In this document: piece by piece, positions 1 through 64,000 of the stretch
Layout of the letters: each line of letters begins with the position of its first letter
Numbering within the stretch: the first letter of the stretch is position 1
Source: Defluviitaleaceae bacterium
GTDB taxonomy: Bacteria > Bacillota > Clostridia > Lachnospirales > WQUN01
Assembly (NCBI GenBank): GCA_009786925.1
Contig: WRGY01000127.1
Span: forward strand, 62,001-126,000
Direction: 5' to 3'
Length of the DNA stretch: 64,000 nucleotides
Made by a program: the position numbers and the translations under genes
The notes under the pieces: generated by a model
Database searches by the model: none
What the model saw: only the letters and a program-made list of their open reading frames with translations
Told to the model about the DNA's origin: nothing

Positions 1-271
1 TAAACATTTCGTCAGCATCCACATACATAAACCATTTACCCTTAGCTTTTTTTACGGTATGGTTGCGCGCCCAAGAAAAATCATTGCGCCACTCAATGGT
101 ATGCACATTGTCTGTAAATTCTTTTGCGATTTCTACCGTTGTGTCTGTAGAGCCTGTATCATAAATAATCAGCTCACTATGCACAGCGTCTAAAATGGGC
201 TTTATGCCGGCAAGGCAGTCACGCAGATGGTTTTCTTCATTTTTTACAATCATACCTATAGAAAGTAACAC
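1..271 (-). CDS. Glycosyltransferase family 2, N-terminal part (runs off the window)
   Basis: Not in the ORF track because it is cut by the window edge. On the minus strand a GTG at 271, with AAGGGG about 8 nt upstream, opens a frame reading LLSIGMIVKNEENHLRDC and continuing to base 1 without a stop. It ends near the VDADE metal-binding motif of GT-A glycosyltransferases. It is closely similar to the start of the next gene upstream, so it is a third tandem paralogue. Transfer of a sugar from a nucleotide donor is the family role; acceptor and donor cannot be read. The position beside flagellin suggests a surface or flagellar glycosylation role, which is inference. Confidence 0.85.
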   Translation of the reverse strand, partial: MLLSIGMIVKNEENHLRDCLAGIKPILDAVHSELIIYDTGSTDTTVEIAKEFTDNVHTIEWRNDFSWARNHTVKKAKGKWFMYVDADEMF

Positions 272-288
272 TTTATCTGCCCCTTTTA

Positions 289-2217
289 CTATGCTTGCTT
301 TTCAAGTTCTTCCTTTGCTTTCTCTACTAAAAGCCACACCATATCCTTCATATCCGGGTTGATGGTGAGTGCAGAACGCAGGTTGCGCATATAGCTCAAC
401 ATGTCTCCGAGGTCTTTTTGCTGATATGCTGTGCCTACACAAAAAACGAAGGCATCATTTTCTGACAGAGACATTACATTTTGTGCAGAATATGCCTCGG
501 CTCTGTACACCATACCAAGGTATCTGTGATTTAGACGTATCATCATCTCGAAAAGTCTGATTTTTTCGTCATCCGACAATGTATTTTTTTCTTTTTCGAA
601 GGCAATGACAGCGAGGTTTGACATAAGCCTGTTAAGCTTAACAGACAAATTATCCCATTGACCCATATCAATAAATTTTTGTAATACGACATGGCTGTTT
701 TCGTTTGTAAAAATCAGAGCACGGACTAATCCCGTCGAATCCGTAATCTTCATGTTTTTTGCAAATTTAGAAAAATCTCTGGTCAGCTTCATGGCATAGA
801 AGATTGCATCGCCATAATGATGAGAAAAGGACTTGTCCGACCTTAGGAAATAATCAAGGCTTGTCGTGACCCCATCTGCCGCACGCAACAAATGCAAATG
901 CATGTAGTCGTCGTCTGCGTTTTGAAGTGACTTAGCTTCTGCCATGGCCTGTGATATATGTTTTTTAATCTCGTGGTCATTATTCATGCTCTCTATGGCG
1001 GTGATGATATTGTGATAGTTGTCAGAGCCATAGCCCGATTTAACCGCATATGAATACAGGGCCGGTATGTCGCTCCAACACTCACGCTCTATGCAGTCCT
1101 GCATATACAGTGAAAAGACATCAACTGTATCATCCTCACACTGAGGCAGATATTCCAGTGCGGTATCAAAGTCACAAGCCAGAGTGGCCGCCAGCACCAG
1201 GGTTTTTGTATGTTTTGTGCGTTTGTTCAAAATATCGCTCGGCATTACATGATAACTGGCGATTTCGGTATCAAGCTTGCCCTGTTGGTTTAAGTCAAAA
1301 TACTTTATTGTTTCTTTTGATATTTTTACTGCATCTTTGTGTTTCCCAAGCGTTGTGCAAGCGTTAGCATAGTGATGGTATATGATAACCAGAGCTTGGT
1401 GCATGTATTGTACATCTTTTAAATATTTTTTTGACGCAGTTATCGTTTCCTTGTACATTTTATTTGAATAATAATTTCTGATTAGCATGGTATTAAAAAC
1501 ATGATAAAATATGTTTTCCTGATTGTCACCCAAAATTTTGATGCCCTTTTTAATAAACTCGCGGGATTTAACAGGGTCGCGATTGCCGTAGTCCTGGGCG
1601 ATGAGTCCGATTGTACGCGGGTTTTTTGGGTCATCCTTGTGCATATCGAGCAAGAGTTTCATATTACGCTCGAATTTTTCTCTTGATTTTTTGCCACCTT
1701 CTAAGCCGGAATAATCGTAACCATGGTGGTCGGCTATACTCTCCAAGTGCTTCATCGGGAGTTTGTTATTTATTACTTCATGGATTTTGCCTTCAAAGCG
1801 AATGCCTTTTTCCATCTCATATAGGCGGAGGGGACGAAAATCAGCAGTCCTGCCATTGCCGATTATATTACGCCAACGATAGCTCGCACATTTATAATTT
1901 TTATATTCACCTGTATTAAAAAAGGAAATCAGGTCGGTAACGTCAGTAAACACCTCATCTGCGTCTACATACATAAACCACTCACCCTTGGACTTTTCCA
2001 ATGTGTGGTTACGCGCCCACGAAAAATCATCACGCCATTCTATAGAATGCACATGCTCGGTAAACTCTTTTGCGATTTGTACAGTCGCATCTGTAGAGCC
2101 TGTATCACAAATAATCAGCTCACTATGTACTGCATCCATAATGGGTTTTATGCTTTTTAGGCACGCACGCAGGTACTTCTCCTCGTTTTTGACTATCATA
2201 CCAATAGAAAGTAGCAT
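289..2217 (-). CDS. GT2 glycosyltransferase with C-terminal TPR region
   Basis: 642 residues. Residues 1 to about 110 form a GT-A fold with MIVKNEEKYL, the DTGSTD nucleotide-binding segment and the VDADE motif. Up to about residue 230 it matches the SunS-like GT2 group. The remaining 400 residues are helical, with TPR-like spacing (repeated A..LG...A patterns). The ATG at 2217 follows a G-rich ribosome-binding site at a normal distance. It belongs to a run of three paralogues downstream of the flagellin gene on the same strand; GT2-TPR proteins beside flagellin genes often glycosylate flagellin, and that substrate is inferred here. No signal peptide is visible, so the enzyme should be cytoplasmic. 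Confidence 0.85.
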   Translation of the reverse strand: MLLSIGMIVKNEEKYLRACLKSIKPIMDAVHSELIICDTGSTDATVQIAKEFTEHVHSIEWRDDFSWARNHTLEKSKGEWFMYVDADEVFTDVTDLISFFNTGEYKNYKCASYRWRNIIGNGRTADFRPLRLYEMEKGIRFEGKIHEVINNKLPMKHLESIADHHGYDYSGLEGGKKSREKFERNMKLLLDMHKDDPKNPRTIGLIAQDYGNRDPVKSREFIKKGIKILGDNQENIFYHVFNTMLIRNYYSNKMYKETITASKKYLKDVQYMHQALVIIYHHYANACTTLGKHKDAVKISKETIKYFDLNQQGKLDTEIASYHVMPSDILNKRTKHTKTLVLAATLACDFDTALEYLPQCEDDTVDVFSLYMQDCIERECWSDIPALYSYAVKSGYGSDNYHNIITAIESMNNDHEIKKHISQAMAEAKSLQNADDDYMHLHLLRAADGVTTSLDYFLRSDKSFSHHYGDAIFYAMKLTRDFSKFAKNMKITDSTGLVRALIFTNENSHVVLQKFIDMGQWDNLSVKLNRLMSNLAVIAFEKEKNTLSDDEKIRLFEMMIRLNHRYLGMVYRAEAYSAQNVMSLSENDAFVFCVGTAYQQKDLGDMLSYMRNLRSALTINPDMKDMVWLLVEKAKEELEKQA

Positions 2218-2257
2218 GGTATCCCCCCTGCGGATTAATCGAAAATCATTCTAACAC

Positions 2258-2293
2258 AAAAAACCACCCATGTGAAGCTATTTGGGGTGGTTT
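2258..2293 (-). terminator. Intrinsic terminator after the 357-codon glycosyltransferase gene
   Basis: Read on the minus strand, AAACCACCC and GGGTGGTTT form a 9-bp stem separated by a 15-nt loop and followed by a T run. The stop codon of the upstream gene lies inside the hairpin. The next gene begins only about 40 nt further on, so termination is probably partial or the next gene has its own promoter. Confidence 0.75.
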
Positions 2294-3342
2294 CCTGTGG
2301 CAAGTCCTGCCATGACTGCATCCATATCCGCGATAGATATTAAATTTGTTGAAACATATGACAGTATAAGAGGGTTAAGTTTTCCGCTTTCTTTTAAGTT
2401 GATGTATTCCTTGGTTTTATTGCCTGCGGCTATGGCCTCGTCATTCCTTTTTAGATAGATGAGGGACATCGTTTCGATACATTTTATATCAGGGGCATTT
2501 GCATAGACTATGGAGGTGGTGTCAAAATACTCCTTGGATAACCTTGCCACTGTTTCATAGTCCTTCATAAAATAATATTCATAAATAAGGCGATGCATAC
2601 ATGCATGATAATATGGGTCATTTGTTTTTTTGTCATAGAGGTCTGCACCCAGCTTATAATACTTTATGGCATCATCATTTCTGCCCAAACCCGTATACTC
2701 TTGACCCAAGTGAATAATCAGCCTTGCGTCATGCGGGCTATTCTTATACATCTCCAACATACTCGTAAGATTACGTTCGGATTTTGCAAGCTTTGCTTCT
2801 TCCGATTCGAAATAATATCCATAGTGGAGAAGCGAGCTTTTTAATGATTTTGTATGGGTAAACTGCTTGCTCACATACTCTGCACCGGTTAAGTTTTCAT
2901 GGATTTTGCCGGTCCAGCGCAAATCCTTTGACCGCTTAAAGAGCTTTCTTGTATTGATGATTTGATACTCGTTTGTGTTTTTAGTAGCCACATTTTTTTG
3001 TATTATTGTTGCACACACAAAATTTTTATATTCCCCTGATTGAAAAAATTTAATTATGTCACTTACATCCTCGTATATTTCGTCAGCGTCCACATACATA
3101 TACCATTTGCCTCTTGCTCTTTCCAAGGTTTTGTTGCGGGCATGTGCAAAATCGTTTTCCCACTTTGTTTCCAACACCTTGGACGTAAATTCTTTTGCAA
3201 TAGAAACAGTACTGTCAGTACTGCCTGTGTCATTGATTATAAGCTCTGCGTCTATGCTGTCGAGTATAGGTTTGATTGCCTCCAGGCAGTCGCGCAGACG
3301 CTTTTCTTCGTTTTTTACAATCATGCTGATGGTAAGTAACAT
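2278..3342 (-). CDS. GT2 glycosyltransferase with short TPR tail
   Basis: About 354 residues. The N-terminal GT-A domain has MIVKNEEKRLRDC, NDTGSTDS and YVDADE, as in the two neighbouring paralogues. The C-terminal third has TPR-like helices (LGQEYTGLGRNDDAIKYY). The ORF track starts at a GTG (3351), but the ATG at 3342 aligns with the paralogue starts and sits behind a GGATGTGGG-type ribosome-binding site, so I use it. It is shorter than its 642-residue neighbour because the helical tail is mostly missing. Likely a cytoplasmic sugar transferase acting on flagellin or another surface acceptor; the acceptor is not visible in the sequence. Confidence 0.83.
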   Translation of the reverse strand: MLLTISMIVKNEEKRLRDCLEAIKPILDSIDAELIINDTGSTDSTVSIAKEFTSKVLETKWENDFAHARNKTLERARGKWYMYVDADEIYEDVSDIIKFFQSGEYKNFVCATIIQKNVATKNTNEYQIINTRKLFKRSKDLRWTGKIHENLTGAEYVSKQFTHTKSLKSSLLHYGYYFESEEAKLAKSERNLTSMLEMYKNSPHDARLIIHLGQEYTGLGRNDDAIKYYKLGADLYDKKTNDPYYHACMHRLIYEYYFMKDYETVARLSKEYFDTTSIVYANAPDIKCIETMSLIYLKRNDEAIAAGNKTKEYINLKESGKLNPLILSYVSTNLISIADMDAVMAGLATGNHPK

Positions 3343-3372
3343 GTAACCCACATCCTATGTTTTAATTTAATT

Positions 3373-3650
3373 TTAAGAAAACATGGCATATACTTTTTCT
3401 GCCAACTGCAAGGCTTCCATGGATTGTGCCTCTGTCAATTCAAAATAAGATACAGTCGTCTTGGCTTGTGTAATGTCATCAACATATAATCGCTTGCCTT
3501 GCCGTGTTTTTCTATATATGATTTCAAGCATTTTTCTACCGCTTGCTCGCTAAACCTTCCACTTGCACAGTAATCGTCTACATCATGCATATGTTTTGCA
3601 CGCATTAAATCCTTTTGCGCAATATAAAGATAGCTACCTATCTCCGCCAT
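3373..3650 (-). pseudogene. HEPN-domain protein, apparently frameshifted
   Basis: The frame from ATG 3650 reads AEIGSYLYIAQKDLMRAK and ends as YIEKHGKASDYM before drifting into unrelated sequence. A -1 shift at an AAAAA run near 3527 restores KRLYVDDITQAKTTVSYFE and continues to a stop at 3373, giving about 93 residues of normal HEPN helices. HEPN proteins are often the toxin half of HEPN/MNT pairs or RNase-like effectors; no MNT nucleotidyltransferase partner is seen nearby. The defect could be real decay or a homopolymer error. It lies between the flagellin gene and the glycosyltransferase genes. Confidence 0.65.
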
Positions 3651-3690
3651 AACAACACCCACTTTTCGCCATTATATTATCCGACGCATA

Positions 3691-3722
3691 AAAAAACAAC
3701 CCCGGATTTCTCCGAGGTTGTT
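3691..3722 (-). terminator. Flagellin transcript terminator
   Basis: On the minus strand AACAACCTCGGA pairs with TCCGGGGTTGTT around a short GAAA-like loop, followed by seven T residues. It begins about 30 nt past the flagellin stop codon. Confidence 0.85.
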
Positions 3723-3751
3723 CTCTTTTATACAACTTGGTTTGGCTAATA

Positions 3752-5110
3752 TTAGCGAAGAAGTTGTAGAAGGTTTTGAGGCATTTGGTTTGCTTGAGAA
3801 AGCATAGATACAGAAGCTTGTTGAAGAACGTTTGACATTGTAAATCTCATCATTTCGCGAGCAACGTCTGCGTTTCTTACGCGGCTTTCTGAATCTTGCA
3901 GGTTTTCACTAGAGATATCCAAGCTTCTCATGGTGAAGTCCATACGGTTTTGTACAGCACCGAGGTTAGCACGTACACGGCTGATGTCGTCGATAGAAGC
4001 GTCTACCGCACCGATGAAGCCTGTGATACGAACACCGCTACCGATACCGCTACCGCTTGCAGCTGCTGCCATTGCGGGAGCAAGAGAAGATACTGTCCAA
4101 CCTGCACCTGCCACTGCGCGAGATACTGTCTCGAAGTCGAAGTTAATACCTTGAGAAGAGTTTGCGCCTACTTGGAAGAATGCAATGTTGTCACCGCTGG
4201 AATCAGAGTTTACAAATTGACGTACTTGTGTTTGTACAGAGTTGAATGCTTCGCGGATGATGTTACCACCAATGTTGGTTTGGAGTGAGTTGATAGCTGT
4301 GTTGATTTCGCCAAGGCGAGAATTCAATGCAGCAAGAACTTGAGCTTGAGACTCACTTCCGGCAGCCCATGTAGCTTCTGTGAAGTCAAGACCACTTAAC
4401 CATGTCTCAATGTCAGAAGCTTCCAATCCTTCAAGACCGCCTACTTGTGGCAAGCAACCATGGTTAGCCATAACCTCGTCAATGTCTCTGTTAGCGCGTG
4501 CGAGGATGGTAACAATCGCACCTCTTGCAGCTGTGCTTGTAGCATCGAGAGCAGATACAGCGTCAATCGCAGCGAGTGTTGTTTCGCGCATTTCGTTGAG
4601 TGTAGCAGCTGTGATTTCAACAATACGACCGGAAATAACCATGTCACCTGTAGCTTCAACTACAGATTCAGGGTCAATCGCGGGACCCATAGCAAGTACG
4701 CGGTTTGTGTTAAACTCTACGCGGTTTTGCATGGAGAGGATTTCTGTGCCGAGCTGGCTGATTTCTTGCATAATCAGACCACGTTGGTCTTGTGTGTTTG
4801 TGTCGTTAGAAGCTTGAACCATAAGCTCGCGTACACGTTGAAGCATGTTACCGATTTCTTCAAGACCGCCCTCTGTTGTAAGAAGCATAGATTGACCGTC
4901 TTGTGCGTTGCGGCTTGCTTGGTCAAGGCCGCGGATTTGGGCGCGCATGTTTTCAGAGATTGCAAGCCCTGCAGCGTCGTCTGCTGCACTGTTGATGCGG
5001 AAACCGCTAGAAAGACGGTTTGTCGCTCTTTGTTGGTCCATACCAACGTTTTTCATGTTTCTGTGCGCGTTGAGCGCGAAGATGTTTGTTCTTACCACCA
5101 TGTTTGACAT
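3752..5110 (-). CDS. hag: Flagellin
   Basis: 452 residues. The N-terminal D0/D1 region (1-140) has VRTNIFALNAHRNM and the conserved SSGFRINSAADDAAGLAISE. The C-terminal D1/D0 region (about 370-452) has LGAVQNRMDFT and ends with QANQMPQNLLQLLR. The central 230 residues are the variable exposed domain. The product polymerises into the flagellar filament after type III export. AGGAGG lies 7 nt before the ATG at 5110. A long leader with a CsrA-type hairpin and a sigma-D-type promoter lies upstream, and an intrinsic terminator lies downstream, so it is monocistronic. The glycosyltransferase cluster next to it makes glycosylation plausible. Confidence 0.97.
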   Translation of the reverse strand: MSNMVVRTNIFALNAHRNMKNVGMDQQRATNRLSSGFRINSAADDAAGLAISENMRAQIRGLDQASRNAQDGQSMLLTTEGGLEEIGNMLQRVRELMVQASNDTNTQDQRGLIMQEISQLGTEILSMQNRVEFNTNRVLAMGPAIDPESVVEATGDMVISGRIVEITAATLNEMRETTLAAIDAVSALDATSTAARGAIVTILARANRDIDEVMANHGCLPQVGGLEGLEASDIETWLSGLDFTEATWAAGSESQAQVLAALNSRLGEINTAINSLQTNIGGNIIREAFNSVQTQVRQFVNSDSSGDNIAFFQVGANSSQGINFDFETVSRAVAGAGWTVSSLAPAMAAAASGSGIGSGVRITGFIGAVDASIDDISRVRANLGAVQNRMDFTMRSLDISSENLQDSESRVRNADVAREMMRFTMSNVLQQASVSMLSQANQMPQNLLQLLR

Positions 5111-5155
5111 AATTTTACCTCCTTGGTTTATGGCAATGTCGCGCCATGTTATTTC

Positions 5156-5170
5156 CCCACTTCCTGTGGG
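5156..5170 (-). promoter_or_regulatory. Candidate CsrA-binding hairpin in the flagellin leader
   Basis: Read on the minus strand, CCCAC-AGGAA-GTGGG is a 5-bp stem presenting GGA in the loop, inside ACAGGAAGT, close to the CsrA consensus. The Shine-Dalgarno AAGGAGG supplies a second GGA about 45 nt downstream. Two GGA sites of this kind are how CsrA represses hag translation in Bacillus, with FliW as antagonist. The role here is inferred from that precedent; csrA and fliW are not in the window. Confidence 0.6.
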
Positions 5171-5243
5171 TCAGTCATTAAGACCGGGAGATGTGTATGG
5201 CTACACGCCTTCCGCTACTAACGACTCTCTTGTCTTGATAAGT

Positions 5244-5270
5244 ATATCGGCATAGAAATTATTTACTTAA
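5244..5270 (-). promoter_or_regulatory. Sigma-D (FliA-type) promoter of flagellin
   Basis: On the minus strand the -10 is GCCGATAT and 15 nt upstream is TTAA, close to the TAAA-N15-GCCGATAA consensus for motility sigma factors. It implies a transcript leader of about 125 nt before the flagellin ATG. Confidence 0.75.
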
Positions 5271-5287
5271 TAGTTTTTTTTAAATAA

Positions 5288-5476
5288 TCAAAAATCATCT
5301 TCTTGTTCAACCAGCTGTTCAACATACGCAATATCTTCTTTGCTCATGCCTGCTTTTGCACGGCTGATTAGGCGGCTTAGACCTTTAAAACTCACACCTT
5401 CATTAGCCTTTTTGAACATAAGCAAGTCAAAAAGTCTTTCTTTTTGGATGACTTGTATCTCCAACAGGTTTGGCAT
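5288..5476 (-). CDS. Small conserved-looking protein of unknown function
   Basis: 62 residues, charged, predicted mostly helical, with an acidic end (VEQLVEQEDDF). I do not recognise a family. GAGGTGG at a normal distance before the ATG at 5476 supports translation. It ends about 20 nt upstream of the flagellin sigma-D promoter and is on the same strand, so it may be a late flagellar or regulatory gene, but nothing in the sequence proves this. Confidence 0.6.
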   Translation of the reverse strand: MPNLLEIQVIQKERLFDLLMFKKANEGVSFKGLSRLISRAKAGMSKEDIAYVEQLVEQEDDF

Positions 5477-5598
5477 TTAGACCACCTCGTGAGTAACATT
5501 ATAGCATCATGTAAATATAATGCAATATGGAATATTTTTCCCTTTGCGGAATACTTTCCGCATCTTGTGACTATATTTAGAGGTAGGGAGTGATTTTT

Positions 5599-5856
5599 AT
5601 GACTGCAATTTTGACTATGAAAAAGGAAAAGAGGCTCCGCAAGCGGCTTACTAAGGAGGATATTGAAATAGTAGCGGCTTTGGAAGCATTGCAAAATGAC
5701 ATGGAATTTTTAAATAATTGTTTTGACCATGCTACCGACCCTGTTTTGGTGGACAGCCTTGTGTATGAGATAAAGGCGGCTAATTTGAAATATCAATACT
5801 ACTTAAATATGTGCAAAGAAAAAGGTATAGTCCATGGGAATATACCTCGGAGGTAG
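5599..5856 (+). CDS. DUF2508 (YaaL-like) family protein
   Basis: 85 residues from the ATG at 5599; the track begins at an upstream GTG that overlaps the ribosome-binding site GAGGTAGGGAG. It is highly charged and helical (RLTKEDIEIVAALEALQNDMEFLNNCFDHATDPVLVDSLVYEI), matching the DUF2508/YaaL family, which commonly precedes bofA in Bacilli and Clostridia. bofA starts 4 nt after its stop and its ribosome-binding site lies inside this gene, so the two are co-translated. The molecular function of the family is unknown. A 7-bp dyad, TGCGGAA/TTCCGCA, lies upstream at 5545-5562. Confidence 0.8.
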   Translation: MTAILTMKKEKRLRKRLTKEDIEIVAALEALQNDMEFLNNCFDHATDPVLVDSLVYEIKAANLKYQYYLNMCKEKGIVHGNIPRR

Positions 5857-5860
5857 TGAT

Positions 5861-6100
5861 ATGGTTTGGATTTTTGTTGCGTTGGGCTTTTTTGCTTTTT
5901 TGTTTTATACACGCCAGTTTAGGTGGCTTGGCAGGGTCGTAAAAAACTCTGCGCTGGGCGTGGCAGGGATTTTGGCTTTTAATTTTTTGCTTAGTGGTTA
6001 CGGGATTGCTGTAGGGATAAATGTGGTTACGGTGTTGGTGGTGGGATTGTTGGGTGTGCCGGGGATTTTGATGCTGTATGCTACACGGCTGATATTGTAG
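5861..6100 (+). CDS. bofA: Pro-sigma-K processing inhibitor BofA-like protein
   Basis: About 79 residues, starting at the ATG at 5861 behind GGAGGTAGTGAT. It has an N-terminal membrane segment (VWIFVALGFFAFLFY), a basic linker, a second hydrophobic stretch, and the BofA signature GINVVTVLVVGLLGVPGILM near the C-terminus. BofA sits in the outer forespore membrane and restrains the SpoIVFB protease that activates sigma-K in the mother cell. Pairing with DUF2508 is the usual arrangement. Its 3' end overlaps the convergent pyrE gene by 20 nt, and no separate terminator is seen. Confidence 0.85.
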   Translation: MVWIFVALGFFAFLFYTRQFRWLGRVVKNSALGVAGILAFNFLLSGYGIAVGINVVTVLVVGLLGVPGILMLYATRLIL

Positions 6101-6659
6101 CCCTGCTCCCGGGTTTTGTTATGGGGAGACCCTGTTTACATAGAGGGCATTCTTCGGGGGCGTAGGATACTATTTCTTTTGTGAGGGCGGATACTATTTT
6201 TGTGCCAAAATCTGCTTTGCCGCCGCTACGGTTTAGGATTAGCCCAACGCCTACGATTTCCGCGCCTTTTTCTTTTGCGATTTTAAGGATTTCTACTACT
6301 GTGCCGCCTGTGGTTACGACATCTTCTGCTACTACCACACGCGCACCCTGTGGGATTTCGAAGCCACGACGCAGGGTCATCACACCCTCTTCTCGCTCTG
6401 CAAAAATGCTTTTCGCGCCCAATGCACGAGAAAGCTCGTAGCCCCACACTATTCCGCCTATGGCGGGCGCAAGCACTATGTCTACCTTTTCTCCTGCAAA
6501 ACCCTCGGCTACGATTTTGGCCAGCTCCTCTGTGTACTCGGGAAATTGCAAGACGCGAGCGCATTGCATATACTGCTCGCCATGGCGACCCGATGTGTAT
6601 AAAAAGTGTCCGCTCAGCAACGCATCTGCCTTTGTCAAAACCTCTTCTGCTCTGGTCAT
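6081..6659 (-). CDS. pyrE: Orotate phosphoribosyltransferase
   Basis: 192 residues. It converts orotate and PRPP to OMP in de novo pyrimidine synthesis. The PRPP-binding loop is VVVAEDVVTTGGTVVEI, and an upstream IVLAPAIGGIVWGYELSRALG segment is typical of the PyrE subgroup that includes Thermus-like enzymes. It ends with a CPLCKQG segment. The ATG at 6659 overlaps the pyrD stop as ATGA, indicating translational coupling. It is the last gene of the pyrCFKDE operon. Confidence 0.95.
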   Translation of the reverse strand: MTRAEEVLTKADALLSGHFLYTSGRHGEQYMQCARVLQFPEYTEELAKIVAEGFAGEKVDIVLAPAIGGIVWGYELSRALGAKSIFAEREEGVMTLRRGFEIPQGARVVVAEDVVTTGGTVVEILKIAKEKGAEIVGVGLILNRSGGKADFGTKIVSALTKEIVSYAPEECPLCKQGLPITKPGSRATISAV

Positions 6660-7561
6660 ACGATAATCCCCTTTATCTCATCAAGATTTTTTATGTTTTC
6701 TCTTTGCATATAGTCGATAATACCGTCAAGCATCTCTGTGGTGGCTTTTGGGTTTGTAAAATTTGCGGTGCCTACGGATACCGCTGTCGCACCCGCCATT
6801 ATAAATTCTATTGCATCCTCCCATGTGGACGCACCTCCCGTACCAATTATGGGGAGTGATGTAACCTTTGACACTTGGTAGACCATGCGGACGGCGACGG
6901 GCTTTATTGCAGGGCCCGAAAGACCGCCTATTTTGTTGCCCAATACGGGCTTTTTTTTGTGTATGTCTATTTTCATGCCGAGGAGGGTGTTGATGAGGCA
7001 TAGCGCGTCTGCGCCGCCCGCTTCTGCGGCTTTGGCTATGGCGGTGATGTCTGTTACATTTGGGCTTAGTTTGACAATAAGCGGGACGGAGGCGACCTTT
7101 TTTACTGCGCGAGTCACTTCTTCTGCCGCTTTGGGGTCTGTCCCCATTGCCATGCCTCCCGCCTTTACGTTTGGACATGAAATATTAAGCTCAAAAAAAT
7201 GGATTCCATCCACACCTTCGAAGTCGCGAGCCACAGCCACATAGTCCTCCACTGTGCGACCGCATAGGTTTACGATGACCTTTACGCCTTTTTCTGCAAT
7301 GGTACGCAAGAAGGGCAGGTCATTTTTTATAAATGCCTTTGCACCCGGGTTTTGCAGACCTACGGCATTTAGAATCCCGCCATGGGTTTCGGCAATACGC
7401 GGCGGCGGGTTGCCTTGCCATGGCTCGTGGGATACACCCTTTACCGTGATTGCGCCAAGCCGCGAAAGGTCGTTAAACTTGGCATATTCCTGCCCGCTCC
7501 CAAATGTACCCGACGCGGTTACGATGGGACTTTTTAGGGTGATGCCCGCTATATTTACCAT
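6656..7561 (-). CDS. pyrD: Dihydroorotate dehydrogenase (NAD+), catalytic subunit, class 1B
   Basis: 301 residues. An FMN TIM-barrel enzyme oxidising dihydroorotate to orotate. Visible motifs include TASGTFGSG, the substrate/FMN segment LNISCPNVKAGG with the catalytic cysteine, and the phosphate-binding IIGTGGASTWEDAIEFIMAGA. Class 1B is indicated by the adjacent pyrK subunit, which carries electrons to NAD+. Its ATG overlaps the pyrK stop (TAATG) with GGAGG just upstream. Confidence 0.96.
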   Translation of the reverse strand: MVNIAGITLKSPIVTASGTFGSGQEYAKFNDLSRLGAITVKGVSHEPWQGNPPPRIAETHGGILNAVGLQNPGAKAFIKNDLPFLRTIAEKGVKVIVNLCGRTVEDYVAVARDFEGVDGIHFFELNISCPNVKAGGMAMGTDPKAAEEVTRAVKKVASVPLIVKLSPNVTDITAIAKAAEAGGADALCLINTLLGMKIDIHKKKPVLGNKIGGLSGPAIKPVAVRMVYQVSKVTSLPIIGTGGASTWEDAIEFIMAGATAVSVGTANFTNPKATTEMLDGIIDYMQRENIKNLDEIKGIIV

Positions 7562-8328
7562 TACAGAAACACCTCCTTTGCATCAAAAACAGGGCCTTCG
7601 CAACATACACGAGCATATTGCTCCCCTACCCTGATGACACAGCCCACGCATGTACCTATGCCGCAAGCCATACGTTGTTCCATGGATACTTGGCAGGGAA
7701 TGGCGGCGCGTGCGGCGAGGGCAGAAACAGCATGGAGCATCGGCTCGGGGCCGCAGGCAAAGATTTGTTCATAGTTTTGCGGCTCAAAGATGTCGGTGAC
7801 AAAACCACGATGTCCGTGACTGCCGTCCTCGGTGGCTATATGGACTTCGCCGTTTTTGAGTGCGCGGAATTTTTCCGCAAGAATGGGCGCGGAACGGAAG
7901 CCAAGATAAACATCGGTTGCTATGGAAAGCGAAGCCAAAGTCTTTGCAAGATGATACAGGGGCGGAGTGCCTATTCCCCCACCGACAATAGCCGCTTTTT
8001 TTGCATTAGCGGGAATGGTGAAGCCGTTCCCCAGAGGGGCAAGGATTTTTATTTCTTGCCCTGATTGCATTTGCGATAAAACCAAGGTGCCTTTTCCCAC
8101 TACTTGGTAGATTATTTCAATTTCGTTGTCGTTTATGTCATGTATGCTGATTGGGCGCGGGAGAAGGAGTTCGCCCTTATCCAAATATACCATTATAAAT
8201 TGCCCCGACTTCGCGCTTTTTGCAACATCGGGGGCAGCGACTTTCACAGAGAAAATATCGGGAGAAATGCAGTGATTATCACGTATTGAAACCTTTAACC
8301 AAAACGACAAACTTCCATCATTTTCCAT
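7561..8328 (-). CDS. pyrK: Dihydroorotate dehydrogenase electron-transfer subunit
   Basis: 255 residues when started at the ATG at 8328. The track extends to 8484 through sequence that is really pyrF. The chosen start overlaps the pyrF stop (TAATG) and has GGAGG 8 nt upstream. The N-terminal ferredoxin-reductase-like FAD domain has RPISIHD. The NAD-binding region has AAIVGGGIGTPPLYHLAK. The C-terminal 2Fe-2S ligand set is CGIGTCVGCVIRV plus VCCEGP. It forms a complex with PyrD and passes electrons from FMN via the iron-sulfur cluster and FAD to NAD+. Confidence 0.95.
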   Translation of the reverse strand: MENDGSLSFWLKVSIRDNHCISPDIFSVKVAAPDVAKSAKSGQFIMVYLDKGELLLPRPISIHDINDNEIEIIYQVVGKGTLVLSQMQSGQEIKILAPLGNGFTIPANAKKAAIVGGGIGTPPLYHLAKTLASLSIATDVYLGFRSAPILAEKFRALKNGEVHIATEDGSHGHRGFVTDIFEPQNYEQIFACGPEPMLHAVSALAARAAIPCQVSMEQRMACGIGTCVGCVIRVGEQYARVCCEGPVFDAKEVFL

Positions 8329-9176
8329 TACATGTATGCCTCCAAGTCCTTCTTCATATCCAACACGGCTTCTCGGGCGGCCTTTGCATAGTCTTTTTCG
8401 CTTGCGGCAAATTTCTTTGTTTGGTACGCGCTCGTGATTCCGCGGGAGCTGTTTACAATCGCGCCGTATCGGTCGCCGGCCCACAGCCCGGCGAGGTCAC
8501 TCCCGCTACCGCCTTGCGCGCCGTATCCCGGAACCAAAAAGAATGTATGCGGCATGGACTTTCGGAGTGTCAGGGCTTCTTGCGGGTGAGTAGCACCCAC
8601 TACCGCACCAAGCGCGCTATACCCCATTTCGCCCATCAGCGGCTCGCCCCATTTGCTTACGAGTTCACCCACATGCATATATAGTGGTTGTCCGTTTTGC
8701 ATGGGAAGGTCTTGTATATCGCGGCTACCCTTGTTAGATGTTTTTACAAGAATAAAAAGTCCCTTGTCGTGCTTTTTGCAATCAGAAAAATATGGCTCCA
8801 CCGAGTCGTAGCCCATGTATGGGTTTATTGTAACAAAATCTGCCGTAGCATGTGCAGACGAGCCAAGATGTGCCTCAGAATAAGCCTCGGCGGTGCTTGC
8901 AATATCGCCGCGCTTTATATCTGCTATGACAATGAGGCCTTTGCTCTGCGCGTATTCTATTGTACGGAAATAGCATTCCAGCCCCGATATACCGTGTCGC
9001 TCGTACATGGCGATTTGCGGCTTTACAGCAGGGACAATGTCGTAGATTTCGTCGATTATACCTTTGTTAAACTCAAAAAATGTGTCGGCAGGTATTTGGT
9101 CAAGGCGTGGGTCAAGCCCCACGACTATGGGTGCGCGTGTTTCTTGAATTTTTGTGATTAGGCGGTCTATTAGCAT
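8328..9176 (-). CDS. pyrF: Orotidine 5'-phosphate decarboxylase (type 2)
   Basis: 282 residues, the size of the longer PyrF subfamily. It converts OMP to UMP. The catalytic Lys-Asp region is IADIKRGDIASTAEAYSEAH. VGLDPRLDQIP is near the N-terminus and FLVPGYGAQGG is in the phosphate-binding part. The start ATG at 9176 lies inside the end of pyrC (7-nt overlap), and its stop overlaps the pyrK start, so it is tightly coupled on both sides. Confidence 0.95.
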   Translation of the reverse strand: MLIDRLITKIQETRAPIVVGLDPRLDQIPADTFFEFNKGIIDEIYDIVPAVKPQIAMYERHGISGLECYFRTIEYAQSKGLIVIADIKRGDIASTAEAYSEAHLGSSAHATADFVTINPYMGYDSVEPYFSDCKKHDKGLFILVKTSNKGSRDIQDLPMQNGQPLYMHVGELVSKWGEPLMGEMGYSALGAVVGATHPQEALTLRKSMPHTFFLVPGYGAQGGSGSDLAGLWAGDRYGAIVNSSRGITSAYQTKKFAASEKDYAKAAREAVLDMKKDLEAYM

Positions 9177-10411
9177 TGATACACTATCCTTCCTTCTAAT
9201 ATTGTGTACTCCACACGACCCGTAACTGTACGACCGTGGAAGGGGGTGTTTTTGCTCTTGCTCCTAAACCTGTTTTTGTTAATCTCGTGGACTACTGTGG
9301 GGTTGATTATTGTAATATCCGCCGCCGCGCCTATGGAGAGTGTACCGCAGGGCAGGTTTAAAATTTTTGCAGGGTTTTTTGTCATGGCCGCCACCATCTG
9401 CGAAGGGGTAAGTATGCCCTTTTCTACCAACTCCGTAATCGCCAGCGGCACTGCTGTTTCTAAACCGATTATACCATTCATCGCTCCTTCATAAGAAGCC
9501 TTTTCGTCGGCATGATGAGGGGCATGGTCGGTGGCGATTACAGAAATAACGCCATCTTTAAGAGCTTGGCAGATGGCCTCACGGTCTGTACGAGAACGCA
9601 AAGGGGGTGCCATTTTATAGTTTGCGGCATCAGGATTTTCGAGTGGGGGCATGTCGTCATATGTCAACGTAAAATGATGCGGGGTCACTTCTGCCGTCAC
9701 AGCTTGTCCCGCCTTTTGTGCTTGGCGAATGAGTTCTACGGCACCCGCAGTACTCACATGGCATATGTGGAGCGGCACTCCCGCCGCTTTTGCCAATATA
9801 ATGTCACGAGCCACGATGACATCCTCGGCTTCGTTACCCATCAATCGAACATCCTCGCAATGTGCAAGGATGGGAAGGTTTAAGGTTTTGGCTTTTTGCA
9901 TTGATTCTTCATACAAAACAGGATTTTCCACAGTTTTACCATCATCGCTGATTGCGGCTATACCTGCCGCTTTCATAGTAGCGTAGTCGGCAAATTTCAT
10001 CCCCGCAAGACCCTTTGTTATGCTGCCTATCGGGATTACATGAGCCGTGGATTTCTGCGCTTTGACATATTTTACTGTCTCGGCACAATCGCATGTCGGA
10101 GTAGTGTTTGGCATTGCACATACAGTCGTAAAGCCACCCGCCGCCGCCGCCGCTGTGCCTGTTTTTATTGACTCCTTATGCAGTTGGCCGGGGTCACGCA
10201 GATGCACATGCATGTCCAGCAAACCGGGCACTACCCACATACCCACAGCATCTATGACCACATCAGGCGACCCCACCGAAATTCCACTTTGCACAGACTC
10301 TATTTTTGAGTCTTGGACAAAAACATCTAATAACTCATCCATATTGTTTGCGGGGTCTATTACCCGCCCATTCTTGATTAAAATCTTCATGCAAAATACC
10401 AAAAAAGGCAC
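9170..10411 (-). CDS. pyrC: Dihydroorotase
   Basis: About 406-413 residues. Metal-dependent amidohydrolase cyclising carbamoyl aspartate. The first metal site is DMHVHLRDPGQ. Further ligands are seen in ILAHCED and ICHVSTAGAVE, and the catalytic Asp is in VIATDHAPHH. Homologues start around MKILIKNGRVIDP, i.e. ATG 10390, but only the GTG at 10411 lies near the strong AAGGAGG (10431-10437), and even that is 19 nt away with a hairpin between. The start is therefore uncertain. It is the first gene of the pyr operon; pyrB and carAB are not in the window. Confidence 0.94.
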   Translation of the reverse strand: MPFLVFCMKILIKNGRVIDPANNMDELLDVFVQDSKIESVQSGISVGSPDVVIDAVGMWVVPGLLDMHVHLRDPGQLHKESIKTGTAAAAAGGFTTVCAMPNTTPTCDCAETVKYVKAQKSTAHVIPIGSITKGLAGMKFADYATMKAAGIAAISDDGKTVENPVLYEESMQKAKTLNLPILAHCEDVRLMGNEAEDVIVARDIILAKAAGVPLHICHVSTAGAVELIRQAQKAGQAVTAEVTPHHFTLTYDDMPPLENPDAANYKMAPPLRSRTDREAICQALKDGVISVIATDHAPHHADEKASYEGAMNGIIGLETAVPLAITELVEKGILTPSQMVAAMTKNPAKILNLPCGTLSIGAAADITIINPTVVHEINKNRFRSKSKNTPFHGRTVTGRVEYTILEGRIVYQC

Positions 10412-10432
10412 AAACGATTATACGTTCGCGCC
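10407..10432 (-). promoter_or_regulatory. RNA hairpin between ribosome-binding site and start of pyrC
   Basis: On the minus strand GGCGCGAACG and CGTTTGTGCC pair over 10 bp, including two G-U pairs, around a TATAAT loop. The stem contains the last two G residues of AAGGAGG and the GTG codon at 10411. It could gate translation initiation of the operon or bridge the long gap to the start codon. No ligand or protein is suggested by the sequence. Confidence 0.5.
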
Positions 10433-10454
10433 TCCTTTCTTTTTTCTTAGAGAA

Positions 10455-10483
10455 ATTTTAGCACCATGGGTGGCTAATGTCAA
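10455..10483 (-). promoter_or_regulatory. Vegetative promoter of the pyr operon
   Basis: On the minus strand TTGACA, a 17-nt spacer, and TAAAAT. Transcription would start about 35-40 nt upstream of pyrC, leaving a leader that contains the ribosome-binding-site hairpin. Confidence 0.7.
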
Positions 10484-10524
10484 ACAGGGAAAGGGGAAAG
10501 AAGTGTTCGAAGCGAGGGTTCATT

Positions 10525-10598
10525 AAAAAACGCAGATGAAAGTCATCTGCGTGAGAGGGGGGACAAATTATGCGAGGCAAAGCCCAAATGTAAACTTT
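10525..10598 (-). ncRNA. Candidate small RNA or attenuated leader upstream of the pyr operon
   Basis: A minus-strand promoter (10605-10632) predicts a transcript of roughly 75 nt. It ends in a strong intrinsic terminator: CGCAGATGA and TCATCTGCG form a 9-bp stem with a 3-nt loop, followed by six T residues at 10525-10530. The body is C/U-rich (CCCCCCTCTC) just before the stem. It may be a free small RNA, or an attenuator leader with read-through into pyrC. No PyrR-binding consensus and no credible leader peptide with a ribosome-binding site were found. Confidence 0.5.
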
Positions 10599-10604
10599 TC
10601 GTAA

Positions 10605-10632
10605 ATTTTATCATATTATAGGATGATGTCAA
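10605..10632 (-). promoter_or_regulatory. Promoter of the candidate small RNA / leader
   Basis: On the minus strand TTGACA, a 16-nt spacer and TAAAAT. It lies about 15 bp from the LexA-like dyad that overlaps the divergent plus-strand promoter, so one regulator could influence both directions. Confidence 0.55.
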
Positions 10633-10646
10633 CTAAAATATTTTTT

Positions 10647-10686
10647 CGAACATGTGTTGACAACATATGTTCGTTTATCGTATTAT
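10647..10686 (+). promoter_or_regulatory. Promoter with LexA-like inverted repeat, upstream of the endolysin gene
   Basis: The arms CGAACATGTGTTG and CAACATATGTTCG form a 13-bp inverted repeat with one central base and a single mismatch. Each arm resembles the Gram-positive LexA box CGAAC-N4-GTTCG (12 of 14 positions when extended by one base). The -35 TTGACA (10657-10662) lies inside the dyad and the -10 TATTAT is at 10681-10686 (18-nt spacer). A repressor on the dyad would block RNA polymerase. SOS control of the endolysin is inferred. Confidence 0.6.
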
Positions 10687-10924
10687 ACACGCATCGAAAA
10701 CAAAAGGAGTGTCCGAATTGCGTTGGAAAGGGCGAGCGGAAGATTGCAGAGAGCGATTGCGTGCGCCGCGCAGCGCATTATCACGGCTAAAAAAGATTAG
10801 CCGACGGCGGCAACGTCGGAGGCAATCTTTTTCCGTGATACCAGCCGGAGCAAAGGCGCAGCATAGCGAACGCAACTTCCTCTCGCCCTTTCCAACGCAA
10901 CACGCATCGAAAACAAAAGGAGTG
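10687..10924 (+). mobile_element. MITE-like inverted-repeat element flanked by 25-bp direct repeats
   Basis: A perfect 25-bp direct repeat (10687-10711 and 10900-10924, containing CGAAAACAAAAGGAGTG) flanks about 188 bp. Inside are perfect 19-bp terminal inverted repeats, TTGCGTTGGAAAGGGCGAG at 10718-10736 and its complement at 10882-10900. A central hairpin spans about 10782-10837 (CACGG..AAAAGATT..GCCGACG pairing with its complement). There is no transposase, so it would be mobilised in trans or be a relic. The duplicated repeat carries the ribosome-binding site AGGAG, so the lysin gene now has two copies. Confidence 0.65.
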
Positions 10925-10930
10925 AAACAA

Positions 10931-11590
10931 ATGACAAGCAGTCGTAATATCTCTGACCTGCATCCCGTCGTTGCTCGCGGCTGTCGCGAGCTGATTAAGC
11001 GCATGGAAGCCGCCGACTTTCCTGCTGTAGGCATCTCTGCTACATTCCGTTGCCATGACGAACAAAACCGCCTGTACGCCCAAGGGCGCACCACCCCGGG
11101 CAGCATCGTCACAAACGCAAGGGGAGGCCAATCATGGCATAACTGGCGACTTGCGTTCGACATCTTCCAAAATATCCGCGGCCAAGAGTGGAACAATCCG
11201 CGCTTCTTCGAGACAGCGGGCAAGATTTGGGAACAAATAGGAGGAGAATGGGGTGGGAGCTGGACACAACTTGTGGACAGACCTCATTTCCAGTTTACAA
11301 ACGGTGCGACAATCGCACAGATGCAAGCAGGGCATGAGATTCCCGAAGATGCAGTGATGCCGTGGGAAGCCCTGCCAAAGGAGGTGAATAAAATGGCATA
11401 CAAAACAGTAAAAGAAATGCCCGACTGGGCCAGACCCGGCATACAACAACTAATAGACCTGCGTGTGCTTAACGGCCGCACGCCGGAAAACCTCGACGTA
11501 GACGAAAACATGATGAGGATTTTGCTCATAGTCCGCAATATGTTTGACCGCGCAGGATTGCTAGAAAGCATGGCATGTGATACTATGTAA
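10931..11590 (+). CDS. M15-family peptidoglycan peptidase (endolysin-like)
   Basis: 219 residues from the ATG at 10931, behind AGGAGTGAAACA; the track begins at 10667 by reading through the inserted element. The N-terminal VanY/CwlK-type M15 fold shows GISATFRCHDEQNRLYAQGR, the zinc segment SWHNWRLAFDIF and HFQF. It should cleave peptide cross-links of peptidoglycan (L-Ala-D-Glu or similar). The C-terminal 65 residues (EMPDWARPGIQQLIDLRVLNG) look like the helical tail of phage or clostridial lysins. There is no signal peptide and no holin beside it. Control by a LexA-like dyad suggests a prophage or lysis remnant; this is inference. Confidence 0.8.
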   Translation: MTSSRNISDLHPVVARGCRELIKRMEAADFPAVGISATFRCHDEQNRLYAQGRTTPGSIVTNARGGQSWHNWRLAFDIFQNIRGQEWNNPRFFETAGKIWEQIGGEWGGSWTQLVDRPHFQFTNGATIAQMQAGHEIPEDAVMPWEALPKEVNKMAYKTVKEMPDWARPGIQQLIDLRVLNGRTPENLDVDENMMRILLIVRNMFDRAGLLESMACDTM

Positions 11591-11610
11591 TATAATGAGG
11601 AGGTCATGCC

Positions 11611-12789
11611 ATGAACACAAACAGGAATTATAAAAACCTACAGGACAGTTATCTTTTCGCCACCATTGGCCAAAAGGTAAAAGCCTATACAGCAACAAAT
11701 CCCGACAAAAAAATAATCCGCATGGGTATAGGGGATGTAACGCTTCCCCTGGCCCCTGCGGTGATAACAGCCATGCAAAATGCCGTGGCCGAAATGGGTG
11801 TACCCGAGACATTCCGCGGCTACGGTGAGGACTATGGTTACGAGTTTTTGCGTACCGCGATTTCGGAGTATTATATTAAGAAAGGCGCGAACATCTCCCC
11901 CTCAGAGGTATTCGTGAGCGATGGTGCAAAGTGCGATGTAGCAAACATCCTTGACATATTTGCGGCAGGCAGTACCGCACTTATACCCGACCCTGTCTAT
12001 CCTGTTTATTCTGATACAAATATAATGGCGGGCAATAAAATCATCTTCACCCACGGCAATGAGGCAAACGGCTTCCTGCCCATGCCCGATGAAAGCATAA
12101 ACGCCGACATCATCTACATCTGCTCACCAAACAATCCCACAGGCGCAGTATACAACAAAGAACAACTGCAAAAATGGGTGGACTACGCCATTTCAAAGGA
12201 TGCAATCATCCTATATGACAGCGCGTATGAGGCATTTATACAGGACGACCTTCCGACCTCCATCTTCCAAATAAGCGGTGCCGAAAAATGCGCAATAGAA
12301 ATCGGTTCACTGTCAAAAACAGCAGGCTTTACAGGTACACGCTGTGGATATACAATAATACCGCATACGCTCGAACGTGACGGCATGAGCCTCCACAAAA
12401 TGTGGAGCCGCCGCCAAAGCACAAAATACAACCAGCTCCCCTACATCATCCAGCGCGGTGCAGAAGCCGCATTCCTGCCCGACGGTCTGGCTCAAAACAA
12501 AAAAAACATCGCATATTATTTGCAAAATGCAAAGCTGATGTCAGAGACATTCGACGGTCTGGGCATCCGGTATTGCGGCGGCAAAAACGCGCCGTATATT
12601 TGGTTAAAATGCCCCGATGGGCTAAAGAGCTGGGATTTTTTTGACGCACTGCTGGAGAAGGCCAATGTCGTAGGCACACCGGGCGCGGGCTTTGGCTCAC
12701 AGGGCGAAGGCTTTTTCCGCCTGTCAGCATTCGGAAGCAAAGAGAACACAATCGAAGCAATGGAAAGAGTAAAAAATTTTTTGAAATAA
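11611..12789 (+). CDS. dapL: LL-diaminopimelate aminotransferase
   Basis: 392 residues, a PLP aminotransferase of class I/II. It converts tetrahydrodipicolinate directly to LL-diaminopimelate, the short route to cell-wall DAP and lysine. Typical DapL features: the N-terminal YLFATIGQKVKAY, IRMGIGDVTLPLAPAV, RGYGEDYGYEFLR, and the PLP-lysine segment IEIGSLSKTAGFTGTRCGY. The ATG at 11611 follows GAGGAGG. htpG starts 25 nt downstream on the same strand. No distinct promoter is seen in the 20-nt gap after the lysin gene, so it may be read from upstream. Confidence 0.95.
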   Translation: MNTNRNYKNLQDSYLFATIGQKVKAYTATNPDKKIIRMGIGDVTLPLAPAVITAMQNAVAEMGVPETFRGYGEDYGYEFLRTAISEYYIKKGANISPSEVFVSDGAKCDVANILDIFAAGSTALIPDPVYPVYSDTNIMAGNKIIFTHGNEANGFLPMPDESINADIIYICSPNNPTGAVYNKEQLQKWVDYAISKDAIILYDSAYEAFIQDDLPTSIFQISGAEKCAIEIGSLSKTAGFTGTRCGYTIIPHTLERDGMSLHKMWSRRQSTKYNQLPYIIQRGAEAAFLPDGLAQNKKNIAYYLQNAKLMSETFDGLGIRYCGGKNAPYIWLKCPDGLKSWDFFDALLEKANVVGTPGAGFGSQGEGFFRLSAFGSKENTIEAMERVKNFLK

Positions 12790-12813
12790 AAATACACAGG
12801 AGTGAATCAAACA

Positions 12814-14700
12814 ATGGAAAAAGGAAATCTATCAATCCATAGCGAGAATATCTTGCCGATTATCAAAAAATGGTTATATTCCGATATGGATATTTTTGCG
12901 CGTGAATTGGTCTCAAACGGCTCGGACGCGATTACAAAGTTAAAAAAGCTTGCCGACATGGGCGACGCGGCACTGCCCGAAGATGAAGATTTTTTCGTAA
13001 AAGTATGGGTGGATAAACCTAACAAGCAGCTGGTCTTTGAAGATAACGGCATAGGCATGACTGCCGACGAAATCAAGGAATACATCAACCAAATCGCATT
13101 CTCGGGAGCAAATGCCTTCATAGAAAAATACAAAGACAAAACCGATACCGCAGGTGATATTATCGGTCACTTTGGGCTGGGTTTTTACTCGGCATTTATG
13201 GTGAGCGACCGCGTTACCATCGACAGTCTTTCATATAAAGAAGGTGCCGATGCTACTCGCTGGGAATGCGAAGGCGGTATAGAATACTCAATGACCGACA
13301 GTGACAAAGCCACAAGAGGCACAAAAATTACCCTTTTTATCGGCGAAAGCGGCGAGGAGTTTTTAGAAGTATACAAACTGCGCAGTATTTTGACAAAATA
13401 TTGCGGCTTTATTCCCGTTCCAATTTATATTGCCGATGTAGACGAAGAAGTCAAAGAAGATGCCGAGCCACCTTCTCCCATCAACGACACATCTCCTCTA
13501 TGGCTAAAACCTGCAAATGACTGTACAGATGAAGAATACAAGGCTTTCTATCACAAGGTTTTTACCGATTTCAACGAGCCACTGTTTTGGATTCATTTGA
13601 ACATGGATTATCCTTTCCGCCTAAAGGGCATTTTGTATTTCCCAAAAATGAAGCATGACCTCGAATACATCGAGGGACAGGTCAAACTCTTTAACAACCA
13701 AGTATTTGTGGCAGATAATATAAAAGAAGTAATCCCGGAATATTTGCTTTTGCTCAAAGGCGTTATGGACTGTCCCGACCTTCCCCTTAACGTGTCTCGC
13801 AGCTTTTTGCAAAACGACGCAACAGTGAAAAAAATGAGCGGCTATATCTCGCGTAAGGTCGCGGACAAGCTTAATGGACTATTTAAAAAAGACCGTGAGG
13901 CATACAACGGTTATTGGGATGACATCGCGCCGTTTATCAAATACGGCTGCATAAAAGAACGCGAGCTTTATGACAAAATCAAGGGAAGTGTGCTTTACAA
14001 AACCACCGAGGGTGAGTACAGCACTTTAGAAGAGTTTACGGCAAAACTACCCGAGCCTGCCCCTGCCGAAGGCGAAAACCCACCTCCCCCACGCAAAACC
14101 GTGTACTATGTATCAAACGAACAGTTACAATCACAGTATATTCAGATGTTCAAAGAACAAGGGCTTGCGGCGGTGCTTTTGGCGACAAATCTCGACACTC
14201 CGTTTGTGAGCTATTTAGAAACATACGAGCCTACAGTTAAATTCACACGTATCGACTCCGATATTACCGACGCTTTAAAAGAAGAAACATCAGAAGAATC
14301 ACAACCCGAGGGACTGGAAGCCAAATTACGTGAAATTCTTTCAAACGAAAAGCTAAAAGTAAGCGTAGAGCAACTAAAATCTACAGATGTATCCTCCGTG
14401 ATTTTGCTGTCCGAACAATCCCGCAGGATGCAAGAAATGTCAAAGATGTTTGGCGGAGGAGCAAATATGCCGCCGGGCATGTTCGACGAGGAGCTTACGC
14501 TTGTGCTTAACCGCAATCACTCACTCGTACAAAAATTAGTAGACATCGCACCGGATGACGGACGCAAGGGCGACGTGGAGATGATTGCAAGCCATCTCTA
14601 TGACCTTGCCATGCTTAGTCATAAGCCACTCCCCACCGAGCAGATGACTAACTTTATCAGACGCAGCAATCAAATCTTGGAGATGGCAGCCGGCAAGTAG
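12814..14700 (+). CDS. htpG: Chaperone protein HtpG (Hsp90)
   Basis: 628 residues from the ATG at 12814; the track GTG at 12802 lies inside the ribosome-binding site AGGAGTG. The N-terminal GHKL ATPase domain has ARELVSNGSDAITKLK, VFEDNGIGMTADE and IGHFGLGFYSAFMVSD. The middle domain has a client-binding and catalytic-loop region (LNVSRSFLQND), and the C-terminal dimerisation domain follows. It is a cytosolic ATP-dependent chaperone. It lacks the C-terminal MEEVD of eukaryotic Hsp90, as usual for bacteria. Confidence 0.96.
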   Translation: MEKGNLSIHSENILPIIKKWLYSDMDIFARELVSNGSDAITKLKKLADMGDAALPEDEDFFVKVWVDKPNKQLVFEDNGIGMTADEIKEYINQIAFSGANAFIEKYKDKTDTAGDIIGHFGLGFYSAFMVSDRVTIDSLSYKEGADATRWECEGGIEYSMTDSDKATRGTKITLFIGESGEEFLEVYKLRSILTKYCGFIPVPIYIADVDEEVKEDAEPPSPINDTSPLWLKPANDCTDEEYKAFYHKVFTDFNEPLFWIHLNMDYPFRLKGILYFPKMKHDLEYIEGQVKLFNNQVFVADNIKEVIPEYLLLLKGVMDCPDLPLNVSRSFLQNDATVKKMSGYISRKVADKLNGLFKKDREAYNGYWDDIAPFIKYGCIKERELYDKIKGSVLYKTTEGEYSTLEEFTAKLPEPAPAEGENPPPPRKTVYYVSNEQLQSQYIQMFKEQGLAAVLLATNLDTPFVSYLETYEPTVKFTRIDSDITDALKEETSEESQPEGLEAKLREILSNEKLKVSVEQLKSTDVSSVILLSEQSRRMQEMSKMFGGGANMPPGMFDEELTLVLNRNHSLVQKLVDIAPDDGRKGDVEMIASHLYDLAMLSHKPLPTEQMTNFIRRSNQILEMAAGK

Positions 14701-14721
14701 CGATAACAACAAACCCAGACA

Positions 14722-15423
14722 TTACCATCGGCTGTTCTCCAATATATTAAATTGCTCCGGTACGACACTTGCGCATATGTCTATAGTCGCGAACCAAAAT
14801 GCCATATCATGAGTTAATCGCTCCGGCCTAATCCATGTGATGTATATGTCGCCGTTTGCACGTACACCATCTACCCTGGCTTGCAATGAGCCACTGTGTA
14901 TTATGGTTGCGACCCCCACTCTAAAAATCCCCTCGTCTTCCGGTTGTGTAATTTGTATCCACCAATTTGAGCCTTCGTCAATTTGCGACCGAAGACTTAT
15001 GTCATAGTTTCCCGTACCGCTTTGGCTCGTAAAATCCAACATCTTGTATTCTCCATCGGAACGACGCGGCGTGTTTATTGCTATTGCACCGTCATCCCAC
15101 TCCACCTCGAAACCCACGCTTTCTGCCACTTCGCGTATAGGAATCATTGTGCGCTCGTTGTCGATAGTAAATGTTATTAAATCACCTGGTCGCGACATGC
15201 TTACACGACGCATTTCGGATTCCCATCCTACTTCGAAACCCATTTTTTCAAAAACCTCGCGCACAGGCACAAGCGTCCGTCCGTTTTCAATAACGGGGAC
15301 TTGTTCACCGAAAGTCACCTCCCGGCCATTTACACTTATGCGTACCGTTTCGTCAGCCACTGCCCTCTGAGAAAATGCCGTAAAAAAAACAACGAACAAA
15401 TACACTAAATGTATCTTTTTCAT
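14722..15423 (-). CDS. Secreted protein with copper amine oxidase N-terminal-like domain
   Basis: 233 residues with a signal peptide (MKKIHLVYLFVVFFTAFSQRAVA). Residues 25-115 hold two half-repeats of the CuAO N1-like fold: VPVIENGRTLVPVREVFEKMGFEVGWE and ERTMIPIREVAESVGFEVEWDD. These domains occur in many Clostridia as cell-surface modules and are not catalytic. Residues 125-233 are of unknown fold, with several aromatic residues. It is exported and probably wall-associated. An XRE-type regulator lies 14 nt upstream in the same direction. Confidence 0.8.
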   Translation of the reverse strand: MKKIHLVYLFVVFFTAFSQRAVADETVRISVNGREVTFGEQVPVIENGRTLVPVREVFEKMGFEVGWESEMRRVSMSRPGDLITFTIDNERTMIPIREVAESVGFEVEWDDGAIAINTPRRSDGEYKMLDFTSQSGTGNYDISLRSQIDEGSNWWIQITQPEDEGIFRVGVATIIHSGSLQARVDGVRANGDIYITWIRPERLTHDMAFWFATIDICASVVPEQFNILENSRW

Positions 15424-15437
15424 AGCCCCGCCTCCGA

Positions 15438-15650
15438 TTATTCCGATTCCCTCTTATCAATTTCCATAATGTCTACAATGTCGCAATCTAAAGCCATGCA
15501 TATCTTCAAGAGTATGTCTGTAGTGAGATTCGCGCCCTTCCCTAACTTAGCGATAACTGCGGTACTCACCCCGGCCGCAAGTCTAAGGTCTTTTTTGTTC
15601 ATCTTCCTGTCAATAAGAATTTTCCATAATTTATCATAACTAATGGTCAT
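15438..15650 (-). CDS. Cro/C1-type helix-turn-helix regulator
   Basis: 70 residues consisting of a single XRE HTH: KDLRLAAGVSTAVIAKLGKGANLTTDILLKICMALDCDIVDIMEI. It fits the small YozG-like family of DNA-binding proteins. It lies directly upstream of the copper-amine-oxidase-like gene and divergent from the SLH protein gene, so it may control one or both. No operator can be assigned. Confidence 0.88.
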   Translation of the reverse strand: MTISYDKLWKILIDRKMNKKDLRLAAGVSTAVIAKLGKGANLTTDILLKICMALDCDIVDIMEIDKRESE

Positions 15651-15789
15651 GGCTCAACTCCAAATCTATACAGTAATATGCCTCCTAACAAGAATAGCAC
15701 AGAATCGAGCAATTATCAACAACAAATTTAGAATCGCAAATCAATTGCGACCGTTAGTGAATATATTATTCATTTTAGTGGATTTCAAA

Positions 15790-15819
15790 TTGGCAGGGAT
15801 AGCCTTATTATGGTACAAT
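15790..15819 (+). promoter_or_regulatory. Promoter of the SLH/InlB-repeat protein gene
   Basis: TTGGCA, an 18-nt spacer and TACAAT on the plus strand, about 87 bp upstream of the ATG at 15907. The rest of the 256-bp gap (15651-15906) shows nothing else I can name. Confidence 0.5.
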
Positions 15820-15906
15820 ATTAGCAGTTGCTACATTCCTTCATAAGGGAAATTGGATATGCGGATATCGAATGAGGAATCGTAAAATTATGCAGGGGGA
15901 ATAGAG

Positions 15907-18900
15907 ATGAAAGCAGTCGCGTTTTTTTTGGCTATGGTAATGATTTTTTCACCAATGTCAGTGCTTGCAGAAGGAAACAGCACAGGCATTACACCATTTA
16001 TGGGTATATCAGTAACATTTGACGCAAATGGCGGGGTAACGCTAGTCGGTAATGACCAACGTACCACAGGGCTTGACGGAACAATCGGAGATAGTATGCC
16101 TATCCCTCCAACCCGCGCAGGCTTTGTTTTTGTGCGTTGGAATACAATGCAAGACGGAAGCGGCTCGATATTTACCGGCGATACGTTAGTAAACGCCCCA
16201 ATCACTGTTTATGCCCAGTGGGGTTTTGAAGTGCGATTTATGGGCTTGGGTGCGGCATTATACCAAGGGGACGACCCAAATAACTCTGCGCATTATTTAC
16301 CTCGTCTGGTTTTAGCAGGTACAGCTGTTGAAGAAATGGCAGGCATTGCTTGGCCAAATGACCCTACATTTGCAGGCCATGATTTTATAGGTTGGTATAA
16401 TGTTGTAACACCAACCGGCGGCACACGATTCGATGGAAATTCTGAAATAAACAGTTCGCTCATGCTGTTTGCTCGTTGGCGGGTAACTCCACCTGTACCT
16501 ATTGCAAGTCATACGGTTACGTTTAACCCTTCGGGCGGAAATATTGCAACTATTGCAACAAATGGCATACGCTTGGTTAATGATGGCTCCAGCATAAACA
16601 GCTCATCCGCGCTTAATACCGGCAGAACGTGGATACGCTCTGCTCCAAATGCAACGCGGACAGGCATGACAGTAGAGGGCTGGTATACAGAACCCAACGG
16701 CGGCGGAACACGCTTTGCCCCGCCCGGTGCCGCTAATACAGTTACGACGATAAGCATTCCTTGGCCGGCCGGTTTTTCTAACGCAATAATAACCGAGGAC
16801 ATTACAGTTTATGCACATTGGGTACGCAGGGTAACATTTAACTCGAATTTCTCCGGTTCTACAACTGTATTTCGCGATATTCCTGAGGCCGGAGGCACTA
16901 TAAACGCAGACGGCATGATTCTATATGGTGCGCCTAACTCTGCCGCACATATAACCCCGGGAATGCCCCCCAACCCAACAAGAACGGGTTTTATTTTTAT
17001 TGGTTGGTTTAGCGAGGCTACCGGCGGATACGAATTTACAGGCAACACGCATGTAGATGCTTCAAGAACGGTTTTCGCAAGATGGGAGTCCATACCGACA
17101 GACCCTTCCAACCCCCCTCCTCCAATCACAGTCACCTTTGATACCACCGAAGGCGCGTTCTTGGATGGCGAAGTTATAGTTACCAGAACTGTAAACAGGG
17201 CTGCAAATTTAACCGCCAGTTCAAACAATATTAATTTTCCCTTATTCCCGATAAGGGAAGGATATATTTTCATGGGCTGGTACAGAGAAGGGCTTTATCC
17301 GATTCAAGGAGTTACTGACGGAAACCGAAGGCTGTCTCAAACCTTCGTCTCCACCCTTCATGATGATATAACTGTTTATGCGCGTTGGTTGCCCTATGTG
17401 ACCGTTACTTTTCGCACCATTAATCCCGACCAACGCGAGGAAACGAGGCATATGCCTATAGACTTTTCATTTTGGCATATGGATATGGTTTGGCGAGCTT
17501 CAAATGGTGCGCCTACGTTATATTTAACCAGACAACCCGAATGGTATAACAATCCGGCCGCACCCCCCTTAAATGTAATTTCAAATCCACCAATAGCTCC
17601 CAACAGCTTCTCGCAGGGAAATGTTAGATGGTACAACGCGGATAATCAATATGCCCACAATGGAATATTTCGCCCATCGCAAAACAGTAACTGGCTCCAT
17701 CCGCAGTGGTGGACACATTTTTCGCTAACCACGCCGTCTTTCCCACCGGGTTTACCTACTCCAAATACGGCAAACCTCCATTTCATTGGCTGGTATCCTT
17801 GGAATGATAACGTGGGACAATCACGGTTTAATGAAAACACAATTATTACCGGCGATTTAATTTTATATTCTCGTTGGCATTCCCCACTTGTATTTTATAA
17901 CAATTTACCCGGAGGAGTACTTCCCCAAGCACGAGTTATTTCAACTTATTTCGGCTATTCTTTCAGAGATTCCCATGCGCGCAGAAGCACCGTCGCAGGC
18001 TGGCCTACGCTAGACCCCTCTCCGTCAAGAGAATCTGCACATCAGTACTGGAATGCTTTGGATTTTGAATATTTAGGTTTAGCAGGTATGCCCTTCGCGT
18101 TCAGGGGTTTCACAACGTATCAAGACCCTTCTAGTTTACCCACTCCGCCTCCTATTTGGACGGTAGATACTATTCCGCCCAACCGTATGAGAACGTTCCT
18201 TTTTGCGTGGTGGTCTTCCGGCGTAGCATTTCATTCCGGCAGTGCGCCGGCGAATGTTGTTCTGCCGGAAAATTCATACAGAGACGCGCCATCTACCGGC
18301 ACACCTCTTGGTGCAAATATGCCGCCCGACCCCATTTGGCATGGGCATAATTTTCGAGATTGGAACACGAACCCTGATGGGTCCGGTATGACATATTCCG
18401 AAACCACGCCTATCAATCATGGTCGCAATCTTTTTGCGGTGTGGACAATTTCTGTAAATCTAAATCCCAACGGTGGGGTAATAAACGGCGGACCCGGCTA
18501 CACCACCATGGAAAATATAGTTAATACCCCATTGAATCATGCTGCATTTTTAACACCCCCCACGCGGGAAAATTTTATATTTAATGGGTGGAATACCGCT
18601 CGCGATGGAAGCGGCACAAATTTTGCATCAGCATCGCCGGCAGTTCATGCCACAATGACACTTTATGCCCAGTGGATAGTTGACCCATTAGCACCTACAC
18701 ATACCGTTACCATAATCAACAACCCGGATGGCGCAATTGTAGGGCAATCCGGCGCGGGTGATTATGTGGGAGGTGAAGAAGTTACACTTGTTGCAGGGGC
18801 AAAATACGGCTTTGTCTTCATGGGTTGGACATCGGACGACATTGCAATTGCCGATTATTCTCTCGCCGAAAGTAGCTTTTATATGCCCGCACACGATGTT

Positions 18901-20223
18901 ACTGTAACTGCTAACTGGGAAGAATTTATTCCCCCGACTTACTACACCGTTACCATAAACAATAGCCCGGACGGCACAATTGTAGGGCAATCCGGCGCGG
19001 GCAGTTATGCAGAAGATGCAGAAGTTACACTGATTGCAGGGACAAAATACGGCTTTGACTTCATTGGCTGGACATCTGATGACATTGTAATTTCTGTTTC
19101 CACCCCGGCATCAATAAATTTTGTTATGCCTGCGAATGACATTGTAGTAACTGCTAACTGGGAAGAAAGTATTATATTAATACCCCCGACGTATTATGTC
19201 GTTACCATAACTAATAACCCGAATGGCGCAATTGCAGGGCAGTCCGGCGCAGGTAATTATACAGAAGGTGCAGAAGTTACACTTGTCGCAGGGACAAAAT
19301 ACGGCTTTGACTTCATTGGCTGGACATCTGATGACATTGTAATTTTTCTTTCCACCCCGGCATCAATAAATTTTGTTATGCCTGCGAATAATGTTGTTGT
19401 TATCGCCAACTGGGAAGAAACAACAGGACAAGAGCCACCTAGCGGTGGTGGCTCCGGCGGAGGCGGTTATGACGGTTCGACTTCGCGCCCTGCTGCACCT
19501 TTGGTACCGGCGCAACCCCCGGTGCAAGAACAACCACAGGAAATCATAGCACCACCACCATTAATTACGGATGTGCATATCCGGTATGTGCATGGTTTTC
19601 CGGATGGCACATTTAGGCCACAAGGCTTCCTTACAAGGGCCCAGATGGCAGCAATTTTATTTAACCTTACGGCCGACGACGAAAAATACTTGCCGCATTT
19701 TGCTACCATGCAATATTTTAGCGATGTAAACCCGGAGCATTGGTATGCACAGGCGATAAACTATCTTGCAAGTTTTTCAATTCTGTCCGGTTATCCGGAC
19801 GGCACGTTTATGCCAAACCAATATATGACAAGAGCAGAGCTTACAACCGCAATGTCTATGTTTTTTTCCATTTACGGAGGAACAAACAGCTTTACAGATA
19901 TTGCAGAGCATTGGGCATATGTATTTATAAATTCTGCGTACAACAAGGGGTGGATTACCGGATATGGTGACAATACATTTAGGCCAAACAATCCAATTAC
20001 TCGCGCCGAAGCCGTAAGAATAATAAACCTCGCGCTTGGGAGAATCCCAAACCCGGAAACAATACACTACCATATTACAAGTCAAATTTTTCCCGATTTG
20101 CAAAGCACTCATTGGGCGTATTATCAAATAATGGAAGCCGCAATAAAACATGAGCATACTTTCTGTGACAAAGGCTTAGAAATTTGGATTAGTGTCCTGT
20201 GTGTTCATAACTGTTTAAATTAG
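15907..20223 (+). CDS. Large S-layer-homology surface protein with InlB-type repeats
   Basis: 1438 residues with a signal peptide ending near SVLA-EGN. Residues about 35-930 are many InlB B-repeat/Listeria-Bacteroides modules, recognised by VTFDANGG.., G..F.GWNT and ITVYAQW. Residues about 935-1180 hold three closely similar 80-residue repeats containing GQSGAG and YGF.F.GWTSDDI. A Gly- and Pro-rich linker (GGGSGGGG, then a Pro/Gln stretch) leads to SLH modules (GFPDGTFRPQGFLTRAQMAAIL, GYPDGTFMPNQYMTRAEL, GYGDNTFRPNNPITRAEAV) that bind secondary wall polymer. The last residues, EIWISVLCVHNCLN, do not look like a normal SLH end, so a late frameshift is possible. Probable adhesin or S-layer-associated protein. 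Confidence 0.92.
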   Translation: MKAVAFFLAMVMIFSPMSVLAEGNSTGITPFMGISVTFDANGGVTLVGNDQRTTGLDGTIGDSMPIPPTRAGFVFVRWNTMQDGSGSIFTGDTLVNAPITVYAQWGFEVRFMGLGAALYQGDDPNNSAHYLPRLVLAGTAVEEMAGIAWPNDPTFAGHDFIGWYNVVTPTGGTRFDGNSEINSSLMLFARWRVTPPVPIASHTVTFNPSGGNIATIATNGIRLVNDGSSINSSSALNTGRTWIRSAPNATRTGMTVEGWYTEPNGGGTRFAPPGAANTVTTISIPWPAGFSNAIITEDITVYAHWVRRVTFNSNFSGSTTVFRDIPEAGGTINADGMILYGAPNSAAHITPGMPPNPTRTGFIFIGWFSEATGGYEFTGNTHVDASRTVFARWESIPTDPSNPPPPITVTFDTTEGAFLDGEVIVTRTVNRAANLTASSNNINFPLFPIREGYIFMGWYREGLYPIQGVTDGNRRLSQTFVSTLHDDITVYARWLPYVTVTFRTINPDQREETRHMPIDFSFWHMDMVWRASNGAPTLYLTRQPEWYNNPAAPPLNVISNPPIAPNSFSQGNVRWYNADNQYAHNGIFRPSQNSNWLHPQWWTHFSLTTPSFPPGLPTPNTANLHFIGWYPWNDNVGQSRFNENTIITGDLILYSRWHSPLVFYNNLPGGVLPQARVISTYFGYSFRDSHARRSTVAGWPTLDPSPSRESAHQYWNALDFEYLGLAGMPFAFRGFTTYQDPSSLPTPPPIWTVDTIPPNRMRTFLFAWWSSGVAFHSGSAPANVVLPENSYRDAPSTGTPLGANMPPDPIWHGHNFRDWNTNPDGSGMTYSETTPINHGRNLFAVWTISVNLNPNGGVINGGPGYTTMENIVNTPLNHAAFLTPPTRENFIFNGWNTARDGSGTNFASASPAVHATMTLYAQWIVDPLAPTHTVTIINNPDGAIVGQSGAGDYVGGEEVTLVAGAKYGFVFMGWTSDDIAIADYSLAESSFYMPAHDVTVTANWEEFIPPTYYTVTINNSPDGTIVGQSGAGSYAEDAEVTLIAGTKYGFDFIGWTSDDIVISVSTPASINFVMPANDIVVTANWEESIILIPPTYYVVTITNNPNGAIAGQSGAGNYTEGAEVTLVAGTKYGFDFIGWTSDDIVIFLSTPASINFVMPANNVVVIANWEETTGQEPPSGGGSGGGGYDGSTSRPAAPLVPAQPPVQEQPQEIIAPPPLITDVHIRYVHGFPDGTFRPQGFLTRAQMAAILFNLTADDEKYLPHFATMQYFSDVNPEHWYAQAINYLASFSILSGYPDGTFMPNQYMTRAELTTAMSMFFSIYGGTNSFTDIAEHWAYVFINSAYNKGWITGYGDNTFRPNNPITRAEAVRIINLALGRIPNPETIHYHITSQIFPDLQSTHWAYYQIMEAAIKHEHTFCDKGLEIWISVLCVHNCLN

Positions 20224-20235
20224 GAGTGATTCAAT

Positions 20236-21726
20236 ATGTTTAAAGCATTTTCATTTGTGATTATTATGTTTCTGGCTTCTTGCGCTTATGACCCCGCCCT
20301 CATAATGAGTGGCTTGGAACATGGAGAGCTTGAGGAGCTTGGCGAGCGTGACATCATCACACCCGAAGAGGCACGCGAGCGTCTGCTGGAAATGGGATGG
20401 GAACTCGAATGGTTTGATACTATGGACGAAAGCGAGAGTATGCTCGTCAATATGTACAACCAATCTCGTTTCATTGGATATACGGATAATATATATCACG
20501 GCATACCCATCGGTGAGTCGGGTGAGACTATCGCGCCACAGTATTTTGGCGGACTCAAATTTGACGAACTCGGTTTTCTTGTTGTGTCGGTTTTGCCAAT
20601 GGGATTTGACGACCCATCCACTGCGATTGCTATCAAAGAAATGCTGGACATGGGGATTATAATCCGCCAAGTACAGTTTAACCACCAAAGCATTTCTTCC
20701 GCCATCGGAAGGCTTAACAGCATATCGGATAAAGCATTTGCCATGGGTGCTGCGAGTTGGGGGCAGGGTGCAGAAAACGCCGTCACTGTTTGGCTCGACC
20801 CTTATACCGACGAACAGAAGGCTATTTTCAACGACTTTCTTGTATCAAACGGACTTGACCCTGCGATTTTTCTTATACAACCTGCAATAACTCAAGAAAT
20901 GTTGGATAGGCGAGCAGAAAGCATAACCATTGCCGCCACATCGGCGGGCAATATTATTATCCCGGTGAGCGAGTTGGAAGTAAGCCGCACAGGCATTGTA
21001 TTTTCACTAAAAAACACCACGGATATGCCATTTAACTATGGCTCACCGTGGGATTTGGCACAATATGAAGATGGCGCGTGGCTCCCTGTTCCGCATTTGC
21101 CCGGAGCCGGTGTTCTTTTTTGGACGAGTATCGGATTTTCGTTGCAAGGGGGCGGCATTCAGCAATACTACCAGAGCTTCGAATGGCATTTTGGAGAACT
21201 ACCCATCGGCAGATATATGTTTATCCGCGATGGTTGGCTGGGAGAATGGTCTCGCGACAGAGAAAGCGTATATGCACTGGTTGAATTTGAAATAACAGCA
21301 ACGACACCGACACAGCTCGATTCCTTACCCGACGACGAGTGGCCGGTATATATAGAAGTCATAGAAATAAGTGATGTCACACCCACAGGAATGCGTGTAA
21401 CAATCGAAAACATTTCATCTTACGACATAGACCACCGCGCACAAATCCTCTTTATAGTCCCCGCCGAGCACACAACTGTCGGCGAGCCTTGGCAATGGTG
21501 GAATTATCAGCTACCATTCCTCGACTTTGATGACACCATGCAAGGATTTGGCCAATTACCCGCAGGAGAACGCTTGGAGTTCGAACTGGAGCTTGGCAAT
21601 ATATTTGGAGAATTGCCACCGGGGGATTACAGATTAAGCCTAAGCTTAGGCGGTCAAGCCAGCCCTCCTCACCCCACAGGATGGGCGTTTAACAATGACA
21701 CGATTATAGAATTTTCAGTTATGTAA
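20236..21726 (+). CDS. Lipoprotein with two Ig-like beta domains
   Basis: 496 residues with a type II signal peptide and lipobox LASC at residues 14-17, so it is anchored to the outer face of the membrane. The N-terminal half (to about 230) is of unknown fold. Residues about 235-355 and 365-490 look like two copies of a bacterial Ig-like domain, each ending in the pattern G.LP.G.Y with aromatic-rich strands. It begins 12 nt after the SLH gene behind AGGAGTG, so the two are co-transcribed. Its end overlaps the convergent SSB-like gene by 8 nt. Function unknown. Confidence 0.8.
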   Translation: MFKAFSFVIIMFLASCAYDPALIMSGLEHGELEELGERDIITPEEARERLLEMGWELEWFDTMDESESMLVNMYNQSRFIGYTDNIYHGIPIGESGETIAPQYFGGLKFDELGFLVVSVLPMGFDDPSTAIAIKEMLDMGIIIRQVQFNHQSISSAIGRLNSISDKAFAMGAASWGQGAENAVTVWLDPYTDEQKAIFNDFLVSNGLDPAIFLIQPAITQEMLDRRAESITIAATSAGNIIIPVSELEVSRTGIVFSLKNTTDMPFNYGSPWDLAQYEDGAWLPVPHLPGAGVLFWTSIGFSLQGGGIQQYYQSFEWHFGELPIGRYMFIRDGWLGEWSRDRESVYALVEFEITATTPTQLDSLPDDEWPVYIEVIEISDVTPTGMRVTIENISSYDIDHRAQILFIVPAEHTTVGEPWQWWNYQLPFLDFDDTMQGFGQLPAGERLEFELELGNIFGELPPGDYRLSLSLGGQASPPHPTGWAFNNDTIIEFSVM

Positions 21727-22336
21727 TTTCGATTTTCTCTATTTTAGACAATGAAACTTCGTAGGCTGTTTTTTCTACTACCGTCAGTTCGTCCATCTTT
21801 TTTTGGTATTGGCGCGACTGCATCCTTCCCCACAGGCGGATGTTGTCACCGACTTGCAGTTTTCCTGCGTAGCGTGCGTTTCTGCCCCATGCTATGCAGG
21901 GTATGTAATCAGACTTGTTATAAGAACGGTTTACGGCAACCAATAAATCTGCGATTTCTCGTCCAAATGGAGTGGTGCGGTAGATGGCAGGCTTACATAG
22001 ATAACCCTCCAAGTCGACCTCGTTTGGGCTGGTGGTCGGTGCCTCTGCCTGCAACTCTATGTCTCTGGCAAACACTGTAAGTACGAGACGATTTTTCCTT
22101 TCGGCCTCTACATAGTTATTGTATGAGCGTATTTGACCCTTTATCGTCACTGCTTGACCGACTTGCATTCTTTCACGTTCCACTATTCTCTCACTCACCG
22201 TTACGGGCAGAATATCACTCTGGCCACTTAGCCTACCTATTTCTACATCAAAACGCCAAAAGCCTTCTCCGTAGATTTCATGACTAAATTCAAATTCTGA
22301 TTTGATTACGCCACCGATTTCGATATTATTTTCCAT
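21719..22336 (-). CDS. Single-stranded DNA-binding (OB-fold) protein with two SSB-like domains
   Basis: 205 residues from the ATG at 22336 (AAAGGAGG upstream); the track starts earlier at 22378. Residues 1-100 (GEGFWRFDVEIGRLSGQSDILPVTV) and about 105-205 (YRTTPFGREIADLLVAVNRSYNKSDYIPCIAWGRNAR) are each OB-fold segments. The second has the classic SSB GREIADL..A.N.....DYIPC pattern. It lacks the acidic tail of the main replicative SSB, so it is probably an accessory or divergent SSB. It is convergent with the lipoprotein gene. Confidence 0.85.
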   Translation of the reverse strand: MENNIEIGGVIKSEFEFSHEIYGEGFWRFDVEIGRLSGQSDILPVTVSERIVERERMQVGQAVTIKGQIRSYNNYVEAERKNRLVLTVFARDIELQAEAPTTSPNEVDLEGYLCKPAIYRTTPFGREIADLLVAVNRSYNKSDYIPCIAWGRNARYAGKLQVGDNIRLWGRMQSRQYQKKMDELTVVEKTAYEVSLSKIEKIEIT

Positions 22337-22395
22337 TTTCCAGGCCTCCTTTAGTAACCCGTGCGTATCTACGAGCATAGTATATCATACTATTA

Positions 22396-22860
22396 TTATT
22401 TTGTATTTAGAACAACCCATGCCGCCGCAGCACCCAAAACAGACATTGAGTTTTCGCCGCGAGTAGTGGCAGAAAACTCCTGCGGCTCACGCTCAATGCC
22501 GTCCAATCCGCGGAATCCACGCTGTATACATACCTGCACACCGTCCCTTGTTACGCTGGATGCGGTGATACATGCACGATTATTAAACCCATACGTAATC
22601 AGATGAGAACACGTAGGTGTTTTTTCCAGCATCCCAAATATGGTTTTGTCATCCGCATTTACGATTAAAAAATCGTCACTTCCCAGCGACGGAATGATTT
22701 CCGAAATCATGGGCGACGCATCAGACACTACCAAGACTTGTATTTTTTGGCTCGGGCTACTGTCGGTGATATGAAAACACGCCGCTGTCCCTCGACTCAT
22801 TCGCAAAAATGCCTGCGTCATTTCGTGACCGTCCAAACCTACGATTCCTACAGATGTCAT
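22396..22860 (-). CDS. Small Mur-ligase-like protein of unknown function
   Basis: 154 residues from the ATG at 22860 (GGGGAGA upstream). Segments such as FLIVNADDKTIF, LITYGFNNRACITASSV and QRGFRGLDGIEREPQEF resemble the middle domain of Mur ligases, and the end (SVLGAAAAWVVL) resembles their N-A-LAA-A-A helix. The ATP-binding P-loop is missing, so ligase activity is unlikely. I do not recognise a characterised family. A role in regulating wall synthesis is possible but unproven. Confidence 0.5.
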   Translation of the reverse strand: MTSVGIVGLDGHEMTQAFLRMSRGTAACFHITDSSPSQKIQVLVVSDASPMISEIIPSLGSDDFLIVNADDKTIFGMLEKTPTCSHLITYGFNNRACITASSVTRDGVQVCIQRGFRGLDGIEREPQEFSATTRGENSMSVLGAAAAWVVLNTK

Positions 22861-22940
22861 AAAATCTCCCCACTTTCGCTTTAGTATAAGCAAGTATGTC
22901 AAAGTTTATTCCACAAATTTATGAAATGCGGAGGTTATTT

Positions 22941-23429
22941 ATGAAAGCAAATCTGCTCACAGCAAAAAAAAATCTGGCTCTTGCAAAAAAAAGCCATGAT
23001 TTGTTAGAAATAAAACAAAACGCGCTATTACAAGACATAAAGCGCGAAGAAAAAATTATCTTTACAATAAAAACAGAACTTGCAGAACTCACCCATATCG
23101 CCAAACATGCATATATCATGGCAGCAATGGAAGTCGGCGAAGATGCACCCCCCCTAACCTACCCCTATGAGCTAAACGGAACAACAGCCGCAGTGGACAA
23201 CGCTTTTTTTTCGCGAGGAAAAATGCTTAAAAAGGAAAATGAACTTTTTGAGGCAGAAACAATTCTTTCGCAAAAAAAAGAACGTTTAAAACGTACAAAA
23301 AAACGTGTTTCCGCACTGCGAAATGTCTCCATCCCTACATACGAAAAACACGTCAAATATATCACAGGCCAAATCGAAGAATATGAGCGCGACGAAATGG
23401 TACGCCAAAAAGCAGCATCATCCGTTTAG
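22941..23429 (+). CDS. V/A-type ATPase subunit D-like coiled-coil protein (orphan)
   Basis: 162 residues from the ATG at 22941 behind GGAGG. The N-terminus, KANLLTAKKNLALAKKSHDLLEIKQNALL, and the C-terminus, KRVSALRNVSIPTYEKHVKYITGQIEEYERDEMVRQKA, match the two long helices of V/A-ATPase subunit D (NtpD/AtpD), the central rotor stalk. A variable middle holds PPLTYPYEL. No other V-type subunits lie nearby; the window has a full F-type operon instead. It may serve a V-ATPase encoded elsewhere or have another role. The 3' end overlaps the convergent ABC permease gene by 12 nt. Confidence 0.75.
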   Translation: MKANLLTAKKNLALAKKSHDLLEIKQNALLQDIKREEKIIFTIKTELAELTHIAKHAYIMAAMEVGEDAPPLTYPYELNGTTAAVDNAFFSRGKMLKKENELFEAETILSQKKERLKRTKKRVSALRNVSIPTYEKHVKYITGQIEEYERDEMVRQKAASSV

Positions 23430-24203
23430 TCCATACTTCCTATGCATAAAGATAAATAATCCAAGCACAATCGCACCGTTGATTAAGGTTACGATTATCG
23501 CTTCCTCCATCATGCCGCGGCCTGCGAGGATTTCTACCACATCCTCTGCTTCGTCTTTTATACACATCACTATTTCTCCGCAATATTCGCATATATGCTC
23601 GTATATTTCTTCTTCGGCACGGATGGCCATATAGTCCATTACGCGGCGGATTTGCAAGGTATACAGAAATCTAAATATATCTTCCATGTTCTCATTCATC
23701 GCCGCAATCATCGGCGCAAGCCCGAGCAGCATACCGACAGGCGTAGTGAGCCAAGGCCATTTAGATAGCCCCATGGTAATACCAAGCAAGGCAGAAACCG
23801 CCGAAGCCAGCCACGTAAAGCCCAAAAATATAAAAAAGTTAGTCCCCCTGTAGCCTCCGACCACTGCGTACACCACACAAATAAACATCGCCATAAGAAA
23901 CACTGCCGCAAACGTACCTGTACAATATTGACGCGGCTTTACCCCCGCCATACCCATAAACCGCAGGTTCATGGTTGTCCTATCCTCGGTGACACAACTC
24001 GTAGCGACACCGGTTAGCTGCATTCCGACAATAAGCACCATAAACATACTCACATACTGCGAAACATGTTGGTCTGAGAAAAAAGCAAACACAAGTCCCA
24101 TTACAAGCCAAACGCCCGCCAAGCCAAGAAACACCGGCTGTCTTATATTACTCGTGAGCTGTTTTATAAAAACTGCGACTGTATTATTACTTAGCTTTAA
24201 CAT
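23418..24203 (-). CDS. ABC transporter permease
   Basis: 261 residues with about six hydrophobic segments (VFLGLAGVWLVMGLVFAFF, YVSMFMVLIVGMQL, FAAVFLMAMFICVVYAVV and others). It has the ABC-2-type topology, with a periplasm-facing loop between the last segments. It starts immediately at the stop of the ATPase gene, forming a two-gene exporter. The substrate cannot be inferred; ABC-2 exporters move drugs, lipids, antibiotics or polysaccharides. Confidence 0.8.
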   Translation of the reverse strand: MLKLSNNTVAVFIKQLTSNIRQPVFLGLAGVWLVMGLVFAFFSDQHVSQYVSMFMVLIVGMQLTGVATSCVTEDRTTMNLRFMGMAGVKPRQYCTGTFAAVFLMAMFICVVYAVVGGYRGTNFFIFLGFTWLASAVSALLGITMGLSKWPWLTTPVGMLLGLAPMIAAMNENMEDIFRFLYTLQIRRVMDYMAIRAEEEIYEHICEYCGEIVMCIKDEAEDVVEILAGRGMMEEAIIVTLINGAIVLGLFIFMHRKYGLNG

Positions 24204-24898
24204 TATAGCGACACCCCCGTAAGCTCTAAGAAAACTGCCTCGAGGTCGGGGACAGTGCGCATCGCTCTGTACTCTTCACAAATTTCCACAGGATTGCCCT
24301 GCTTTACGATTTTTCCTTCAAAGAGCAACGCGACTCTGTCACAGAGCTTCAAGGCTTCATCCATATTATGCGTAGTAAGGAAAATCGTCGTGCCGCCCTC
24401 ACGGATTTCCTGTAACAACTTACAAACACTACGCGCCGTACCCGGGTCCAATGCGGATGTAGGCTCGTCCAATATCAACACCTTTGGCGAATACAAAATT
24501 GCCCTCGCCAAAGCCAACCGCTGAAACATCCCACGCGAAAGCTCACTCGCCGCCTTTTTAGCATCATCGCCAAGTCCCACTGACTCCAAAACCTCCATGG
24601 CCCGCGTCTTTGGCAAGTCATATATACGCGCATACAAATCCAAATTCTCCAAACAGCTCAAATGCGTATACAGTCCACCGCTATCCAGCATAATCCCAAT
24701 TTCGTTCTGCCCTACCAAAATTTCGGCATCCCCGCTGTCGGCCTCCAGCCACTTTGTCAATATATTAATAATGGTAGTCTTTCCCGCCCCGGACGGCCCA
24801 AGCAATGCTAATATCTCGCCTTCTTTAACCTCTAGGTTAATGCCATCCAAGACCGTTTTTTCTTTAAATGATTTGTAAATATCCTTCATCACTATCAA
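24203..24898 (-). CDS. ABC transporter ATP-binding protein
   Basis: 231 residues. Walker A is GPSGAGKTT, the Q-loop region is GLYTHLSCLENLDLY, the signature is LSRGMFQRLALARAI, Walker B is VLILDEPTSALD, and the switch His is in FLTTHNMDEA. It belongs to the CcmA/DrrA-like export group that pairs with ABC-2 permeases. A TTG at 24898 with GGAG 9 nt upstream is the likely start; GTG and ATG alternatives lie 6 and 9 nt further in. It is co-translated with the permease. Confidence 0.93.
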   Translation of the reverse strand: MIVMKDIYKSFKEKTVLDGINLEVKEGEILALLGPSGAGKTTIINILTKWLEADSGDAEILVGQNEIGIMLDSGGLYTHLSCLENLDLYARIYDLPKTRAMEVLESVGLGDDAKKAASELSRGMFQRLALARAILYSPKVLILDEPTSALDPGTARSVCKLLQEIREGGTTIFLTTHNMDEALKLCDRVALLFEGKIVKQGNPVEICEEYRAMRTVPDLEAVFLELTGVSL

Positions 24899-24926
24899 AC
24901 GTAACCACTCCTATTTTTTGACGCAT

Positions 24927-24955
24927 AAAAAAGGGGAGTACTCTTCGTCCTCCCC
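24927..24955 (-). terminator. ATP synthase operon terminator
   Basis: On the minus strand GGGGAG and CTCCCC close a hairpin followed by a run of six T residues, about 10 nt past the atpC stop. Confidence 0.75.
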
Positions 24956-24964
24956 ATAAAGTCT

Positions 24965-25396
24965 TTATTTCTTAGCAACTTCCAGCAAAACCTGACAACG
25001 ATGTGTTTCCTCACTATACTTCTTCTTTTCGTTAAAGTCTGTAGTTTCATCATACAAGCGACGGAACTCTTCAAGGTCTGCGGTTACTTTTTCTACATTT
25101 ACTTCATCGGGTTTTTGTGCCACATCAGAGAGGATTGTCACCACATCATCACTTACATGTGCAATTCCACCCACCAATGCCATATGATTTTCTGCATCCT
25201 CATCAAATATACGCAACACGCCTGTACCTAAAACCATTGAGACAGGCATACGCCCGGGCAAAATACCAATGTCCCCCGTTGTACATCGCATGATTACCAT
25301 GTCTACGGCTTTGCTAAATTTGTACGGGCTTTTATCCGTAGCCATTGTAGGCGCGATAACCCGCAGTTCGATTTTTTTATCCACTGCTTCTGCCAT
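24965..25396 (-). CDS. atpC: F-type ATP synthase epsilon subunit
   Basis: 143 residues. The N-terminal beta-sandwich has GDIGILPGRMPVSMVLGTG and HMALVGGIAHVSDDVVTIL. The C-terminal helical hairpin (EEFRRLYDETTDFNEKKKYSEETHRCQVLLEVAKK) can inhibit the enzyme. It is part of the central stalk with gamma and is the last gene of the atp operon. Confidence 0.94.
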   Translation of the reverse strand: MAEAVDKKIELRVIAPTMATDKSPYKFSKAVDMVIMRCTTGDIGILPGRMPVSMVLGTGVLRIFDEDAENHMALVGGIAHVSDDVVTILSDVAQKPDEVNVEKVTADLEEFRRLYDETTDFNEKKKYSEETHRCQVLLEVAKK

Positions 25397-25416
25397 GGAA
25401 ATTTCACCGCCTAATT

Positions 25417-26853
<1,437 letters not shown>

Positions 26854-26921
26854 TTAAGTAGGGCTATGCCCCTTCGACCACGCTTCCATTCGGAACAACG
26901 ACTAACGCGGCGGCCGTGATT

Positions 26922-27851
26922 TTATTGTAATGCGTTTGCACCTGAAACAATTTCAGTTATTTCTTGGGTAATAATACTTTGACGTTGTCTGTTAAATTGA
27001 AGTGTCAATTTTTCAATGATGTCTCCTGCGTTTTTGGTTGCGGAATCCATACTTGTCATACGTGCAGCCTGCTCACATAACGCAGATGAAGCCATCGCCG
27101 CATAGATATACATGCTCAAATACCAAGGAATCACACTACGCAACACATTTTCCATGCCAGAGTCAAACTCAATCTCTCTATTAAGCGCAGATGCCGGATT
27201 CGAGTCGGGTTTCGCAAAAAAACCCAAATCTTCCCAGCTTTCACCATCTTCAATATCTACACCGACCACTCTGCGCATATAGTCGGGAGTAATAGGAAGA
27301 ACTTTTCTTACAATCGGCTCCAAAGACAAAACAGTAAAAAATTGGGTGTAGACCAAGTAAACCTCATCAATCTGCCCATCCTCATACATTTTCACCAATT
27401 TGTCGGCTACTTGCTTAGCTTCTGCAAGACTTGGCGTTTCCGAAGGAGACGGAACATCAACCAAATTACCATTACGGCGTTTGTAATAGTCACGTCCCTT
27501 GTTACCAAGAGGTAATATTACAGGGTTTGTTCCATTTTCTTTTACATGAGCAGCCAGAGCTTTACACGCATTAGAATTGTAACCACCGCATAGTCCACGA
27601 TTGCTTGTTATCAATACATATGCTGTATTTTTCACCTCGCGGGGTTTTACAAAAGGTTGCTCTAATGCACTCTCGTCGCTCACTGTCTTGTAAACGATGT
27701 CGAATGTATCCTGTACAGGTCGCCCGATGGCCGCTTTGTTATTACGCGCCCTTTGCAATTTGGAAGTCGCAACCAAATTCATAGCCTTGGTAATCTGTGA
27801 TATATTTTTTACAGTTAACCTTCTACGCTTAATTGCCTTCATTGATGGCAT
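26922..27851 (-). CDS. atpG: F-type ATP synthase gamma subunit
   Basis: 309 residues, the rotor shaft. The N-terminal helix is KAIKRRRLTVKNISQITKAMNLVATSKLQRAR. The ITSNRGLCGGYNSN segment is in the Rossmann-like part. The C-terminal helix is ASSALCEQAARMTSMDSATKNA, then LTLQFNRQRQSIITQEITEIV. It is slightly longer than the usual 285-290. AGGAGG precedes the ATG. Confidence 0.97.
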   Translation of the reverse strand: MPSMKAIKRRRLTVKNISQITKAMNLVATSKLQRARNNKAAIGRPVQDTFDIVYKTVSDESALEQPFVKPREVKNTAYVLITSNRGLCGGYNSNACKALAAHVKENGTNPVILPLGNKGRDYYKRRNGNLVDVPSPSETPSLAEAKQVADKLVKMYEDGQIDEVYLVYTQFFTVLSLEPIVRKVLPITPDYMRRVVGVDIEDGESWEDLGFFAKPDSNPASALNREIEFDSGMENVLRSVIPWYLSMYIYAAMASSALCEQAARMTSMDSATKNAGDIIEKLTLQFNRQRQSIITQEITEIVSGANALQ

Positions 27852-27867
27852 ACAAAGTCCTCCTCAT

Positions 27868-27890
27868 GAATAGGGGCTTAGCCCCTATTC
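27868..27890 (-). other. Perfect intercistronic hairpin between atpA and atpG
   Basis: GAATAGGGGC-TTA-GCCCCTATTC is a perfect 10-bp inverted repeat with a 3-nt loop, lying between the atpA stop and the atpG ribosome-binding site. It has no T run, so it is not a terminator. Weaker hairpins of the same style are in the atpH-atpA gap (GGCCGAAGGCC) and the atpG-atpD gap (GGGCATAGCCC). A role in mRNA processing or stability is inferred. Confidence 0.6.
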
Positions 27891-27918
27891 ATCCTCGCTA
27901 TGTCGAGTCGGGGCGGAT

Positions 27919-29463
27919 TTAAAGGGTCGCCTTAAATGCGGCAATCGCACTCTCAATCGCTTCGCCTAGCTCTTTACTTATTTGTTTTTCTACTCTAATT
28001 TTCTCCAAAATATCGCTGTGTTTGTCGAGAAAATATGCGATATACGCTTTTTCTGTTTCCTGTATATCTGCCGCAGCAATATCACTAAAATGTCTTTTTG
28101 TCACAGCATAGAAAATGAGTACCTGTTGCTCTACCGGCAAAGGCGCGTTTTGCGGCTGTTTCAAAATTTCTACTATACGACGACCTTGGTCAAGACGCTC
28201 TAACGTGTCTTTTGTCAAGTCAGAGCCAAATTGTGCAAAGGACTCCAACTCACGGAACTGTGCAAGTTCCAAACGCAACGGGCCGGCCAGTGATTTCATG
28301 GCCTTGATTTGTGCCGCACCACCTACACGCGATACGGATAAACCTGGGTTAATCGCAGGACGTATACCCTTGTTAAAAGATTCAGACTCAAGGAATATTT
28401 GTCCGTCTGTAATTGAAATTACGTTTGTTGGTATATATGCAGAAATGTCACCTGCTTGTGTCTCTATGACAGGCAGGGCGGTAAGTGTACCTCCGCCACG
28501 TTCTTTTGTTAAGCAAGCGGCTCTTTCCAACAGACGCGAATGCAGGTAGAAAACGTCACCTGGATAAGCCTCGCGTCCAGGTGGACGACGAAGCAGAAGA
28601 CTGAGTGCGCGATACGCTACAGCGTGTTTAGAAAGGTCATCATACACAACAAGAACATCACGACCTTCCTCCATCCACTCTTCACCAATGGCACAACCCG
28701 CATATGGCGCAATATACTGCATAGGTGCAGAGTCAGATGCATTCGCGCTCACTATACAAGTGTACTCCATCGCGCCTGCGTCTTCGAGAGTGCGCGCAAC
28801 ACGAGCTACCGTCGAAGCTTTTTGGCCTATTGCTACATACACACAGTATACTCTCGTGTCTTTTTCCCCAGCTTTTGGTGCGCCTATTTTCTTGTTAATA
28901 AGTGCTTGGTTGATAATTGTGTCTATTGCGATTGCTGTTTTTCCTGTTTGGCGGTCGCCAATAATCAACTCGCGTTGACCACGACCTATCGGAATCATCG
29001 CGTCAATCGCTTTTATTCCTGTTTGCATAGGAACGTTAACCTCTTGACGCTCAATAACACCAGGAGCTATACGCTCAACCACTCGTGTTTTTGTGGATTG
29101 CACGGGACCTTTATTGTCTACAGGCGCACCCGTAGGATCCACAACCCTGCCTAAAAGTGCATCACCCACAGGTACTTCCGCAATTCGTCCTGTACGCTTT
29201 ACGGGGTCCCCCTCACTCACATGGTCGTCCGCACCCAGCAATACCGCACCTATACTATCCTCGTCAAGGTTTAACGCAATTCCGAAAAGTTCACCGGGGA
29301 ACTCTAACAACTCACCGCTCATAGCATTGTTAAGTCCATAAACACGGGCGATACCATCGCCAACGTGAATTACGCTCCCCGCTTCGGCAACGTCCATTTT
29401 TGAGGAATAGGATTTTATCTGTTGCTTTATAATGGAGCTTACTTCATCAGGTTTGAGAATCAT
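27919..29463 (-). CDS. atpA: F-type ATP synthase alpha subunit
   Basis: 514 residues. The N-terminal beta-barrel has [26 protein letters not shown]. The nucleotide-binding P-loop is GDRQTGKTA. The subunit-interface arginine region is [16 protein letters not shown]. Non-catalytic nucleotide-binding subunit of the alpha3-beta3 head. The ATG at 29463 follows AGGGGAG. Confidence 0.98.
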
Positions 29464-29501
29464 TCGCCGGCTCCCCTTTTATTTGGCCTTCGGCCGTCTA
29501 T

Positions 29502-30026
29502 TTACTTAAAGGATTCTTTCATACTTTTAAGCATGGTTTTCACGGTACGGTCTAAAAAATAGCCGTCAACGTGTACACTTATACCTGCTATCACAGATGT
29601 ATCAACTATTACAGTAACATCCACCGTCTTATTGAGCTTCTTGGCGAGCAGTGCCGTTAGCTGCTCGGCTTGTGTATCTGACAATGGTACAGCAGACACT
29701 ATCCTTGCAGTAGTTTGTCGTTGGTGTGTCTTTATCATATCCACAAGCTTCTGAAGTGCAGGTAAAAGATAAGCTTCACGGTTTTTTGTGACACATAACC
29801 GCATAAAGCCAAGGAGGTCTTGGTGTACATGGTCACCAAAGGCTTTTTGCAAAAATGCAAATTTCTCTTCGGAAGATATGCGAGGGTGGGTCAACACACG
29901 TTGTGCATCTTCGTCAACTATGTTGTCTACCACCAACTGCGCTTGTTCCAAATAATCGTTTAACAAACCGCTTTCCTGAGAAATATCAAACAAAGCGGAA
30001 GCGTAACGGATTCCAAGGTCTGCCAT
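29502..30026 (-). CDS. atpH: F-type ATP synthase delta subunit
   Basis: 174 residues, usual length. The N-terminal helical bundle is IRYASALFDISQESGLLNDYLEQ. The C-terminal region, DVTVIVDTSVIAGISVHVDGYFLDRTVKTMLKSMK, matches the conserved OSCP/delta end. It joins the peripheral stalk b subunits to the top of the alpha3-beta3 head. GGAGG is 8 nt before the ATG; it starts about 12 nt after atpF. Confidence 0.95.
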   Translation of the reverse strand: MADLGIRYASALFDISQESGLLNDYLEQAQLVVDNIVDEDAQRVLTHPRISSEEKFAFLQKAFGDHVHQDLLGFMRLCVTKNREAYLLPALQKLVDMIKTHQRQTTARIVSAVPLSDTQAEQLTALLAKKLNKTVDVTVIVDTSVIAGISVHVDGYFLDRTVKTMLKSMKESFK

Positions 30027-30038
30027 GTTAAAGGCCTC

Positions 30039-30620
30039 CTAAACAGCCACTGTCTCCTTACTAAAAGCAGGTGTTGCTTCAAGCTCGGCAAGGGCTTCAG
30101 AAAATAACTTATCGTGAGCATTCTTATCTATGGTAGCAGAAATCAATTTTGCCGCCATATCAGTAGAGATATCAACGATTGCCTGATGTACCGCACCTTT
30201 GGTTTGCTCCAACTCGGTAGCGATGTCACGGCTTGCGCGTTCTTTTACATCTTGAGCCTCTGCTTTTGCAGTTTCAAGAATCTGGTCGCGCTTTTCGCCA
30301 GCTTGTTTGCGCGCCTCGTCAAGAATCGCGTTGCGCTCAACTTCAATATCTTTTACTTTCTGCTCATACTGTGTTTTCAGTTCTTCCGCTGTCGCTTTGT
30401 TTTGTGCGGCATCTTTTATATCACCCTCTACGCGGTCTGCGCGAGCCTGCAGAACTCTCCTTACTGGCTTATAAAGCAAATATGTTAGGAGTGCAGCGGT
30501 AATTAAAAAGTTTAGCAGGTTAGGCAACATATCCACGAACATTTGTAAATCCATGTCCAAGAGTGGCCTATAACGATTTGCAGTAAGAATAAATAAGAAT
30601 TGAGGATTCAATTGAACCAT
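30039..30620 (-). CDS. atpF: F-type ATP synthase b subunit
   Basis: Up to 193 residues. One membrane helix (LLNFLITAALLTYLLYKPV) is followed by a long charged coiled coil that forms the peripheral stalk. The start is uncertain: the track ATG (30620) abuts GAGAGG with no spacing, a TTG at 30611 has better spacing from that GAGAGG, and homology alone would favour DLQMFVDMLPN near 30554. It is placed between atpE and atpH as usual. Confidence 0.93.
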   Translation of the reverse strand: MVQLNPQFLFILTANRYRPLLDMDLQMFVDMLPNLLNFLITAALLTYLLYKPVRRVLQARADRVEGDIKDAAQNKATAEELKTQYEQKVKDIEVERNAILDEARKQAGEKRDQILETAKAEAQDVKERASRDIATELEQTKGAVHQAIVDISTDMAAKLISATIDKNAHDKLFSEALAELEATPAFSKETVAV

Positions 30621-30630
30621 CCTCTCAATT

Positions 30631-30948
30631 TTAACCTAAAAATGGCAAGATTGCTGCGCCTATTTGTTGTGGCACTGACAGCACATCAAGATGAGCGTTG
30701 ATTAGCGGGTTTACGAAAATCAACAGGAAAGAAATTAACAGACCATAAACACCTGCTGTTTCTGCAAAACCACAACCGATAAACATCGTTGTAGAGATAG
30801 AACCCTTTGCTTCCGGTTGACGTGCAATTGCTGCTACGGCATTGGCGGCAACGTTACCTTGCCCGATTGAACAGAAAATACCGTTTAGTAGTGCAATTGC
30901 GGCAGCAATATGAGACATTGCTATGGCAAATGCCAAAGGATGATACAT
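30631..30948 (-). CDS. atpE: F-type ATP synthase c subunit, sodium-type ion site
   Basis: 105 residues, longer than the usual 75-90 because of a C-terminal extension (LDVLSVPQQIGAAILPFLG). Helix 1 has SIGQG and the polar loop is AIARQPEAKGSI. Helix 2 has FAETAGVYG with the ion-carrying glutamate. The Q of GQG, the ET pair and the Y four residues later correspond to the Q32/E65/S-or-T66/Y70 ligands of sodium-binding c rings such as Ilyobacter tartaricus. Sodium coupling is therefore likely but is inference. AGGAGG precedes the ATG. Confidence 0.94.
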   Translation of the reverse strand: MYHPLAFAIAMSHIAAAIALLNGIFCSIGQGNVAANAVAAIARQPEAKGSISTTMFIGCGFAETAGVYGLLISFLLIFVNPLINAHLDVLSVPQQIGAAILPFLG

Positions 30949-31006
30949 AGTAATTCCTCCTAAAAATTATTTATCTTAATCAGATGCCCACATCAAATAG
31001 TGGCTA

Positions 31007-31696
31007 TTAACTCTCCGCAGCTACGCCCACAAATGTAAGGCTAAGCACGGTGAAAATAACCGCCTGAAGGGCACCAGAAGCAAGATCGAAGTACATATGC
31101 AGTGCTACCGGTAAAACAAACTGTGCAATTATAGGCGCGATACCATAAAGCAATGACAAAAGTATCATACCACCCAAGATGTTACCAAACAAACGGAAGC
31201 TCAGTGAAATCGGCCTTGCAAGCTCACCCATAATATTTAATGGCGCGAACACAAACACCGGCTCTAAGAAAATACCCTTCAAATAAGCTTTTGGTCTGTG
31301 GCGTATGCCTGCGTACTGTATAAGGAAGAAAGTTGTAAGAGCCAATGGAAAAGTCATGCCCCAGTCAGCCGTAGGTGGACGCAAACCAGTTATACCTATC
31401 AAGTTTGAAATAACCAAAAAAGCAAACAAAGAGAAAAACCATGGGGCAAAATACGCTACCGTATCATTGGAATTACCCCTGAAAAATTTTCCCCATGCAT
31501 CTACGCACATCTCAATTACATTCTGCAAACCTGTTGGCCTATCCATAGGGTTCCATTTGTTTGATTTTATACGCACAACAACAGCAAGGATAAGAAGCAA
31601 ACCCATGACTATCCATGTGTTTCTTGTTGTTTCTGTAACCAAAAACTCAATTGTTTCATTGACTCTAAAACTGGCGAAGACACTTATATCAAACAT
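31007..31696 (-). CDS. atpB: F-type ATP synthase a subunit
   Basis: 229 residues, about five or six membrane helices. The conserved arginine segment is NIMGELARPISLSFRLFGNILGG, and the C-terminal half-channel helix is YFDLASGALQAVIFTVLSLTFVGVA. It forms the ion half-channels next to the c ring. Second membrane gene of the operon, following the atpI-like gene. Confidence 0.95.
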   Translation of the reverse strand: MFDISVFASFRVNETIEFLVTETTRNTWIVMGLLLILAVVVRIKSNKWNPMDRPTGLQNVIEMCVDAWGKFFRGNSNDTVAYFAPWFFSLFAFLVISNLIGITGLRPPTADWGMTFPLALTTFFLIQYAGIRHRPKAYLKGIFLEPVFVFAPLNIMGELARPISLSFRLFGNILGGMILLSLLYGIAPIIAQFVLPVALHMYFDLASGALQAVIFTVLSLTFVGVAAES

Positions 31697-31725
31697 AACT
31701 AAATTGCCCCCCCATTATCTCTTTT

Positions 31726-32319
31726 TTATTCGTCGGCCAAGCGTGTGTCGTCCTCTGCTGCGCCGATTGTGTTTAGTTCATCAATTGCATCCTTAACGGC
31801 ATCACTGCTTTTTGTAGATGCGACCAAGATTTCATCATTGTCTTTTAATGCATCTCTCAAGAAAAACCGCATGGAATGAGCAGCTACAGGAAACGCAAAT
31901 ATTCCGAAAAATGCACCCATAAAATTTACATACATGGGATTACCGGCTTCGTTTTGAACATTGGCATGGAAATACCCTGCAAGAAACAACACCACACCCG
32001 CAACTGCAAGTCGTAACAAATACTGACCTTTTAAGTACATGGCGGCCGAACGCTCTTCGCGCTTTAGTGAATTAATAACGGCACGCTTCATCAAAACAAT
32101 TTTTATGACATTAACCGTAAGTGCAAACAAAACTCCTACAGAAAAAGGTATTGTATCTGCGGTTGTAGCTCTTCCATTAACACCCAGTACAGTAGCCATC
32201 AGGGTAGTCTCGCCAGATATGGACGCGAATAAAAAATAACTAACAGCCGCAATTATCGCACTAAGAACAACAATAACAATTATCATCTTGCCAGCGACTG
32301 CATCCATGGAGTATTCCAT
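31726..32319 (-). CDS. atpI: AtpI-like membrane protein of the ATP synthase operon
   Basis: 197 residues with four hydrophobic helices (IIVIVVLSAIIAAVSYFLF, FSVGVLFALTVNVIKIVLM, LLRLAVAGVVLFLAGYF, FMGAFFGIFAFPVAAHSM). A hydrophilic tail, DAVKDAIDELNTIGAAEDDTRLADE, follows. The arrangement and position directly upstream of atpB fit the ATP synthase subunit I family, which helps assemble the c ring. The cytoplasmic tail is longer than in typical AtpI. Confidence 0.75.
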   Translation of the reverse strand: MEYSMDAVAGKMIIVIVVLSAIIAAVSYFLFASISGETTLMATVLGVNGRATTADTIPFSVGVLFALTVNVIKIVLMKRAVINSLKREERSAAMYLKGQYLLRLAVAGVVLFLAGYFHANVQNEAGNPMYVNFMGAFFGIFAFPVAAHSMRFFLRDALKDNDEILVASTKSSDAVKDAIDELNTIGAAEDDTRLADE

Positions 32320-32343
32320 TTACACGCCCCTAATGGTACTTTT

Positions 32344-32574
32344 TTAAAACTTTTTTGCTATATCAAACATCGACTTAAAAGCCGCCATACAACCGATAAT
32401 TGAAAAAACAATAACAAGCCAAGGGTCTGTACCAAACCTATTATCCAAAAACATCCCAAGCAAAACGCCCATCAACACACATACTGCCATGGTGACTGCT
32501 ATATGCGTCATATAACCTATAGCACGCGCGATATTTTTTCTGTCCTGCTTGGTAATTTTCGAATACTTTTCCAT
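32344..32574 (-). CDS. AtpZ/AtpI-type small membrane protein
   Basis: 76 residues from the ATG at 32574 (TAGGGAG upstream); the track start at 32634 adds an unlikely extension. A basic N-terminus is followed by two helices (AVTMAVCVLMGVLLGMFLDN, WLVIVFSIIGCMAAFKSMFDIAKKF). This is the AtpZ-like pattern found as the first gene of ATP synthase operons in Firmicutes, proposed to act with AtpI in magnesium/calcium transport or assembly. The 95-bp gap to sigF upstream shows no clear terminator. Confidence 0.75.
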   Translation of the reverse strand: MEKYSKITKQDRKNIARAIGYMTHIAVTMAVCVLMGVLLGMFLDNRFGTDPWLVIVFSIIGCMAAFKSMFDIAKKF

Positions 32575-32669
32575 ATGGCTCCCTATAGTCCCGCGACGGA
32601 CTTTAAAAAATTCAACAGGGCTATGATACCACATCTTTCAAATTGGTATATAAAGATTTTGTTAATTTT

Positions 32670-33395
32670 TTACGACTCATCAGCCAATGCATTTTTTAAT
32701 GACTGCAAGACTTTCTTCTCTATGCGCGAAACCTGCACCTGGGATACGCCAATTGCTTTTGCGACTTCCATCTGGGTTTTGTCTTGGAAATACCGCAAAA
32801 CTATCACTTGTCGTTCCTTTGGTTTTAGGCGTTCGATTAGCTGTTTTAGGGCAAGTATATTTATATTTTGGTCTTTATCCTCCATGTTTTGCGCGACTTT
32901 GTCTATAAGAAAGATTGGACTGCCATCGCCTTGGTAAATTGTAGCATGTAAAGATTCCACGTCCGTAGTCGCCTCGTTTGCAACGATTATTTCTTCTGCT
33001 GTGACACCTATTTCTGCTGCTAGTTCCCCAATAGTAGGTTGTCGTCCGTTTTTTGCAGTCAGCATTTCAGTGGCATACCGGGCTTTTGTCGCAAGTTCTT
33101 TCATGGGACGAGATACTTTTATTATACCGTCATCACGCAAGAAACGCTTTATTTCGCCAATTATCATGGGGATGGCATATGTGGAAAATTTCACATCAAA
33201 AGAAGAATCAAATTTTCGGATACATTTAAGAAGCCCTATCGCGCCAATTTGGAAAAGGTCGTCAGGCTCATAACCGCGCTTTGTAAATTTTTTTACGACA
33301 GACCATATAAGCCCGCTGTTTTCTTTTATCAGCCGCTCTGCCGCATCGTTGTCGCCTTCCTGGGCGCGAGCAATTAGTGCCAAAATTTCTGTCAT
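32670..33395 (-). CDS. sigF: RNA polymerase sporulation sigma factor SigF
   Basis: 241 residues of the sigma-70 group B/F/G type. Region 2 has GLIWSVVKKFTKRGYEPDDLFQIGAIGLLKCIRKFDSSFDVKFSTYAIPMIIGEIKRF. Region 3 has VSRPMKELA. Region 4 has KPKERQVIVLRYFQDKTQMEVAKAIGVSQVQVSRIEKKVL. First forespore-specific sigma factor. The ATG overlaps the spoIIAB stop (ATGA). Controlled post-translationally by SpoIIAB and SpoIIAA. Confidence 0.96.
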   Translation of the reverse strand: MTEILALIARAQEGDNDAAERLIKENSGLIWSVVKKFTKRGYEPDDLFQIGAIGLLKCIRKFDSSFDVKFSTYAIPMIIGEIKRFLRDDGIIKVSRPMKELATKARYATEMLTAKNGRQPTIGELAAEIGVTAEEIIVANEATTDVESLHATIYQGDGSPIFLIDKVAQNMEDKDQNINILALKQLIERLKPKERQVIVLRYFQDKTQMEVAKAIGVSQVQVSRIEKKVLQSLKNALADES

Positions 33396-33814
33396 TGCTG
33401 TTCCCCTAGTTCTTTTGCCAATGTTATTGTCGTGCCTTCGTCTTTTTTGGAACTAACTTCTACTTCATCCATAAACGACTCCATTACTGTAAAACCGAGA
33501 CCGGAACGTTCCATCTCCGGCTTTGTTGTAAAAAGCGGCTCCTTTGCGGCCTCTATGTCTTCGATACCTATACCGCGGTCACTTATTTGTGCTTTTATTT
33601 TTCTGTTATCGGACGAAAGGGTAAGCGTAACAAATTCGCCGTCACGCTTATCCCCATAGCCATGAATGATTGCATTTGTTACTGCTTCTGATACCGCTGT
33701 TTTAAACTCCGTAAGTTGCTCCAACGTCGGGTCAAACTTTGCTATAAATGTAGATGCAACAACTCGCGCCATTGCTACGTTTTCTGGCAAGGCTTCCATT
33801 TCCAATTTTATCAT
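33392..33814 (-). CDS. spoIIAB: Anti-sigma-F factor SpoIIAB
   Basis: 140 residues from the ATG at 33814, which overlaps the spoIIAA stop (TGATG). GHKL-type serine kinase and anti-sigma factor: the N box is EAVTNAIIHGYG, the G1 box SDRGIGIED, and the ATP lid region SGLGFTVMESFMDEVEV. It holds SigF inactive and phosphorylates SpoIIAA. Tight overlap with sigF downstream. Confidence 0.96.
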   Translation of the reverse strand: MIKLEMEALPENVAMARVVASTFIAKFDPTLEQLTEFKTAVSEAVTNAIIHGYGDKRDGEFVTLTLSSDNRKIKAQISDRGIGIEDIEAAKEPLFTTKPEMERSGLGFTVMESFMDEVEVSSKKDEGTTITLAKELGEQQ

Positions 33815-34155
33815 CACATGCTACCCCCATGCTTTTTTATTGCTTCTTCCAAGCTGTTTTCGTGTGTTATTATTTTTGCGAGACCCGACATGTTAAAAAG
33901 TTTCATCACTGCCTCACTCATATTTGAGAGTACAAGTTTTCCGCCCATGGATTCTGCCTTCTTGTAACGACCTATAAACATTCCGATTCCCGAAGAATCC
34001 ATGAATGTTACCTCCCCCATGTTAAATATAATGTGACGGCATGAAGATTTTTCGAAGGCCGAGTCTATCTGCACGCGCAATCTCTCTGCCGCGTGGTGGT
34101 CTATTTCGCCCATAAGCGCAACGACCAGGACTTTCCCTTTGATTTGTATATCCAT
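33814..34155 (-). CDS. spoIIAA: Anti-anti-sigma factor SpoIIAA
   Basis: 113 residues from the ATG at 34155 behind GGAGAAAG; the track start at 34338 is too long. STAS domain with GEIDHHAAERLR and the phosphorylatable serine in VTFMDSSGIGMFIGRYK. When dephosphorylated it releases SigF from SpoIIAB in the forespore. First gene of the spoIIA operon; I looked for a sigma-H promoter upstream and saw only weak similarity. Confidence 0.95.
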   Translation of the reverse strand: MDIQIKGKVLVVALMGEIDHHAAERLRVQIDSAFEKSSCRHIIFNMGEVTFMDSSGIGMFIGRYKKAESMGGKLVLSNMSEAVMKLFNMSGLAKIITHENSLEEAIKKHGGSM

Positions 34156-34220
34156 ACTTTCTCCTTCCAAAAAATGTAAATTACTCGTACTATAAATTAA
34201 AAATCTTTTGTGTGCAAGTG

Positions 34221-34282
34221 TTGATTTTTTATATGTTCTGGAATATAATACAAATAAATTGACAAAGTTTAAGATTTTGTCA
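34221..34282 (+). promoter_or_regulatory. Promoter plus downstream dyad of the FliD-like gene
   Basis: TTGATT (34221-34226), a 17-nt spacer and TATAAT (34244-34249). A perfect 7-bp dyad TGACAAA-N9-TTTGTCA follows at 34260-34282, overlapping or just after the predicted start of transcription, a position suited to a repressor. It lies in the shared 150-bp gap with the spoIIA operon. Confidence 0.55.
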
Positions 34283-34308
34283 CAAAACCATGGAGGGGGG
34301 AAGCAAAT

Positions 34309-35541
34309 ATGAACATTCGCATGATGGCACAAAGCCAACTAGCACAAGGCGGTTTTAACGTTAGCGGCCGTTCTAATATTTACGACTGGTCAAGAAACCT
34401 TAACAACCGCATTAATTCACCTGACAGGGAGTCAAATACTTCTGCTTCCAATGAAACAGTAGTAGCAGGAAACAACATTCAAAATGCACTTGATGCATTG
34501 CAAGGTGCAGGGGGCGCACTGACAGGACGCACATCCGACGCAGAAGTCGCCACCGTACGTGTGGACAACGACCGTTTGCTTGCCGCCACACCACCGCGTG
34601 ACATGAGAGTGGAAGTCCAGCAACTCGCCGCAGCACAAGCCAATGCGGGCGAAGCCCTGAATCACAATTATCGCTCTACAGGTACAGGCAATTTTACATT
34701 TGCCATAGAATCCTCTGACGGAAGAAACCATACGTTTAACATAAACATAGAAGCTTCCGACAGTAATGAGGATATACAACGTCGCATGGTAGAAGCAATT
34801 AACGCTCGCCGTGAATCTACGGGCGTAATGGCATCTGTTGCCTCTGAAGGCACAGGCGACAACCGCACAACAGCACTTACGCTGGAATCTACACTCACCG
34901 GCTCAAATAACCGCTTTACGGTAAGAGATGTACAAGGCGACCTTGCCGAAACAATGGGTGTAACCACCGTCAGCCGCCAAGGCCAGAACGCCGTATTTAC
35001 CGTTAATGGTGCGCAACATGTTTCTCAATCAAATGAAGTTGAACTCCAAAGAGGAGTACATCTTACATTACAAGGCGTAGGTGTAGGTGAAAACGGCACA
35101 GATATTACATTTGCACGCGGCTCACAAGAATCCGTTGCCGCCGCTACCAACTTAGTAAACGCATTAAATAACGCACTCGGCAGCATAAACACAAATGCGG
35201 GTCGCGGCAATCAACGCATGGTGTCTGACATCCAAGGCATGAACCGTACTTTCGCATCAGCCCTGCGCAATGTAGGTATAAATGTGGAAAGCAATGGCCG
35301 TCTGACCATTGACCAAGAGCGTTTGCAACGCGCCGCAGAAGATGGAAGCTTGGGTCGCATGTTTGACTCAAACAGCAATTCTGGATTTGCTGCACGCGCC
35401 GGCAGAATCGCCAACAATGCTTCTTCTGGCTCGTACAGGAACACCGACCGACCCGCACCCGTACAAGTTACCTCGCCTAACAATATGTTCGACTTTGGTA
35501 ACGCGGGCAACTCTTGGAACATGATGAGCTTATTTGTGTAA
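34309..35541 (+). CDS. Short FliD-like (flagellar filament cap) protein
   Basis: 410 residues. An N-terminal Asn/Ser-rich segment is followed by RVEVQQLAAAQANAGEAL, like the FliD N-terminal domain. A flagellin-hook IN motif follows (NFTFAIESSDGRNHTFNINIEASDSNEDIQRRMVEAINA), then a FliD C-domain-like stretch with LVNALNNALGSIN and GINVESNGRLTIDQERLQRA. The final coiled coil and C-terminal helix typical of FliD are absent; it ends MFDFGNAGNSWNMMSLFV. It may be a second, divergent cap or a hook-associated protein. Monocistronic, with its own promoter and strong terminator, and divergent from spoIIA rather than inside a flagellar operon. Confidence 0.7.
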   Translation: MNIRMMAQSQLAQGGFNVSGRSNIYDWSRNLNNRINSPDRESNTSASNETVVAGNNIQNALDALQGAGGALTGRTSDAEVATVRVDNDRLLAATPPRDMRVEVQQLAAAQANAGEALNHNYRSTGTGNFTFAIESSDGRNHTFNINIEASDSNEDIQRRMVEAINARRESTGVMASVASEGTGDNRTTALTLESTLTGSNNRFTVRDVQGDLAETMGVTTVSRQGQNAVFTVNGAQHVSQSNEVELQRGVHLTLQGVGVGENGTDITFARGSQESVAAATNLVNALNNALGSINTNAGRGNQRMVSDIQGMNRTFASALRNVGINVESNGRLTIDQERLQRAAEDGSLGRMFDSNSNSGFAARAGRIANNASSGSYRNTDRPAPVQVTSPNNMFDFGNAGNSWNMMSLFV

Positions 35542-35565
35542 AAATAATATTTTTTAATCAGAGTA

Positions 35566-35616
35566 ACGCGGGAGCTTGCTTTCGGATGACAATCCGAGCA
35601 GGCTCCCGCGTTTTTA
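35566..35616 (+). terminator. Strong intrinsic terminator after the FliD-like gene
   Basis: ACGCGGGAGC pairs with GCTCCCGCGT, with further pairing of CGGAT and ATCCG around a 4-nt loop, followed by TTTT. Confidence 0.9.
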
Positions 35617-35645
35617 GTTAATACATTTTGATAGTATAAGCTCGT

Positions 35646-35674
35646 TTGACTTCCCAAAACTGCCAAGTTATAAT
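35646..35674 (+). promoter_or_regulatory. Promoter of nrdD-nrdG
   Basis: TTGACT, a 17-nt spacer and a consensus TATAAT, ending about 38 bp before the nrdD start. No NrdR box was recognised. Confidence 0.75.
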
Positions 35675-35712
35675 TGTGACAAATGTTTGGAAAATGTCCG
35701 AGGAGGCGAAAA

Positions 35713-37833
35713 ATGCAATCAATAGTAAAGCGTGATAATGTTGAAGTTCCGTTTGATACAGGCAAGATAGCTGCTTGTATAGACAAGGCTTTTGAAGCAA
35801 CAGGGGGATATGTAGGCGACGGAAAACGTGTGTCTTTCGAGCTTACGCTAAAAGTACTCAATAAATTAGAAGAGCAATTTGCAGACACATCCTTTACAGT
35901 AGAAAACGTACAAGACCTTGTAGAAAACGTACTCATCGAAGGCGGCTATACAAAAGTAGCGAAGGCATATATTTTATACCGCCAAAAGCGCACTGCTATA
36001 CGTGAGGCGCGTAGTGAATTGATGGATGCAGTAGCCGAAATCGTTAGAGAGACAAATCGTGACAACGCGAATGTCGGAAATTCTCCCTCGGCAAAAGTAT
36101 TACAAATTTCTGAGGCGGCATCCAAGAGTTATTATCTAAACCGTGTCCTTCCCGCAGAAGAAAGAACATCCCACCTAAACGGCGACATCTACATACAAGA
36201 TTTATCTTGGTATGGGAAAACCCTGACGTGTCTGCAAATACCGCTGGGCCGCTTGCTAAAAAACGGATTTAACAACGGACACGGCTCTATCCGTTCGCCA
36301 AAAAACATACGCTCGGCCGGTGCGCTCGCAGCAATTATTTTGCAGAGCAACCAAAATGACATGCATGGCGGACAAAGCTATGCTTCTTTCGATAAAGACA
36401 TGGCTCCATATGTAGAAATCGAGCGCAAGCGACAAGAAAAAAATCTGCGAGAGAATTTGGACACACTGGGCGTGACAGCAAACGAAGACGAAATCAAAAC
36501 ACTGGTGGACAAGCATACCTACCACGAGACCTTCCAAGCAATGGAGGCCTTTATATATAACCTGAACACAATGCATTCGCGGGCGGGAGCGCAGGTGCCG
36601 TTTTCCAGTATCAATCTCGGCACAGACACGACCCCTGGCGGACGCATGATTATCAAATGCTTCTTAGAGGCCTATGAAAAAGGTCTGGGCAAAGGCGAAA
36701 CCCCTATTTTCCCCAACTTGATATTTAAACTAAAGTACGGAATAAACTTTGATGTTGATGACCCAAATTATGACCTCTTCCAAATTGCCATGCGTGTGGC
36801 ATGCAAGCGACTCTTCCCGACGTTTTCATTCTTGGACGCGAGCTTTAACAGTTGCTTCGGTGACGAAGAAGTGGCGTACATGGGCTGCCGCACCCGCGTA
36901 ATCGGTAATGTTGATAAAGACTCAGAAGTCACCGACGGCCGCGGAAATCTTAGCTTTACCTCTATAAACCTAGTGCGCCTCGGTATCCGAGCAGGCAACG
37001 ATATTGGTAAGTTTTACCGCCTCTTAGATGAAACAATGGAAAAAGCGGTGAAACAGTTGCTCACGCGATATAATCTGCAAAAAAACTTGCGTGTGCTGGA
37101 TTTTCCGTTCCTCATGGGGCAACATCTTTATCACGATAGCGAAGGATTAAAACAGACTGACACCATAGAAAAAGCAATAAAACATGGCACCCTAAGTATA
37201 GGATTTATTGGGCTTGCCGAGTGCCTCGTGGCACTCACAGGCAACCACCACGGTGAAAATGCAGGGTCACAAGCACAGGGCATTTCTATAGTGAGCTATA
37301 TGCGCCGGATTTGTGACGAGGCAAGCTTAAAATATGGGCTTAATTTTTCTCTGCTCGCTACACCCGCCGAACAATTAAGCGGAAAGTTTACCGCATTGGA
37401 TGTAGAGAAATACGGCTCGCTGCCCGGCATAACCGATAAAAAGTGGTATACCAACTCTTTCCACGTACCTGTGGAATGTAAAATCACTGCCTTGGAAAAA
37501 ATAGCAATCGAAGGTGTATATCATCAATACTGCAATGCGGGGCACATTTCGTATGTAGAGTTTGCTTCTGCACCGGGACAAAACATCGAAGCCTTCGAAA
37601 ATGTAATCCGCGCCATGGCAGAAGCCGACATGGGCTATGGAGCAGTCAACTTTCCACTCGACATCTGCCGCGAATGTGGAAAACAAGGCCTTCATAACGA
37701 AGAAAAATGCACAGGATGTGGCAGTACGGACATAAGCCGCGTCCGTAGAATAACAGGCTACCTTTCTACTTTAGATAGGTTTAATGACAGCAAATTGGCG
37801 GAAGAGCATAACCGCGTAAACCATGAGGAGTAA
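35713..37833 (+). CDS. nrdD: Anaerobic ribonucleoside-triphosphate reductase (class III)
   Basis: 706 residues from the ATG at 35713 behind GAGGAGG. An N-terminal ATP-cone allosteric domain (MQSIVKRDNVEVPFDTGKIAACIDKAF) is followed by the glycyl radical barrel. Two CxxC pairs (CRECG and CTGCG) bind zinc near the C-terminus. The glycine radical motif RRITGYLSTLDRFNDSK lies close to the end. It makes dNTPs without oxygen using a radical generated by NrdG, encoded next to it. Confidence 0.97.
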   Translation: MQSIVKRDNVEVPFDTGKIAACIDKAFEATGGYVGDGKRVSFELTLKVLNKLEEQFADTSFTVENVQDLVENVLIEGGYTKVAKAYILYRQKRTAIREARSELMDAVAEIVRETNRDNANVGNSPSAKVLQISEAASKSYYLNRVLPAEERTSHLNGDIYIQDLSWYGKTLTCLQIPLGRLLKNGFNNGHGSIRSPKNIRSAGALAAIILQSNQNDMHGGQSYASFDKDMAPYVEIERKRQEKNLRENLDTLGVTANEDEIKTLVDKHTYHETFQAMEAFIYNLNTMHSRAGAQVPFSSINLGTDTTPGGRMIIKCFLEAYEKGLGKGETPIFPNLIFKLKYGINFDVDDPNYDLFQIAMRVACKRLFPTFSFLDASFNSCFGDEEVAYMGCRTRVIGNVDKDSEVTDGRGNLSFTSINLVRLGIRAGNDIGKFYRLLDETMEKAVKQLLTRYNLQKNLRVLDFPFLMGQHLYHDSEGLKQTDTIEKAIKHGTLSIGFIGLAECLVALTGNHHGENAGSQAQGISIVSYMRRICDEASLKYGLNFSLLATPAEQLSGKFTALDVEKYGSLPGITDKKWYTNSFHVPVECKITALEKIAIEGVYHQYCNAGHISYVEFASAPGQNIEAFENVIRAMAEADMGYGAVNFPLDICRECGKQGLHNEEKCTGCGSTDISRVRRITGYLSTLDRFNDSKLAEEHNRVNHEE

Positions 37834-37836
37834 ACT

Positions 37837-38346
37837 TTGAGAATAGCAGGTATCACATATGAATCTTTGGCAGACGGACCCGGCATACGTGTGGTTATTT
37901 TTGTGCAGGGTTGCGACTTGGGTTGCCCGGAATGCCATAACCCCGACAGTCACTCAAAAACAGGCGGGCGCGAACATACCGTGCGTGAGGTAATCCGCAT
38001 GATACGCAAACCCGGTCCGGGACGTAAAATGGTAAAGGGTGTAACATTTTCCGGCGGTGAGCCATTTTTGCAAGCAGGTGACTGTGCGCAAATTGCATTC
38101 GAGGCAAAGCGGATTGGCTGGGATGTCACGACCTTCACAGGTCACACATATGAGGAGCTAATGGCACGCGAGGACGCGGACATACGCGCACTCCTTGACC
38201 TTACAGATTACCTTATAGACGGCCCATATATCCACGAAGAGCGCGACATCGGCTTGAAATTTCGTGGCTCTACAAATCAACGTCTAATTGACATGAATGC
38301 CACACGTAAGCAAAACGGTAAAATAAAATTGTATTATGGCAACTAA
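37837..38346 (+). CDS. nrdG: Anaerobic ribonucleotide reductase activating enzyme
   Basis: 169 residues starting at a TTG (37837) preceded by GAGGAG. Radical SAM enzyme: the 4Fe-4S motif CDLGCPECH is of CxxxCxxC type, and VTFSGGEPFLQ is the SAM-binding GGE segment. It installs the glycyl radical on NrdD. Spaced 3 nt from nrdD, so co-translated. Confidence 0.96.
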   Translation: MRIAGITYESLADGPGIRVVIFVQGCDLGCPECHNPDSHSKTGGREHTVREVIRMIRKPGPGRKMVKGVTFSGGEPFLQAGDCAQIAFEAKRIGWDVTTFTGHTYEELMAREDADIRALLDLTDYLIDGPYIHEERDIGLKFRGSTNQRLIDMNATRKQNGKIKLYYGN

Positions 38347-38361
38347 AAAGGAGAAGAATAA

Positions 38362-39831
38362 ATGTTAAATGAATACTTGTCATCCAAACCACTAAATGAG
38401 CTAAATACAGAAATGCTAACATTCACTGCAAATCTGGAGATGGTAGCACGCGGTAATCCACAAATCGCAAAGAGCATATTGCAAGAGCTGATAGACCAAC
38501 GTAGTCATCTAAAGCTAATTGCCAGCGAAAACTACTGCTCCCTCTCCACCCAAAGTGCGATGGGCAACCTGCTCACTGACAAATACGCCGAAGGTTTTGT
38601 GGGCAACCGCTTTTATGCGGGATGTGACAATGTGGACAATATAGAGGCGATTGCCTGCGACGAAGCAAAAAGGCTCTTTGGGGCAGAACATGCCTATGTA
38701 CAGCCACATTCGGGTGCTGATGCTAATCTCGTGGCATTTTTGGCAGTATTGCGCAAGAAATTTCATACAACAGAAAATATCTTAAACCTTCCTAAGGACG
38801 AATGGGAAAAAATCCGCAAAGACATGGGCAATCAAAGGCTCCTTGGTATGGGTCTCTATTCTGGCGGACATCTCACTCACGGTTATAGACATAATGTCTC
38901 AGCACAACTTTTTGAGGTGTTTAATTACGATGTGAACGAAAACACAGGGTTGCTCGAATACGACAATCTTCGCAATATGTTACAGGAGGTAAAGCCTCTC
39001 ATCTTCCTGATTGGCTTTAGCGCGTATACGAGAAACATCGACTATTCCCTACTCCGTCAGTATGCAGACGAAGTCGGTGCGGTCATGGTCGTAGACATGG
39101 CGCATTTTGCAGGCCTCGTCGCGGGGGGTGCAATCTCGGGCAAATACAACCCCATCCCCTACGCAGACATCGTAACTACCACAACCCACAAAACCCTACG
39201 TGGACCGCGTGGCGGCATGGTGTTGTGCAAACAAGAATACGCCGAATTTGTGGACAAGGGCTGTCCGCATGTACTGGGAGGTCCCCTGCCACATGTGATG
39301 GCCGCAAAAGCTATCGCATTTAAAGAGGCAAACTCGCCTGAGTACAAAGCCTATGCAGCAAAGGTGGTCGAAAACTCCACCCATCTGGCCGCCACCCTTG
39401 TCACGAAAGGAATCCATGTACAGACAGGTGGCACTGACAACCACATAGTACTCGTTAACGTAGAAAAGCTGGGCATAACAGGTCGCCAGGCAGAACTGGC
39501 TCTTAGAGAATGTGGCCTAACCTTAAACCGCAACACCTTGCCGGGAGATAAGTATGGCCCATGGTATACCAGCGGACTACGTTTTGGTACACCTGCGACT
39601 ACCAGCTTGGGGATGGGCAAGCCCGAAATGGAAGAAATCGCCGACATCATAGCCACTACCCTAAAATCCATCACCGCCAACTTGGATAAAAATGGCAACA
39701 AATCCAAAGCAAAATACACGCTGGCAGAAAACGCAAAAGAAACAGCAATAAAACGTGTACACTCCTTGCTGGATAAATATGTACTTTACCCTGAAATAGA
39801 TGTAGAATTTTTGCAAAAAAACTTGAAATAG
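38362..39831 (+). CDS. glyA: Serine hydroxymethyltransferase (long form)
   Basis: 489 residues, about 70 longer than the common bacterial GlyA, with extra N-terminal residues and an insert around FHTTENILNLPKDEWEK. PLP enzyme interconverting serine and glycine with tetrahydrofolate. LIASENYCS is near the N-terminus, VDMAHFAGLVAGG carries the PLP-contacting Asp/His, and the PLP lysine lies in VTTTTHKTLRGPRGG. It follows nrdG by 15 nt, giving an nrdD-nrdG-glyA operon that joins dNTP supply to one-carbon units for thymidylate. Confidence 0.93.
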   Translation: MLNEYLSSKPLNELNTEMLTFTANLEMVARGNPQIAKSILQELIDQRSHLKLIASENYCSLSTQSAMGNLLTDKYAEGFVGNRFYAGCDNVDNIEAIACDEAKRLFGAEHAYVQPHSGADANLVAFLAVLRKKFHTTENILNLPKDEWEKIRKDMGNQRLLGMGLYSGGHLTHGYRHNVSAQLFEVFNYDVNENTGLLEYDNLRNMLQEVKPLIFLIGFSAYTRNIDYSLLRQYADEVGAVMVVDMAHFAGLVAGGAISGKYNPIPYADIVTTTTHKTLRGPRGGMVLCKQEYAEFVDKGCPHVLGGPLPHVMAAKAIAFKEANSPEYKAYAAKVVENSTHLAATLVTKGIHVQTGGTDNHIVLVNVEKLGITGRQAELALRECGLTLNRNTLPGDKYGPWYTSGLRFGTPATTSLGMGKPEMEEIADIIATTLKSITANLDKNGNKSKAKYTLAENAKETAIKRVHSLLDKYVLYPEIDVEFLQKNLK

Positions 39832-39851
39832 CATTAAAATCATGATATACT
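39823..39851 (+). promoter_or_regulatory. Promoter of tRNA-Leu
   Basis: TTGAAA, a 17-nt spacer and TATACT. The -35 overlaps the last codons and stop of glyA. Transcription would start about 10 nt before the mature tRNA. Confidence 0.6.
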
Positions 39852-39868
39852 CCCTGTCGTTGACCGTT

Positions 39869-39950
39869 TACCCTCGTGGCGGAATTGGCAGACGCGCCAG
39901 ATTTAGGTTCTGGTGGGAGACCGTGCAGGTTCAAGTCCTGTTGAGGGTAG
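39869..39950 (+). tRNA. tRNA-Leu, anticodon UAG
   Basis: The acceptor arms TACCCTC and GAGGGTA pair over 7 bp. The anticodon arm is CCAGA-TTTAGGT-TCTGG with anticodon TAG. The T arm is CAGG-TTCAAGT-CCTG, and a long variable arm typical of tRNA-Leu is present. CCA is not encoded, so it is added after transcription. Followed by an intrinsic terminator. Confidence 0.95.
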
Positions 39951-39961
39951 TGAAGTATTTT

Positions 39962-40010
39962 AAAACCGGCTCTGAAAAATTTTCGAATTTTTAAGGCCGG
40001 TTTTGTTTTT
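39962..40010 (+). terminator. Terminator after tRNA-Leu
   Basis: AAAACCGGC and GCCGGTTTT form the outer stem, and AAAAATT-TTCG-AATTTTT forms an inner stem with a tetraloop. A T run follows. Confidence 0.85.
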
Positions 40011-40023
40011 AGGAGCATAACAA

Positions 40024-41667
40024 ATGATAAAAATAGCCATCTGCATAGCATTAACACTTCTTAGCAGCTTTGCATTTATGTTGTCCGCTAATCCTTTTGG
40101 TGGAGCGGTTTTTGCTGTCGTTGTATTTTGGCTTTATATGCAAGTTTCTTCTGTGCGGAGGGCGGAGTTTGTTTTTGCAATCCTCATTAGCATTGCATAT
40201 GTGATTGGGATTTCTTTCACTCGATACAATGCATTTTTTGGTGCTTTGCATTCGCTTGTTATTTTTGCAGGGTTTGTACCGTTTTTTTATGCGGCTGTTT
40301 GTCTTTTGGCAGACAAGGTTTTGGCATTTACAATTGAAAATAGCGGAGAGGGGCGATTTAGTAATTTTTTCGCCCCTTTTATTTTGTTTTTAATTGCATG
40401 GTTGCCTTATTTTTTTATTTACTTCCCGGGCAATTTGATAAATGACAGTGTAAGGCAACTTGCACAGTTTGAAGGGCTTGCGCCATATAGCAACCATCAC
40501 CCCATCATTTCTACGTTTTTCATGGGAATTTTTTATAGAATTGGCGGACTCGCTCTTATCACTATCATTCATAATATGATGATGGCGGCGGCGTTTTCTC
40601 TCGCACTTATATATTTAAAAAAATGGGGCATAGCGTATCGCGTGCGGCTTGTAGTTATGCTCTTTTTTGCGGTATTTCCCGTTTTTGGTATCTGGGCGCA
40701 GACGATTTTAAAAGATACACATGCGGCGGCTGTTATGTTGATGTTTGTACTCTTTTATATTGATTTGCTGCGCAGGTTTTCTCGCAGGCGGCTATTTCTT
40801 TGTTTAGTAGCGGCTGTAGTGGCATCACTGTTTAGAAACGAGGTCGTTTTTGTTGTTGTTCCTTCGATACTCGCTTTGATTTTTGTCCATACCCGACGTA
40901 AACGGCGCGTGGTTTTGGCGGCTTGTGCCATTGGTGTTTTTATTGTGGTGCGACTCATCGTAGGTGGCGCAACGGCAGTCACTGACGCAGAGCGCGGCAG
41001 TGTACGTGAGGCCTTGTCCGTTCCATTCCAACAAACCGCACGCTTTATGCGTTATCATCAGCTCACCGATACAGAACGAGCTGTTTTGGCCGCTACATTT
41101 GAAAATTACTATCTGCTGGGAGAGTTGTATGACCCTCGGATTTCTGACCCCGTAAAAAATCGCTTCATTGAGGGCGCGGATTTGGGTGCGTATTTTAGGA
41201 CTTGGGCGGCTATGGGTCTGCGTGCGCCGCGTACTTATCTGGAGGCGGCTATCGCTGTGTCTTTTAGCTATGTTGTACCATTCGGACCTGACTGGATGAT
41301 TGTTTGGTGGGAGAGCAGTCACGATGTAATACCCTTGCTGGAGCGTGACGACATTGGATATGCGTTTTCAAATCCGGAGATGAGGGTTTTACCTGTACTT
41401 GGAATGGAATTTTTGGGCAGGCTGCCTATTATCGGGGCGTTCTTCCATACAGGCAACTACACTTGGGCTATGGCGTTTTTGGCTTTACTTCTTGTAAATA
41501 AAAAAATGTGGAGCAAAACACTTTACTTTTTGCCCGCTTTAATGATAATTTTAGCATGTATGGCTTCGCCCGTGCATGGTTTTTGGCGGTATTATCTGCC
41601 GATATTATTTATGTTTCCGGTGCTTTCAGCATTGGTATTGAAGGAGTTGCAAGATGACACATATTAG
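40024..41667 (+). CDS. Polytopic membrane protein, DUF6020-like
   Basis: 547 residues with about ten to twelve hydrophobic helices. A conserved loop after an early helix reads [35 protein letters not shown], like DUF6020 proteins of Lachnospiraceae, which resemble GT-C glycosyltransferases. A substrate role in lipid-linked sugar transfer is possible but unproven. The ATG at 40024 follows AGGAG and lies just past the tRNA terminator. Its 3' end overlaps lepA by 14 nt. Confidence 0.75.
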
Positions 41668-43453
41668 AAATTTTTGCATAATCGCACACATTGACCACGG
41701 AAAATCTACGCTTGCAGATAGGCTGATTGAGCTGGCAGGCGTGTTAACAAAACGTGAGATGCAGTCGCAGGTTTTGGATAACATGGACTTGGAGCGTGAG
41801 CGTGGGATTACAATAAAGGCGCAGAGTGTACGCCTTGTGTATAATGCGCCCGATGGACAGGAGTATATCCTCAATTTAATCGATACCCCGGGTCACGTAG
41901 ACTTCACATACGAGGTGAGCCGTTCACTGGCGGCCTGCGAAGGGGCTATTCTTATAGTGGATGCCGCGCAGGGCATAGAAGCACAGACGTTGGCAAATGT
42001 ATATCTCGCGCTGGACAATAATCTCGAAGTCCTGCCCGTGGTCAACAAGATTGACTTGCCATCTGCCGACCCCGATAAGGTAAAGGCTGACATCGAAAAC
42101 ATTATTGGACTCGATACCGATGGCGCACCGCTTATTTCTGCAAAAAACTCGCTTAACATCCAGCATGTTTTCGACCGTGTGGTAAGCGCGATTCCCGCGC
42201 CAAAAGGCGACCCTGACGCACCGCTGAAAGCTCTTATTTTCGATTCAATTTTTGACGCTTACAAGGGTGTCATTGTTTTTATCCGAGTGATGGACGGCGT
42301 AATTAAAAAAGGCACTAAGGCATATTTTATGGCAACAGATAAGCAATTTGAAATTGTAGAGACAGGTTATTTCGGACCGGGCAAGTTTATCCCATCAGAC
42401 AGCCTAAGCGCGGGTGAAGTAGGCTATATCACTGCAAGTATAAAAAACGTGCGTGACACAAATATAGGTGACACCGTCACAGAAGTTGGGCGAAAAACCC
42501 CCGAGCCATTCCCCGGGTACAAAAAGGTGAATCCCATGGTCTACTGCGGTATTTTTCCATCGGACGGCGCGAGATACACCGACCTGCGTGATTCTCTGGA
42601 AAAGCTACGCCTAAATGATGCATCGTTGCAGTTTGAACCTGAAACATCCGTAGCGTTGGGTTTTGGTTTCCGTTGCGGCTTCCTTGGACTGCTCCATCTG
42701 GAAATCATACAAGAACGCCTTGAACGTGAGTACAACCTTGACCTCATCACCACCGCACCCAGCGTAATCTACAAGGTCTACCAAACAAACGGCGAAATGC
42801 AGGAGCTATCCAACCCCGCCGACATGCCCGACCCCTCCCGCATAAAATACATGGAAGAGCCAATTGTAAAGGCCGAAATCATGCTACCCAAGGATTACAT
42901 GGGTCCTGTAATGGAACTCTGTCAAGAACGCAGGGGTGTATACCTCGACATGGAATACATGGATGCGACTCGTGCAATACTACGCTATGAGTTGCCACTA
43001 AACGAAATAATCTACGATTTCTTTGATACATTAAAGTCACGCAGTCGTGGTTATGCATCCTTTGACTATGACCTAAAGGGCTATGAGCAATCAGACCTCG
43101 TAAAGCTCGACATACTTGTCCACCACGAGCCTGTGGACGCTCTGTCATTTATCGTTTTTGCAAAAACAGCGGCGGAACGCGGCAGGAAAATGGCAGAGAA
43201 GCTAAAAAAAGAAATCCCGAAACACCAATTTGAAATCCCAATCCAAGCCTGTATAGGCAGTAAAATAATAGCACGTGAAACAATAGGTGCGATGCGCAAA
43301 GATGTTTTGGCAAAATGCTATGGCGGCGATATTACACGTAAGAAAAAACTGCTTGAGAAGCAAAAAGAGGGTAAAAAGCGTATGCGTAGCATAGGCTCGG
43401 TAGAGGTGCCGCAGCAGGCGTTTATGAATGTGTTGAAGCTGGATGAAGCATAG
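41654..43453 (+). CDS. lepA: Elongation factor 4
   Basis: 599 residues. Translational GTPase: G1 is [14 protein letters not shown]3 DTPGHVDF, G4 NKIDLP. The EF-4-specific C-terminal domain has [25 protein letters not shown] and ends [24 protein letters not shown]. It back-translocates or remodels stalled ribosomes. Starts inside the 3' end of the membrane protein gene. Confidence 0.98.
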
Positions 43454-43471
43454 GGTTATGGAGGTGCAGTA

Positions 43472-44080
43472 ATGCGAAATGCTTTAATGGCATTGGTTTT
43501 TTTTAGCATAGTTTTGACGAGTTGCGCTTATAGCAACACGGCATATAACGATGACGCATTGCCTGTTGATTATGATTTTTTCGAAAATTCCTATGAATCG
43601 ACCGTAGAATTGATTGATGTCAAGGAGGCTCTTGAAATTTTTGGCGAGGGCGTTGAGGCATATGTATATGACATTGAAACAGGTTTGACATACAAGGTGC
43701 GGAGGGTCATTGGCGGTTACAACACTTTGGCCGATGTAGAAACCTTGACGCAACATGATACCGACATATTATTGGAAACAGCAGGCGGCGAATGGAATGT
43801 CAGAAGAAGGGCTGTAATCGTGACTGTCGATGAGAGACGGATTGCGGCTTCAATCGCACCGTTTGAACATTCCGGCAGTGAAGAACATCCCTTTGGTGAC
43901 ATAATTGATAATCGTAGTGGAGGAACGGGTACGGGCATCAACCTGAACTATATAAGGGGCAATGGCATGGTTGGTGTGGTGGATATTTTCTTTTTTAACA
44001 GCTTGGTCCCGGGGATTAATAGGGTTGACCCTCGCCATCAAGAAATGGTGATAGAGGCTTATGAGCATGGTCGGAGTTAA
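43472..44080 (+). CDS. Lipoprotein with a clostridial cell-wall-associated domain
   Basis: 202 residues with a lipobox LTSC (residues 15-18). Residues about 50-195 include ADVETLTQHDTDIL, WNVRRRAVIVTVDERRIAASIAPFEH and a C-terminal RVDPRHQEMVIEAYE. This resembles an uncharacterised domain appended to peptidoglycan-binding proteins in Firmicutes, where the pattern RRA..V...G....AS and RVDP.HQ recurs. A His-containing CIHF segment that I recall for that domain is replaced here by VVDIFFF. GGAGG precedes the start; it follows lepA by 18 nt and overlaps the YibE/F-like gene. Confidence 0.6.
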   Translation: MRNALMALVFFSIVLTSCAYSNTAYNDDALPVDYDFFENSYESTVELIDVKEALEIFGEGVEAYVYDIETGLTYKVRRVIGGYNTLADVETLTQHDTDILLETAGGEWNVRRRAVIVTVDERRIAASIAPFEHSGSEEHPFGDIIDNRSGGTGTGINLNYIRGNGMVGVVDIFFFNSLVPGINRVDPRHQEMVIEAYEHGRS

Positions 44081-45167
44081 GCTATTATTTTTTTTGTTAA
44101 TATTTTTTTTGCCCTTAAACGCATATGGCGCAGACAGGGGTGTTTTGGTAGAGGAGTATCAAGTCAATATTTACAGAGCGAGAGTAATTGAAGTAGTGGA
44201 GGAGCGGGAGTTTAGGGATACAGTCATACAAACCCTCCGTATCAGAATCTTAAACAGGGATTTTATAAATCACGAAACAACAATAACAAACACTCTTGTA
44301 GGAAATCCATATGACATACGCCTGCGCCGCGGGAACAGAATAACAACACACATGGAATTTAGTGCTGACAACGAGCCGTTATTCTTTTTTCATGGATACG
44401 ACCGAACTCTGCCACTATTTTTTTTAGTGTTGTTTTTTGCTGTATGCATTATAGCTTTGGGCAGACTTAAAGGTGTTAAAGCCTTGATTTCGTTGATTAT
44501 TATCATATCGCTTATTGTATTCGGGCTGATTCCGTTATTGATTAGGGGGCATAACCCGATTGTTTTTTCAATTGTCACATGCATACTTGCATCTGTTGTT
44601 TTTTTTGGCATTTATTATGGGGTTGGAAGAAAATCAATTTCGGCTATAATTGGCGTATCCGGGGGACTACTGATTGGCGGAATCATTGCATATCTCTTTG
44701 GGGTGTTTGCAAGGATTGCAGGCTTTTCGCATGGGGACGCTCAAATGTTGCAATACTTACCTCACGGCTATGCCTTTGATTTTAGGGGATTGTTGTTTGC
44801 CGGGATAATCATCGGCGCGCTGGGTGCTTGTATGGATGTGGCAATATCTATTGCGTCCGCGCTCACCGAAATAAAATTGCATAACCCAACCATACAGAAG
44901 AAAGAACTAATCGAGTCCGGTTTTAATATAGGCAGGGATATTATGGGTTCGATGGTAAATACCCTTGTATTGGCCTATACGGGAGGCTCCCTCGCAACGG
45001 TTATGATTTTTATGGGCTTTGATATGGGGTTTAGCGAAATAATCAACTTAGAATCTATTTCAACAGAAATAGTCAGGGCAATCGCCGGAAGTCTCGGGTT
45101 ATTATTTGCCATTCCCCTAACCGTATTTGCTTTTATTTTTCTTGACAATGAAAAGGAGGATAGATGA
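44061..45167 (+). CDS. YibE/F-like polytopic membrane protein
   Basis: 368 residues. A signal-like N-terminus (FFLLIFFLPLNAYGA) is followed by an extracytoplasmic beta domain (residues 25-115), then eight or so helices. GDAQMLQYLPHGYAFDFRGLLFAGIIIGALGACMDVAISIASALTEI is characteristic of YibE/F family proteins. Family function is unknown. The start overlaps the preceding lipoprotein gene by 20 nt and the end overlaps the next gene by 4 nt. Confidence 0.85.
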   Translation: MSMVGVKLLFFLLIFFLPLNAYGADRGVLVEEYQVNIYRARVIEVVEEREFRDTVIQTLRIRILNRDFINHETTITNTLVGNPYDIRLRRGNRITTHMEFSADNEPLFFFHGYDRTLPLFFLVLFFAVCIIALGRLKGVKALISLIIIISLIVFGLIPLLIRGHNPIVFSIVTCILASVVFFGIYYGVGRKSISAIIGVSGGLLIGGIIAYLFGVFARIAGFSHGDAQMLQYLPHGYAFDFRGLLFAGIIIGALGACMDVAISIASALTEIKLHNPTIQKKELIESGFNIGRDIMGSMVNTLVLAYTGGSLATVMIFMGFDMGFSEIINLESISTEIVRAIAGSLGLLFAIPLTVFAFIFLDNEKEDR

Positions 45168-46144
45168 TGAAACAAATAAAACAGCTGATGATTATCATAT
45201 GCATAATCTGTGTTTTTTTGCCGACTGCGGCTTTAGCTTGCCCGGGCGGCGATGAGTTTGGGCGACCCTATTTTGAGGTTTGGAACAGAGACTGGACAAC
45301 CAAAACAATGTTTTACTCCCTTGACCAACACTTTTACAGGAGGGAGTTGTGTACCATTACTTATGAACATTCTTCGCGAGAATCTTTCTCATTTCCGATT
45401 GTGGGTCAATCAGTCCTCCCGATGTACGGATACAGAAACTGGGGCGAAATCAACTACCCTAGTAGTGTTTCGGTGTCAGGGACAGACTTCCTCATGTTTG
45501 TCGGGCTGACAAATACCTTTAGGCAGTTGAGAGCGATTGCAGAAAACAATGAAGCTGACGAAGTATTCTATGATATTTTGGTACACAGGCTACATGCTAC
45601 CGATGGAACGGATGATAATTTTTTCCGCGCACAGAGTAGATTTGATGATGGTGGCTTTACACAAGCGTTGCCTCAAATACTAAGGATTGAGGCAGGGATT
45701 ATCTTTGAGGATATGGTTTTTACCGAAATGCAAGACGATATAACTGCATTGGATAGTTTGCATGACACTATCGAAGTTTTTGTGCAAAAACATGAAGGTA
45801 TTGATGTAAACAATGTCGTAGCAATAAATCTTGATAGGGAGTTGCACGAAATAGACAGAATCCCTTTGAGTTTGCCACGAGATGATACGATTCGATTTGT
45901 CATATATGAGTCAGGGACTTATGCCTTCGTATTAAACGATTTTGCAGACTTTCTGTCACCGGAATCACTATACGAACAAGACCCGGTCGAAATTTTATAT
46001 GAATACGAGTACAATCAAGAAACACCCGACGCAGCAAACATAAGCGGCGTGGTAGCCATTTTAATTGCATTGGTCGTAGTCGTAGGGATTATTGCTCTTC
46101 TGATGAAAAAGAAACAGCCGAAGAAACGGTCAAGGAAACATTAG
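45164..46144 (+). CDS. Secreted membrane-anchored protein of unknown function
   Basis: 326 residues. A signal peptide (IIICIICVFLPTAALA) is followed by CPGGDEFGRPYFEVWN, an extracellular region of about 260 residues rich in acidic residues, a C-terminal helix (GVVAILIALVVVVGIIALLM) and a basic cytoplasmic tail (KKKQPKKRSRKH). No family recognised. It is coupled to the YibE/F-like gene and 18 nt upstream of the MoxR gene, so it probably belongs to the same envelope-associated system. Confidence 0.75.
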   Translation: MMKQIKQLMIIICIICVFLPTAALACPGGDEFGRPYFEVWNRDWTTKTMFYSLDQHFYRRELCTITYEHSSRESFSFPIVGQSVLPMYGYRNWGEINYPSSVSVSGTDFLMFVGLTNTFRQLRAIAENNEADEVFYDILVHRLHATDGTDDNFFRAQSRFDDGGFTQALPQILRIEAGIIFEDMVFTEMQDDITALDSLHDTIEVFVQKHEGIDVNNVVAINLDRELHEIDRIPLSLPRDDTIRFVIYESGTYAFVLNDFADFLSPESLYEQDPVEILYEYEYNQETPDAANISGVVAILIALVVVVGIIALLMKKKQPKKRSRKH

Positions 46145-46161
46145 AGAGGGACGTTTTAGAT

Positions 46162-47097
46162 ATGTCTGACAATCAAATAACCAAAACACAGGAAAAAATA
46201 CTGGCGGTACGTAACAATATCGAAAAAGTAATGGTCGGCAAGACCAAGGAAATAGAACTAATCCTTTCTGCACTGGCGGCGGGTGGTCATGTGCTTATTG
46301 AGGATGTACCCGGTACAGGCAAAACCACGCTGGCAAAAGCCCTCGCGGCTTCTATCGATGGGACATTTAAGCGGATTCAGTTTACACCTGACCTTTTGCC
46401 GACAGACCTCACAGGGCTTAATGTTTACAGTCCAAAAACAGGCGAATTTACATTTCGGCCGGGAGGGCTTTTTACAAATATTTTGTTGGCGGATGAGATT
46501 AACCGCGCCACGCCGCGCACGCAGTCCGGGCTTTTGGAATGCATGGAGGAGCGTCAAATCTCCATAGATGGGCAGACATATCCGCTCGCATCGCCATATT
46601 TTGTAATAGCGACACAAAACCCGGTGGATACACATGGTACATTTCCGCTACCCGAGGCACAACTCGACCGATTTCTTATGCAGGTCGAAATAGGATACCC
46701 ACATCGCGAAGGCGAAGCCGATGTAATCCAACGATTTCTTGCACCCCAAGAAAAAACGCCATTGGAATCACTAAAGCCCGTCTCCACCGCAGAAGATTGG
46801 AACGAAATCCGCAAAATCGCAAGCGCGGTCACTGTCCACCGCGATTTATGCCTATATATCGCAGACCTAGCCACCCATATAAGGCGCAACGAAAGGATTA
46901 CGTTGGGTATAAGCCCTCGTGCATCACTGCATCTCGCACAGGCATCACAGGCCTTTGCCTTGTTAAACGGTCGTGATTTTGTCACACCCGAGGATATAAA
47001 AGAACTCGCACCTATTTGTTGGGCGCATAGGATTTCTAAACGAGATGCTGTACGCTCCGCACTTTCTGCCACGCCTGTGCCTACGGAGAGTTTTTGA
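46162..47097 (+). CDS. MoxR-family AAA+ ATPase
   Basis: 311 residues. Walker A is EDVPGTGKTTLAKAL, Walker B NILLADEINRATPRTQSGLLECM, sensor 1 FVIATQNPVDTHGTFPLPEAQLDRF, and sensor 2 GISPRASLHL. MoxR ATPases act as chaperones or assembly factors for partner complexes and are typically paired with DUF58 proteins, as here. The stop overlaps the DUF58 start (TGATG). Confidence 0.95.
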   Translation: MSDNQITKTQEKILAVRNNIEKVMVGKTKEIELILSALAAGGHVLIEDVPGTGKTTLAKALAASIDGTFKRIQFTPDLLPTDLTGLNVYSPKTGEFTFRPGGLFTNILLADEINRATPRTQSGLLECMEERQISIDGQTYPLASPYFVIATQNPVDTHGTFPLPEAQLDRFLMQVEIGYPHREGEADVIQRFLAPQEKTPLESLKPVSTAEDWNEIRKIASAVTVHRDLCLYIADLATHIRRNERITLGISPRASLHLAQASQAFALLNGRDFVTPEDIKELAPICWAHRISKRDAVRSALSATPVPTESF

Positions 47098-48161
47098 TGA
47101 CCACCCTGGGTATTTTTGTCGCCCTGCTTCTTGTCATGATTTTTATCAGGAAAGCATACAACTCATCCTGCTTAGAAAATGTTGATGTGTCACTGACCAT
47201 GAACGCTTCCCGCGCCACCGAAGGCGATGAGTTAATCCTTAAAGAAATCGTAAGCAACCGAAAATGGCTACCCCTTCCGTGGCTTAGTGTAAAATTTCAG
47301 ATTGACCGAGAGATTGTGTTTGCCGACCAAACCGACGCGGCGGTCTCTGATATGTACTATCGGCATGACCTCTTTCATATACTGATGCATCAAAAAATCA
47401 CACGCCGCCTTCGTTTTAAATGCACAAAGCGAGGGGTTTATGCCATACGTGGGCTGGAAGTAACGGCATGGGATATTTTGATGGAAAACAAGTACATACG
47501 CAACTTTGAAACATCGACTACATTAGTTGTGTATCCATCGACCATTCCCATCTATGAGACGGATGCACTCTGTACTCGTGTATATGGGCATTTGCGTACG
47601 GTTTATCAGATTTATCCCGACCCATTCTCCTTCCGCGGCATACGCGAATATGCATTTGGCGACCCCATGAAAAACATAAATTTTAAAGCATCGGCCAAGA
47701 CGCAAGAGCTGATGGTAAACATCCAAGACTTTTCTAATGCCCGCGAGGTTGTTTTTATTCTTGACACACAACGCCATCCCGCCCTTTTTGACGAATACTA
47801 CGAAGAACGCTCCATTAAAATCATCGCATCACTCACAGAGAAGTTTCAAACACAGGGCATAACTTTGTCGTTTTGGTTAAACCATTCAACCCCTGTCACA
47901 GAGGGAAGAGGTGCGGCACATAGCCTGAAAATATTGGAGGCTTTGGCATACATTACCTTTGGGACGGACAAGTCGATTGCTGATGTCATACAAAGGGCGG
48001 ACTCCGCCACATCCGAATACTGGCTAATTTCGCCCTATCATGCAAAAACCACCGAATCCGCCTTTGAAGCACAACGCAAAAAAGGCACAAGAATAGTCTG
48101 GCTAATCGCAGGAGAAAAACCCAAGGATTTGGTATGTAGTGATGATATAATATTTGTGTAA
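47097..48161 (+). CDS. DUF58 domain protein, MoxR partner
   Basis: 354 residues from the ATG at 47097. One N-terminal helix (TLGIFVALLLVMIFI) is followed by a beta-rich segment, then the DUF58 core with DPFSFRGIREYAFGDPMKNINFKASAKT and a vWA-like stretch (REVVFILDTQ). Likely the scaffold partner of MoxR in a membrane-linked complex; the client could be one of the upstream secreted proteins, which is inference. Only one helix is present at the N-terminus, fewer than in many relatives. Confidence 0.9.
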   Translation: MTTLGIFVALLLVMIFIRKAYNSSCLENVDVSLTMNASRATEGDELILKEIVSNRKWLPLPWLSVKFQIDREIVFADQTDAAVSDMYYRHDLFHILMHQKITRRLRFKCTKRGVYAIRGLEVTAWDILMENKYIRNFETSTTLVVYPSTIPIYETDALCTRVYGHLRTVYQIYPDPFSFRGIREYAFGDPMKNINFKASAKTQELMVNIQDFSNAREVVFILDTQRHPALFDEYYEERSIKIIASLTEKFQTQGITLSFWLNHSTPVTEGRGAAHSLKILEALAYITFGTDKSIADVIQRADSATSEYWLISPYHAKTTESAFEAQRKKGTRIVWLIAGEKPKDLVCSDDIIFV

Positions 48162-48173
48162 AATCGTTACACT

Positions 48174-48202
48174 TTGCATTTTTTGCAAAGCTTGGTTATA
48201 AT
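48174..48202 (+). promoter_or_regulatory. Promoter of psd-pssA
   Basis: TTGCAT, a 17-nt spacer and a consensus TATAAT, about 35 bp before the psd ATG. Confidence 0.7.
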
Positions 48203-48236
48203 CTATAAAGATACATAATATTTTAGGGGGACGGAA

Positions 48237-49181
48237 ATGAAACGTCTACAGCTAAGAAAGAAGCTTCCCAAGTTAGCAAAACGTAAAGTAAAGCTACCAA
48301 AAAACAAACAACAAATCTGGGTATACAACGAAGGCAAACTGGAGCAGGAGCGCATATGTCCCGAGAGGCTAATGCGTCTGATTTACGAAAACCCCGTTGG
48401 CGGGGCTTCTTTGCTATGGCTGGTTAAGCGCAAGGCTATTAGCCGTTTGTATGGGCTGTACTGCCGCACGCCGCTTTCTGCTAAAGGCATACCGCAGTTT
48501 ATCGAAAAGTATGGCGTGGATATGACAGGTTGCCATGGTACGTATAGGAATTTTGCACAATTCTTTGCCAGAGAAAAGTCGGATGTGGTTTTCCCTGACT
48601 CTCCAAACTCACTCGGGTCGCCATGTGAAGGACTTGTTTCCATTTTTTCTGATATAAAACCCGAGCAGATTATCGCGGCTAAGGGTTCACATTTTTCTCT
48701 TACGGAGCTGTTTGCGGACTCGCATCTTGCGGAGGAATACAAAGGCGGCACGATGGTAAGTATAAGACTCACCCCTGCAAATTATCACAGGATGCATTTT
48801 TTTGATACCGGTGTGGTAGAAAGTACCCGCATGATAAAAGGCGACCTATACTCTGTAAGCCCACTTGCACTAAAGCGTGTAATGCGTCTGTACTGCCGAA
48901 ACAAACGCGCCCTCATCAAGTTTAAAACAGAAAACTTTGGCGATGTGGTACTCGTGGAGGTAGGTGCGACCTTTGTGGGTAGCATCGTGCATTGTTTCAA
49001 AGACGGACAGAATGTAGAACGCGGCGACGTTGCAAGTTATTTCAAACCCGGCGGCTCACTTGTGCTTATGTTTTTGAAAAAAGGTGCGTTTACGCCAAAC
49101 CCCATATTAGTACAGCACACCTCCGATGGTATAGAAACAAAAATACCCATAGGTGAAATGCTTGGAGGCTCTCAACCTTGA
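48237..49181 (+). CDS. psd: Phosphatidylserine decarboxylase proenzyme
   Basis: 314 residues. It makes phosphatidylethanolamine from phosphatidylserine at the membrane. AKGSHFSLTELF and ANYHRMHFFDTGVVESTRMIKGDLYSVSP carry the conserved His residues. The self-cleavage site is near YFKPGGSLVLMF, where the GGS serine becomes the pyruvoyl group. A basic N-terminal extension of about 60 residues precedes the catalytic part. pssA follows with overlapping stop/start codons (TTGA). Confidence 0.95.
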   Translation: MKRLQLRKKLPKLAKRKVKLPKNKQQIWVYNEGKLEQERICPERLMRLIYENPVGGASLLWLVKRKAISRLYGLYCRTPLSAKGIPQFIEKYGVDMTGCHGTYRNFAQFFAREKSDVVFPDSPNSLGSPCEGLVSIFSDIKPEQIIAAKGSHFSLTELFADSHLAEEYKGGTMVSIRLTPANYHRMHFFDTGVVESTRMIKGDLYSVSPLALKRVMRLYCRNKRALIKFKTENFGDVVLVEVGATFVGSIVHCFKDGQNVERGDVASYFKPGGSLVLMFLKKGAFTPNPILVQHTSDGIETKIPIGEMLGGSQP

Positions 49182-49789
49182 ACCTTTTTATAAGGCTTTT
49201 TCCCGCACTAAAGCATTTGAATATCCCAAACGCAATTACTACGCTTGGGCTTACTTTTGGAATCTTTGCGTGCTATTTCCTTACACAACAAAATTTGAGG
49301 ATGGCAGTCGTCCTGCTTTTTTGTGCAGGTGTGATGGACGCAGTGGACGGCTATGTGGCAGAAAAGCTTAATCAACAGACCGAGTTTGGACAATATGTAG
49401 ATACACTTGTGGATTTTTTTACATGCGGAATAGTACCTGTGTGGATGGTTTTTGATTTGCTCGTTGGTGACGCTTTTTTTGACAATGTACTCATCGTAGT
49501 CGCATTGGTTTTTTACTGCACATGCGCATTGTGGCGTTTGGCATATTACAATATCATCGAGGCAGACAAATCCTTTACAGGCTTGCCCGTACCCGGCTCT
49601 ATGATGGTTGTCACCATGGGCGTGTGGTGTGTGGTTAAACTGGGTTTTCCTATGTGGGTCTCTGCCATTACGTTTTTTGTCATCGGCATGTTAATGGTAT
49701 CGGGTATCACCCTAAAAAAATATGGCTGGTGGCAAAAAATCATGAGCGCGCTTGGATTAGTCTTTGTTTTGCTCGTGATTTTTACTTAA
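49178..49789 (+). CDS. pssA: CDP-diacylglycerol-serine O-phosphatidyltransferase
   Basis: 203 residues starting at a TTG (49178) with GGAGG 10 nt upstream. CDP-alcohol phosphatidyltransferase signature: MDAVDGYVAEKLNQQTEFGQYVDTLVDF, the D-G-x2-A-R-like metal site with a Tyr/Val variation. Six membrane helices. It supplies phosphatidylserine for Psd. The 3' end overlaps the convergent DJ-1 gene by 4 nt. Confidence 0.93.
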   Translation: MNLFIRLFPALKHLNIPNAITTLGLTFGIFACYFLTQQNLRMAVVLLFCAGVMDAVDGYVAEKLNQQTEFGQYVDTLVDFFTCGIVPVWMVFDLLVGDAFFDNVLIVVALVFYCTCALWRLAYYNIIEADKSFTGLPVPGSMMVVTMGVWCVVKLGFPMWVSAITFFVIGMLMVSGITLKKYGWWQKIMSALGLVFVLLVIFT

Positions 49790-50334
49790 ATTTGCCACAG
49801 CATACCATCGGCTACTTTGGCGGCTTCGGAGCCGCCTTTTATTATGCGTACAAGCTCCAACGCAAATTCTATGGAAGTACCCGGGCCTTTTGAGGTCGTT
49901 ATGTTTTCGTCTGTTACGGTGGTAGTAATGCCTATGTGAGCGGCTTGCAACCTGCCTTCCATCGTAGGATAGCATACAGCGGTTTTGTCTTTAAGGAAGC
50001 CCAATTCTCCAAAAACAGTGGGCGCGGCGCAAATAGCGGCGAATTTTCCGCCATGTGCGTAGTGATTGCGCAACATTTCTAACAAAAGTTCATGTTTTTT
50101 GAGCTTGCTCGTACCGGGGCCGCCGGGCAGGATTAGCATCGCGCCGTGATTGTCCTGCAACTCATCCAGTATCATGTCAGCCTTCACCAAAATCAAATGC
50201 GAGCCAATTACATCATGTTTGCCCGTGAGTGATACACTCGCCGTTTTTACTCCGCCACGTCGCAGTATATCCAGCACCGCCACAGCCTCGATTTCTTCAA
50301 AACCATCTACAAGGAAAAGAATTGCTTCGTACAT
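49786..50334 (-). CDS. DJ-1/PfpI family protein
   Basis: 182 residues. The N-terminal ILFLVDGFEEIEAVAVLDILRRGG and the nucleophile elbow FAAICAAPTVFGELG with its cysteine define the DJ-1/ThiJ group (YajL-like). The glutamate of FEEIE is the usual partner. Likely cytosolic, with a role in glyoxal or redox stress. It follows the GntR-type regulator gene by 4 nt in the same direction, so the two are probably co-transcribed. Confidence 0.93.
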   Translation of the reverse strand: MYEAILFLVDGFEEIEAVAVLDILRRGGVKTASVSLTGKHDVIGSHLILVKADMILDELQDNHGAMLILPGGPGTSKLKKHELLLEMLRNHYAHGGKFAAICAAPTVFGELGFLKDKTAVCYPTMEGRLQAAHIGITTTVTDENITTSKGPGTSIEFALELVRIIKGGSEAAKVADGMLWQI

Positions 50335-50338
50335 AATG

Positions 50339-51412
50339 TTAGTCCTCCAGTTTTGTCACTGATTCCCGCTGTATAATACGTGGTTTTATCAGGCTTGTTG
50401 CATTGTAGCCGGGGTTGTCTATGGTTTCCAGCATATTTTTTGCGATGAGTCTGCCGAGTTTTGCTTTTGGGTGAACGACTGTCGTGAGTGGCACCTTGCA
50501 GAGTGCCGCTATATCAGTGTTGTCCATCCCAATGATGGAAATATCCTGCGGGACATTAAATCCTGCCGATGTGAGTACATCCACCAGATGTGCCGCCAGC
50601 CTGTCATTGTAACAAACAACGGCGGTACAGCCCTCCAACCGTTTAAAAAGCCGCTCCGAGCCTTTGAAAAGCTCTATTTCGTCCTCATTTGTATACCACA
50701 ATGTCTGCCATGGGGTATAAGGCATGGCGGCGGCAAAAAGTGCCTCCACATAGCCCTGAAAACGTAACGCCCCCTGCACCACATCCGATACAAAAAAGCC
50801 TGCGATTTTTTTATGTCCCGCCGCGATTAAGTACTCTGTTGCCAAACGTCCTGCGGCTACGTCATCCATACTCACATACGGAAATGCCCGACCCTCATGA
50901 TAGCCGCCTAAGTAGATGAGATGTATGCCCCTCTCCTTGATTTCGTCCAAAATATAACTGCGCGGGTTAAAGAGGCGACTGCGTGCAGGGTCCAGAATAA
51001 TGCCTTTTACTCCACTTTCTATGAAGGAGCGCAATGCCTTGTATTCTATTTCAATCTCATACTCCGAAAGGGCGAGCTGTATAGAATAATCATTTTTTAA
51101 CAAAACACTCTCTATACCATGCAAGATTTCTGAATTAACATAGCCAATAAAGCCCAAAAGCACCCCTATACTACGCCGCGCACCACCCGCGTTTTGCGTA
51201 GATACAAAAGTCCCCACACCCTGCCGCCGCTCCAAGATGTTTTCGTACTCCAAAACACCCACCGCTTGGCGCACAGTCTGGCGACTAATGCTGAAAATCT
51301 CCATCAGCTCGCCTTCTGAATAAAACTTGTCTCCATTTTTAAGGTTGTTAATTTCGATTTGCTGTTTTACCCATTCTACGACTTTAGCATATTTGGCCTG
51401 CAACCCTAACAC
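50339..51412 (-). CDS. GntR/LacI-type transcriptional regulator
   Basis: About 354-357 residues. Residues 1-75 are a GntR winged helix (GELMEIFSISRQTVRQAVGVLEYENILERRQGVGTFV). Residues 85-355 are a LacI-type periplasmic-binding-fold effector domain (IGVLLGFIGYVNSEILHGIE, ISIIGMDNTDIAALCKVPLTTV). This is the AraR architecture, which usually responds to a sugar. The track starts at a GTG (51412); a TTG at 51403 has better spacing from AAGGGG. Targets unknown; the dyad in the giant-protein promoter is one candidate. Confidence 0.93.
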   Translation of the reverse strand: MLGLQAKYAKVVEWVKQQIEINNLKNGDKFYSEGELMEIFSISRQTVRQAVGVLEYENILERRQGVGTFVSTQNAGGARRSIGVLLGFIGYVNSEILHGIESVLLKNDYSIQLALSEYEIEIEYKALRSFIESGVKGIILDPARSRLFNPRSYILDEIKERGIHLIYLGGYHEGRAFPYVSMDDVAAGRLATEYLIAAGHKKIAGFFVSDVVQGALRFQGYVEALFAAAMPYTPWQTLWYTNEDEIELFKGSERLFKRLEGCTAVVCYNDRLAAHLVDVLTSAGFNVPQDISIIGMDNTDIAALCKVPLTTVVHPKAKLGRLIAKNMLETIDNPGYNATSLIKPRIIQRESVTKLED

Positions 51413-51424
51413 CCCTTTTTATGT

Positions 51425-51463
51425 AAAAAAAGCAACTGATGGTATTGTACCACCAGTTGCTTT
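51425..51463 (-). terminator. Terminator of the giant PHP-domain protein gene
   Basis: On the minus strand AAGCAACTG and CAGTTGCTT form a stem extended by GGTA/TACC pairing around a short loop, then seven T residues. It lies just after the stop at 51475. Confidence 0.88.
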
Positions 51464-51474
51464 GTGTGGCTAGA

Positions 51475-54400
51475 CTATAAAATAATTTCGAAGCTCCTTG
51501 TTGTATCGTCCCAATCCACTACCGCGCCGAAGAAGTATGCAACAAACCTCGCGGGCAACATTGTCCTTCCATCGACAATCATCGGCGGAACATCCATACC
51601 CAGTGCAGAAAGCTCCGGTGTAATAACTCCGATGGGTACGATTAGTGTTTGGCCGTCTTTTGTGAGTGATACCTGCCGTGTTGCGTCGTCCCAGCCTACC
51701 TCTGCGCCAAGCGCGTATGAGATAAAGCGTATGGGAAGCAGTGTTCTGCCGCCTTCGACGATGGGCAATACGTCCATGGCCAGAGACATTGCGTTGTCGG
51801 CAAGGTCTACTATGAAGTAGGAGTCAAGACCGATAACGAGTCTGCGTAATTCTTCTACATACTCAATGGTGAAAGAGCCTGTAAACTCCGCCTCGAATAC
51901 GAAATAGCCTGTATCTGTATCAAATCTGCCGCCGATGATTTCGCCGTCCTCTGTGACTGCTACCAGTCTGTGGACATTAACGCCTTCGAGGTCAAAGTCA
52001 GCAAGTGATACAAGTATTCGCATGGGCGATACGGGAAGATGTGTGACCGCCACGGTGTAGAGTACACTGTCATTGCCTTCTGCAAATCCACCCGGTGCCT
52101 GGGTGGTGGTTGCTTGTGGTTCAGCCGGTTGTGTACCTGCCGGTCTTACGATTACAGCACCGCCGCCGCCCGGTGGTCTCGGTCTGACGACTTCTCCGGG
52201 TGTTGTGCCACATGTGCATGGGTCGTTGTCACAGATGTCGCAGAGGTCATAATCTCCGTCATCGTCACCTTGTTCCAGTACGACGAGACTAAATATTTCG
52301 GATAATGCTGTCACACCGCGGAATAGTGTTGCGGTAAGGACAACCGATACATCGCCGTCTGTCGGGCGGGTTACAACGCCGGTCGCCGCATTTAGGGTTG
52401 CAGGACGGCTGGAGTGCCACGCGATAGACACGCCGTTGATGGATGTCGGCAAAGTGCCGAGGTTTGTTCTTACTTCGCTTTGCAACGTGTTTTCTCCGCG
52501 TATGCTGTCCCATGTGATAGCCGCCAAAGCGTCTGCCACGGCAATCCTGTCTAAGCAGGCAGGACAATCATTATCATCACAGCAGTAGAAATTAACACGT
52601 TCCAATACGATTTCATAAATATTAAAATCGGGATGCGGCCCTACGCCATAAGCACCGAACTGGACGCGAATAGAACCGGCAGGTTCTTCGCCCGCGATAG
52701 AATCCAAGTCAAACTCTACAGAAGCAGTCCAACCGTCCGCAGGAGTTCCGCTGATGGTAGAGCCGGGTAGACTTGCACCGGGGCCAAACCATGGCGGGAC
52801 ATCCCTTCTTATTAATATAGGTGTCGTACCACCACTGCCGACAAAGGTCAGGCGATATGTCTGGCTCGGTACAAGGTCAAATGACTCCAGCACCACGTCT
52901 AAGCCAAACCAATAGTTATCTCTGTCGCTTACTGCAATACCTCTGGTATTGCCGGGCGTGTTGATTATTTCAAACGATGCGTCATCACTGTTTGTCAGAT
53001 GCGGCCCCAGGTCATCAGCAATCGCCGCGCCCAAAGGCAGAGCCTGAACATAATCACATTCGGACATTCTCCACATCTCTACAACAGAGAACTCGGGTGG
53101 TACACCCAAAATCACATCAAGCTGAATCGTACTAAAGCTTATATGGCCTCTTCCACGATGTGTCTGACCCGGAGAAGCTCCGGAGTTATTAGTGAGTGTG
53201 ATATACAACGCGCTTGCATGATTTGTGCCATCGAAAAGGAATGCAGTGGGGACTGAAACGGTGGCAACCGCAGGGGCATCACCGGCAGTTTGGTGTACAG
53301 ATACATACATTCCATTGCCCGACACAAGATGTGTGACACCCTGTGGGTCAACACCGGGACCTACGGACAAATCTGTCCATGTTAAAATCCGTCTGTTTTG
53401 GAAGCCTGATGGCATATTGAATGTCAGGAGAGCCGAAGTAATGCCGTCAGGTGCAGTTTGACTGAAATTGTCCAAACATAATCTAAGCACTACAAAGTCT
53501 CCTGCATAGGTGGGTTCGTTTAATAGTATTGAGCCTGAGGCACCCGGGCCGACAAGGCTGACTCGGGGGTCTACAAATGTGGGCATGGGTGGATTAGAAG
53601 TAGGATTAGACGTATTGTCTCCCATTACAACCCATACCAGCTCTTCCAGCTCGGGTGGTGCCGCCCATGCTTCAATGATAATGCCCAGTTCTACAACTTG
53701 CTCATGGTTTTGTGGGTTAAACACTCGGTCACGAGTACCGTTACCGACTGCAATCCTGTCAGGCATTTCGAAATATCCACGCAGGGTTATTTGTTGCTCA
53801 CCCATAAATCCGGGCAACAAAGCGATATTGTCAAAGTCCCACTCCGGGAATACGTGATAACCCCAGCCGCGCTCGGTTTCAATCCATGCGGTATCGGGCA
53901 AATCCCATTCTTCTACAGGTGTGCCGTGAGGTATGACAAGTCTTCCGCCTGATAGCTCCCAAAGATTTTCTCTGTGGTCGCCCCAGTTATGCCAAACTTG
54001 ACCTGTCCAGTCGTTAGGATTAAGAGGTGCGACTGAGTCAAGATTTGGGAATATAAATGTCGGAGCCGGGCCGCTGTATACACCAAATGGGTTTGTTAAT
54101 GCAACGCCTGTTCTGTTTGCAGGAATATCTGTGCCGATGTATCCGATAATTTGGACACGCACATAGTTACCCCAAACATAACGACCCAGTTCTGCCAAAT
54201 CCAAATACGGGCCTTCGTGGATGACGACACCGCCGCCGCGTGTCAGGTCGCGTGTACCACCGTATCCGCCGCGCCATGGATTACCTGTTACCCATTGGAT
54301 AACGACATTGCTGTCCGCGCCATACATATCTGCGTCTACTGTAATAACTTGACCATCTACACTGATGCTGTTAATCACAGGTGTAGGCTGGCTCAACAAC

Positions 54401-57400
54401 GCACCTCTGCCGCTTGCAGAGTTTCCGGCGGCACCGGGGTTTACACCCAGTCTACGGTCTATGCGTGTTACTGCATAAAACGCACCTTCCAGCATTGCAT
54501 CTCTTGTTGCTAATGAGTTGGTGCTGTGGAGGCTGTCAGGTGGCAAAAGCATAACATTCCAGTTGTAACCTGTTTGTTCGATACCATGGGAGTCGTCTGC
54601 CGAAAGTGCCCAGACATTACGACCTGCGGGCATCGTTTCCATGAGGACGTTATCCCACAAAATACGGTCGGAGCGAGTTTCGCCGTCTGCTCTGTTGTAA
54701 AGCTCAAAGCCTAAAACAGAATAGAACATTTTAAACCATGATGCATAGCCTTCTACCATCAATGGGTTGTTAGAAGCACGCATACCCAGTTCGAGGTCCG
54801 GCTCTTGGCCTCTAAAGTTTCCGGGCCAGTCACGATGTGCCGGGAAGTATGGGCTGTCATACCATGTGTGTCTGCCCGGGTGAGCAATCATTGTTACGCC
54901 GCCAAGCTCTTGTGCGCGACGGAAAACACCATGCTCTTCGTTGTGGTTGTGGTCGTGAAGTGGTGCGGGTGCTTCCATTGTGGCACGCTGGGGTACACTT
55001 TGTGTAAAGTTAGCCCAGTAAGTGTTGACGTGATTCATATAGGTTTGTTCGTTTGCATATGGGATGGGAGCCATTCCGCGTTCGGATTGGCTGCTATGCC
55101 CTGCCAGTCTGCGAGCGAGTGTCCTGTGTCCGCCATTTGTCATAAAGAGAGATGTCGGGAACGGGCCTGTAAATGTTCCGTCCAAAACAGAATCGCGCTC
55201 TTCTATTGTCATTTGATGTGCCGGGTTACGCCAATCATTTGGCGGCCACCAGCTCCATGTCCTCGGGGTAGGCCCGACGGCACGCACCGACCAGTCGCCT
55301 GTACATATTACGTTGTGGTCGGTTACTGCAAGTATGTCAAATCCTTTGTTAAAATGGTCTGCCACCGTATCCCTAAGCAACGCATTACCGTCCGAACGTG
55401 TTGTGTGGACATGAAGTGCGGTACGGAACTGGTAATGTGTCGCCCAGTTGACGGATGCATATGGGTTTGTGATGGTAAAGGGACCTGTCATCGTAGGGTT
55501 CAATGCTCTTGCGGGGCATGTGCAGTTGTGACTGCCTGAGAGTACACACCATGTGCAGTAGTCGTTATCACAATGTGGGTCGCCGTCACAACGATGTCCG
55601 CACTCGTCACAACACTCGCCGCTGTCATCACAGTCGTCACAGTTGGGGCCGTAGGAGGGTTCACATTCCGGCAAATCACAGCCGTCGGGACAGATGCGCA
55701 CGACGCGGATTTGGGTATAGGTTGTGATTTCAGACGCGCCTCCGGGGTTAGAGGATAGAGAAATCGTTGCATTACCCATCGCAGTGATTTGTGCCGCTGT
55801 CCATGTTACGGAGTGGGTAAACTCTGCACCTGCCGCAGCGGGTGCGCCGTCGATTACGGTTCCACCTGCAAGGCCAACAGGGGCACCGGTTCCGCCCTCT
55901 ACTCGTATACGAGGCGTAACAGCCGTCGCGACTGATGCGGTATATTCAAGTCTGTAATAATGGTCATCAATGGGACTGTTTACAGTGGCGAATGCAGCAA
56001 GGTTAATGCGTGGTGCTTGACCGACACCACCCCTGCCTTCCAGCACTATAGTCCTCGGCGGACCCGCAGTTACCGTAAGGCCAACACCGCTACCCAAATG
56101 CGTGCTTAACCAACCACCGGTGGCTGAAGCAGCGATATTATTTCCCGATAAACCCGGAGCAATCCCGGGATGCGTCTGCATATCGAAGAGAATGTTCTCT
56201 GCGACCGGAGGCTCACACGCCGGTAGGTCACAGCCACTCGGGCAGATACGCACGACGCGGATTTGGGTATAGGTTGTGATTTCGGGCGCGCCTCCGGGGT
56301 TGGAGGATAGTGAAATTGTTGCATTACCCATAGAAGAAATTTGTGCCGCCGTCCATATGACGGAGTGAGTAAACTCTGCACCTGCCGCAGCGGGTGCGCC
56401 GTCGATTACGGTTCCGGGGGCAACGGGAGCTGCACCGCTTCCACCCTCTACTCGTATACGAGGTGTAACAGCCGTCGCGACTGATGCAGTATATTCAAAT
56501 CTGTATTCATGTCCGTCAATAAATCCGTTTTCGGGGGTGAGTGCGGCTAGGTTGATACGTGGTGCTTGACCGACACCACCTCTACCCTCGAGTACAATCG
56601 TCCTTGGCGGACCCGCAGTTACCGTAAGGCCAACACCGCTACCCAAGTGTGTGCTTAACCAACCACCGGTGGCTGAAGCAGCGATATTATTTCCCGATAG
56701 AGCCGGAGTAATCCCGGGATGCGTCTGCATATCAAAGAGTACTACCTCTCTGGCAGGGCCGGTGGAGCAAGATGCACAGCTACCCGGGATTGACAGCTCT
56801 GCATGTATAAATCTGTGGAACTCTGCCTGCCCGCGGTGGTTGCTGACAAGAGCGGTGGTATCGTTGGGCGAAGCAGGGTCGGGCTGGTTAGTCGTCAGTG
56901 TGACATAGATGAAGCTTGCAACATTGTCCGATGCGTCAATGAGCATCTCTCTCGGGATGCTATTATTCATCGGAGTTGTGTTGCCTGTGCGCATCCATTC
57001 GCCTGTGATATAGCTCGTGGAAAGGAGATGGTCAGTGGTCTCATTGCCCGGTGAAGAGAGGTCTGTCCATATGGCAAGTCTTCTCGTGGCGTTCACGAGA
57101 CCACCGTCGTTTGTGAAATTGAGCGAAACATCGGTGGTTGCACTGTTTAGCAAATCTACAAATGCCTGTTGTCCTGCTGTCGGAACGTCGATTGCAAGTC
57201 TCAAAATGTGGCCGACATTATTAGCACCACCCGGAAGCAAGAAAGCCACATCGGCATCCCTGTCACCGACAGGGTTAAGTGTCCATGAAAAAGTGCAGTC
57301 GGGGCAAGAAGCCGACAACGGCATAAAACGAGCAATGACAAGTACATACACTGTCGCTTCAGCAAAAGCCACCTGTACGTATTCCACGGTTTCTACACGC

Positions 57401-58230
57401 TCGGGATGTACGTATATGCTGTCATTATTTTCTTGGTCGTCATTATATTCGTTATATTCTTCATTTTCTTCTTCGTCTGCTTCTGAATCTTCTGTCGTTT
57501 CATTTTCTGTTTCATCATCTGTTGTTGCGCCATCGCCGGTTGCGTCATCGCTAACCGCTTCACCAGCAACTGCATCATCAGAATAATGAACGTATTCCCC
57601 CAAAACCATGACCTCATAAGGCTCATCATTGTCAGCGGGGGGGGGTACGCTGTTTTCGTCCGACGGCAAATATTCGCCGTTTTCGTCGGCCTCGTCGCTG
57701 TCGCCATATTCCGCTTCATCGTTTTCAACTTCATCGTATTCTTCATCATATTCCATGTCATCAGCGGGTTCTTCGCTCTCTTCATCTTGCTCTTCATCAT
57801 CTTCGGTGTCACTATTTTCCGCGCCACCCGATTCTTCTGTGCCACCCTGCGGCGGCAGTACATACTCTACTGTGACAATGCGGGCATAGACTGCCGCTCC
57901 GATTGCCAGCGCAGAGGCTGCTTCGTACTCGCATACGGTGAGGACATCACCGTCGATGGCGGTGTAGTCCGACTCGTTACCGTCGAGAGTCCATACTACC
58001 TTGTACTCGGTATCGTCACCGATTTCGGCAACATTTACCAACATGTACGTAAGTGTAAGGTCATCCCCCGGGAATAGCTCACTACCATCAAAAGGCAGTA
58101 CAACACCCGAGAAGTCACCACCGCCAAAAAGCCCATAATTTACGGCTTCAGCCAATGCGGTGGAGATTGTGCCAAACACCAAAAGCACCGACAAAACGAG
58201 TGCCATGATGCGACTTGCAGCTTTCCTCAT
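51475..58230 (-). CDS. Giant secreted PHP-domain protein with duplicated beta domains and CuAO-like C-terminus
   Basis: 2251 residues. A signal peptide (IMALVLSVLLVFGTISTALA) is followed by an acidic low-complexity stretch at about 130-280. Residues about 490-865 hold two near-identical 184-residue units containing FDMQTHPGI. A Cys/Asp/His-rich segment (CDDCDDSGECCDECGHRC) precedes the PHP phosphoesterase domain at about 935-1230: LHVHTTRSDG, VTDHN, MIAHPGRH and SADDSHG keep the metal ligands. Beta-rich regions and a second Cys-rich patch (CDICDNDPCTC) follow. The last 150 residues are two copper amine oxidase-like half-domains (GGRTLLPIRFISYALGAEVGWDD). Likely an extracellular wall-associated hydrolase; substrate unknown. 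AGGAGG precedes the ATG. Confidence 0.92.
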   Translation of the reverse strand: MRKAASRIMALVLSVLLVFGTISTALAEAVNYGLFGGGDFSGVVLPFDGSELFPGDDLTLTYMLVNVAEIGDDTEYKVVWTLDGNESDYTAIDGDVLTVCEYEAASALAIGAAVYARIVTVEYVLPPQGGTEESGGAENSDTEDDEEQDEESEEPADDMEYDEEYDEVENDEAEYGDSDEADENGEYLPSDENSVPPPADNDEPYEVMVLGEYVHYSDDAVAGEAVSDDATGDGATTDDETENETTEDSEADEEENEEYNEYNDDQENNDSIYVHPERVETVEYVQVAFAEATVYVLVIARFMPLSASCPDCTFSWTLNPVGDRDADVAFLLPGGANNVGHILRLAIDVPTAGQQAFVDLLNSATTDVSLNFTNDGGLVNATRRLAIWTDLSSPGNETTDHLLSTSYITGEWMRTGNTTPMNNSIPREMLIDASDNVASFIYVTLTTNQPDPASPNDTTALVSNHRGQAEFHRFIHAELSIPGSCASCSTGPAREVVLFDMQTHPGITPALSGNNIAASATGGWLSTHLGSGVGLTVTAGPPRTIVLEGRGGVGQAPRINLAALTPENGFIDGHEYRFEYTASVATAVTPRIRVEGGSGAAPVAPGTVIDGAPAAAGAEFTHSVIWTAAQISSMGNATISLSSNPGGAPEITTYTQIRVVRICPSGCDLPACEPPVAENILFDMQTHPGIAPGLSGNNIAASATGGWLSTHLGSGVGLTVTAGPPRTIVLEGRGGVGQAPRINLAAFATVNSPIDDHYYRLEYTASVATAVTPRIRVEGGTGAPVGLAGGTVIDGAPAAAGAEFTHSVTWTAAQITAMGNATISLSSNPGGASEITTYTQIRVVRICPDGCDLPECEPSYGPNCDDCDDSGECCDECGHRCDGDPHCDNDYCTWCVLSGSHNCTCPARALNPTMTGPFTITNPYASVNWATHYQFRTALHVHTTRSDGNALLRDTVADHFNKGFDILAVTDHNVICTGDWSVRAVGPTPRTWSWWPPNDWRNPAHQMTIEERDSVLDGTFTGPFPTSLFMTNGGHRTLARRLAGHSSQSERGMAPIPYANEQTYMNHVNTYWANFTQSVPQRATMEAPAPLHDHNHNEEHGVFRRAQELGGVTMIAHPGRHTWYDSPYFPAHRDWPGNFRGQEPDLELGMRASNNPLMVEGYASWFKMFYSVLGFELYNRADGETRSDRILWDNVLMETMPAGRNVWALSADDSHGIEQTGYNWNVMLLPPDSLHSTNSLATRDAMLEGAFYAVTRIDRRLGVNPGAAGNSASGRGALLSQPTPVINSISVDGQVITVDADMYGADSNVVIQWVTGNPWRGGYGGTRDLTRGGGVVIHEGPYLDLAELGRYVWGNYVRVQIIGYIGTDIPANRTGVALTNPFGVYSGPAPTFIFPNLDSVAPLNPNDWTGQVWHNWGDHRENLWELSGGRLVIPHGTPVEEWDLPDTAWIETERGWGYHVFPEWDFDNIALLPGFMGEQQITLRGYFEMPDRIAVGNGTRDRVFNPQNHEQVVELGIIIEAWAAPPELEELVWVVMGDNTSNPTSNPPMPTFVDPRVSLVGPGASGSILLNEPTYAGDFVVLRLCLDNFSQTAPDGITSALLTFNMPSGFQNRRILTWTDLSVGPGVDPQGVTHLVSGNGMYVSVHQTAGDAPAVATVSVPTAFLFDGTNHASALYITLTNNSGASPGQTHRGRGHISFSTIQLDVILGVPPEFSVVEMWRMSECDYVQALPLGAAIADDLGPHLTNSDDASFEIINTPGNTRGIAVSDRDNYWFGLDVVLESFDLVPSQTYRLTFVGSGGTTPILIRRDVPPWFGPGASLPGSTISGTPADGWTASVEFDLDSIAGEEPAGSIRVQFGAYGVGPHPDFNIYEIVLERVNFYCCDDNDCPACLDRIAVADALAAITWDSIRGENTLQSEVRTNLGTLPTSINGVSIAWHSSRPATLNAATGVVTRPTDGDVSVVLTATLFRGVTALSEIFSLVVLEQGDDDGDYDLCDICDNDPCTCGTTPGEVVRPRPPGGGGAVIVRPAGTQPAEPQATTTQAPGGFAEGNDSVLYTVAVTHLPVSPMRILVSLADFDLEGVNVHRLVAVTEDGEIIGGRFDTDTGYFVFEAEFTGSFTIEYVEELRRLVIGLDSYFIVDLADNAMSLAMDVLPIVEGGRTLLPIRFISYALGAEVGWDDATRQVSLTKDGQTLIVPIGVITPELSALGMDVPPMIVDGRTMLPARFVAYFFGAVVDWDDTTRSFEIIL
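55650..56755 (-). repeat. Two tandem 552-bp coding repeats inside the giant protein gene
   Basis: The two units are offset by exactly 552 bp (184 codons). They share long identical blocks, for example GGCGGACCCGCAGTTACCGT and GCTGAAGCAGCGATATTATT, broken by patches of divergence. The mosaic pattern suggests recent duplication or ongoing gene conversion. Confidence 0.85.
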
Positions 58231-58266
58231 AAATACCCCTCCTGTTATGAAAGTTTAGATGTACGT

Positions 58267-58295
58267 ATATTATGTGCTATGCACAAAAAATGCAA
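58267..58295 (-). promoter_or_regulatory. Promoter of the giant protein gene with a dyad in the spacer
   Basis: On the minus strand TTGCAT, a 17-nt spacer and TAATAT. The perfect dyad TGTGC-ATA-GCACA occupies 58273-58285 inside the spacer, next to the -10, a good position for a repressor. The regulator is unknown. Confidence 0.55.
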
Positions 58296-58352
58296 GAGAT
58301 TTTTTAAATTTTTAGTAAAACAACTCACGAATAAACATGACGCAACAACAAT

Positions 58353-59316
58353 ATGTATGTTCTTATGACAAATCCAAAAAAACTAAAAAAAGGTGACACC
58401 GTAGCAATCATCGCAACGAGTAGCCCCGCAAACAAAAAAAAATTAATCGACGGAATAAAAACACTGGAAAACATGGGCTTACATGTGTGCGTAATGGAAA
58501 GTTGTCTCACCGACGGTGACGAAGAGACCCCATCGTATCTGGCGGCCTCTGATAAAGTCCGCTTGCGCGACCTGCACACCGCCTTTGCGGACAAAAACAT
58601 AAAAGGTATATTTGTCGCAAGAGGGGGCTATGGCGCGGCTCGCCTATTGCCGCATGTGGACTTCGACCTCATCCGCCAAAATCCAAAAATCTTCGCAGGT
58701 TACTCCGACGTAACCGCTCTCCACATAGCCATAAATCAAATATGTAAACTTATCACCTATCATGCGCCCATGCCCGCCGCCGACTTGCCCATCGCCGATT
58801 CTGCGACATTGCATTCCCTTTGGGCATCGATTTTTGATGGAGCTTGCAAAGCAAAATCCGGACGAGAGGGGCATATCTTGACAGGGGGAAATCTATCTGT
58901 CATTTGCGCTTCTCTGGGGACTCCATATGAAATCAATACCCACGGACGGATTTTATTCTTGGAAGAAATCCAAGAGCCGCCATATCGGATAGACAGGATG
59001 CTTGTCCAACTAAAACAAGCAGGAAAGCTACGTGAAGCGGCGGGGGTTGTGCTTGGCGATTTTTCGCCGGAAAATCCGGACACAATAAATTGTGCTTGGC
59101 GATTTTTCGCCGGAAAATCCGGACACAATAAAGCTCGCCATAAGCGAGCTGTTAGTCCCCGAAGGAAAACCCATCATAGTCGATATACCATGTGGGCATT
59201 GTATGCCAAATTTAACATTACCGCTGGGTGCTGTCGCAAAAATTTCTACGGAATCATTACATCCACTTCAAATATACTGCCATCCGCAAATACAAGCGGG
59301 ACGCATACTATTTTAG
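58353..59316 (+). pseudogene. LD-carboxypeptidase (peptidase S66), frameshifted by a tandem duplication
   Basis: The frame from 58353 (or ATG 58365) reads KKGDTVAIIATSSPANKK, FVARGGYGAARLLPHVDF, the nucleophile serine segment FAGYSDVTALH and the glutamate segment LFLEEIQEPPYRIDRML. A 43-bp perfect duplication then shifts the frame. Beyond it the correct frame resumes as LAISELLVPEGKPIIVDIPCGHCMPNLTLPLGA, carrying the catalytic histidine, and stops at 59316. Without the extra copy the protein would be about 306 residues, normal for S66 enzymes that trim cell-wall tetrapeptides. The track ORF to 59549 is the shifted read-through. No clear ribosome-binding site is seen. Confidence 0.85.
59047..59132 (+). 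repeat. Perfect 43-bp tandem duplication in the S66 gene
   Basis: TTGTGCTTGGCGATTTTTCG and the 23 bases after it are repeated exactly at 59047-59089 and 59090-59132. The unit contains small hairpins (CCGGA-AAA-TCCGG). Forty-three is not a multiple of three, so gain or loss of one copy switches the reading frame. Confidence 0.92.
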
Positions 59317-59719
59317 CCACCTTCTCTGCGACGGGAAAGTCTGCGGCAGTCGCATCAAAGCGTAGCTGTGGAGGTTTTATATCCACGACAATTTCTTTTC
59401 CCGCAAATATCGTAGCGACATTGCCCGATACGATGTTTGCAAGTTCTGACAGGGCAGATTTTGCCATATCATCTTGCAAGGTAGGGACAGGCATACCCAT
59501 CATCATACGTGAGACAATGGCACAGCCTGTGGCTTCTTGCATATTATAAACGACATCGCCTTCAAAAGCCCCGATAATACTAACCGAAACGGTAACAGGC
59601 GAAGTTGTATAAGGATTTGTTTTCACAAATATTTTGCCCACTGTGGGGGTTTCTTGGCACACAGAAGCAAAAACGCGCTGCGCACCCTGTACAAAAGCGT
59701 TTACATAAGACGCATCCAT
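59246..59719 (-). CDS. cheX: Chemotaxis phosphatase CheX-like protein
   Basis: 157 residues. VNAFVQGAQRVFASVCQ is at the N-terminus, and the CheC/CheX phosphatase signature SALSELANIVSGN contains the E..N pair that acts on CheY-phosphate. VVYNMQEATGCAIVSRMMMG resembles the dimer and helix region of CheX. It resets the chemotaxis signal in the cytoplasm. Its end overlaps the restored S66 gene tail-to-tail by about 70 nt. It starts 3 nt after the ytfJ stop. Confidence 0.88.
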   Translation of the reverse strand: MDASYVNAFVQGAQRVFASVCQETPTVGKIFVKTNPYTTSPVTVSVSIIGAFEGDVVYNMQEATGCAIVSRMMMGMPVPTLQDDMAKSALSELANIVSGNVATIFAGKEIVVDIKPPQLRFDATAADFPVAEKVAKIVCVPLVFADGSIFEVDVMIP

Positions 59720-59722
59720 TTT

Positions 59723-60115
59723 TTACTCGTCCCCATTCTCATCTTCTGTCTTGTCTTTTTTGTCAAAGAAAGAGCCAAGGTTTAGCTTTGAAAGAATACC
59801 GGGCACCATATCAATGAGCTTGTTGACGCTTTCTTGGCTTTTTACGTTAACGAGCTGGACAGTACCGTTTACGATGACAATAACCGCCGAAGGTGACATT
59901 TTTGCACCGAGTGCGCCGCCGCCCGCACCTTTAGCCGCAGTTTTGTCATCGGAGGGCAAATCAGAAAGACCTGTACCCATCCCAAAGGTGACATCTACCA
60001 GCGGCACAATGATTGTATCCCCAAAATGTACGGCCTCACCGACTACAGTCTTTGTAGAGACAAAGTCCTCCATCTTGGAAAAAAGCGTCTTTAAATTCTC
60101 GTTTATATTATGCAT
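59723..60115 (-). CDS. ytfJ: YtfJ/GerW-family sporulation protein
   Basis: 130 residues. The N-terminus is MHNINENLKTLFSKMEDFVSTKTVVGEAV, the core GDTIIVPLVDVTFGMG, and the glycine-rich turn GAGGGALGAKMSPSAVIVIVNG, all typical of the GerW family. It ends in an acidic/lysine tail. In Bacillus GerW is a spore protein needed for normal germination. It lies between cheX and a DUF2953 gene, its usual partner. Confidence 0.92.
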   Translation of the reverse strand: MHNINENLKTLFSKMEDFVSTKTVVGEAVHFGDTIIVPLVDVTFGMGTGLSDLPSDDKTAAKGAGGGALGAKMSPSAVIVIVNGTVQLVNVKSQESVNKLIDMVPGILSKLNLGSFFDKKDKTEDENGDE

Positions 60116-60137
60116 TTCAATCTTCCTTTCGTGTTAT

Positions 60138-60821
60138 TCACCACAAATCCAGTAAAAATGTGCGCATGGGTTTTTTTATGAGCATAAATAAAATCGGTAT
60201 AAGTATACGGAGTGCAACTACTCTGCCTCGCACGGCAGCGTTTAGACTAATGGCCATGTCGTCAGAATGGAAATCTCCAACGAGTTGGATTTTTTCCTTT
60301 ATAATAGGAAACATGCCTGCCAAAGTCTCGTATGCCCCAAAAAACAAGCCTGTTTTAAAAGGGCAAGCCAAACCGATAGAGCCGCTTACATTTATATACT
60401 CGGGCAACAAAGAGCCGCCGATTTTTTTCAGAGTATTAAGCACTTGTTTTATGATAGTTTTTCCTTGCGCGTCTGTCAAGACTTCATACACGCTTGCGGC
60501 TTTTTTTGTGGTGCTTTCTTTTTTTGTGGTTTTTGCAACTTTTTTTGTTTGTTTCGGTTGCTTCAATGGCTTTGGCTCTTTGTTTTTTAACTTTATCTTA
60601 AAAAACAAGATATAAAAACGAGAAATATTTTCTCCATCAATGCTTTGATAATAAAAACGTATTAGTCTAAAAAAATATGTTACTTTTACGGAATAGCTTG
60701 TACCTTTGCCATGTGATGCCGTGACATTATATTTAACGGGTATAGCCAAAAACAGAAAAACCAACAACAAAAGCCCTACTAACACAACAAAAATCCATAA
60801 CAAAATCCACAATACAATCAT
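60138..60821 (-). CDS. DUF2953 domain membrane protein
   Basis: 227 residues. An N-terminal helix (VLWILLWIFVVLVGLLLLVFLFLAIPVKYNV) is followed by a beta region, a Lys-rich linker (KQPKQTKKVAKTTKKESTTKKAA) and a C-terminal part with NVSGSIGLACPFKTGLFFGAYETLAGMFP. This is the DUF2953 (YtfI-like) pattern that accompanies ytfJ in sporulating Firmicutes. Function unknown; probably sporulation-linked. Confidence 0.85.
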   Translation of the reverse strand: MIVLWILLWIFVVLVGLLLLVFLFLAIPVKYNVTASHGKGTSYSVKVTYFFRLIRFYYQSIDGENISRFYILFFKIKLKNKEPKPLKQPKQTKKVAKTTKKESTTKKAASVYEVLTDAQGKTIIKQVLNTLKKIGGSLLPEYINVSGSIGLACPFKTGLFFGAYETLAGMFPIIKEKIQLVGDFHSDDMAISLNAAVRGRVVALRILIPILFMLIKKPMRTFLLDLW

Positions 60822-60823
60822 GA

Positions 60824-61555
60824 TTATCTAAACCCTAAGCGGTCACTGCGCAGATAAATAGTGCCGATGACAATAATAACCGAACTAAACAAAACAATAA
60901 GTCCCGCAACAAAAATGGATATATAAAGGAAGAAATGCAGTGGATACATATTAATCATCAAATCCACGAAAGGCGTGAGCCTCCAATAATTTGCCGCATC
61001 TCCGCGGAAGAAAATGTAATGGAACACATCCCAGCTTCTTTCGAAATTAAGGGAAATCAAACCGGCCAAAATCGCAGTAATCGCCAAAAACCCTGCCAAA
61101 ATTTCACGACAACAGCGTGAAAGCAAAAACAAAGGGTTTTCTCTCATCAACATAATCACAAGCACCAGCGCAATGAGTGCAAAAAATGCAATGTTGCGCG
61201 CCATAAACAGCCGGTCGTATAACAACCTCACGTCGTACATATGCCTTATTTCTGTTGCAGAAAAAAAGTTTTGGCCCAAGATACGGCTCCCTCGCTCTGT
61301 GCGGCCGCGCACTTCCACTGTTATACCGTCCAGGCTTTCGCGCCTTCCGCGCATATATGCCAAAAGTTCGGTCGTTACGTACATCAGGTCATCATGGCTT
61401 ATTCCTATTTCTTCCGAAATAGTTTGACCATCGGCGTTTTCTTGCACATAATGCCATCTGAAAAAGGGCATAAAAAACGTGGGTATAATCACACTCTGAC
61501 TCACAACAAGCATAAGCACACATAGTGCGCAAGCATAACCCAACACCCAACGCAT
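60824..61555 (-). CDS. TIGR01906-family integral membrane protein
   Basis: 243 residues with four helices. The first is followed by an extracytoplasmic loop containing ISHDDLMYVTTELLAYMRGRRESLDG and FFSATEIRHMYDVRLLYD, and the others are LFMARNIAFFALIALVLVIML and two near the C-terminus. The pattern D-L-x3-T-x-L-x2-Y plus E-x-x-H-M-x-D-V is the TIGR01906 signature. Function unknown. AAAGGGG precedes the ATG; it is upstream of DUF2953 on the same strand. Confidence 0.88.
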   Translation of the reverse strand: MRWVLGYACALCVLMLVVSQSVIIPTFFMPFFRWHYVQENADGQTISEEIGISHDDLMYVTTELLAYMRGRRESLDGITVEVRGRTERGSRILGQNFFSATEIRHMYDVRLLYDRLFMARNIAFFALIALVLVIMLMRENPLFLLSRCCREILAGFLAITAILAGLISLNFERSWDVFHYIFFRGDAANYWRLTPFVDLMINMYPLHFFLYISIFVAGLIVLFSSVIIVIGTIYLRSDRLGFR

Positions 61556-61612
61556 TTTTGCACCCCTTTCATGATTAATACACTACATTATATACCAGTT
61601 ATATGAAAATGT

Positions 61613-61656
61613 AAAAAGGAGCCGTCTTGCAGGCAATGCCATTAACAGCTCCTTTT
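61613..61656 (-). terminator. Terminator after the cotJC remnant
   Basis: On the minus strand AAAGGAGC and GCTCCTTT form an 8-bp stem with a roughly 25-nt loop, then TTTTT. It lies directly after the cotJC stop at 61663. Confidence 0.75.
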
Positions 61657-61662
61657 GTGGTG

Positions 61663-62090
61663 TTACTTTTTATCAAAGGCAGGATTTATTGCGTACATGT
61701 TTTTTCTGTTCATACGTTCTTTTGTGATTTCAAGCCCTTCGCCAAAACGTTGAAAGTGGACGATTTCGCGCTCACGCAAAAAAATTATGGGGTCGCGCAC
61801 ATCAGGGTCATCCACCATGCGCAAGATATTATCGTAGGTGGCGCGTGCTTTTTGCTCTGCAGCCATATCTTCTACAATGTCAGCGATTACGTCGCCCTTG
61901 GACTGAAACCCACCTGCATTCCATGGCACACCCGAGGCAGAGACCGGATATATACCCGTCGTATGGTCTACAAAGTAGTCCTCAAAGCCCGCTTCTTTTA
62001 TTTCTGTGATGGAGAGATTGCGTGTTAGTTGGTACACAATTGTACCTATCATTTCTAAATGACCGAGTTCTTCCGTACCTATATATGTAT
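61663..62090 (-). pseudogene. cotJC: 3' part of cotJC (manganese catalase-like spore coat protein), cut by an element
   Basis: The frame reads IGTEELGHLEMIGTIVYQL, then YFVDHTTGIYPVSASGVPW, AAEQKARATYDNILRMVDDPDV and FLREREIVHFQRFGE, a strong match to CotJC, a ferritin-fold manganese catalase of the spore coat. The His and Glu metal ligands in EELGHLE and REREIVHFQ are present. About 60 N-terminal residues are missing: upstream of IGTEE the frame runs into the recombinase gene on the same strand. The missing 5' part should lie beyond the element. If the element excises in the mother cell, an intact gene would form. Confidence 0.88.
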
Positions 62091-63665
62091 CGAAATTGCA
62101 TACCCGGAGCCATGTTGAGCGGTTTTGACCAAAACATCTACGATGCTGACATCTACATTATACTTCTCCATCTTCCCGGACGATTCCCACCTTACCCTAA
62201 CACCAAAGGGTATAGAACTAATGAATATATCCACCAGGTTATCATTGCGGATTATTGCCTTATTAACCAATTCGCGATACAGCATTTCGTCTTTGGAATT
62301 CAGACCTGCTATGCTACGAATCTCTGCGACACAGGTATCATTTAATGCGACAATATTTTGCTGTAGACTGCCGGATATTTGGAGTTGGGCTTTTATTGCG
62401 GCAATATCGTTATCGTATCGTTCATTCATCAGTTTTAGGTCATCTTTGTTGATAGTTCCTTCGAACATCGCATTTATGGCTTTTTCTTTTTTATTGTTAA
62501 TATCGCCTATCCTGCCATGTAGTTTTTTAACATCCATAGATTTAACGTCTTGAGATAACACGGTTTTTATGTCATATGACAACTCTTTAACAATCTTTTC
62601 TTTATCGAATCCGATATGCGTGATGACAAATTTTACACAGGCAATAACCACTTTTTCGTTTATTGCAAAAGAGCCACAACTCCAAGCCTTGTATACTTCG
62701 CCATTTTTTAATTTCTTTTTGCGGCTTACAAAGTTTTTACCACATTCGCCACATACCAGCTTGCCACTGCACCAGTAGCGATTACTATGTTTTGATTTTT
62801 GCTCATTAGTTGGAGAACGCCTTGTTAGTTCTTTTTGCGTTTCTTCCCATATTTGTCTGCTTATTATTGGCTCGTGATGGTCGCGCAAATATATCATATC
62901 CTCATGCCCGCGATTATATTTTTTTTCATGGGTCAAATAATCAGGCGTAAAGGTCTTTTTTTGCAATAAGTCACCCACGTATTTTTCATTACGCAATACA
63001 CGCAAAATGGTTACATTGCTCCATTGTCCGGCTCGTTTGGGGCGCAGACCCGCTTCTTGCAATTCCCTTGCAATTACATGCGTACCCTTGTTTTCGTTCA
63101 AAAACTTGTGAAATATCAGACGCACTGTTTCCGTTTCATCATGGTTGATAATCAGCTTGCCATCTTTTACAAAATAGCCAAGCATATCCCGCCCAAAAAC
63201 TACTCCCGCCTTCATACGCTGTGTTTGTCCCCATTTTACACGTTCGGATGTTTTACGACTTTCTTCCTGCGCGATAGACGACATGATAGTCAGCCTTAGC
63301 TCACTATCAGGGTCAAGGGTATTTATGTTGTCAGCAATAAACAGAACACCGATACCAAGGTTTTTTAGTTCTCTTGTATATTTTAGACTATCGAGAGTGT
63401 TGCGAGCGAAACGGCTAATTTCCTTTGTTAATATCATGTCGATATTTTTCATTCTTGCTTCTGCAATCATGGAATTAAAGCCTTTGCGCTTTTTTGTTGA
63501 GGTTCCGGATATACCTTCGTCATAATAGATGTTGACCAAAATCCACCCTTTCTGATTTTTAATATAATCCATAAAATATTGTCGTTGACTGTTAAGAGAA
63601 TTAACCTGGTCGTCCTTGTCCGTTGACACTCGGCAATATGCGGCCACTCGCAGATTACGCTTCAT
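62079..63665 (-). CDS. Large serine recombinase (SpoIVCA-like)
   Basis: 528 residues. The resolvase domain has the catalytic serine in AAYCRVSTDKDDQVNS, plus LTKEISRFARNTLDSLKY and MSSIAQEESRKTSERVKWG. The recombinase domain (residues 170-290) and a zinc ribbon (LVCGECGKNFVSRKK.. with a later CGSFA) follow, then a coiled-coil tail. Its TAG stop falls in the cotJC side of the junction, so the gene abuts the attachment site, as spoIVCA does in the skin element. It should catalyse site-specific excision and integration. GAGGTG precedes the ATG. Confidence 0.95.
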   Translation of the reverse strand: MKRNLRVAAYCRVSTDKDDQVNSLNSQRQYFMDYIKNQKGWILVNIYYDEGISGTSTKKRKGFNSMIAEARMKNIDMILTKEISRFARNTLDSLKYTRELKNLGIGVLFIADNINTLDPDSELRLTIMSSIAQEESRKTSERVKWGQTQRMKAGVVFGRDMLGYFVKDGKLIINHDETETVRLIFHKFLNENKGTHVIARELQEAGLRPKRAGQWSNVTILRVLRNEKYVGDLLQKKTFTPDYLTHEKKYNRGHEDMIYLRDHHEPIISRQIWEETQKELTRRSPTNEQKSKHSNRYWCSGKLVCGECGKNFVSRKKKLKNGEVYKAWSCGSFAINEKVVIACVKFVITHIGFDKEKIVKELSYDIKTVLSQDVKSMDVKKLHGRIGDINNKKEKAINAMFEGTINKDDLKLMNERYDNDIAAIKAQLQISGSLQQNIVALNDTCVAEIRSIAGLNSKDEMLYRELVNKAIIRNDNLVDIFISSIPFGVRVRWESSGKMEKYNVDVSIVDVLVKTAQHGSGYAISIHI

Positions 63666-63669
63666 CGTT

Positions 63670-63858
63670 TCACCTCTTTAGCCGTTCGAGCTGTTGTTTT
63701 TGCAATAAAATGAGTTGATTGAGTTGTTCATCTGACAATAACTTTTTGCTATGTAATTGTTTCAGCACACTTATTTTGAACGCAATCGAGAAATCCCTAC
63801 CCTGCTCCGATGTAAGAACGATACTGTCTTTACTGCCCTCATTTTTCATTATTTTCAT
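63670..63858 (-). CDS. Small SHOCT-like protein upstream of the recombinase
   Basis: 62 residues. The C-terminal helices FKISVLKQLHSKKLLSDEQLNQLILLQKQQLERLKR fit the short SHOCT-like pattern of small proteins that accompany serine recombinases in Firmicutes elements. It ends 4 nt before the recombinase ATG, so they are co-translated. A weak GGGATG lies near its start; an internal ATG 9 nt later is possible. It may be a directionality or accessory factor, which is inference. Confidence 0.6.
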   Translation of the reverse strand: MKIMKNEGSKDSIVLTSEQGRDFSIAFKISVLKQLHSKKLLSDEQLNQLILLQKQQLERLKR

Positions 63859-63947
63859 CACATCCCATAAATCTTCAAAATTTATTATGGTAATGAAACG
63901 ACTTATATAGTATATTACTTAGGTTAGACTAGGATGGAGGAAAAGTT

Positions 63948-64000
63948 TTGTATTTCACTTTACTCGTCGTTTCGATACTGGTTTTATTATGTATTTTCTC
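63948..64000 (+). CDS. Start of a small membrane or secreted protein (runs off the window)
   Basis: GGATGGAGG is followed after about 7 nt by a TTG at 63948, opening YFTLLVVSILVLLCIF, a continuous hydrophobic segment, to the window end. Divergent from the recombinase pair within the element. Too short to assign a function. Confidence 0.4.
   Translation, partial: MYFTLLVVSILVLLCIF

Follow-up and report, generated by a model that had tools for sequence, protein, structure and literature searches.

A lone endolysin gene of the M15 family, set among chromosomal genes and not in a prophage, is conserved in its genus together with an SOS-type box on the -35 element of its promoter. The gene lies in the window, a stretch of 64 kb (contig C127:62001-126000) of the source genome (G000; 2.28 Mb, 90% complete). 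Damage-triggered lysis is known from intact and defective prophages, tailocins and the Alp system; the gene and its box described here are real and conserved, and they would fall among these damage-triggered lysis genes as a variant and not form a new category. We lean, with somewhat more belief than doubt, toward the view that the gene encodes an endolysin domesticated from a prophage, is derepressed by DNA damage and is probably partnered by an orphan holin. The coding features are as follows.

10931-11590, plus strand: lone M15C-type endolysin gene (L-Ala-D-Glu peptidase type), 219 aa, assigned from Pfam, PHROG and the start of its orthologues
11375-11578, plus strand: C-terminal module, probably for wall association, common to amidase-type endolysins of prophages in the genus

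The original prediction of an M15 peptidase gene at this position is borne out by Pfam matches to Peptidase_M15_4 (2.4e-11) and VanY (1.4e-7) and by PHROG matches that are endolysins. The nearest solved structures are Ply500 (2vo9, 1.8e-33) and LysB4 (6akv, 3.1e-32), which resemble the product in the peptidase domain only; the gene differs from theirs in lacking a phage context. Residues R40, S68, H70, D77, D116 and H119 are invariant among 11 M15 homologues, and the product thus has the Peptidase_M15 domain with the conserved His/Asp/His of M15C endolysins. It is predicted from its family to be a wall-cutting L-Ala-D-Glu peptidase. The orthologues place the true start at ATG 10931. A 307-aa open reading frame from 10667 was considered as the gene and rejected, because its ATG lies 5' of the -10 element. 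The prophage amidase-type endolysins that share the C-terminal module adjoin holins, and the module is also found on two IMG/VR contigs. Named loci with the M15 gene or the module come mostly from Defluviitaleaceae and Clostridiales MAGs, which, on our reading of the isolate names, are of termite gut origin.

No signal peptide or membrane segment is evident by eye in the product, so that it would have no route to the wall absent lysis or a holin. It is rather unlikely, in our estimation, that the enzyme instead remodels the wall without killing the cell, as a peptidase induced by damage at a low level that slows division. ChiZ (Rv2719c) of Mycobacterium gives this idea a precedent, being a damage-induced wall hydrolase that restrains division (PMC3989709), and both it and the M15 product are stand-alone chromosomal hydrolases. 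ChiZ differs, however, in its domain make-up, which includes a LysM domain, and in acting on division (PMC3989709), while the M15 product belongs to a phage endolysin family.

The flanking genes in the source genome are pyr genes, dapL and an htpG-like gene, and no holin, capsid or tail genes were found in the region, just as the original prediction had described a lysin without phage neighbors among housekeeping genes. The M15 gene is present in 6 of 10 genomes of the genus, the five orthologues being 71-84% identical to the source copy. The six loci represent at least four chromosomal settings, none of them phage: the G006 gene is flanked by pyrC and dapL as in the source genome, the G008 gene by pyrC, and those of G007, G002 and G004 by other chromosomal genes. 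No adjacent holin or phage gene was seen at any of the six, the contigs of G008 and G002 being short. In some M15 homologues elsewhere, such as that of G020, a holin gene stands just upstream. The dapL start lies 42 bp past the M15 stop in G006 and 20 bp past it in the source genome; because dapL is so close in the latter, readthrough into this biosynthetic gene is possible, which fits poorly with tight repression. Near the window end (62079-63665) is a serine recombinase-like open reading frame, possibly of a mobile element.

These comparisons also bear on whether the lysin could simply be the last, decaying gene of a lost prophage, with its operator a relic. The architecture is of phage type and the C-terminal module is common to prophage lysins, as that account would have it. 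The M15 gene is, however, under purifying selection, with dN/dS of about 0.09-0.12 (0.09 against G006) compared with about 0.07 for the nearby dapL; moreover, its frame is intact in six species, its operator is conserved, and it occurs at several unrelated locations. We regard a decaying remnant as very improbable.

The control region upstream of the gene contains the following elements.

10530-10552, minus strand: terminator-like hairpin upstream of the M15 promoter, downstream of a divergent promoter match
10647-10673, plus strand: operator dyad CGAACATGTGTTG-A-CAACATATGTTCG, with 13-bp arms, 1 mismatch (12/13 pairs) and a 1-nt loop
10647-10660, plus strand: left box of the dyad, CGAACATGTGTTGA, read from the sequence
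10660-10673, plus strand: right box of the dyad, ACAACATATGTTCG, the unit conserved in the genus
10657-10686, plus strand: sigma-70-type promoter, -35 TTGACA at 10657-10662, 18 nt, -10 TATTAT at 10681-10686, matching 11/12 consensus positions

The 13-bp dyad that had been proposed to cover the -35 is thus present, overlapping TTGACA of the M15 promoter. Three distinct inverted repeats of this quality occur in the 64 kb window, against a mean of 0.48 in Markov simulations of the whole window. The overlapping boxes depart from CGAACATATGTTCG at 3 positions in one and 2 in the other. The Bacillus LexA consensus has 4 hits in the 64 kb window against 3.2 expected, which alone is not significant, and genome-wide it has fewer hits than the reversed control. 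With a 16-mer matrix dominated by lexA, the dyad ranks second in the window, in a whole-window scan that is not significant. Since consensus mismatches alone are not significant in 64 kb, support for a LexA-type box rests on conservation. Within the 100 bp promoter region, the dyad's LexA-type matrix score is 11.9 (P=0.0026).

The conserved unit is TTGACAACRTAYGTTCG, which precedes the M15 gene in G000, G006, G007, G008 and G002, that is, in five of six orthologues, which are not independent samples. In G004 the -35 box position is degenerate; a second box, strong in this genome, follows the -10 there and also in G002. At 11 loci with M15 homologues that do not belong to this promoter family, no box exceeds 6.3 bits. 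What is conserved in the genus is a single box on the -35, and only the source genome has two boxes in full overlap; of the overlapping LexA-like boxes originally described, the SOS-type box stands as a feature conserved in the genus and the double overlap does not.

None of the viral contigs searched contains the exact operator string. The sole other close copy in the source genome, TTGACAACGTATGTTCG (L188:1106-2797, on G000:C7), precedes a gene for a tail-spike-like protein with YadA-head and Peptidase_S74 domains. The divergent promoter match (10632-10605, minus strand) agrees with consensus at 11/12 positions, and together with the terminator-like hairpin this strong match could yield a small RNA, roughly 70 nt long, from 10632-10530 on the minus strand. 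Hairpins also precede the M15 promoter in the orthologous loci of G006, G007, G002 and G004. An Rfam search of 10300-11700 gave no match.

The leader between promoter and gene carries an insertion that the original prediction did not mention.

10687-10711, plus strand: copy 1 of a 25-bp direct repeat, ACACGCATCGAAAACAAAAGGAGTG, with a ribosome binding site followed by an in-frame TTG at 10718
about 10706-10899, strand not assigned: repeated hairpin element (MITE-like), cut short at the right end by comparison with other copies
10900-10924, plus strand: copy 2 of the 25-bp direct repeat, which supplies the ribosome binding site of the M15 gene

In all, 213 bp are inserted, and the ribosome binding site is duplicated. 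Since 213 is divisible by three and the first of the two ribosome binding sites faces the in-frame TTG at 10718, an N-terminally extended form of the M15 protein is possible. The source genome has eight further copies or large fragments of the element at 83-90% identity, plus shorter pieces, and the orthologous leader in G006 is without it. The leader RNA has a predicted fold of -112 kcal/mol (z -9.4). The 25-bp duplication is unusual, other copies seeming to have about 6-10 bp, and GGAGTG is both the end of the element and the ribosome binding site.

LexA is encoded in the source genome (TIGR00498, 1.3e-71; LexA_DNA_bind, 8.6e-26). LexA sites of C. difficile are of the GAACN4GTTT/C class (PMC4234289), and the M15 promoter box falls within the GAACN4GTTC/T class, with one half reading CAAC and not GAAC. 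The lexA promoters of the genus carry GAACAAATGTTTGCAA-type boxes, and the box is also found at uvrA in three genomes (G002, G004 and G003), at rmuC in two and at dinB in one. A matrix built solely from these lexA, uvrA, rmuC and dinB boxes finds a site in all six of the M15 promoters, each with P=0.014 or better. The original note proposed to look for the same dyad at recA, lexA and uvr promoters, and the outcome was negative: in the source genome no M15-type box is present at the recA, uvrA or rmuC promoters, and that of lexA carries CGCACAAATGTTTGCAA, which is of the same class as the M15 operator and different in sequence. No LexA-type box was found at recA in nine genomes of the genus (L032, L080-L087). 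The M15 box is thus of the right class for LexA, which is a candidate for its binder. LexA-class boxes were also observed upstream of murA in G000 and G001 (L172 and L099) and upstream of a relaxase-like (MobA-type) gene in G007 (L110, G007:C24).

The suggested search for a holin elsewhere in the genome did turn one up. A PF05105 search found one holin in the source genome, without adjoining phage genes, beside an S24 repressor and with related boxes.

L193:1880-3472 (G000:C92): conserved cassette of an orphan holin gene, a small HTH gene and a divergently oriented gene for an S24 repressor of self-cleaving type

The holin stands behind a gene for a 65-aa HTH protein, divergent from one for a 254-aa HTH-Peptidase_S24 protein that has a conserved ASAG (AG cleavage) site and the Ser/Lys pair. 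The cassette is present in seven genomes of the genus and in G029, G015, G033, G024 and G011, which represent three further genera of this family; viral contigs yielded no close relative of it. Co-occurrence of lysin and holin is imperfect, which counts against the preferred reading: the lysin of G002 is not accompanied by a PF05105 holin, and G003, G005 and G009 (the last a genome 71% complete) have the cassette without the lysin. That G002 has lost the S24 AG site as well as any PF05105 holin counts in favor of it. A perfect palindrome, ACCTTGTATACAAGGT, in the holin promoter of the source genome was considered as an operator and rejected because it is not conserved.

That the genome's single PF05105 holin has no phage genes beside it weighs against one further reading, in which the lysin is a helper that is co-induced with resident prophages, exits through their holins and hastens burst or host suicide. 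Holin-amidase pairs that include the lysin's C-terminal module do occur in prophages of the genus, and both these prophages and the lysin would respond to damage, but on present evidence we consider such a helper unlikely.

The cassette supplies a second candidate repressor. Across the family, S24 leaders carry CGAACNNANGT right after the -10, which points to a variant of our preferred reading in which the S24/XRE repressor, not LexA, binds the M15 box, and lysin and holin form one dispersed regulon under a phage-type repressor that has been domesticated, much as lysis genes of Pseudomonas aeruginosa are governed by AlpR. In keeping with this, the conserved M15 boxes keep a CGAAC half, while the lexA and uvrA boxes keep GCAAAC. 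With a matrix built from S24 leaders of other genera, the M15 boxes score as well as with the LexA matrix; the attempt to tell the two binders apart by matrices failed on this equal fit, which for the same reason counts against preferring S24. G002 and G004, furthermore, have M15 boxes and yet no CGAACNNANGT-like box at the S24 gene, and the box in the S24 leader may in fact be one for LexA. We hold S24 binding to be a tentative sub-case, somewhat short of an even prospect.

Under the reading we prefer, that of a domesticated and damage-derepressed endolysin, the host would keep the M15 gene on its own, driven from a separate promoter, and a repressor of the LexA class, either LexA or the S24/XRE protein, would sit on the -35 box and keep it off. 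Because either candidate is of the RecA-triggered self-cleaving type, induction by damage is the expected outcome: the repressor would cleave itself and the enzyme would be made in the cytoplasm, from where, with the membrane opened, it would cut L-Ala-D-Glu bonds in the wall. The opening would most likely come from the orphan holin encoded elsewhere, which has related boxes in its control region. A damaged subpopulation might then lyse and release its contents, vesicles or large proteins.

A close parallel in arrangement is the Alp system of Pseudomonas aeruginosa (AlpR, AlpA, alpBCDE and ampDh3), in which lysis is governed by a self-cleaving repressor next to a small regulator and a holin, and the peptidoglycan hydrolase AmpDh3 is co-regulated at another locus (PMC7969949). 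As in Alp, the S24-HTH-holin locus is chromosomal and joins a self-cleaving-type repressor, a small regulator and a holin; the system would likewise be prophage-derived, with its hydrolase at a separate locus. Unlike AmpDh3, the hydrolase here is a phage-type M15 endolysin with a LexA-class box of its own, in Clostridia, and its induction is predicted. The endolysin of explosive lysis in P. aeruginosa and XlyA of B. subtilis PBSX are also wall-opening endolysins, are damage-induced and provide a route to vesicles and released DNA (PMC4834629, PMC5589764), but they sit in phage-tail clusters or defective prophages, whereas the M15 gene stands alone. Two overlapping LexA-type boxes on the promoter of a lethal gene are known from colicin cea8 (PMC4482635), which differs in having Gram-negative boxes, plasmid genes and a toxin rather than a lysin. 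Searching the literature for endolysins described in the words orphan or domesticated returned nothing, which is weak evidence of novelty.

It is possible, although we would put it at rather less than even, that the gut clostridia of this family have a dispersed, phage-free self-lysis system, in which an orphan holin, governed by a vertically inherited S24 self-cleaving repressor, and the M15 lysin, encoded elsewhere on the chromosome, answer to operators of one class, as the tail-spike-like protein may do too. The system offers a concrete question about two genes, namely damage-induced lysis by way of the M15 enzyme and the holin. A conserved endolysin free of phage genes, along with a multi-genus orphan holin under a damage-type repressor, would show programmed lysis to be an ordinary chromosomal trait of clostridia.
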